Source: a virus. Taken from it: 29,464 nucleotides of DNA. Shown one piece after another: positions 1 through 29,464 of this stretch. Under the pieces are notes generated by a model. It saw nothing but the letters and a program-made list of their open reading frames with translations. It had not been told where the DNA came from and searched no databases. Location: positions 1-29,464 of IMG/VR virus record IMGVR_UViG_3300032249_000651, one strand, 5' to 3'. Within the stretch, counting starts at the first letter, position 1, and every line of letters starts with the position of its first letter. A program made the position numbers and the translations under genes.

Positions 1-1071
1 AGCACCCGGAGGCGTGATGGTCACGGTGAGCTGGTCACCGGCCGATGCCGCCTGAGCCACCGCTGGCGAACGAGGCGACTCGCCAAGCTCGTTGACCGAC
101 GTCACGTAGTAGGTGTACGTGCCGGCCGGGAGGCTGGTGCTGCCAGCTGCAGTGCCGACCGTGATGGTCGGTGCTGCCGGACCATTGCTGCGAGGTGCCG
201 CCGGACGGGTCTTGCCGGAGAGGAACCGCGAAGACTCCAGGTTCACGATGCCGTTGCTCACCCACTGCTTGCGCAGCTCGGCGCCAGTTGCATCCTGTGC
301 AGAACCAGCCAGCACGATGCGCTCCTTGCCGAAGGCGATCTTGTTGTACGCCGAGAGCACCTTGGGGTCAACCAGGAGCTTGTCAGCCGAACCGAGGTTC
401 ATTGCCGACCGCGTGGAACCGTCTTCGATCATGTCCTGCGACAGGGTCCCGCCGCCCGAGATGATGACAGTGTCGTCCGAGCCGTACTCGCCGAACATCA
501 GGTCAGTCGCGTTGCGCTCTGCGTCCGACTGACGAATCTGAGCATCGAGGCCCAGCATCGAGGGGAGACCAGGAATCGCCAGCGGGTTGCCGTCGAAGAG
601 ACCAGCGTTCACGAAGTCCGCCTTGCCACGGAAGAGGTCGAACTCGATGTCGGCCGCGAGCTTCTTCGCCGCATCCGATGCCGCACGCTCTTCAGCTTTC
701 TGGCCGTCGACCGTGTCCACCATGTTCGCCACGATGCTGACTCGGCGAATGTGGCTGTAGTACGCCATCGCGACCACGATACGGACGAAGTCGCTGTTCT
801 CTTCCTGGCCGACTGCGCCTTCGAGCTGAGCGGACCCGCCGAACACGCCGTAGCTGAGCTGCCGGTTGAACTGGGCGAGAGTCGACTTGCAGCTGTCGAC
901 CTTGACCATCTTCTGGAGCTTGATGTGGCTGTCGTCGAAGGTCACATTGTGCATGACCGGAGACAGGTCCTCAATCTGGAGGGATGCGCCCTGCACGAGA
1001 GTGCTGGGTGCTGCGTTGTAGTTGCCGGCTTCGAGAGCCTTGAGCAGTGCCTGCGTGACTTCAGTTGCCAT
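1..1071 (-). CDS. Major capsid protein (partial, C-terminus beyond window)
   Basis: This would be the main shell subunit of the phage head. The start is ATG at 1071, preceded by a strong GAGGAG ribosome site; 357 codons are present and the frame is open at the window edge. The N-terminus (residues 11-36) has a motif with core ALEAGNYNAAP followed by a Gln-Ile-Glu-Asp-Leu stretch, then a long alpha/beta region with many Asp and Gly residues. From about residue 290 the chain becomes Pro/Ala/Gly/Thr rich and ends in a fibronectin- or Ig-like sequence (GTYTYYVTSVNELGESPRSP), a common add-on domain of capsid proteins. The assignment rests on gene order (protease, decoration, scaffold, then this gene) and overall look, not on a catalytic motif. 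The first residues match a segment inside the prohead protease protein at 4199-7657, which supports a head role. Confidence 0.8.
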   Translation of the reverse strand, partial: MATEVTQALLKALEAGNYNAAPSTLVQGASLQIEDLSPVMHNVTFDDSHIKLQKMVKVDSCKSTLAQFNRQLSYGVFGGSAQLEGAVGQEENSDFVRIVVAMAYYSHIRRVSIVANMVDTVDGQKAEERAASDAAKKLAADIEFDLFRGKADFVNAGLFDGNPLAIPGLPSMLGLDAQIRQSDAERNATDLMFGEYGSDDTVIISGGGTLSQDMIEDGSTRSAMNLGSADKLLVDPKVLSAYNKIAFGKERIVLAGSAQDATGAELRKQWVSNGIVNLESSRFLSGKTRPAAPRSNGPAAPTITVGTAAGSTSLPAGTYTYYVTSVNELGESPRSPAVAQAASAGDQLTVTITPPGA

Positions 1072-1102
1072 TGTGTTTTCTCCTCAATTTCCTTGGTTGG
1101 TG

Positions 1103-2077
1103 TTACTTGTAGTCCTCGAAAAGAGGAGCCAGTGCATCTGCCTTGACCACTCCATCGTAGAAGTCGTTGATCAACCGTCGGTCAGACTTCTTCAGGTCAG
1201 GCTTGGCCGACAGTTCCTTGAGACGAGCATCGATGACAGCCTTGGTCAGCGGAGCCTTCTGCGTCTCCGTCTTCGGGAGGTGGGCCACCGAAGTGACAGC
1301 CTTACGGAGGGGCTGCTCGATCATCATCTTGATTGCCTTGGCCAGGTTCTCGTTGTCTTCGCCCTGGCTCTTCACGAGGGCTTCGAGCTGTGCCATCTTC
1401 TCTTCACTGGCCTTGATGAGGGCCTCGATTGCCTTGTCGTTCTCGGACTTGCCAAGAGCCCCGCCGGCCTTGATTGCGCCGCCAGTTGCCTTCTTGGTGC
1501 CAGCCGAGACTTCGCTCTTCAGCGCCATCGGGTCATCCGGCATCGGAGGGCTTGGAGGTGCAGCGGCAGGTCCGGGAGGAGGAGAACCAGGCATCCCGCC
1601 AGGGGCGCCACCCGGAGCTGCGCCAGGACCCATCGAAGCGTCCGGAGCACCTGCAACAGCAGCCTTCGCCGCCAATGCTGCCTTGATGTGCATGTCCAGC
1701 TCCTCAGGAGAGAGCTGCTGGTACTCTGCCTGAAGTGCCTCAGGCGTCAGAGCTGCAGCTGCGTCCTGCGCTGGGTCCATCGCCGCGTCAGGAGCAGGAG
1801 CCCCGTCAGGCGATGCTGCAGCCGAAGCCTCAGGGGCAGCTTCCGCGCCACCCTCATCAGCAGGAGGAGAGACGTCGCCAGGAGGGACCGAAGACCCCTC
1901 ATCAGCCGGCTCCTCACCAGGCTTCTCTTCGCCCGGTGCGTCTTCCTTCACGAGGTCAGACGAACCGTCTGCCTTGGCGAGCTTGTCCTTCTCGGACTCG
2001 AAGGCCTTGGAAAGGTCAGTTGCGACCTCCTCCAAGAGTGCCTTCAGCTCGGATTCCTTGATTTTCGGAAAAGTCAT
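1103..2077 (-). CDS. Putative scaffold / prohead core protein
   Basis: A 324-residue acidic protein, encoded directly upstream of the major capsid gene with an AAGGAG ribosome site. The N-terminal 45 residues are charged and helical. Residues about 45-190 are low complexity, rich in Pro, Ala, Gly, Glu and Asp. The C-terminal part is Lys/Glu-rich and likely helical or coiled coil (about 210-324). Internal scaffolds of tailed phages are typically acidic, helical, encoded next to the capsid gene and removed by the prohead protease, so this is the best role here. No enzyme motif is visible. A minor structural protein with a disordered linker is the alternative. Confidence 0.6.
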   Translation of the reverse strand: MTFPKIKESELKALLEEVATDLSKAFESEKDKLAKADGSSDLVKEDAPGEEKPGEEPADEGSSVPPGDVSPPADEGGAEAAPEASAAASPDGAPAPDAAMDPAQDAAAALTPEALQAEYQQLSPEELDMHIKAALAAKAAVAGAPDASMGPGAAPGGAPGGMPGSPPPGPAAAPPSPPMPDDPMALKSEVSAGTKKATGGAIKAGGALGKSENDKAIEALIKASEEKMAQLEALVKSQGEDNENLAKAIKMMIEQPLRKAVTSVAHLPKTETQKAPLTKAVIDARLKELSAKPDLKKSDRRLINDFYDGVVKADALAPLFEDYK

Positions 2078-2117
2078 GGGTATGTCTCCTTGCTTGTCAG
2101 AAGCCAGAGGCTCCTGA

Positions 2118-2567
2118 TTAGCTGTTCGACATCAGCCGCCACTTGAGGTGCTGCTCCCACGTCGCACGGAGGTTCGCCGGGACGATGTCCTCGACGCCGA
2201 CTGCGTTGGTGTTCGCACTCATGTAGAGGTCGACTCGCGTGCCGAACTTCGTGACCTCACCGAGGAGGACGAGCTTGTTTGCCTCAGTCATGAGGGCAAC
2301 GTTCGCGATGGTCGAGGTCTCCAGGACCACCTGCGCGATGTGCGGGCTGTAGGAGCGCTGCGTGAGGCCGAGGCCGTCAACTGCGCCAGCCACAGTCTCG
2401 CCACGGAGCTTCACGAGAGCCGACTGCGAACCGGCAGTGCCAGCGCCAACCAAGATGAAGGGGTTGCCGTCAGTGTCAAACTGAACAGGCGAAACGGTCG
2501 CGAAGCGCTTGGCCAGCGCATCACGGAGTTCAGCGATGAGTGCCTGGGACTTGTAGGTGTTCGACAT
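2118..2567 (-). CDS. Putative capsid decoration or auxiliary head protein
   Basis: A 149-residue protein that starts MSNTYKSQAL after a good TAAGGAG site. The first 30 residues look helical, and the remainder alternates hydrophobic and polar residues as in a beta-rich fold, with no cysteines or catalytic signature. Its place between the protease/GGDEF pair and the scaffold/capsid pair, together with its small size, is typical of head decoration or stabilising proteins. The function is inferred from position only. A possible late-promoter motif lies 50-62 bases upstream of its start. Confidence 0.45.
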   Translation of the reverse strand: MSNTYKSQALIAELRDALAKRFATVSPVQFDTDGNPFILVGAGTAGSQSALVKLRGETVAGAVDGLGLTQRSYSPHIAQVVLETSTIANVALMTEANKLVLLGEVTKFGTRVDLYMSANTNAVGVEDIVPANLRATWEQHLKWRLMSNS

Positions 2568-2616
2568 TGTGTTCTCCTTAGTACTGCGAAAAGTGGTAGC
2601 GGAAAGCTCTTGCTCA

Positions 2617-2630
2617 ACCGGTAGATTGAG
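2617..2630 (-). promoter_or_regulatory. Shared upstream motif, candidate late promoter (copy 1)
   Basis: Read on the minus strand this is TCAATCTACCGG. It resembles GCAATCTTCCG upstream of the prohead protease gene and GCAATCTTACCG upstream of the structural gene at 12301. All three lie in short gaps in front of minus-strand head genes. The distance to the start codon is longer here than in the other two. Confidence 0.3.
2622..2627 (+). promoter_or_regulatory. Possible -10 box (TAGATT) for the zinc-ribbon gene
   Basis: TAGATT lies eight bases before the GTG at 2636. There is no Shine-Dalgarno sequence between them and no convincing -35 box. The arrangement resembles the other close TAnnnT/start pairs in the window, but the site overlaps a motif that reads equally well on the minus strand. 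Confidence 0.25.
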
Positions 2631-2635
2631 TTGCT

Positions 2636-3007
2636 GTGGGCCAAAAAAACTGGAAAAGCAGCAATCTTCAGGACATGAAGAAATGCAGCCTCTGCGGGCT
2701 ACCGCAACCAGACGACCGTTTTCATGAGAGGAACGACAAGGCTCCAGGCGCCAGGCGTAGCCAGTGCGAGGACTGCAGGTCGAAAATCTACTTCAAGAAA
2801 CGATACGAGACCCCATGCTCCAGATGCCACAGACACAGGCGGCTAGGCTCAAATGGGGTCTGCTCAAAATGCCTCTTAATTCAAGGCCTTAAGGAGTGTA
2901 AGATCTGCACGAACATCCTGGCTATCGCCGTGCAATTCTACGAAGGCAGAGCCGTCTGCGGGCCGTGCTTAGCTCTTCGTAGACGCAGCCGGAGCCAGAG
3001 CAGCTGA
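2636..3007 (+). CDS. Small multi-zinc-ribbon protein on the opposite strand of the head cluster
   Basis: A 123-residue basic protein (GTG start; an in-frame ATG at 2675 is an alternative) carrying six CxxC pairs: CSLC, CEDC, CSRC, CSKC, CKIC and CGPC. These suggest three tandem zinc-binding units. The first unit, counted from the ATG, has C4, C7, F16-H17, G25, C31 and C34. It matches the N-terminal zinc module of the endonuclease VII gene at 26887 nearly position for position, but no HNH nuclease domain follows. The gene interrupts a run of minus-strand head genes, and its last 39 bases overlap the 3' end of the convergent GGDEF gene. It may be a remnant or relative of a homing endonuclease, or a small nucleic-acid-binding regulator. 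Confidence 0.6.
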   Translation: MGQKNWKSSNLQDMKKCSLCGLPQPDDRFHERNDKAPGARRSQCEDCRSKIYFKKRYETPCSRCHRHRRLGSNGVCSKCLLIQGLKECKICTNILAIAVQFYEGRAVCGPCLALRRRSRSQSS

Positions 3008-4195
3008 GGGTTGTTCGGGCTGAACGACCTGCACCGGAACAGGCTTTGGCTCAGGAGCCGGAAGAGGCTTCAGAGGAAGCTGGTCGCTCCCGGTTGGGAT
3101 GTGGCCTTCGAATCCTGGAACCTGACTGGCCGCGTGAGTCTTGGCTTGCCCAGGCGTGTACCCCGCTGCCTTCTTGGCTCCCTTGGCGTTGATGAGAGCC
3201 AGCTCTGCGTGGTCTGGCGTGTGCCCGAAGCCCAGGCTGAGGCTGAGGCTGTGAGTTCCACCGACAGCCGGAATGGCCTCAAGCTTGTTGCGCACAGTTC
3301 TCGCGAAGTGTGCTGCATGCTCGTGACTGGGGACGAAGGCGTGGAACTCATCGCCGCCAATCCGGAAGACCTTCCCATGCGAACGGCCAACAGCTTCATC
3401 CATAGCTTCACGGATGGCTGCACCCATGGCGCTGATAGCCTTGTTGCCGATTTCGAATCCATGGACCTTGTTGATGCCACCGAAGTCGTTGCCGTCCATG
3501 CGAACGTGAACGCCGGCCTTGGGTCGACTGAGGAAGTCGAGGTAGGCCTTCTTGTTGCCCATGCCCTTGACCATTGAATCGGTGAAGATTTCGTTGGTCA
3601 GATGCTTCAGAACGTCAGGGTGGACATGGCCGCTCTTGACGGCCTGTCGCAAGCCAGCAAGGGCTGCGTCCAGTTTCGGTTCCACCTTGGCCAACGTCAT
3701 GAAGAAGTCCTCGGCTTTCTCCAGGCTGTCCTGCTCCGCCTGCTTGTATCCGAGAGTCGCATTGCCTGCCTGTACGTTGTCAAGCATCTGCTGTAGTTCT
3801 TCCTGCGAGAGAGGATGTCCGTCCAGGTAGGGCTTACCCTCGTGAAACTCCAGCAGCTGAGCCTCGGGCACGCCAATCCTGTGGTACTCGAAACGGGACT
3901 CGGGGCCGGCACTGGCCGGCACTGGGGTCTCAGGAATCAGCTCTGGGTGTTTGCCCTGTCGAATGTCTTCGGCGCTGACCACCTTGTAGTACATGCTATT
4001 GGCCAGTCGCCAAATGACCGAAGAGGCCTCAGCTGGACTCTTCCTGGACAGCTCTCCAAGCCATCCAACATGGTCTTCGAGGACCTCGAAGTGGTCGTTG
4101 TCAAGGAAAAACTTCCCGACAACAACAGGATGGAGGTCGTGGTCCCCGTGCGGATGGAGCTGGACAATGAGGTAGACGTTGTGTAGATCGGCCAT
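2969..4195 (-). CDS. GGDEF-domain protein (diguanylate-cyclase-like) in the head gene cluster
   Basis: A 408-residue protein starting three bases after the prohead protease stop. Residues 1-90 form an unrecognised alpha/beta domain rich in His and Asp. A helical linker follows to about 225. Residues 228-345 match the GGDEF fold: D234 and N236 stand where the family has the DxD pair before F238, followed by N242, G246 and G250; the signature RIGGDEF is intact at 278-284; SLSLGFG and LINAKGAKKAAG match the family's C-terminal strand and helix. The Pro-rich tail (370-408) looks disordered. GGDEF enzymes normally join two GTP into cyclic di-GMP, and some relatives make other nucleotides; which applies here is unknown. 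No RxxD inhibitory site is obvious upstream of GGDEF. Sharing a transcript with the protease suggests a virion or late-infection role. Confidence 0.8.
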   Translation of the reverse strand: MADLHNVYLIVQLHPHGDHDLHPVVVGKFFLDNDHFEVLEDHVGWLGELSRKSPAEASSVIWRLANSMYYKVVSAEDIRQGKHPELIPETPVPASAGPESRFEYHRIGVPEAQLLEFHEGKPYLDGHPLSQEELQQMLDNVQAGNATLGYKQAEQDSLEKAEDFFMTLAKVEPKLDAALAGLRQAVKSGHVHPDVLKHLTNEIFTDSMVKGMGNKKAYLDFLSRPKAGVHVRMDGNDFGGINKVHGFEIGNKAISAMGAAIREAMDEAVGRSHGKVFRIGGDEFHAFVPSHEHAAHFARTVRNKLEAIPAVGGTHSLSLSLGFGHTPDHAELALINAKGAKKAAGYTPGQAKTHAASQVPGFEGHIPTGSDQLPLKPLPAPEPKPVPVQVVQPEQPSAALAPAASTKS

Positions 4196-4198
4196 GGG

Positions 4199-7100
4199 TT
4201 ATCTTACCTTAAGAGGGAGCCGCTGTCTAACAGGCGTGGAGCTGGGCGTGTCGGGCTCGCCATCCAGAGCGGGGTCCCCTACACTGAAGGGCGCCTTCAT
4301 CACCGAAGCGATAGTAGCGTTCGGGTTCTTGGCCTCCCTCTGGATAGCGACCAGCCGTCGCCGAGCTTCCTCGATGTAACGCCGAGGAACGGCATGGGAC
4401 ATCAAGTCCATTTCCAGCTGAACGGGGTCCAGGCTCTGCACCCACTTGGCCGCTTCCGGGTGGAACTTGCTGATGTTCAGGTTCGGCTCACCCTCCTTGA
4501 GAGGACCGTTGGCGAGATGGTAGAGCTTCAGATAGTCGGGAGTCGGTACAGGGTAGAAGCTGTCCTTCGAGAAGGCGTAACCGTGGTCAATCAGCTTCAT
4601 CCCACCAGGGACCATCATGAAGTTGCCACGATGGCGGTCGTGGTTGCTAGCAATGACATTCATCACGGTCATCTTGTGAAGCTCACCGCTTTCAGCAAGC
4701 TGTTTCAGAGTAGCCTGATGTTCAGGGTTCTCAGTATCCACGTGCTCTCCACGGGCAACGTTCTCAATGACAGCGTGCTTCTGACCAGTGCGAGGATGCA
4801 GGACTACACCAGTGGGGGCCACATACTTCCCCATGCCAAAGAAGTCACGTGCCAGGTTGTGGTAGAGAGCTTCACGAGAAGGTTCGTCGAACTCGTTCTC
4901 GTCGTGACTTGCCTTGACGTAAACTCTGCGCCCCTTGTTGGTAGTCCAGAAGCTTCGGTCCATGTTGATGCCAGAGGTGGCACCTTGTTTCTGTGCGTCG
5001 AAGTCGAGTCCATCGACCAGATTACGAACATCGTCGTGCTTGGTGTACTCACGGACACCGTGCAAGTCTACGCTTACGATTGAAGGTTCAGCGAGAGGCT
5101 CGGGGTAGCGCTGAACGCTGGCGCCTGAAGTCCGGGGAATCTTCATCAGGTCTTCACTGGTCCAGGCGTGAGCCTTTTCCCGTGGCACACCGATGAGGTG
5201 CTCGGGAGTTGCCCCGAAGAAGACCATTTTCTTGTTGCCAGGGATGTAGCCATGGCCAGGCTTCACTGTCTTGCCCTGGAACTGCACCGTCTCAGGAATC
5301 CCTGGTTTCTGTGCCTGAGTTTCGTCCTTGCGGAGTTCGGTCGCCATCTGCTCAAACTTGGCGACCAGGCGGTTCTCACTAGGAGCCAAAAGCTGTGGCA
5401 CGAGGTAGTGGAAGTACAGCATCAAGGCTGGCATCTCGCCGTACTTCTGAACCCACTCACTGTGGGTCTGTGCCGTGCGGGCTGCGAGAGTCATGTCCAG
5501 CCCCTGAGCTTCTGCCTTCTTCAAGTACGGACCAACAGCGTCCCAGAAGGGCTTGTGGTCGGTGGCCTCGTTGAATCCGCCAGTCTTCATGCCACGGGCA
5601 GCCTCATGGGGAACGATACCTACCCAGTTCTTCCAGAAGGCAGGGAAAATGGCGTCCTCTGGATTCTCGAAGTGTTTTCCCCACGTAGGGTGCTGCAGCA
5701 TATGCTGAACGGCGTCGTGGTGCTTGCCGTAGTAGCGGTCAAGAGCCCCCATGATATGGCTGTTGTTTGCGTTCCAGAGCAAACCGTCGCGGATGTACCT
5801 GATGCTCTCCATGTCCTGGTCTTTATCGAGACCGAACAGGTATCGGCTGAAGTGAGTGTCGGGCACGGTGACGTTGCCACCACCGAGCATGCCGTAGGTG
5901 TAACGGGCCGTCTTGGTGGCGAGTCCAGGAACGCTCGGGCCGGCAGTGTAGGGCCCAATGTCCGGGCGACCCTTGGCGGTCTCGCGTTCTCTCTTGGCGT
6001 TCCAGAGGCCTGCCTGCTTCTTGTGAAACATCAGCTCTTCGACTGCAGAACGTGCATCGTGTCTGTGTCGATTGACCAGCTCCATCAACGGCTCATGAAG
6101 CGTGTGGTACTTCTCCATGTTCTTGAACTTGTTGTTGGCAAGCATGAAGCCGCCGATGTCGCCCTTCTTTCGACCAGTGAGGTCTGAGTCACTGGAAATA
6201 CGAAGAGCATTCTCCAGGCGGTGGAAGTGGTCGCGGCTGTGCTCAGGGAAGTTCAACGGCTGGTCACGCTTCAGCCAATCGCGACGAATCTGCTCCAATC
6301 CTTCTGGAGAACGGAAGTCTTTGCCGGTCGCCTTCATCGAGTCCACGAGGTGGGCGTACATCATCTCCTGGAAAGGCACGGGGGTGTTCGGCGACAGCTG
6401 GCTGAACAGAACACCGTGCATCACCACCTCTGGGGGCAGTGTGCCATTCTTGAGATGCTGGTGAACCTTGGTCCAGTTCTGCATCGCGTAGTCGTGAAAC
6501 TTCTCGACGTTTGGGTCCCGCATGATGTTGTGGAACTTCTCAGCTGCCCCCGGGGTCTCAGTGTCGCGGCTGGGAATGTACATCGGGAAGCTACCACGAG
6601 GCGTGTGGAGTACCCCGGTGTTCTCGTCGAAGTGAGGCTTGTCGATGCCAGGGTTGGGCTCCACAGGCTTCCCACGAATGGTCAGTCGGCTGTCTGGCTC
6701 AACCTGAATCACTGGAGCCTGCTTGGGAGCAGCAGGCTTGGCCTTCTGTGCTGGAGCTTTTGGTGCAGGCTTTGCCTTTTCCTTGATTTTCTTCACCAAA
6801 TAGCCTTTGATGGCGTCCTTCTGGGCCTTCTTGATGGTGTAGTCGTGGACCAAGTCTGCGAATCGGTCAACGAACTCATCGCTGGCCTCAGGGAGGCGGT
6901 GCTTGAGGAACTTGCGAAAAGGAGTCTTGCGGTCCCAATCACGGACAGCGGCCTTCACGCGGTTACGCAGGCCTGCGTCTTCCCGCTGAAGAGCGGCACC
7001 GCCAGTGAGGGTCCCTGGTGCGGCGTTGGTGTTGCCGGCCTCAAGGGCCTTGCGGATGTTCTCGCTCTCAGGAACGATGCTGCTGATGTCGACGGAAACG

Positions 7101-7657
7101 GCACCACTGAGCTTCGAGTACATGGGGTGCTCGTGCTCGTGCTTCTTCGTCTCAAGGGGATCAGACACGAGGCCGGCGACCGCGCTCTTGTTGCAGGGCT
7201 TCCAGGTCAGGGCAACCCGCCGGCAGATGGAGGCCTGAAGCAGGTTGTCCTTACGCTTGAGAGTGGTCCCTTCGATCGAGAAGCCGGGACGAACCTCTTC
7301 CCCGTTCTTGATGCAGTCTCGGATGATGGCTGCAGCAGCAACGGCACCAGGATGGCCGCTACCATCAAAAAGACGAACGATTCCGTAGATGAGGGGCAAC
7401 TGGACCTTCTGCCAGTAGGTCAGCTGTCGACTGTCAGTGCAGTCCTCAGGACCGTAAATCTTCTTTGCAAAAATCACCTTGCCGATGATGTCATTGGCGC
7501 TGGCACCGGCGGCATCATCGCCTCTGTGCTCGTAGTTGAGGGTGCCGAGGCCGTTCTCCAGGTCAGAGATGTCCGCGCCCTCGATGGACAGAATCTCGCC
7601 GCTGCTGTCGATGGCCTCAGAGGCAAACACGCCGTCGATGATCAAACCAGTTGACAT
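4199..7657 (-). CDS. Prohead protease fused to DNA-glycosylase-like and kinase-like domains
   Basis: A 1152-residue multidomain protein. Residues 1-170 look like a phage prohead (capsid maturation) serine protease: the likely catalytic His is H44 in NYEHRG and the likely Ser is S127 in PGFSIEG. Residues 203-227 repeat the capsid N-terminal motif (KALEAGNTNAAP). A Lys/Pro/Ala-rich linker spans about 285-325. In the region about 370-760, VPGLATKTA (576-584) matches the helix-hairpin-helix of endonuclease III, and PDTHFSR carries D600 exactly 18 residues after K582, the same spacing as catalytic Lys120/Asp138 of E. coli Nth; the Fe-S cysteines are absent. Residues 860-1050 look like a HipA/PI3-kinase-type kinase: K915 in VYVK, NHDRHRGN (D1007, N1012) and LIDHG (D1024). 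Known prohead proteases are far shorter, around 200 residues. Cleavage between the parts is likely but not shown. Confidence 0.8.
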   Translation of the reverse strand: MSTGLIIDGVFASEAIDSSGEILSIEGADISDLENGLGTLNYEHRGDDAAGASANDIIGKVIFAKKIYGPEDCTDSRQLTYWQKVQLPLIYGIVRLFDGSGHPGAVAAAAIIRDCIKNGEEVRPGFSIEGTTLKRKDNLLQASICRRVALTWKPCNKSAVAGLVSDPLETKKHEHEHPMYSKLSGAVSVDISSIVPESENIRKALEAGNTNAAPGTLTGGAALQREDAGLRNRVKAAVRDWDRKTPFRKFLKHRLPEASDEFVDRFADLVHDYTIKKAQKDAIKGYLVKKIKEKAKPAPKAPAQKAKPAAPKQAPVIQVEPDSRLTIRGKPVEPNPGIDKPHFDENTGVLHTPRGSFPMYIPSRDTETPGAAEKFHNIMRDPNVEKFHDYAMQNWTKVHQHLKNGTLPPEVVMHGVLFSQLSPNTPVPFQEMMYAHLVDSMKATGKDFRSPEGLEQIRRDWLKRDQPLNFPEHSRDHFHRLENALRISSDSDLTGRKKGDIGGFMLANNKFKNMEKYHTLHEPLMELVNRHRHDARSAVEELMFHKKQAGLWNAKRERETAKGRPDIGPYTAGPSVPGLATKTARYTYGMLGGGNVTVPDTHFSRYLFGLDKDQDMESIRYIRDGLLWNANNSHIMGALDRYYGKHHDAVQHMLQHPTWGKHFENPEDAIFPAFWKNWVGIVPHEAARGMKTGGFNEATDHKPFWDAVGPYLKKAEAQGLDMTLAARTAQTHSEWVQKYGEMPALMLYFHYLVPQLLAPSENRLVAKFEQMATELRKDETQAQKPGIPETVQFQGKTVKPGHGYIPGNKKMVFFGATPEHLIGVPREKAHAWTSEDLMKIPRTSGASVQRYPEPLAEPSIVSVDLHGVREYTKHDDVRNLVDGLDFDAQKQGATSGINMDRSFWTTNKGRRVYVKASHDENEFDEPSREALYHNLARDFFGMGKYVAPTGVVLHPRTGQKHAVIENVARGEHVDTENPEHQATLKQLAESGELHKMTVMNVIASNHDRHRGNFMMVPGGMKLIDHGYAFSKDSFYPVPTPDYLKLYHLANGPLKEGEPNLNISKFHPEAAKWVQSLDPVQLEMDLMSHAVPRRYIEEARRRLVAIQREAKNPNATIASVMKAPFSVGDPALDGEPDTPSSTPVRQRLPLKVR

Positions 7658-7681
7658 TACAAGACCCTCTCTGAATCGCCT

Positions 7682-7694
7682 GAACGGAAGATTG
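7682..7694 (-). promoter_or_regulatory. Shared upstream motif, candidate late promoter (copy 2)
   Basis: On the minus strand this reads GCAATCTTCCGTT, 25-37 bases before the ATG of the prohead protease gene. It is nearly the same as the motif at the same distance upstream of the gene starting at 12301. The sequence does not fit the sigma-70 consensus, so it may serve a phage-modified polymerase. Confidence 0.35.
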
Positions 7695-7698
7695 CTGC

Positions 7699-7728
7699 TT
7701 GACAGCTACCTCTCAGGCGGTGTAGATA
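7699..7728 (+). promoter_or_regulatory. Sigma-70-like promoter, leaderless type
   Basis: TTGACA at 7699-7704 and TAGATA at 7723-7728 are 18 bases apart. The next start codon, ATG at 7735, is only six bases after the -10 box, with no ribosome site between them. Transcription would start at or next to the ATG. Confidence 0.65.
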
Positions 7729-7734
7729 CCGCTC

Positions 7735-7887
7735 ATGGGCTACGACTTCTCTGACAGCTGGAAGACAAAGAAAGATGTGGTTCGGGACTGCCCACAGGAC
7801 CTGGTCAACATGGTTCCGCCGGCCCCAGCCAAGTCATTCATGTTCAGCGTCAAGTGGCGTGCGATGCGGGTGGAGGCTCGGCCATGA
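7735..7887 (+). CDS. Small hypothetical protein, first gene of a plus-strand insert
   Basis: A 50-residue protein (MGYDFSDSWKTKKDVV...). It is supported by a good promoter directly upstream and by a four-base ATGA overlap with the next gene at 7884. There is no domain I recognise; it is mildly basic, with one Cys. It lies between two blocks of minus-strand head genes, on the opposite strand, in a unit with its own promoter and terminator, as phage morons do. Confidence 0.55.
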   Translation: MGYDFSDSWKTKKDVVRDCPQDLVNMVPPAPAKSFMFSVKWRAMRVEARP

Positions 7888-8093
7888 CACCTAAGCTCTA
7901 CATCCACCTGAAGACCGGCAACGAGTACATCGTCCTCCATCGGGGCATCATCAACGCGACGAATGCCCAGAGCGGGGAGAGAATGGTGCTGTATACCCCG
8001 TACACCCACAACCCGCTTCACGAGCCGTGGTATGTGAGGGTGGAGTCGGAATTCGACCAGAAGTTTCAAGAAAAGTCGACTGACGGTGCTTGA
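7884..8093 (+). CDS. Small DUF1653-like protein
   Basis: A 69-residue protein starting at ATG 7884, overlapping the previous stop by ATGA. The pattern LYIHLKTGNEYIVL, then ERMVLYTPY, then WYVRVESEFDQKF resembles the short DUF1653 family, which has a Tyr/Lys/Gly beta start, a 'VVY' strand and a 'WVRP...F' end. The function of that family is not known to me. The gene ends inside the -35 box of the promoter for the next gene. Confidence 0.6.
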   Translation: MTPKLYIHLKTGNEYIVLHRGIINATNAQSGERMVLYTPYTHNPLHEPWYVRVESEFDQKFQEKSTDGA

Positions 8094-8118
8094 CACAGTC
8101 TGAGGTCTTGGATATATG
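8090..8118 (+). promoter_or_regulatory. Sigma-70-like promoter, leaderless type
   Basis: TTGACA (8090-8095) and TATATG (8113-8118) are 17 bases apart. ATG at 8126 follows seven bases after the -10 box, with no ribosome site. The -35 box overlaps the stop codon of the preceding gene. Confidence 0.65.
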
Positions 8119-8125
8119 CAGGTCC

Positions 8126-8332
8126 ATGAACGCGAACAAAGCCACGGAAGCACAGCGTAATCGAGCTGATGAGCGCCGCATCCTGTCAATCGCTGGAGCG
8201 CTTCACGATATCGTGAGCGGCAAGAACGTCGGAAGCCTGACGATGGACCAGGTTCGCGAAGCTCTCGCGAAGGCAGAGATCCTCTCCGAGTTGATTCTCT
8301 CGAAAGACACCGAAATTCGAGTGATCGACTGA
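8126..8332 (+). CDS. Small hypothetical protein
   Basis: A 68-residue, charged and mostly helical protein (MNANKATEAQRNRADERR...). I chose the ATG at 8126 because the only longer in-frame start is a TTG inside the -35 box. The gene has its own promoter and ends two bases before a strong terminator hairpin, so it can be expressed separately from the two genes upstream. No recognised domain; the many helical Leu/Ala/Glu positions would suit a small adaptor or regulator, but that is a guess. Confidence 0.55.
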   Translation: MNANKATEAQRNRADERRILSIAGALHDIVSGKNVGSLTMDQVREALAKAEILSELILSKDTEIRVID

Positions 8333-8334
8333 AT

Positions 8335-8363
8335 CAAAGGGCCGGTACTTAGCCGGCCCTTTG
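8335..8363. terminator. Bidirectional rho-independent terminator
   Basis: A perfect 11-base-pair stem, CAAAGGGCCGG pairing with CCGGCCCTTTG, with a seven-base loop. The stem ends in A/T pairs, so it can stop transcripts from both sides. The TAA of the MuF-like gene lies in the loop. It separates the convergent plus-strand unit (7735-8332) from the minus-strand portal/MuF genes. Confidence 0.8.
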
Positions 8364-9113
8364 AGCTTTGTACTCGTCGTAGCCTGGACTCTTGTACTGC
8401 ACCTTCCCGCCGGCATCGAACCCGTACCCCGGAATCAGGGTGGTGAGGACGCACCGACAGTGTGGGTGAAGTCCCCCAACCTTGGGGTTTGAGTCGCCCT
8501 TCTTGTGGTACGAGCTTCCGACCTCACTCAGCTTCCAGACCCTGGGAGTGACTTGGTCGGGCTGGACATGAAGCCGTGTACATTCGCTACACCGGTGCTG
8601 GTCACGGACCGTCACGAAGAATACCGTCGGGTCGTCCACACCGGCCAGGGCGTTCGTCTTGACGATGCCATCCATGATGCTGGTGTTTCGCACCACCGTA
8701 GACTCGGTCTCGAAGATTCGCTTCAGGTCTCTGGATGCTTCGCCCATGACCTCGTACAACTTTCCCCCCAGGACCGTCTCAACGCTGGTCTCGACGCCTG
8801 TATTGGAGGCCTCCGTTAGGAAGGCCTGAACCGACTGCACCACCTTAGCTTTCGCCCTTTCTTTGGTCGCGTCGATGTAAGCATTGGAAATCTTGAGGAG
8901 TGTCTTGAGTACGTCCTGGTCAGGAACAACACCTTCCTCGGCTGCTGCAGCGTCGAAGATCCCCTTCAAGGTCAGCTCAGGCTTGTAGGCGATGTACAGC
9001 CTCTTCCCGGTGGGGTGTTTGTCGCCCATGGTGTGGGTGCGAATCTTCTCGAACAACGAGTCGACCGCACCCTCAATGAGCTTGACAGCTGCCGGGCCTA
9101 GACGCGGCTTCAT
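8349..9113 (-). CDS. MuF-like minor head (head morphogenesis) protein
   Basis: A 254-residue protein overlapping the portal gene by four bases (ATGA). The N-terminal half is helical. The C-terminal half has the MuF/SPP1 gp7-type pattern: FETESTVVRNTSIMDG, then FVTVRDQHRCSEC with C175 and C178, then LHPHCRCVL with H216, H218, C219 and C221, which together form a probable zinc site. Proteins of this family sit inside the head near the portal and are often injected or used in assembly. The gene ends inside the terminator loop. Its length is normal for a MuF protein without a fused toxin. Confidence 0.8.
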   Translation of the reverse strand: MKPRLGPAAVKLIEGAVDSLFEKIRTHTMGDKHPTGKRLYIAYKPELTLKGIFDAAAAEEGVVPDQDVLKTLLKISNAYIDATKERAKAKVVQSVQAFLTEASNTGVETSVETVLGGKLYEVMGEASRDLKRIFETESTVVRNTSIMDGIVKTNALAGVDDPTVFFVTVRDQHRCSECTRLHVQPDQVTPRVWKLSEVGSSYHKKGDSNPKVGGLHPHCRCVLTTLIPGYGFDAGGKVQYKSPGYDEYKAQRAG

Positions 9114-11311
9114 TTTGACTTCCTCTTGGTCGCCGGCTTGTGCTTGTCGGCAATACTCACGATTTCCTTGAGCGCTTCCTGGGACTCGTGCTCGAAGGAC
9201 TGAAGAGCCTTCTTGACGAACATACGCTGTTGAGCCAGGAGCTTGCGCCTACTGGTGGGCATCTGAGCTTCAGACTTCGTGAGAAGGCTCGTGAGCTGGT
9301 CCAGGCTTCGAGTCAAATCTTGCGGTGCGTCGTCTGGGGTGGAGGTGTCGTCGCCCCCTTGCTGGGGTTGACCTCCTGCGTCCTGGCCATCCCCACCATT
9401 GCCGCCATCATCACTACCCTCACCACCCTCAGGGCCACCAGAACCGCCGCCGTCGCCAGAACCATCCCCACCCCCACCAACTGAAGGAGGAGGCTGCTGG
9501 GCCGCCATCTGCGCCTGCTGTTCCATTTGTTGCTGCTGCATGAGGAGCTGCATCTGGGTGAAGTAGTTGGGGTTATTGAGGAAGTCATAGCGTGGATCCT
9601 TGGAGGCGCCCTTCATGCCGAAGAAGTGCTCCATGATAGCACCTTGGGGGACGTACTTGTCGAGCACAGCCTGCCACTGGGGGTTGAGGAGGAACTGTCC
9701 GCCCCACTCCTTGCCGACTGGCTTCTTCTCGACCTTGTCGAGGACCTCGTCCATGTTCATGTGGACGGCCATGTCCTGCTGGAGGCGAGTGCTCTCCTTC
9801 TCTGCCGTCTCGACATCGAGGCCGACGAACTTGAAGCTGCACATCTTGGATAGCTCTTCGTCGATGAGGGGCAGAATCTTCGCGTTCACGAAGTTCTGGA
9901 ACTGAGCCAGCATCGGACGGATACCAACGTCACGGTGAGCTTCCAATTTGTACTCGTTGTTCGACTCGCTCAGCGCCTGGTTGTTCGTACCACGCGACAG
10001 GTGGGCATAGCCTGGCAGCTCTTCAGGGCTCATCTGGAAGCCAGAGAGAATGACCCGAGCATTGGTATCGCTGAGGTACTGAAACTCCATGTCACGGGAG
10101 CTGTTGTCGATTGGGTACCAGCCAATGTCATCGTCGGTACCGACCCCAAAAATAGGCATGCGCCAGGCATTACCGACCGAGTTGATGCTGGCCTGGAACT
10201 GCTGGCGAATGTGCTTGATGACACCATCGTCTGCGTCATCCGATTTGATGACAATCATGCCACGCGCAGCACGGCCGCTCTGGAAGTAGAGCTTGTTGTG
10301 GTTGCCGATATTGATGTGCGTGGTGACGGCCGTGATGATAGTGTCGAGCGGAGTCAGCGGGTAGCCGTCCAGCTCCACGTCAGTCACAGGGTAGAAGTTG
10401 TGAAGGAGGCATTCCTCTGCGGTGAATGCCTGGACAGGGCGACCGGCGATGACCTGAACCCAGGAGTACTCGTCATCTTGAAAACGCTCAGGTTCCAGGT
10501 CCTTGTTCTTGACCTGCTCCAGAAGCTTACGGGCCTGACGGCGAACAGCGTCGCCAGCCTCCTTCTGAGGCGCAGCCCGATAGATGGTGCCCGCATCAAT
10601 GGGTCGGAAGGAGTGGAACTTCTTCTTGCCATCAAAGCCCATGGAGTAGATGGCTTCAGTGGCGATCCGCCCGAAGAGGCAGGCGTTGCGAGCTTGCATG
10701 TGGAGGAACTGTCCGAAGCTGAGGGCGTCCACATCCTTCCAGCCTCGTGTCTGGCCACAGCTCAGAATCTTCAGCTCAGCAGCGCTGATTTTGTCCTGGA
10801 GCTTCTTCTTCTCCTGGTCGCTGAGACCTTCCAGTACTCCTGGCCCAGGTTCAATCTTGTATCCAGTACTGAACCGGTCAGGCTGCGGTCGGCCAAAACT
10901 GGCCATCTGGTTCGAACGGGCATTGCAAATTGCAGCCACCAGGTCGTCCTGGATACCGATGCGCTTCAGAACGTCATCGGGCAGGAGGCGTTGCTTGACC
11001 TTGTAAAGGCTCTGGTAGGTGTTGTTGAGGCTTGGGTCTGTATCGAACGCAAGACGCTCGATGGTGTCTCCAGGCCCATTGAGGAGGTTCATCACAGACT
11101 TGACCAGAGGGCTCATGCCGGCGACGCGCTTGTCCTCGGCCACAATCTGCTCAGGAGTCATCTCGGTACGCCCGAAAGGGTCCGTCAACGCCACGGAGAT
11201 GGTCTTTTTGCCAGACTTGGAAAGGGGCTGTGGCCTACTGACGACCGCCTCGATGATGTTCTTGGCGATAGGGCTCAGGTCGTCTTCGATGCTATTGCGC
11301 TTTCTGGCCAT
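9110..11311 (-). CDS. Portal protein
   Basis: A 733-residue protein, long for a portal (usually about 450-600), at the expected place between terminase and MuF genes. The central region (about 330-510) has typical portal features: QSGRAARGMIVIKSD, a stretch containing WYPIDNSSRDMEFQ, and the block with FQMSPEELPGY. Residues about 609-650 are a Gly/Asp/Ser-rich, low-complexity linker after a Gln/Met-rich helix. The tail (about 665-733) is helical and basic. The portal forms the dodecameric ring through which DNA enters and leaves the head. The start is ATG at 11311 with GGAG eight bases upstream. The Gly-rich linker and tail are extra relative to standard portals. Confidence 0.85.
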   Translation of the reverse strand: MARKRNSIEDDLSPIAKNIIEAVVSRPQPLSKSGKKTISVALTDPFGRTEMTPEQIVAEDKRVAGMSPLVKSVMNLLNGPGDTIERLAFDTDPSLNNTYQSLYKVKQRLLPDDVLKRIGIQDDLVAAICNARSNQMASFGRPQPDRFSTGYKIEPGPGVLEGLSDQEKKKLQDKISAAELKILSCGQTRGWKDVDALSFGQFLHMQARNACLFGRIATEAIYSMGFDGKKKFHSFRPIDAGTIYRAAPQKEAGDAVRRQARKLLEQVKNKDLEPERFQDDEYSWVQVIAGRPVQAFTAEECLLHNFYPVTDVELDGYPLTPLDTIITAVTTHINIGNHNKLYFQSGRAARGMIVIKSDDADDGVIKHIRQQFQASINSVGNAWRMPIFGVGTDDDIGWYPIDNSSRDMEFQYLSDTNARVILSGFQMSPEELPGYAHLSRGTNNQALSESNNEYKLEAHRDVGIRPMLAQFQNFVNAKILPLIDEELSKMCSFKFVGLDVETAEKESTRLQQDMAVHMNMDEVLDKVEKKPVGKEWGGQFLLNPQWQAVLDKYVPQGAIMEHFFGMKGASKDPRYDFLNNPNYFTQMQLLMQQQQMEQQAQMAAQQPPPSVGGGGDGSGDGGGSGGPEGGEGSDDGGNGGDGQDAGGQPQQGGDDTSTPDDAPQDLTRSLDQLTSLLTKSEAQMPTSRRKLLAQQRMFVKKALQSFEHESQEALKEIVSIADKHKPATKRKSK

Positions 11312-11314
11312 TGT

Positions 11315-12301
11315 TTACTCCGCGTGAACCACAACGGCATTCAGTGTGACCGAAGACCTGTTGACGATGGAAAGGGACCATGCTGGTCCGCGCTTCAGGA
11401 AAATGCCCGGTCGGTCGCTGTTCCCGGCTTCGATTGGCGAGAGCCTCTGGCTGCTGTCTGTAGAGCCGTTGAGTCGGACGGCAGCCTCCTGGTCGACCTC
11501 GACGTAGAGGAGTGACTTGGAGTCGGTGTAGAAAATCATACCGGCTGAAGTGGGGACGATGCTGGTCTCCGGTGGCAGAGCAGACGTGCTGATGACCTCG
11601 ACGTACGTGCTCGTGACAGCGACCACATCGAAAGTCTTGCGGGTCACCAAAGCGAAACCAAGGCTCACGTCTACCTTGTCTCCGACCTGAACCCCAACAG
11701 TGCTGAAGGCCTGTAGCTGGCTGTTTGCCGTGACAGGCACTGACTCAGCCGTAGACGACAGGTCTGCTCCAGGAGGACGGGCGAGGCTGAGGGTTCTGCT
11801 GTCCAGGACAGCCAGGACCAACCATCGACCGCCGTTCAAGGGAGAGAATGGCCCCGAGGCGTCTCCAGTACTTGCGTCTGGGATGAAGACGGTGTCTCCT
11901 GCCACCACACCAGTGAAGTCGGGTCCGACTGGAACACTCATGACGACCGTCCCGTTAGCTTGGGGTGCGACGGTCACAGACACGCCAGACAAAGCCAGAG
12001 ACCTGTCAGTTCGGAAGCCAGGATTGGTACCGCCAGTCCAGCTGATGCGGTACCGACTGGGGTCAAGAGGCGACAGAGTGACAGAGAAAGCGGTCGTGCC
12101 ACCGATGGTGGTCGCCCTGGTACCATCGAAGATGAGCTTGGTAGCGCCAGGGTCGATGCTGTGAGACTCAGACTTGGGGTCCCTGACCTGAATACCGCTG
12201 GCGTCACGGCTCCAGTCAACGTACCGCAATCTGGGGTTACTGTTGATGGACTTGTCCCCGAAAGCAAGGAGCTTCAGCGTGACATTGAGGAAGGCGTTCA
12301 T
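11315..12301 (-). CDS. Putative beta-rich virion structural protein
   Basis: A 328-residue protein, rich in Val, Ser, Thr and Gly with short alternating strands throughout; it has no cysteine and no visible catalytic signature. Phrases such as RLRYVDWSRDASGIQV and VGDKVDVSLGF suggest beta-sandwich modules. It lies between terminase and portal and ends three bases before the portal start, so it is probably a structural component (head-fibre, head-tail or neck protein). The ribosome site AGGGGTG is present, and a candidate late-promoter motif lies in the 39-base gap upstream. Confidence 0.5.
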   Translation of the reverse strand: MNAFLNVTLKLLAFGDKSINSNPRLRYVDWSRDASGIQVRDPKSESHSIDPGATKLIFDGTRATTIGGTTAFSVTLSPLDPSRYRISWTGGTNPGFRTDRSLALSGVSVTVAPQANGTVVMSVPVGPDFTGVVAGDTVFIPDASTGDASGPFSPLNGGRWLVLAVLDSRTLSLARPPGADLSSTAESVPVTANSQLQAFSTVGVQVGDKVDVSLGFALVTRKTFDVVAVTSTYVEVISTSALPPETSIVPTSAGMIFYTDSKSLLYVEVDQEAAVRLNGSTDSSQRLSPIEAGNSDRPGIFLKRGPAWSLSIVNRSSVTLNAVVVHAE

Positions 12302-12327
12302 TCTTCACCCCTAAGGTGGTGTTCCAC

Positions 12328-12340
12328 GGTAAGATTGCGG
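12328..12340 (-). promoter_or_regulatory. Shared upstream motif, candidate late promoter (copy 3)
   Basis: On the minus strand this reads GCAATCTTACCGT minus its first base or two, starting immediately after the terminase stop and 27-39 bases before the ATG at 12301. It matches the motif upstream of the prohead protease at nearly the same distance. Confidence 0.35.
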
Positions 12341-14275
12341 CTAACCGTCGAAGACGAATTTGCCTCGACGAATCGTCTTTCCGGGGACTGCGTCGGGAAC
12401 CTCACCAGTCAAAGCAGCGATGCGCTCTTTTAGAAATGAAGCCTGCTTGCCTGGGTCGTTCCTGCCAGTGGCCTCAGCGATGGTGTTCTTGATGTCTTCC
12501 AGGTCTGGCGACTTGGTGTTCGGAATGTTGATTTTGCCCTTGGGGGCAAAGACGTTCATTACCATGTACCGCATGGCATCCACTTCGTCGTCGTTGTCGT
12601 CGTCGGGCTCTTCTGAGATGAAACCGCCCGCATCGGTCATGAAGTGGTACTTCTCGATACGGGTCGCAAGCAGCTCGCAGAGGGGATCGTCCTTCAGAAG
12701 GAAGAGCTGGGGAGAGCCGGCGGCCGGCATGAGCTTCATTCGGACGACTTCGATGCCAGCCTTGACTGAGCCGGGGTACTTGGACCATTCGCGCATGTTG
12801 AAGCCTTTGCGCTTGAAGGTCTTGATGTCGGCAGGCGACTCTGGGTCGCCGTAGATGGTCGGGTTGTAGGCTCTAAGAGGCTCGCAGACAGCCACCTTCT
12901 CATCCAGCTCCAGGTTGGGCATGGCGATGACCGTGAAGATGAACATGAACTGCCCAAACACAGCAGAGACAGTCACTGCGAAGTTGTGAGTGAAGCCGAA
13001 GTCCATGCCAGCGTAGAACCGGGCACCCTTGTCGACCATCAGCTGCAGTAGCTGCGACTTGGTCATGTTGGGGTCCTGCTTCTCCCCGGTAATCATCTCC
13101 GCCATCTGAGACGCGGTCTTCATGTGAATCTCGCGTTCGAACTTGGGATAGATGAGGCCGCTGGCGTCCGGTTTTCGGCAAAGAAGCTGTGTCTGGACTG
13201 CAGCAGCACTGCTCTGCTTGAAGGCGTTGATGATGGAAGGGATGGGCTTGAGCATAGGGCTCTCGCTCTTCTGGTGCGTAGCGAGGCGACCCTTGCAGGC
13301 AGGAAAGAGCGGGCACTTCTGACAGCCGGCGAAGCCCTCTCGTGGGTAGTACTTCTTCTGGTTCTGTTCATCGAGCAGCTTGTAGTCTTCCTCCGTGATA
13401 TGACGGAGGTTGCTGTCGTTGATGTAGTAGGTTCTCTTGGGCTTCTCAGGCTCATGCCGAGAAGGCTCGCACGCCTTCGTGATGTCGATGACATTCCAGT
13501 GCCGGACATGCAGCCCTGTCTCGCTGCTGTTCTGAATCTCGGTCTGCACCAGGCCGTAGCTGAACTTCCGGGTCGATGTGAGCAGAGTGATTGGCATCAT
13601 CCCGTCACGCGGGTCGGGGATGTGCTTGGCTTCTTCGTAGGCCCTGATGTGCTGTTTGGGCACGACGTCTACCTCGTCAACGCACAGAAATTCGGTGTGA
13701 GCCGAGTTGGCACCCTGCATGGTACAGAGGACGATTTGAATGTAGTTGTACTTGCGCTGGTAGGTGTTCTTGGTCTCAGAAGGAAGGTCGAGCCACTCCT
13801 TCTCGGTCAGGCTGCGGCCTGTTTCAGGGTTGTAGTACCGGCAGATTTCAATCTTCTTGACGTTCTGTCCAATACGGAAGTCTCGAATGTACGGACTTGC
13901 GAAGAAGTCCCGAACGTACTCCTGGCTCTTCTTGGACTGGTCGAAGATGGCCGCCATGTGGGCGACGTTTCGATTCAGGTGCAGGACCTGCAGGACCTCC
14001 AGAACAGAAGCGCCGAGGGTCTTGAATCCTCCTCGATTGGCGTAGGCCATGACACGGCTGAAGTTTTCGTCGTCATTCAGCCGCGCTTTGTTGTAGACCT
14101 CCCAAATCATGTCCATGGGTGAGCTGTTCGATTCATCACTGACGATACAGTCAGGGAAGAACAGCTTGGGACCCAAGAAGACACGAATCCACCGAGCCAG
14201 AGCGTCTTTCGACTCGCAGGGAGTGAAAAGCAGCTGGCGGATTTCGTCCTCCTGGCTGGGGACGAAGTCTGACAT
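12341..14275 (-). CDS. terL: Terminase large subunit (packaging ATPase and nuclease)
   Basis: A 644-residue protein. The ATPase domain has a variant Walker A at 80-86 (NRGGFKT) and Walker B with catalytic Glu at 196-201 (FLCVDE). The RNase H-like nuclease domain has three acidic residues: D425 in YAGMDFGFTHNF, D477 in YGDPESP and D566 in DDEVDAMRY. It pumps DNA into the prohead and cuts the concatemer. Between the domains is a Cys cluster, C318, C321 and C327 (CQKCPLFPAC), that could bind zinc or iron-sulfur with a fourth ligand not identified (C366 is one candidate). It overlaps the cysteine-peptidase gene by one base at TAATG, so the genes are translationally coupled. Length and motifs indicate an intact enzyme. 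Confidence 0.93.
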   Translation of the reverse strand: MSDFVPSQEDEIRQLLFTPCESKDALARWIRVFLGPKLFFPDCIVSDESNSSPMDMIWEVYNKARLNDDENFSRVMAYANRGGFKTLGASVLEVLQVLHLNRNVAHMAAIFDQSKKSQEYVRDFFASPYIRDFRIGQNVKKIEICRYYNPETGRSLTEKEWLDLPSETKNTYQRKYNYIQIVLCTMQGANSAHTEFLCVDEVDVVPKQHIRAYEEAKHIPDPRDGMMPITLLTSTRKFSYGLVQTEIQNSSETGLHVRHWNVIDITKACEPSRHEPEKPKRTYYINDSNLRHITEEDYKLLDEQNQKKYYPREGFAGCQKCPLFPACKGRLATHQKSESPMLKPIPSIINAFKQSSAAAVQTQLLCRKPDASGLIYPKFEREIHMKTASQMAEMITGEKQDPNMTKSQLLQLMVDKGARFYAGMDFGFTHNFAVTVSAVFGQFMFIFTVIAMPNLELDEKVAVCEPLRAYNPTIYGDPESPADIKTFKRKGFNMREWSKYPGSVKAGIEVVRMKLMPAAGSPQLFLLKDDPLCELLATRIEKYHFMTDAGGFISEEPDDDNDDEVDAMRYMVMNVFAPKGKINIPNTKSPDLEDIKNTIAEATGRNDPGKQASFLKERIAALTGEVPDAVPGKTIRRGKFVFDG

Positions 14276-14904
14276 TACGCCGCCTCGGCCCTCAAGACCC
14301 TCAGTGTGTTGGGGTCAGAGACAGCCCAACCAAGGGGCTCGTACTCCTGCGCGTACCGGAGTCGGACGTCCTCGACCACCTCCTGGATGGTCTTGCGCTT
14401 CTTTGAGGGCCAGCCGTAGTCCATGTAGGACCAGCCGCCGTTATGCATGATGAGACAGACGTTGTGTCCACCGAGGCCATTCCGATTGCCCTCCCACTCC
14501 AGGCCGCCCGTCTTGTACCACATGACGGTGAGGAGGCAGGCCGAAACGATACCCAGGTCGGCGCTCCATGCTGAATCTCTGGCTGTCTCATTTCGAATGA
14601 CTGCCGCTTCATAGACCCCGAACTCGTCACAGTCTCCAATCAGACGGCGGGGCTCGTTGTCGGCACGCCACTGAACCGCCTCGGGGCTGGAGATGGCATC
14701 GGCAAGCTCACGCCAAGTATCAGCTCGCCACTTGAGGGTCTTGACGTAGTCGACCAGGTCCTGCATGTCCGGGAAGCGCTTGAGGGGCGCCCTTTTGTTC
14801 CGCTCCCAGAGCCACTGATAGCTCTTGTACCAGAGGCGAGCCACGCCCGACCGCAAGAGAAACAGCGCCACCAGCATCACTGCCTTCAATAGAAAAGACC
14901 TCAT
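14275..14904 (-). CDS. Membrane-anchored transglutaminase/papain-like cysteine peptidase
   Basis: A 209-residue protein. Residues 4-20 are a hydrophobic segment after a short basic start and could be a signal anchor. The catalytic motifs read GDCDEF (C92), GGHNVCLI (H147) and SYMDYGW (D162), which in order and spacing fit the transglutaminase-like Cys-His-Asp fold. Such enzymes cut peptides or amide bonds. Within the terminase operon the role is not obvious: it could process a virion protein, act at the host envelope, or be injected. It overlaps its upstream neighbour by four bases. The start ATG has GGGGAAG upstream. Confidence 0.7.
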   Translation of the reverse strand: MRSFLLKAVMLVALFLLRSGVARLWYKSYQWLWERNKRAPLKRFPDMQDLVDYVKTLKWRADTWRELADAISSPEAVQWRADNEPRRLIGDCDEFGVYEAAVIRNETARDSAWSADLGIVSACLLTVMWYKTGGLEWEGNRNGLGGHNVCLIMHNGGWSYMDYGWPSKKRKTIQEVVEDVRLRYAQEYEPLGWAVSDPNTLRVLRAEAA

Positions 14905-15524
14905 TTCTTCCCCTTGAGGCCTTCGTCGAGTCTCTTCAGAAGAGAATCAGCCTCGGTTGTTGTCATTGGACGGTCTGCCCTGACGGTGATAGGCGAAGAC
15001 GCCTCCTCGACCACGTGTCGATGAAGGACGTCGCCTGTGACCTTCTTGGTCGTGCTGCTTTCCTGGCCAGTGAGCTTGAGAATCAGCTCAATCAGCTCCT
15101 TGTACTGCTTGAGGGACATATGCTGCCACTCACCGAGCTGAGAAGCATCTCCGGTCTGGAGGTACCGTTGGAACTTCTCTCCCGCCTGCTTCTCGAAGGC
15201 AGCCAATGCATCCGCCACGAAGCGAATGGACCCAAGCTGCTTCTGCTGAGCCACCTGTCTGATGTTGGCCATCAGGTGCTCAAGATGGGCGTCACGGGCA
15301 GAGTCCCAGTCGTTGTCGATTCTGGCACGGACGATGATGCCAAGACCGAAAGCTGGGTTCAGCTTCGCAATCTCCTCACAGGTGTGACCGTTCAAGTACA
15401 GGGCGAAGAAGTTAGCTACAGTGCTAACGGCGAGAGGTGGCTTTCCGGCCTCGACGTACTTTTCGTACGCCTCCCTCTCCTTCGGTGTCAGGTCCTTGAC
15501 GAGGGCCAGAGCTGTTGGTGTCAA
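14901..15524 (-). CDS. Putative terminase small subunit (DNA-binding)
   Basis: A 207-residue protein placed two genes upstream of terL. The N-terminal part (about 33-80) reads like a helix-turn-helix (LNGHTCEEIAKLN). A long helical middle and a polar tail follow. That layout, with HTH, helical oligomerisation core and polar tail, fits small terminases, which recognise the viral DNA. The start is TTG at 15524, supported by an AAGGAG site seven bases upstream; this makes a 101-base overlap with the preceding gene. The alternative is another DNA-binding regulator. Confidence 0.55.
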   Translation of the reverse strand: MTPTALALVKDLTPKEREAYEKYVEAGKPPLAVSTVANFFALYLNGHTCEEIAKLNPAFGLGIIVRARIDNDWDSARDAHLEHLMANIRQVAQQKQLGSIRFVADALAAFEKQAGEKFQRYLQTGDASQLGEWQHMSLKQYKELIELILKLTGQESSTTKKVTGDVLHRHVVEEASSPITVRADRPMTTTEADSLLKRLDEGLKGKK

Positions 15525-15861
15525 ACTGGAACTCCTTACGTCTGGTGCCGGAATAGACGACCTTCTTGCCGGCTCTCACGATAGTGTACCAGGTATCGCC
15601 CAAAAGGGCCCAAACACCACTTTCAATCCGAGTCAAGGCCGTCAGGTCCTTGATTGTCTTCCCTGGCTTCATCGTCAGGTGAAAAACTACCTTGTGTTCA
15701 TCAAGATTGACGGCCACTCGATGAGACTTCGTTCCAGGGACCATCACAGCAGGCCAGAGATTGAGTGTCTTGAGTTGGTTCTCGGACACCTGACCGGTCC
15801 ACTCGGTGAGCATTCGCATGGCAGCAAGGTGGTCGATTGCCTGGACCTTTTCGTCGTTCAT
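15424..15861 (-). CDS. Hypothetical protein overlapping the TerS candidate
   Basis: A 145-residue protein starting at ATG 15861 with a four-base overlap with the phosphoesterase gene. The first 110 residues look like a compact mixed fold. The last 34 residues are very basic (for example RRGRKATSRR) and are encoded by the region that also codes for the start of the TerS candidate in another frame. No family recognised. The basic tail could bind nucleic acid. Confidence 0.55.
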   Translation of the reverse strand: MNDEKVQAIDHLAAMRMLTEWTGQVSENQLKTLNLWPAVMVPGTKSHRVAVNLDEHKVVFHLTMKPGKTIKDLTALTRIESGVWALLGDTWYTIVRAGKKVVYSGTRRKEFQFDTNSSGPRQGPDTEGEGGVRKVRRGRKATSRR

Positions 15862-16832
15862 GACGCAAGCCTCTGATTGACCATGGTACGGAGCAGCTCC
15901 TTGTCGGTGCCGTATTTTGGCGCATACGACTCCGTAAACACTTGAATTGCCTTGTGAATTCCCATGGATTCACTGACGTGCTTGGTTGTCGTTTGCGTCT
16001 TGAATGTCCTCACCCTGCAGCCGGCCCAGCGTGCCTTACGCGCCTTGATGAACTCCTCGGAACCAATGACATCGACGATGTACTTCCACCTTGGGTTGAT
16101 TTCCAGCTCCAGGGGAGCCTCTTCCCTATCTTCGACCCGAACCAGCTTCTGGCACCACTGGCTGGTATCGAAGGTCTTGCCGCCAACCATGAGCTGGCCG
16201 TCTTCCGTCTGAATGAGAAAGAGGGCCCTCTCGACACCTACATCAGACAAGCTCCTCCAGCGAGGAGCCCCGATGTAGGTCACATTGGCGAACCTCTGGG
16301 GAGTGTGAATGTGGCCACTGATGAACTGGCGATCCTCAAAGCCGACCAGGCTGATGCCGTCGCTGGCGAAGAATCCATTCTCGTACTTGCTGCCATCGAA
16401 GGTCTGGTGGCAGAAGACGGTCTTTGAGTTCGGAGAACTGGCCAGGTCGCTCAAGAACTCCTGGGCGCCGTGTCGGTATGGAATCAAGAGACAGTCGTCG
16501 ACTCGGGTGAGCTGGTCAACGAGCCGCACCCCGGTCCCTTCACACGAGAGAAGGGCGTTTGCCTTGGAGCTGGCATCACCAGGCATGTCATGATTACCCG
16601 CCAGAGCGTAGACGCTAGCTCCAAGAGCTGCTAGCTCCTTGAAGGCCTGGCGCCAGAAGGCCATCACCTCGACGTGGATGATGGCGTGGTTGTGGAACTG
16701 GTCGCCCATGAACACGACGTTGTCGGGCTTCTCTGCGCGGATAGTGTCCTTGATGCCCGCAATGAGAGCCCTCATGTCGTCCAGCTCGTCGACCACCGCA
16801 TGGGGGTCACCAATCAGCAGCCACTTCTTCAT
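15858..16832 (-). CDS. SbcD/Mre11/gp47-like metallophosphoesterase (nuclease subunit)
   Basis: A 324-residue protein with all five calcineurin-like metal motifs: D9 and H11 (GDPH), D44 (GDQFHNH), N80-H81-D82 (GNHD), H142 (CHQTF) and H174/H176 (GHIHTP). With an SbcC/Rad50/gp46 partner, such proteins cut DNA ends and hairpins and prepare ends for recombination-dependent replication. The partner is encoded on the other strand at 24965-26890. Here it lies in the sigma/co-chaperonin/terminase operon, overlapping the genes on each side by four bases. The C-terminal third (about 230-324) is the usual capping/DNA-binding region. Confidence 0.88.
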   Translation of the reverse strand: MKKWLLIGDPHAVVDELDDMRALIAGIKDTIRAEKPDNVVFMGDQFHNHAIIHVEVMAFWRQAFKELAALGASVYALAGNHDMPGDASSKANALLSCEGTGVRLVDQLTRVDDCLLIPYRHGAQEFLSDLASSPNSKTVFCHQTFDGSKYENGFFASDGISLVGFEDRQFISGHIHTPQRFANVTYIGAPRWRSLSDVGVERALFLIQTEDGQLMVGGKTFDTSQWCQKLVRVEDREEAPLELEINPRWKYIVDVIGSEEFIKARKARWAGCRVRTFKTQTTTKHVSESMGIHKAIQVFTESYAPKYGTDKELLRTMVNQRLAS

Positions 16833-17041
16833 CGGTCCCCGAAGTAGTCAGGAGGGTGGTTGTCCAGACGGTCCTGCTCCGACCGCGAGAGAATCTGGTC
16901 GTATCCGCCACGACCGTCGTTGATCCACACGTACCAGTAGCCATCGCTCCTCTTGAAGGGTTGGCTGTCGTTCGAGGTGCGCGGCGATGAATCTTCCTTG
17001 CCCGACTTGTTCGGCTTGCGCTTGCGTTGCCACTTACCCAT
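16829..17041 (-). CDS. Small hypothetical basic protein
   Basis: A 70-residue protein, Lys/Arg/Ser-rich for the first 30 residues (MGKWQRKRKPNKSGKED), then an aromatic stretch WYVWINDGRGGYDQI. It overlaps the co-chaperonin gene by eight bases and the phosphoesterase gene by four, so it belongs to the same operon. No family recognised. Confidence 0.55.
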   Translation of the reverse strand: MGKWQRKRKPNKSGKEDSSPRTSNDSQPFKRSDGYWYVWINDGRGGYDQILSRSEQDRLDNHPPDYFGDR

Positions 17042-17426
17042 TCTTCACCACCATGATGGCGGTTTCAGGGACCAGGATGAATTCCTGGCCATCCACCGTA
17101 AAGACTTCCTTGACCCAGTTCTGCACGACCTGGTCACCACGAACAAAGACCCGCTGGCCGGGGAAGAATCCTGTGTCGCTGGCAAGGACGACGGTCAGCT
17201 CCTGCAGGTTCACCTTCTTGTCAATCATCGCGATGCCACCCTTGATGACCTTCTCGATGTTCTGCTTCGGGAATGGAGTGCAAGCGACCACTTTGTTCAT
17301 GGTCCTCACCGGAGGCATGATAGGAATCGTCGGGGTCATGTACAGCGGCGGGGTGTGAAGATTGACAGTCTTGACAGTCCCGGAGTAGAGACTGACCTTG
17401 CCGGTCGTTCCTTCGTTCTCTTTCAT
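17034..17426 (-). CDS. GroES/gp31-like co-chaperonin
   Basis: A 130-residue protein that fits the co-chaperonin fold: VVACTPFPKQN resembles the first strand of GroES, VIKGGIAMIDK (60-70) contains the GGI-x-hydrophobic mobile loop that docks on GroEL, FFPGQRVFVRGD (87-98) matches the 'PG..V' turn, and QEFILVPETAIMVV (114-127) matches the C-terminal strand as in T4 gp31 (E..LVPE..I). The first 40 residues are an N-terminal extension not seen in bacterial GroES. Phage co-chaperonins help fold the capsid protein. A matching GroEL is encoded at 22165-23976 on the other strand. The start overlaps the sigma-like gene by four bases, and GAGGAG precedes it. Confidence 0.75.
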   Translation of the reverse strand: MKENEGTTGKVSLYSGTVKTVNLHTPPLYMTPTIPIMPPVRTMNKVVACTPFPKQNIEKVIKGGIAMIDKKVNLQELTVVLASDTGFFPGQRVFVRGDQVVQNWVKEVFTVDGQEFILVPETAIMVVKNG

Positions 17427-18493
17427 TGCGGTACTCCTCTCATGCGTAGCAGCTTCTTTTCGATGAGGTCCAGCTCTTGCATCTTCGAGCGCATCACAAG
17501 GATAGCGTCTTCGTCTTCGGCCTGCAAGTCTGGCCTGGATTCTGCAGCAGCCTCGTAGCGCTCCAGAAGAGTGTCACCCTCGCCGTCAGGCATGGTCAGG
17601 TCGCCGCTCACACAAGAGCTTGCAGCCAGAAGCTCAGCAATCTCTTCAGGGTTGGTCCTGTGGGCAGGTTCCACATCCTCATTGACAGACTCTGCCATCT
17701 TGACGTAGTCGATGGTGTCGCCCATCTTGCGGCGAGCCTTGTTGGCTCGGTAAATCTTCCTTTTGTCAATGGGATAGAAGTGAATGAGCGTCTCGGAATA
17801 CTGCTCGATGCGATCGCCAATCATCCGGCCGATGGCCACTGCCCGGAAGGTCCGGTAGGCCTCCAGCTCTTCCTCCTCGGTCATCTCAGATGTGTCAGGC
17901 GGCACGAACTTGTCGATGGCCACCAAGAGACCGCCGCAGTGAATCTGCACCAGGTCCATGTAGGAGAGATGGGACTTGGGCGTGTTGGACCAGAAGATGC
18001 GAGCCTGGCTGATAGCCAAGGGCATGTTCATCTCCATGATTTCCATGCGGATTTTGTAGATTTCCTCGGCCAACTGCACAATCTTCCCGCCAATCCTGTT
18101 AGCTCGCCAGTTCCTGGCGTTCAGTACGAACAGAATGAAAGTGTAGTTGAAGTGGAACCTGTAAAGGCCCTTGTCGCTTCGCTTCTTCAGCGCCTTGCTG
18201 ATAGCGTCTGCAAACACAGCCTGGCGCTCTCGGAAGTATGGTCTTGCCGCCAGGATGTTCCTCTTCTGGTCGAGAATCATCGTCACGAACTCTCGATAGA
18301 CACTAGGTCCCCAGGGGTGCTTGATGAGGGCCTTCCGGAACTTGTCCTCTAGAGACAGCAAGAGCTTCATCTGCCGGCGCTGCCGGACCAGGAGAGTCTC
18401 CTCTGGGATAGCGTCGGCTTCGTAGCGCTTGAGGACGGCCTCAAGGTTGCCGGCGAACAGGCGGAAGTGTGTTTCGTCCTCAAAGAATGCCAT
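17423..18493 (-). CDS. Sigma-70-family-like transcription factor lacking region 4.2
   Basis: A 356-residue protein. Residues 155-235 resemble sigma-70 region 2: NMPLAISQARIFW, then LSYMDLVQIHCGGLLVAIDKF, then a segment with FRAVAIGRMIGDRI. The tail (about 260-350) is helical and acidic and lacks a recognisable region 4 helix-turn-helix; it ends with a helix like the start of region 4 (ILVMRSKMQELDLIEKKLL). The first 110 residues are a helical domain I do not recognise. It probably redirects host RNA polymerase to phage promoters, most likely late ones, since it heads the operon that runs into the packaging genes. A promoter-like TAGAAT lies six bases before its ATG. Confidence 0.7.
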   Translation of the reverse strand: MAFFEDETHFRLFAGNLEAVLKRYEADAIPEETLLVRQRRQMKLLLSLEDKFRKALIKHPWGPSVYREFVTMILDQKRNILAARPYFRERQAVFADAISKALKKRSDKGLYRFHFNYTFILFVLNARNWRANRIGGKIVQLAEEIYKIRMEIMEMNMPLAISQARIFWSNTPKSHLSYMDLVQIHCGGLLVAIDKFVPPDTSEMTEEEELEAYRTFRAVAIGRMIGDRIEQYSETLIHFYPIDKRKIYRANKARRKMGDTIDYVKMAESVNEDVEPAHRTNPEEIAELLAASSCVSGDLTMPDGEGDTLLERYEAAAESRPDLQAEDEDAILVMRSKMQELDLIEKKLLRMRGVPQ

Positions 18494-18499
18494 GCAGTA

Positions 18500-18517
18500 A
18501 TTCTAGCACGATGTCAA
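18500..18517 (-). promoter_or_regulatory. Extended -10 promoter-like site for the sigma/packaging operon
   Basis: On the minus strand TGC precedes TAGAAT (18505-18500), an extended -10 box six bases before the ATG at 18493, so the message could be leaderless. TTGACA (18517-18512) lies only six bases upstream of the -10 box, too close for a normal -35. The string around it (AAAGTGGCACTTGACA) is nearly the same as at 21522-21536, so it may instead be an operator. Confidence 0.5.
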
Positions 18518-18550
18518 GTGCCACTTTGAGGAGCTAGCGTCGTTGCTTGC

Positions 18551-18577
18551 AAAAAGACACGAACTTTACGTCTTTTT
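18551..18577. terminator. Probable weak terminator hairpin
   Basis: AAAAAGAC pairs with GTCTTTTT across an 11-base loop, with T-runs on either strand. It lies four bases downstream of the stop of the last gene of the helicase operon and just before the promoter of the sigma operon. The stem is A/T-rich and so not very stable. Confidence 0.4.
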
Positions 18578-18581
18578 GTGT

Positions 18582-18776
18582 CTAGAGCCTCGCAGTATTG
18601 GTGGCGTTCTGGATTGCAGCCTGAAGGTCGGAAGCCACGACGTAAACCATGCGACCGCCGTCGATGCTCAGTCCGACCAACTCCCGCTGGTTCCAGTGGC
18701 TCTCAACCAGCATGGGGCCTTCTCGGTTGTCGGTGTTCTCTTCGTACGTCTTCACTTCACTCTTGACTTTGATCAC
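18582..18776 (-). CDS. Small hypothetical protein
   Basis: A 64-residue protein. I place the start at GTG 18776, which has a strong GGAGG site six bases upstream; a longer frame to 18830 lacks one. It overlaps the preceding gene by 20 bases. The sequence (KVKSEVKTYEE... GLSIDGGRMVYVVASDLQAAIQNA) looks like a small alpha/beta protein. No family recognised. It is the last gene before a terminator-like hairpin. Confidence 0.55.
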   Translation of the reverse strand: MIKVKSEVKTYEENTDNREGPMLVESHWNQRELVGLSIDGGRMVYVVASDLQAAIQNATNTARL

Positions 18777-19008
18777 TGGACACCTCCAAAGGAACCTGAA
18801 TGACAGGCTCAAAGCCACCTGACACTTCAAACTGACCGAGGACTTCCAGGGTCATCCTTGCCAGGCCGCCAGCTTCGACTTCAACTTTCACCTTTCTCAC
18901 AAAGGGAATCTTCTTGCCATCCACGAACAGCTGAGCGTTGCCGCCAGTCATCAGACCGACAGCGCCTTCACGCATTCGCAGCTCGTACTTCGGGTACTCG
19001 TCGCTCAC
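18757..19008 (-). CDS. Small hypothetical protein
   Basis: An 83-residue protein starting at GTG 19008, which overlaps the helicase stop in GTGA. Beta-rich pattern (QLFVDGKKIPFVRKVKVEVEAGGLARMTLEVLG in outline), with acidic ends. It resembles small conserved phage proteins of unknown role. It is part of the helicase operon. Confidence 0.5.
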   Translation of the reverse strand: MSDEYPKYELRMREGAVGLMTGGNAQLFVDGKKIPFVRKVKVEVEAGGLARMTLEVLGQFEVSGGFEPVIQVPLEVSSDQSQE

Positions 19009-20567
19009 TCTGAACCCCAGTCGACAATTTGAACAGGCCCATAGATGTCGTCGAAAATCATCTTGCGGGCTTTGGCGTGCTTGGTCAGGATAGGGACATT
19101 CGCCACATCAAAGTCTACCACGCTGCAAGCGGTCTTCCCCGGAACCTTGCGAGTGCAACGGCCAACGCCCTGCTTGACTTCAATCTCCGACTTCCCACCC
19201 TTCAAGTAGACCATGGTCTTCACTGACCTGATATCGGTTCCAGTGCTGATGCAGCTGGTCCCAACCAGGATGGGGAACTCTCCGGCGTTGAACTGGTCGA
19301 CGAGCTTGTTGGGGTCTGACTCCCAGTACTCCCGAGGCACAGATTCGCGGTTGCCCTTGGTCTTGACGACAGGATATCCGTCTCGACCCAGAATCAGGTT
19401 TCCAAGGTCGTCGGTCTTGTAGGTCGTTGCGGTGAGTGGTCCATGGGCGAATCCTACCTTGTGATTCAGAAGAGGCAGCAGGCGAGTGAACTGCTCCACC
19501 TCGTCAATCAGAACCAACACCTGGTGTCCGAGCTGCTGTACTGACTGGTTGATGACCTCAGCCGCCTGGCGAAGCACCAGGGGGTTCTTGTAGAGGTGAA
19601 CGCGGGTCATCTCGTTGGCGTCATCAGACTGGAAGTTGCTCTCCGACCTAGTTCGAATCATCCGGAAGACAGGCTTGCTGAGAAAGCCTCCATCCACACC
19701 TTCACGCACCGTCATCGAGTAGACCGTTGGCCCAGTGATTGCATCAAGGAGCTTGTCCAGGCCATCGTTCCTCATCTGGGTAGCTGAGAAGAAGAATCGA
19801 TACGGAGCATTGGCCAAGAGGCCGGAGCAGACCTTGCTGAGGGTTGAGGCTGGACACTGATGGCTTTCGTCAGCCAGGAACACTTCAGTCTGGCTCAAGG
19901 CTTCCCAGGCCGGCGTCCCGGGTTCTACCCGAGTCAGACTCTGGGCATTGCCGATGACCACCAGCTTCTTGAAGTCTTTCTTGCCGTCATAGTAGGCCCC
20001 AACATACTTCTTGCCAAGATGCTTGACGAAGTCCTGATACAGCTGGTCTGCGATTGAGGTACTTGGTGCCATGATGACCGTCTTGAGACCCAGCTCACGG
20101 CAGATGTTCAGCAGGATGAAGCTCTTCCCAAGTCCCGTCCCCATCTCAACACGGGCATGCAGGCGGCCTAGCAAGGCCGCCTTTGCGTTTTCTTGGTAGG
20201 GGTAAGGGGTTTTGTTGGGTACCTCAGCCCAAGGCAACAGGCGAGGCTCTGGGTGCTTCACCAGGACTTCAGCGGTGAGCCCGTACTTGTTCTCCAGGTA
20301 GCTCCTCATCCCAGAAAGGACCCAGTACCTGCCATCGGGGTCCTGGTTGAGGAGACAAACCTTCTCCTGAGCCTGAAGTTCAGCCAGCTTCTTCTGGTAG
20401 GCATCCTCCCCGTGCTTGTGTCGGAACCAGTCAGCCTGCTTGTGCTTCTTCAACTCGTACTGGACCTTCTTGTCACGGTAGGTGAGGTTTTCTTTCACCT
20501 CATTGAGTCGAATTCCGTGGAGGTCATCGATGTGAAGCTTGAGGGGTGTCGTCAGAGTGAGCTTCAA
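19005..20567 (-). CDS. SF2 DNA helicase (UvsW-like)
   Basis: A 520-residue helicase. Motif I is GTGLGKS (143-149), motif II is DESH (233-236), motif III SAT (261-263), motif V includes GTSCISTGTDI (436-446) and motif VI QGVGRCTR (466-473). The first 120 residues form a substrate-binding domain unlike the core. The set fits the phage UvsW/DEXH group, which unwinds recombination and replication intermediates. The start is TTG at 20567, overlapping the previous stop as TTGA. A 35-residue polar insert at about 382-418 is unusual between the two RecA-like lobes. Motifs are complete, so it should be active. Confidence 0.88.
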   Translation of the reverse strand: MKLTLTTPLKLHIDDLHGIRLNEVKENLTYRDKKVQYELKKHKQADWFRHKHGEDAYQKKLAELQAQEKVCLLNQDPDGRYWVLSGMRSYLENKYGLTAEVLVKHPEPRLLPWAEVPNKTPYPYQENAKAALLGRLHARVEMGTGLGKSFILLNICRELGLKTVIMAPSTSIADQLYQDFVKHLGKKYVGAYYDGKKDFKKLVVIGNAQSLTRVEPGTPAWEALSQTEVFLADESHQCPASTLSKVCSGLLANAPYRFFFSATQMRNDGLDKLLDAITGPTVYSMTVREGVDGGFLSKPVFRMIRTRSESNFQSDDANEMTRVHLYKNPLVLRQAAEVINQSVQQLGHQVLVLIDEVEQFTRLLPLLNHKVGFAHGPLTATTYKTDDLGNLILGRDGYPVVKTKGNRESVPREYWESDPNKLVDQFNAGEFPILVGTSCISTGTDIRSVKTMVYLKGGKSEIEVKQGVGRCTRKVPGKTACSVVDFDVANVPILTKHAKARKMIFDDIYGPVQIVDWGSE

Positions 20568-21139
20568 CGGAAAATCCTGGCCTTGACCATCAGGAGACGT
20601 TGGTCTGTCGTTCCAAAAATCGGCACAACCTTCTGATTCAACTCGTCATCTTCGTGGATGAGTCGCGTGATGAGGTTGTCAATGTCCTTGCTCTGGCTCT
20701 CGTCGTGAATTCTGTTTGGGTCTGGCTGGTCATTCCAGCCTCGGTGGAATGGATGAGCGTAGAAGCTTGCAGTGGTGATTGCCTTGCTCCTCCGGTACAT
20801 GTCGAGGACATCTCCACGTTTACGGCATTGAGGACTCATGTAAAGTACCGCATTTACAGGTGAGCTGTCACTGATGATGAAGACCTTCGGTCCACAGGCC
20901 TTCACCAGAAGCTCATCCAGCTCCAGTTGGATTCTCATGATTTCGACCTGGTCGTCATCTGTCAGAACGAGCTTGTCGTCAGGACCAAAGCCCCACAGAA
21001 CACGTTGCTTGGCGATGTACAGACGGGCCTGTTCCACAGAGAACTCAGAGACAAGACCAACTTCCTTAAGAGAAGCAAAGGCCATGGCTGCCGTGGTAGT
21101 CTTGCCTGACTGAGGTGAACCGATGAAGTTGAAGAGCAC
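20564..21139 (-). CDS. P-loop NTPase (AAA/NadR-kinase-like)
   Basis: A 191-residue protein with Walker A GSPQSGKT (7-14) and a Walker B-like strand VFIISDSS (86-93). SEFSVEQARLYI after the first helix resembles the 'PEYAREY' segment of NadR-like/AAA_28 ATPases; the partner or substrate is unknown. GTG start at 21139 without a ribosome site; TAAACT lies six bases upstream, as in the other close TAnnnT/start pairs. It heads the leftward helicase operon and is the first gene left of the repeat region. Confidence 0.65.
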   Translation of the reverse strand: MLFNFIGSPQSGKTTTAAMAFASLKEVGLVSEFSVEQARLYIAKQRVLWGFGPDDKLVLTDDDQVEIMRIQLELDELLVKACGPKVFIISDSSPVNAVLYMSPQCRKRGDVLDMYRRSKAITTASFYAHPFHRGWNDQPDPNRIHDESQSKDIDNLITRLIHEDDELNQKVVPIFGTTDQRLLMVKARIFR

Positions 21140-21310
21140 GCAAGAAGTTTACCACGGCCTGACTTCCGGGGTCCAGGACCGGGCGCGAAGCGAAAATTTT
21201 CCATCGATCGATTCCCGGCCGCATAAGAAATGCTTACTTCAAATCTCTGAAGTGCAAATTCAACTCATGTATTCACTACATATCTAAACATGTAATGAAG
21301 CGCTCTCGCG

Positions 21311-21543
21311 TAGCGACCGTGAACGGCATTTGACAGCCACGCACCCAAAAAAGCCGGTGTCAAATGCCATTCTGGACTGCTTCGTGAACGGCATTTGACA
21401 CCCTAGCGACCGTGAACGGCATTTAGGACAGGGGGCCACTCAACCTGCTTATGGGTCTTCAGTTATTTTAGGTACTTACAAAAAGGTGTAGCTGTCAAAT
21501 GCCGTTCACGGTCGCTAGGCCAAAGTGGCATTTGACGGCCACT
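21311..21543. repeat. Six direct/inverted copies of a GTGAACGGCATTTGACA-type repeat
   Basis: Plus-oriented copies are at 21311-21338, 21383-21402, 21403-21424 (tail altered to ATTTAGGACAG) and 21525-21542. Inverted copies are at 21356-21368 and 21492-21519. The first and the 21492-21519 copies are 27-base perfect inverted repeats of each other. The 11-base core GGCATTTGACA occurs in four or five copies. Neighbouring opposite copies can form hairpins. The last copy also contains the -35 box of the next gene. Confidence 0.85.
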
Positions 21544-21561
21544 CTCACTTGAGACTAGAAT
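21532..21561 (+). promoter_or_regulatory. Sigma-70-like promoter, leaderless type
   Basis: TTGACG (21532-21537) and TAGAAT (21556-21561) are 18 bases apart; ATG follows five bases later at 21567. The -35 box is embedded in the last repeat copy, flanked by the small inverted repeat AGTGGC/GCCACT (21524-21543), so binding of a protein to the repeat could block it. Confidence 0.6.
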
Positions 21562-21566
21562 CCCTC

Positions 21567-22163
21567 ATGAGCAGCAGCAACGTCATCTACGGTCTCGTGG
21601 ATCCAAAAACAAAGCAACTTCGATACGTAGGAGCTAGCCAGGGTGACCCTTCCGCTAGAATCCAACAGCATCTATGTCCCAGTGTTTTGAGACAAAAAAA
21701 CGACAAAAGCCGCTGGCTCAATCAGCTGAACACTGAAGGTCTGCGGCCAGAGTGGATTGTCATTCAGACGCTCCAAGACCCTGAAATCTTGAGCCAAGCA
21801 GAGAGGTTCTGGACTACATACTTCAGAACCATGGGCTGCCCTTTGACGAACTCATACGCGAGTGGCCCGGCTTTTTCGGTTCGCCATCGACAGAACCTGG
21901 CGATTGCACGGCTCACCAGAAGCGCTGGCCATCGCCAGGTTCTGCTGCAACTCTTGGCCTCAGACGCACATGCCACCGATCTTGATTTGGGGCAACGAAT
22001 GGGCCTGAAACCGAGGATGGTTCGGAAGCACCTTAAAGAACTCCGCGACAGTGGTATGATTACTGCAAGTGTCAAGCGCCATCTCGTCAACGGCCAGAAG
22101 TGGATGAACCACAGAACCATCGTTGTGACTTCTGAAGGACTCAAAAGAATCAAGGGGTGTTGA
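21567..22163 (+). CDS. GIY-YIG nuclease fused to a winged-helix domain
   Basis: A 198-residue protein; I use ATG 21567 because the longer GTG start at 21525 lies inside the promoter. Residues 5-95 match a GIY-YIG domain: VIYGLVDP (Y8), RYVGAS (Y20-V-G22), R31 and the metal-binding E79 in AERFW. Residues 122-195 look like a winged helix-turn-helix (helix LGQRMGLKPRMVRKHLKEL, then a beta wing). GIY-YIG enzymes cut DNA; homing or repair types are common in phages. The fused DNA-binding domain could direct it to the adjacent repeats or give autoregulation. It is the first gene of the rightward operon. Confidence 0.75.
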   Translation: MSSSNVIYGLVDPKTKQLRYVGASQGDPSARIQQHLCPSVLRQKNDKSRWLNQLNTEGLRPEWIVIQTLQDPEILSQAERFWTTYFRTMGCPLTNSYASGPAFSVRHRQNLAIARLTRSAGHRQVLLQLLASDAHATDLDLGQRMGLKPRMVRKHLKELRDSGMITASVKRHLVNGQKWMNHRTIVVTSEGLKRIKGC

Positions 22164-22164
22164 T

Positions 22165-23976
22165 ATGCAATACGCAAAGGTGAAGTCGGTCAGCAAGGAG
22201 ATTCTCAGCAGGGGGCCAACGCTCCAGAAGCTGATTCTCCAGACGATGAAGACCTGTTCTGATGTCGTGGGGTCCACTCTGGGTCCTGGCGGCATGTCGG
22301 TCGTCATTGAGCGCCAGGAAGAGCGCCTGCCTCCGATGATTACCAAGGACGGTGTAACGGTCTTCAAGAACTTGGGATTCGACAACGCCTCTCAGCAGGT
22401 CATCATGGAAGCTGCCAGAGACGCTTCCGTTCGCACTGCAGCTGAAGCTGGCGACGGAACCACCACTGCGACCATCCTCGCAGAAGCTCTGGTCCGGCAT
22501 ACCATGGAGTTCTGCGAGGCCAATCCCAAGGTCTCCCCTCAGCGGGTTGTTCGCACCCTAGAGAAGGGTTTCAAGTCTGTCGTCGAGCCTTGGATTCGCA
22601 AGAACGTCTACAAGGCCGACCTGGGGACTGAAGGTGGTCGCTATCGTCTCCGGTCTGTCGCCAAGGTCTCGGCAAACGGTGATACCCAGCTGGCCGATGC
22701 CGTGCTGGAGTGCTTCGACCTCTGTGGTGACGAGGGCAACGTGACTCTTATCGAGGCGTCGGGTCCGAGCGGGTACGAGGTGGAGCACCTTGAGGGGTAC
22801 CCTATCTCGGCCGGCTACGAGGAAAGCTGTGGGAAGTTCTACCAGGCCTTCATCAATGACCCGGGTCGTCAGATTTGCGCCCTGAACAAGCCCCAGTACG
22901 TGCTCTACCATGGACGTCTCGCGGACATCTACACCGCCCTGACCCTCTTCGAGAAGATCGGCGAAGCATCTGCCCAGGGCCTTTGTAGCCACAATGCCGT
23001 CTTCGTGGCAACTGGCTTCTCCGAGACGGTGCTGGCCCACCTGGCGACCAACTTCCAGGACCCACGCACCCCCAACATCTACCCCCTCGTGGCACCCATG
23101 AGCCCTATGTCGACTGGCCAGTACGACTTTCTGGCGGACTTGGCTGGCATCACGGGAGGTCACATCTTCGACCCCCTCAACGCTCCGCTGGAGAATGCTG
23201 AGCTGTCTCAGCTGGGGACCAGTGACACATTCGAGGCTGCACGGTTCCGTTCCACTGTCCTGGGTTTCCGTGACGAGCTGTTGATTCTGGAGCGTGTCGA
23301 CCAGCTGAAGCAGCTCCTGGCCAGTGGGTCCCTTTCGATGCAGGGCACCAGCATCGTCCAGGAGCGTCTGGGCAAAATCACCGGCGGAATCGCTAAGCTG
23401 AAAATCATCGGAGCTTCTGCTGGTGAGCTTCGTGAGAAGCGCGACCGTGCCGAAGACGCCATCTGCGCTGTCCGTGGCGCCCTGAAGCATGGCACCCTCC
23501 CCGCCGGTGGCTGGGCTCTCCTCAAGCTTCGCGAGCACATCGACTACTTGGAACAGGGTGACCACGGCCTTTCGGCTTCGGAGGTGGAAATTCTTCAGCG
23601 GGTTCTTGGGACCTCCTTGAAGGTGCCTGTTGATCGCCTTTTCACGAACGCCGGCTACACTGAGCAAGAGCGCGACGACGCCATCGTTGCAATCCTCGCT
23701 CCATCCGAGCCCTACTCCCCGGTCGGTCAGGACGATGTCCTCGTCTTCGACCTGCTTGAGGGCAAGCTCGTCGACTGCTTTGCTGGAGGCCTGCTCGACA
23801 GCACCCCAGCCGTCCTTGAGGCCATCAGGAATTCCATCAGCATCGCTTCCCTTCTGGGCACCTGTGGTGGTACAGTAGTCTTCAAGAGAGACCTGAGCCT
23901 TGAACGACAAGACGCCCGAGACAACAACGAATTCCTCCGAAACGCCAACGTCAACGAAGCCGACGAACGCCCCTGA
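22165..23976 (+). CDS. GroEL-like chaperonin (Hsp60)
   Basis: A 603-residue chaperonin subunit, somewhat longer than GroEL (about 548). ATP-site residues are preserved: GSTLGPGG (36-43, but KGR of bacterial GroEL replaced by GG), KDGVTV (D62, GroEL D52), AGDGTTTAT (D97, GroEL D87) and D431 in AEDAICAVRGAL (GroEL D398), followed by LPAGGWALLKL as in VAGGG. The C-terminus lacks the GGM repeat and ends in a charged tail. Phages such as EL and OBP encode their own chaperonins for folding virion proteins. Starts one base after the GIY-YIG stop, with AAGGGG upstream. The matching co-chaperonin is at 17034. Confidence 0.93.
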   Translation: MQYAKVKSVSKEILSRGPTLQKLILQTMKTCSDVVGSTLGPGGMSVVIERQEERLPPMITKDGVTVFKNLGFDNASQQVIMEAARDASVRTAAEAGDGTTTATILAEALVRHTMEFCEANPKVSPQRVVRTLEKGFKSVVEPWIRKNVYKADLGTEGGRYRLRSVAKVSANGDTQLADAVLECFDLCGDEGNVTLIEASGPSGYEVEHLEGYPISAGYEESCGKFYQAFINDPGRQICALNKPQYVLYHGRLADIYTALTLFEKIGEASAQGLCSHNAVFVATGFSETVLAHLATNFQDPRTPNIYPLVAPMSPMSTGQYDFLADLAGITGGHIFDPLNAPLENAELSQLGTSDTFEAARFRSTVLGFRDELLILERVDQLKQLLASGSLSMQGTSIVQERLGKITGGIAKLKIIGASAGELREKRDRAEDAICAVRGALKHGTLPAGGWALLKLREHIDYLEQGDHGLSASEVEILQRVLGTSLKVPVDRLFTNAGYTEQERDDAIVAILAPSEPYSPVGQDDVLVFDLLEGKLVDCFAGGLLDSTPAVLEAIRNSISIASLLGTCGGTVVFKRDLSLERQDARDNNEFLRNANVNEADERP

Positions 23977-24733
23977 AGTCGGCTACACCGCTTGCTGGAA
24001 GCTCGTCTCATCGGGACGTTGCAGGAAGCCAGCAGGCCACGATGGCGACCATGCAGGCGTACACTTCCACGGAGACAGGCACCACACGTGGAAGCTGGAT
24101 TGGCCAGGTAACTACTGCACCACCTGTGGATACGGCGACCCGTTGGAGTCTGACAACGCTCTCGTCGATTGTCTGAAGTGCAAAGGCACGGGGTTCATCG
24201 ATTGCGGTCACATAGGTGTTGAGGGATGCTGGGAGTGCCACGGTACGGGCTGCTCTCTGAATCCGAATCTGGAATATCAAGCTTGTCCCGGTAAGCCATT
24301 TGTAATCTTCCTTGACTTCGATGGAGTACTTCATCCTGTCGGTGAAAACGGTGAGGGCCTTTTCCAGCACGCCAAGAAGCTTCGAGAGGTACTCCTGAAG
24401 TACCCCTGCACCTACGTCGTCATCCACAGTAGCTGGCGGATGACGAGCATGTACACTGAAGAGGACCTATGGGGCTATCTGGACATGGAAGATGATCTCC
24501 GGTCTCGATATCTAGGCACCACCCCCATCTCGGAGCCATCCCGATGGGAGTCCATCAAGGCCTGGATGAAAGAGCGACCCTATACGGGAGAGTACGCCAT
24601 TCTTGACGACATGTTCAGTAGCTTCGACCATGAAGCTCGGTGGAAGCTTATCTGCCCAGCGTACGACGTCGGCATGCAGCCAGGCGACTGGGAAGAGCTG
24701 GAACGGAGGATTGATGCCCATCTACAATCTTGA
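23900..24733 (+). CDS. Zinc-finger / DnaJ-type CxxCxGxG / HAD-like phosphatase fusion
   Basis: A 277-residue protein starting at TTG 23900, overlapping the chaperonin gene by 77 bases; no later start keeps the conserved N-terminal Cys/His region. Residues 30-63 hold a Cys/His cluster (C32, C41, H47, H51, H55). Residues 73-118 resemble the DnaJ central zinc domain: CTTC, CLKCKGTG (91-98) and CWECHGTG (110-117), though with two rather than four CxxCxGxG repeats. Residues 133-277 are HAD-like: FLDFDGVLH (D139, D141), HSSWR (S177) and ILDDM (D236, D237), as in phosphatase/RNA-repair type HADs. Substrate unknown. Its position after GroEL suggests a folding link, but that is inference. Confidence 0.7.
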   Translation: MNDKTPETTTNSSETPTSTKPTNAPEVGYTACWKLVSSGRCRKPAGHDGDHAGVHFHGDRHHTWKLDWPGNYCTTCGYGDPLESDNALVDCLKCKGTGFIDCGHIGVEGCWECHGTGCSLNPNLEYQACPGKPFVIFLDFDGVLHPVGENGEGLFQHAKKLREVLLKYPCTYVVIHSSWRMTSMYTEEDLWGYLDMEDDLRSRYLGTTPISEPSRWESIKAWMKERPYTGEYAILDDMFSSFDHEARWKLICPAYDVGMQPGDWEELERRIDAHLQS

Positions 24734-24965
24734 GTGCGCCAGCTGCGGTCACAAGTTCAGGAAGTTCTTAGTCATGCCGCCGGAGAACCGTGTCTGCCCG
24801 GAATGCTCTGAGCCAGCTGTTGTTTGGCAAGGTCAAGGGCCGACCCAGCGCATCGTAGAGGTGCGCGACAACGGACTCATGCCAAAGAAGGTCGAGCAGC
24901 TCGCCAACATCAGCGAGATGGTCCAGGAACGCTCCACCAAGAAGTCTGACGGAGAGGTGGTCTGA
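24714..24965 (+). CDS. FmdB-like small zinc-ribbon protein
   Basis: An 83-residue protein starting MPIYNLECASCGHKFRKF, the typical FmdB-family N-terminus, with C8, C11, C28 and C31 forming one zinc ribbon. The rest is helical and charged. A GGAGG site lies upstream of ATG 24714, inside the end of the HAD gene (20-base overlap). The stop overlaps the SbcC start as A of ATG. Role unknown; such ribbons often act as nucleic-acid-linked regulators. Confidence 0.75.
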   Translation: MPIYNLECASCGHKFRKFLVMPPENRVCPECSEPAVVWQGQGPTQRIVEVRDNGLMPKKVEQLANISEMVQERSTKKSDGEVV

Positions 24966-26890
24966 TGGTCCGCTTGCAGTGGCTGAAGCTCCGTGCCTTC
25001 CGGAGCTTCGCTGAAGAGGCCAAGGTAGAGTTCCCTCCCAATGGGCTTCTTCTCATTCGTGGGAAGAATCTATCCAACCAAGACCCCAGCGGAACAGGTA
25101 AGTCGACTGTCATGTTGGCCGTGGCGTACGCCCTGGACATCTGCCCTTTTCCGGCGACCGAGCTTCAGAGTTGGCTGACGGAAGAGCCCATGCAGGTCCA
25201 GTTGGGTCTGGAGACCTCCGAGGGGCCCGTTGTCATTAGTCGTGGCAAGAAGAGCAGCCTGAAGGTCGGTGAAAAGACCGTGACCAGCGCTAAAGCCATC
25301 GCTGAAGAGCTTCGGCGTATCTTTGGTCTGGACTCGGAGACTCTCCGGGCAATCACGTATCGCGCCCAGAATACCCAGGGCTTGTTTTTGAGTCTTGGCG
25401 ACAGCGAGAAAAAGGAGTTTCTCACCCGGCTGCTGGGGCTGACGAACATTGAGACGGCCGTCGACCAGGCTGAGGATCGAATCAAGAGCCTCAAGCCGGC
25501 GCTTGAGAGCGCAGAGGCGGTTGTCGCCTCCAGCCTCCAGGAACTACAAACCCTTCAGGCGCAGGAGTTCCCTCAACTGGAAGATACCTCCGGTCTCAAG
25601 GCCGAGTTCCAGGAGCTGTGGAAGAAGAAGACCGAGTTGACCCAACGTGCCTCCGAGATTGAGAGCCAGGCGACCGGCAAAAAGATGGAGGTCAAGGACC
25701 ACCCAGAACTCATCAAGCTGAACGGCTACATCAACGCAGCCAAGGCTCAGTACGAGGTAGCCCTGGAAGCTCAGCAGGTTCGAGAGAGGGAGTTCCGCTC
25801 CAACCAGGAGGTCCTTCGAAAGAAGCTGACCGACATCGCTCAAAGAGACACGATGATTCTCAACTACCGAAAGGAGATTGAGGGGTATCGAAATCACATT
25901 GTCAAGCTCACGGCTGGACATTGCCCCACCTGCAATCAGGCCTGGAGCGACGCCCAGGCTAAAGCGAAGGCTGTAGAGGCGCAGGTCGAGAACCTAGAGG
26001 CAACTGTCAGCTCTTTGTCTCGACAGCAGAGTGACCGGCAACGTCTTGAGGCTGAGCTTCGGGTGAACTTCAGCTCTGACCCAAACGTCGAGAAGCTTCG
26101 CGGCCTGAAGACACAGCTGGAGATGCAGCTGCAGGAGAAGACTCAAGCACTCGTGTTCTCGTCCACCCAGGAGCTACAGGCGGCTCTCAGTGCTGTCAGG
26201 TCGGAACTTGAGTCAGTCCAAGTCCGGCTGGGGAGCGTCAATCAGCAAATCATGATGGTCGAGCAGATGAACGCGAAGCTCCTCCAGGCTCGGCGCTTTG
26301 CTGAGAGCAACATCTCCGCTGTGAAGACCAAGCTCGAAGCGGCACAGCTCAAGGTGAAGGAGCACAGCCTCGCCGTCAACGCTGAGCGTGACTTCGTGTC
26401 CATGATGGGTCGTGAAGGCTTCCTTGGTGTCATTTTTGATGACATCCTGAAGGAGATTGAGGCGGAGGCGAATGAGCGGTTGGCCCGACTCGCCAACGTC
26501 TCTCACGTGACCATCAACTTCAAGTCTGAGGTGACCACTGGTAAGGGTACCGTCAAGCGAAGCATCACCCCAGTGGTATCAGTCAACGGCCAGGAGGCCA
26601 AGCTCGATTCAGGCCTCAGCGGAGGCATGTACACCAGCGTGGAAGGTCAGGTCGACCTTGCTGTGATGGCGGTGGTTCAGCGTCGGACCGGCGCACTTCC
26701 TGGGTTCCTATTCTTGGACGAGAGCTTCAATGGCCAGGGCAACGTCACCAAGGAGGCGACCATGGAGGTCTTGCGTGAGTACGCCCAGGAGAAGCTCGTG
26801 GTGGTAATCGACCACAACTCCGAATTCAAGGAATTATTTTCTACTTTCATAGACGTAATCTATGAAAATGGGAGATCATCCATAAAATGA
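24965..26890 (+). CDS. SbcC/Rad50/gp46-like SMC-type ATPase
   Basis: A 641-residue protein. Walker A is PSGTGKST (41-48). Long coiled coils (about 165-310 and 330-490) flank a zinc hook CPTC (320-323). The signature LSGG is at 551-554 and Walker B FLFLDE at 581-586. It bridges DNA ends and controls the SbcD/gp47 nuclease; the partner is encoded at 15858 on the other strand. T4-type recombination-dependent replication uses this pair. The length is near T4 gp46 rather than the much longer bacterial SbcC. Starts at ATG 24965, one base overlap with the zinc-ribbon gene. Confidence 0.92.
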   Translation: MVRLQWLKLRAFRSFAEEAKVEFPPNGLLLIRGKNLSNQDPSGTGKSTVMLAVAYALDICPFPATELQSWLTEEPMQVQLGLETSEGPVVISRGKKSSLKVGEKTVTSAKAIAEELRRIFGLDSETLRAITYRAQNTQGLFLSLGDSEKKEFLTRLLGLTNIETAVDQAEDRIKSLKPALESAEAVVASSLQELQTLQAQEFPQLEDTSGLKAEFQELWKKKTELTQRASEIESQATGKKMEVKDHPELIKLNGYINAAKAQYEVALEAQQVREREFRSNQEVLRKKLTDIAQRDTMILNYRKEIEGYRNHIVKLTAGHCPTCNQAWSDAQAKAKAVEAQVENLEATVSSLSRQQSDRQRLEAELRVNFSSDPNVEKLRGLKTQLEMQLQEKTQALVFSSTQELQAALSAVRSELESVQVRLGSVNQQIMMVEQMNAKLLQARRFAESNISAVKTKLEAAQLKVKEHSLAVNAERDFVSMMGREGFLGVIFDDILKEIEAEANERLARLANVSHVTINFKSEVTTGKGTVKRSITPVVSVNGQEAKLDSGLSGGMYTSVEGQVDLAVMAVVQRRTGALPGFLFLDESFNGQGNVTKEATMEVLREYAQEKLVVVIDHNSEFKELFSTFIDVIYENGRSSIK

Positions 26891-27351
26891 AAACTTGCAA
26901 CTGTTGTAAGAAGGAAAAGGCGGCCAACGAGTTCCACAAGAACAAAAGAGAGTCTGACGGCCTATCGAACAGGTGTACCGCATGCCAGAAAGCTGCGGCT
27001 GCAGACTACTACCGAAGAAACAAAGACCTTGTTGCGGCGAAGTCGAAGTCGTACTACAAGGCCAATTCAGAAAAGATCAAAGAGCGAACCAGCTTCTACT
27101 GGACTGAACGAAACACCGGTGTTGGAAGGGAAGAGTACATGGCAAAAGCAGAGGCACAGGGGTTCAAGTGCGCCATCTGCTTTACCGTAGACCCCAAGCG
27201 CAGACTGGCAGCAGATCATGACCACAAGACGGGCAAAGCCCGAGGTCTTCTTTGTAGGGACTGTAACCAGGTCCTAGGGAAGTTCAACGACGATCCAGAC
27301 AGGTTCGTTCGTGCAGCCAACTACATCAAGCAGTACTCGGAGATTGCATGA
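26887..27351 (+). CDS. Endonuclease VII-like HNH nuclease with N-terminal zinc module
   Basis: A 154-residue protein. Residues 4-33 form a zinc module (C4, C7, C30, C33, with FH at 16-17). Residues 93-127 are the recombination endonuclease VII signature: CAIC (95-98), DHDHKTG (110-116) and RGLLCRDCN (119-127). T4 gp49 of this family resolves branched DNA before packaging. It overlaps the SbcC gene by four bases, fitting a recombination operon. The N-terminal module is shared with the small gene at 2636, as seen in free-standing homing nucleases, so a mobile origin is possible. Confidence 0.85.
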   Translation: MKTCNCCKKEKAANEFHKNKRESDGLSNRCTACQKAAAADYYRRNKDLVAAKSKSYYKANSEKIKERTSFYWTERNTGVGREEYMAKAEAQGFKCAICFTVDPKRRLAADHDHKTGKARGLLCRDCNQVLGKFNDDPDRFVRAANYIKQYSEIA

Positions 27352-27533
27352 ACGTCAAGCACCCCAAGAAGATCTGGAAGATTCGTCATGGTGACAACGG
27401 GTTCTACCTGGTAGACCTCTCAGGCGAGACGGTAGAGGCAAGCCCCTCTCTCCGGCCGCTTGTTGCCATCGCCTGGAATCGTGGAGCAGACGAGGTGGTT
27501 CACGACTACGATTGCTCAAAATACGGCATTTGA
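27348..27533 (+). CDS. Small hypothetical protein
   Basis: A 61-residue protein overlapping the upstream gene by four bases (ATGA). The sequence (KIWKIRHGDNGFYLVDLSGETVEASP...) suggests a small beta-rich domain. It ends inside the -35 region of the next promoter. No family recognised. Confidence 0.5.
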   Translation: MNVKHPKKIWKIRHGDNGFYLVDLSGETVEASPSLRPLVAIAWNRGADEVVHDYDCSKYGI

Positions 27534-27557
27534 CGCAAATCTCACATCTGGTAGAAT
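27530..27557 (+). promoter_or_regulatory. Sigma-70-like promoter
   Basis: TTGACG (27530-27535) and TAGAAT (27552-27557) are 16 bases apart. The sequence in front of the -35 box, CGGCATTTGACG, matches the core of the intergenic repeats at 21311-21543. Unlike the others in the window, this promoter is followed by a normal leader with an AAGGAG site. Confidence 0.65.
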
Positions 27558-27583
27558 CGAGCATCCAACAAAGGAGAAGCACA

Positions 27584-27862
27584 ATGGGACGCGGAGCAAA
27601 GAAGAAGGGCAAGTTCGATGACCTCGACTTGGAGTTCAAGAGCAACATCGAGAACATGACCGAGGAGGAAATCAAGCGGCGGATCTCCGAGGTGGCAATC
27701 GCTGAGCACGAGAACCGAGAGGCCAAGAGCAAGGACCAGGACCTGGCCGACAAGGTGGCGGCGGTGAAGTTCGCCTCTGAGCAGTACCGAGAGGCAACCA
27801 AGATGAACAAGCTGCGTATCGCCTACGCTCACTTCATCCTCGAAGCTCGCGGAAAGGTCTGA
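27584..27862 (+). CDS. Small hypothetical helical protein
   Basis: A 92-residue protein starting at ATG 27584 after AAAGGAGAA. Starts MGRGAKKKGKFDDLDLEF, then mostly Glu/Lys/Ala helices suited to a coiled coil. Its stop overlaps the next start by one base. First gene of a unit with a promoter at 27530. No family recognised. Confidence 0.6.
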   Translation: MGRGAKKKGKFDDLDLEFKSNIENMTEEEIKRRISEVAIAEHENREAKSKDQDLADKVAAVKFASEQYREATKMNKLRIAYAHFILEARGKV

Positions 27863-28242
27863 TGTCTGCTGATGAAGAGGTGATGCCTCTCATCACGCCT
27901 ACCAAGGCAACACTGGACCGGTACGGCCTAAGCTACGAAGAGTGGCGTCGTATGGCCGACGAACAGAAAGAGGCGTGCTTCGTGTGCGAGCAAAGGCCCA
28001 AGAAGGGCCGGCTCTGTATCGACCATGAGCATGTCAAGAACTGGAAGAAAATGCCACCTGAGTATCGCAAGCTCTTCGTACGGGGCTTGCTTTGCTTTCG
28101 TTGCAACACAACCTTTGTAGGCCGTGGAGTCACCATCGAGAGGTCCGAACAGGTTGTTCGCTACCTCAAGCTCTACGCCGCTCGTCGGATTGACCCGACG
28201 ACCGTACAACCGCTCAAGAAGAGCAAGGGAAAGAAGAAATGA
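27862..28242 (+). CDS. Second endonuclease VII-like HNH protein
   Basis: A 126-residue protein. The YGLSYEEWRRM start is typical of endonuclease VII relatives. The core is CFVC (39-42), LCIDHEHVK (51-59) and RGLLCFRCN (74-82), so all metal and catalytic positions are present. The tail is basic (KKSKGKKK). It probably cuts branched DNA or acts as a homing nuclease; a second copy beside the one at 26887 suggests different roles. It overlaps the ribonucleotide reductase start by four bases. Confidence 0.8.
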   Translation: MSADEEVMPLITPTKATLDRYGLSYEEWRRMADEQKEACFVCEQRPKKGRLCIDHEHVKNWKKMPPEYRKLFVRGLLCFRCNTTFVGRGVTIERSEQVVRYLKLYAARRIDPTTVQPLKKSKGKKK

Positions 28243-29464
28243 AGGAGTGGTCAAACTTGGCACGTGTTGTCTTCAAGAGGACCTACGCCCGGAAGGATTC
28301 GGGTTCCCTGGAAACCTTCCCCCAGACCGTTGAACGGGTCATTGAAGGGAATGTCCGTGGTCATAACGTCGATGAGAAGGAGATTCAGAGGCTCCGGCAC
28401 TACCTGAGTGAGCGTAAGGCCGGCCCGGCTGGTCGGGGCTGGTGGTTCAGTGGGGCACCGGCACACGCCATTCTTGGCGGTGTGGCGCTCAATAACTGCT
28501 GGTTCGTCACCGGCGATGACTGGATGAACTTCATCGTCGCCCAGGACCTTCTCATGCTCGGTGGTGGAGTGGGGATGTCCGTTGAACACCGCTACGTCTC
28601 GAAGCTGCCCAAGATTCGCAAGGGCGTCCACATCAAGCACAAGGCAACGAAGGACGCCGCCTTCATCGTTCCTGACAGCCGAGAGGGCTGGTGTGAGCTG
28701 ATTCGACGCGTCCTGGAGTCGTACTTCGTCACCGGGAAGAGCTTCGAGTACTCGACCGTCTGTGTTCGTGGTGCCGGTGCCCCTATCAGCGGATTCGGCG
28801 GTACCGCCAGTGGACCCTTTCCGCTGATTGCGCTGGTCGACAAGCTTTGCGCTTTGATGGCTGCTCGTGAAGGCCGACAGCTGCGACCCATCGATGCAAT
28901 GGACGTACTGTGTAGCATTGGTGAGATGGTCGTGGCTGGCAATGTCCGGCGGTCTGCCATCATCATCCTCGGCGACGCCTTCGACAAGGAGTACCTGAAG
29001 GCTAAGCGCTGGGACCTGGGTCCAGTGCCCACTCAGCGTGCTATGGCCAACCTGTCTGTGGTCTGTGACGACACCGAGGACCTGCACCCGTTGTTCTGGA
29101 AGACCTATGAGCAGGGTGAGCCTTTTGGAATCGTGAACCGCACGAACATCCAGAAGTACGGCCGGATGGGCGAGCTGAAGCGAGACACCGCCATTGGCGT
29201 CAATCCCTGCGCAGAAGCCACCCTGGAGGACGGTGAGCCCTGTAACCTGCAGGAAATCGCTCTCCCCAACCTCGACAACGAGGTTGAGTTTTACGAGGCC
29301 TGTGAACTCATGACCCGATGGGGTCAGCGGGTGACGATGGAGAAGTATCACATCGAGAAGTGCGATGAAGTCATCAAGCGTAACCGTCGCGTCGGAACTG
29401 GCATCACCGGCTGCCTCCAGAGCCCGCTGTTCAATCCTGAGACACTGGACCGAGCCTACGACCG
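28239..29464 (+). CDS. nrdJ: Adenosylcobalamin-dependent (class II) ribonucleotide reductase, partial
   Basis: The first 408 codons are present; the gene continues past the window. It resembles monomeric class II enzymes (Lactobacillus RTPR type). C87 in NNCWFV matches redox Cys119; GGGVGMS, SFEYST and PFPLIALVDKL follow in place; NPCAEATLEDGEPCNLQEI holds the radical Cys (C324) and second redox Cys (C335), 11 apart as in RTPR 408/419. It makes deoxyribonucleotides using cobalamin, without an oxygen- or radical-SAM-generated radical. The interval between C87 and C324 is about 50 residues shorter than in RTPR, so an internal insert may be missing. Starts with ATGA overlap with the nuclease gene. 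Confidence 0.9.
   Translation, partial: MKEWSNLARVVFKRTYARKDSGSLETFPQTVERVIEGNVRGHNVDEKEIQRLRHYLSERKAGPAGRGWWFSGAPAHAILGGVALNNCWFVTGDDWMNFIVAQDLLMLGGGVGMSVEHRYVSKLPKIRKGVHIKHKATKDAAFIVPDSREGWCELIRRVLESYFVTGKSFEYSTVCVRGAGAPISGFGGTASGPFPLIALVDKLCALMAAREGRQLRPIDAMDVLCSIGEMVVAGNVRRSAIIILGDAFDKEYLKAKRWDLGPVPTQRAMANLSVVCDDTEDLHPLFWKTYEQGEPFGIVNRTNIQKYGRMGELKRDTAIGVNPCAEATLEDGEPCNLQEIALPNLDNEVEFYEACELMTRWGQRVTMEKYHIEKCDEVIKRNRRVGTGITGCLQSPLFNPETLDRAYD

Follow-up and report, generated by a model that had tools for sequence, protein, structure and literature searches.

How does a phage come to encode a nuclease domain joined to a DNA-binding domain beside a set of short repeats, and what might such a protein do there? 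The question arises from a 29,464-nucleotide stretch of viral DNA, analysed here at its full length and called the window, in which an initial annotation had noted a GIY-YIG nuclease with a winged helix next to its likely binding repeats. The window is a tailed-phage fragment: terminase and portal genes occupy the minus strand, and the plus strand has genes for a GroEL-like chaperonin and SbcC-like genes. Among its named relatives, the best sequenced is Myxococcus phage Mx1 (GroEL 52% and terminase 45% identical). The locus itself is a divergent gap between a leftward P-loop/helicase/sigma-like group of genes and the rightward GroEL group (Table 1).

Table 1. Positions in the window of the fusion gene, its parts, its promoter and the predicted operator cores, with the outlying site and the gene next to it.
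Feature	Position	Strand	Remarks
GIY-YIG/winged-helix fusion gene	21567..22163	+	198 aa from the ATG; stop codon included
GIY-YIG nuclease domain, residues 1-98	21567..21860	+	catalytic Y8, Y20, R31, H35, E79, N95
Low-confidence linker, residues 99-104; junction around F103	21861..21878	+	
Long helix (105-132) and winged helix (138-187)	21879..22160	+	resident regulator; stand-alone protein in G001, G002
Promoter TTGACG-18 nt-TAGAAT	21532..21561	+	-35 inside last repeat (21527 core)
CACTTGAGA, probable remnant of ancestral TTG start	21546..21554	+	in frame; CACTTGAAA in G001, G002
Operator core GGCATTTGACA	21325..21335	+	predicted
Operator core GGCATTTGACA	21358..21368	-	predicted
Operator core GGCATTTGACA	21390..21400	+	predicted
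Degenerate operator core GGCATTTAGGA	21418..21428	+	predicted
Operator core GGCATTTGACA	21493..21503	-	predicted
Operator core GGCATTTGACG, with -35 of fusion gene	21527..21537	+	predicted
Outlying operator core GGCACTTGACA	18512..18522	-	sigma-like gene promoter (TAGAAT, then ATG 18493); five phages
RNA polymerase sigma-factor-like gene	17423..18493	-	phrog_351, E 5e-7; Mx1 homologue annotated putative sigma factor

The open reading frame present in the window runs from 21525 to 22163 on the plus strand, and the residue numbers first given for the nuclease (Y8, YVG, R31, E79) match translation from the ATG at 21567, not from the GTG at 21525. The initial annotation had placed the promoter within the last repeat copy; the best-scoring element, the top of three promoter-like matches within 18400-22200, indeed has its -35 hexamer there. 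Because the predicted transcription start coincides with the ATG, the fusion mRNA would be leaderless. There is no in-frame ATG, GTG or TTG from about 21860 up to the helix-turn-helix, and therefore a product of the gene that contains only the winged helix-turn-helix (wHTH) is unlikely. The fusion is known from one metagenomic contig, in searches from which near-identical records may have been hidden.

Sequence profile and predicted fold agree with the cutting domain first described, and together they give good support to the view that the N-terminal half is an I-TevI-like GIY-YIG domain. The residues Y8, Y20-V-G22, R31, H35, E79 and N95 are intact, the fusion protein scores 110 bits against a profile made from 17 relatives, and residues 4-98 of its AlphaFold model (pLDDT 89) can be superposed on 1ln0, the catalytic domain of I-TevI, with Z 10.8 and an rmsd of 2.4 over 86 residues. 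The Pfam model PF01541 does not match the fusion protein, even at E 10; this model, which serves to detect the superfamily and does not define it, finds just 9 of the 23 members of the GIY-YIG set at E 0.01. The winged helix, which is all that Pfam detects in the fusion protein, occupies residues 105-197: HTH_24 scores above its cut-off at residues 126-166, within the DNA-reading domain originally placed at 122-195, and in structure comparison residues 100-198 of the model resemble the PadR, MarR and CggR regulators. A NUMOD3-like reading of the first helix of this part (SxxHRQNLAxAR) has no Pfam support and was set aside, as were generic PADLOC matches between the winged helix and CARF-linked HTH domains.

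Searching viral contigs with the full protein returned no relative; relatives were reached via the neighbouring GroEL and terminase. The GroEL search led to two phage contigs, G001 (168.9 kb) and G002 (168.6 kb), each of which encodes at the same place a stand-alone winged-helix protein, with no nuclease and in one copy per genome, that is 54-55% (G001) or 51-52% (G002) identical to the C-terminal half of the window's protein. Both flanks of the fusion gene are collinear with these two genomes, and the same 17-bp sites lie upstream of the stand-alone regulator in both. Because a tree of concatenated GroEL, terminase and helicase sequences joins G001 to the window and Mx1 to G002 (support 0.955), the nuclease-free state is, by parsimony, the older one. 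We set aside the reverse history, an ancestral fusion with loss in the relatives, as it would need two precise losses. At the same position Mx1 itself has a small winged-helix-like protein, weakly similar (hhalign E 2e-4, probability 46%), and the repeats upstream of its gene differ from those in the window; a tblastn search of named phages for winged-helix relatives found none. Since the window is a fragment, the rest of this phage's genome may encode another regulator.

The repeats in the gap are real, as first reported: five of the six core copies match perfectly or with a single mismatch, and the copy at 21418 is degenerate. When the whole 169-kb genomes of G001 and G002 are scanned for the core GGCAYTTRRCA, each yields seven exact matches (a reversed-pattern control gave 0), all in the divergent gap except one per genome, which lies at the sigma-like gene. 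The 23 sites align as one 17-bp motif with sharp borders, from -6 to +10. They occur in both orientations and some contain TTAACA or TTAGCA, and thus they are not simply -35 boxes. In G001 and G002, judging by eye, the last copy likewise carries a TTGACA upstream of the regulator start. The conserved site at the sigma-like gene, 2.5-2.8 kb from the array, is immediately upstream of a TAGAAT or TACAAT -10 element and the ATG, and it is kept in five phages, including L009 and L010; the sigma-factor-like gene is likely a second target of the regulator. An isolated match at 27525-27535 (GGCATTTGACG), close to where a small gene begins, is not conserved in G001 or G002 and was treated as background.

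At the level of sequence, this array and its overlap with the promoter have the anatomy of an autoregulated operator array. Because the nuclease-free relatives keep both the winged helix and the repeats, and the cores are nearly confined to the gap, the winged helix is probably a resident, self-repressing regulator and the repeats its likely operators; it is the linkage between the two that points to the winged helix as the binder of the array. Two of the functions first proposed for the protein, that it binds the repeats and that it controls itself, thus gain strong comparative support, as winged helix and repeats occur together in the same linkage in relatives without the nuclease.

The nuclease domain has a different origin. 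We collected 23 relatives of it from viral contigs, and in Pfam scans of 22 of these most have NUMOD3, NUMOD1 or I-HmuI-NUMOD tails, while a wHTH model of the window's kind matches the window protein and none of the 22. The two nearest kin belong to phages of the same group and join the window in a weakly supported clade (90/89). The GIY-YIG gene of L032 separates two genes that adjoin each other in both G001 and G002, and that of G001 (at 87.9 kb) is inserted at a place that is contiguous in G002; because the closest kin are clean insertions with empty sites in relatives, the comparison identifies this as a mobile, freestanding, homing-type family. Even at the DNA level the window's domain resembles that of L032 (77% over 92 nt, E 1e-12). 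The GIY-YIG segment, present in the window and absent from the same place in G001 and G002, sits in frame within the 5′ end of the regulator gene: the probable start remnant lies upstream in the same frame (CACTTGARA; shuffle p about 0.0025), and after the nuclease domain the regulator sequence picks up again at F-S-x-x-HRQN. A scan of bacterial genomes for the GIY-YIG domain gave one match only, and viral matches found with Foldseek include GIY-YIG proteins of similar length. These results divide two further expectations of the initial annotation. Homologues near repeats are found for the winged helix, but the relatives of the nuclease half are located elsewhere and have no such array beside them; and of the proposed homing nuclease tied to this locus, the mobile homing-type family stands, but the domain is here fused to a resident regulator.

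What might such a fusion do? The steps that we infer are operator binding, repression, cutting, spread and self-protection. The winged-helix regulator of an Mx1-like virus would bind a 17-bp operator that is arrayed in the gap and recurs once at the sigma-like gene, and would repress its own promoter. The catalytic domain of a freestanding homing-type GIY-YIG endonuclease would then have been inserted in frame behind the regulator's first codons, giving a nuclease addressed to the phage's own operator, in which binding brings the GIY-YIG domain near the operators. Most likely the fusion would still regulate, and in a mixed infection it would cut or nick near the operators of relatives that lack it; repair of the break from the fusion-bearing phage would spread the fused allele, or the rival would simply be damaged. 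On balance we lean towards this reading, in which GIY-YIG capture has produced an operator-addressed nuclease that still regulates and that cuts or nicks the DNA of relatives in mixed infections. More tentatively, the phage's own regulator may have become a regulator-guided homing nuclease that cuts the arrays of co-infecting relatives, making the locus a drive element or weapon. The phage's own operators are intact, and therefore self-cutting must be avoided somehow. CNNNG near the repeats is below the shuffled expectation in the window (10 versus 15.4), but it is similarly low in G001, which lacks the fusion (10 versus 14.7), and we rejected this depletion as an uninformative sign of self-protection.

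We favour a nuclease guided by the regulator because two known proteins, I-TevI and Odn, offer parallels. I-TevI of phage T4 is both nuclease and autorepressor: it binds an operator over its own promoter and avoids self-cutting there because this operator lacks a well-placed cleavage motif (PMC2988022). The window's GIY-YIG domain shares its catalytic fold and residues; however, I-TevI is intron-encoded and binds through an extended zinc-finger, minor-groove and HTH region, whereas the fusion contains a whole resident regulator and has a predicted operator array and a likely second target gene. Odn (Gp88), from Vibrio phage ICP1, has captured a sequence-specific DNA-binding domain and combines it with a GIY-YIG domain of the homing type; it targets intergenic repeats and cuts DNA at them, in a conflict between genetic elements (PMC8263062). 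The window's protein would likewise be a repeat-directed chimera of a homing-type GIY-YIG domain. The binding domain of Odn, however, is of the satellite replication-initiator kind, and Odn attacks the satellite, while the binding domain of the window's protein is the phage's own syntenic regulator, fused in place, and its target would be relatives or the phage itself. Furthermore, the catalytic mutant of Odn is E180A, and so its nuclease domain is not N-terminal, unlike that of the fusion. The nearest kin of the nuclease half are freestanding Seg-like GIY-YIG endonucleases with NUMOD3/NUMOD1 tails; the fusion differs from these in having no NUMOD or I-TevI-type tail and in not being freestanding.

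An alternative to a working regulator-guided nuclease, unlikely in our estimate though the strongest of those we weighed, is that the fusion is only the old autorepressor, with the nuclease a silent or decaying passenger or an aid to DNA contact. In its favour, the regulator is conserved, and so are its operators and their overlap with the promoter; a live nuclease directed against its own operators would be costly. The GIY-YIG branch of the window is also long in the tree (1.44, versus 0.15-0.22 in its nearest kin), which fits either rapid adaptation or early decay, and two otherwise invariant positions are altered (T83 and S99), which together with the long branch could mean that the nuclease is decaying. 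Yet the frame is still open, and despite an overall identity to the nearest kin of about 50% all the key catalytic residues and most of the invariant positions have been kept; the structure prediction also gives an I-TevI fold with high confidence.

The proposal that the protein nicks the region to start replication fares worse. It would make the winged helix an origin binder and the repeats iterons, with the nuclease nicking the origin or, as Odn does, cutting the origins of rivals. Intergenic repeats beside a small winged-helix gene would suit an origin, and the stand-alone protein is weakly similar to O-like and other phage replication initiators (phrog_678, E 2.6e-5), but such winged helices are common in regulators too. 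In a test that is weak in phages, cumulative GC skew, G001 and G002 show no origin-like minimum at the locus, and a conserved site lies outside any such origin, at the distant sigma-like promoter. As relatives lack the nuclease, nicking cannot be a basic origin step; we consider an origin improbable and find no support for the nicking proposal. Still less probable is an ordinary freestanding homing endonuclease that uses the winged helix and lies near the repeats by chance: the GIY-YIG domain is from a homing-type family, but in two relatives the winged helix is a syntenic resident gene that stands with the repeats where the nuclease is absent. Slightly weaker again is an assembly artefact joining two metagenome sequences, to which the single contig might point; against it are the in-frame 198-aa reading frame with a new ATG and a fitting -10, the flanks collinear with G001 and G002, and a joint that falls within the gene at a sensible domain boundary. 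Finally, we give almost no credence to a methyladenine-dependent (type IV) restriction enzyme like the Acholeplasma wH-GIY-YIG fusions, which recognise methylated GATC and combine the same two domain types (PMC11037411), since in these bacterial enzymes (Ahi29725I and Apa233I) the winged helix is N-terminal, while the fusion has a C-terminal wHTH that belongs to a resident phage protein and sits with a specific operator array.

GIY-YIG nucleases, winged-helix repressors, autorepression by I-TevI and chimeras of the Odn type are already known; capture of a GIY-YIG domain by a phage's own regulator beside its operators is undescribed in the open-access literature that we searched (subscription journals were outside its scope). 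A Caulobacter paper on XRE and GIY-YIG was rejected as a precedent, as the genes there are separate. If the fusion cuts as well as regulates, the phage may carry a nuclease aimed at the control region of its relatives, and the birth of a site-directed nuclease via domain capture could be followed with donor family, recipient gene, nuclease-free relatives and likely targets visible together in one small phage group. This would make it testable how homing nucleases acquire new targets, and whether a regulator can turn into a nuclease that is selfish or competitive while keeping its day job. Odn is a chimeric GIY-YIG precedent, and capture by a phage's own regulator would extend the scope to conflict among related phages.

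The control DNA of the locus has other features. The 14 bases upstream of several sites are near-identical inside any one genome (the window has TAGCGACCG and G001 has TAGCGTCCC) and differ between genomes; in the window the likeness is seen in the stretches 21311-21335, 21404-21424 and 21497-21519. Copies of the site thus seem to be homogenised inside each phage. The sequence AACATGTAAWGAAGCGCTCTCGCGTAGCG at 21287-21315 is almost unchanged across the window, G001 and G002, amid surroundings that are far less conserved, and is probably control DNA of the leftward genes. A more distant relative has in the same gap three near-exact copies of an AT-rich palindromic unit of ~75 nt (L008:7260-7640), flanked by a pair of identical strong promoters that face inward (TTGACA-16-TATAAT); that gap showed no winged-helix gene. 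In G001 an endonuclease VII-like HNH gene (L006:7621-8019) lies between the winged-helix gene and GroEL, and therefore a mobile nuclease of a second kind has invaded the locus. The window has two such endonuclease VII-like HNH genes close to each other downstream of the SbcC-like gene (26887-27351 and 27862-28242), and the gene at 23900-24733 encodes a HAD_SAK_2 phosphatase-like domain after a cysteine-rich, zinc-ribbon-like N-terminal part.
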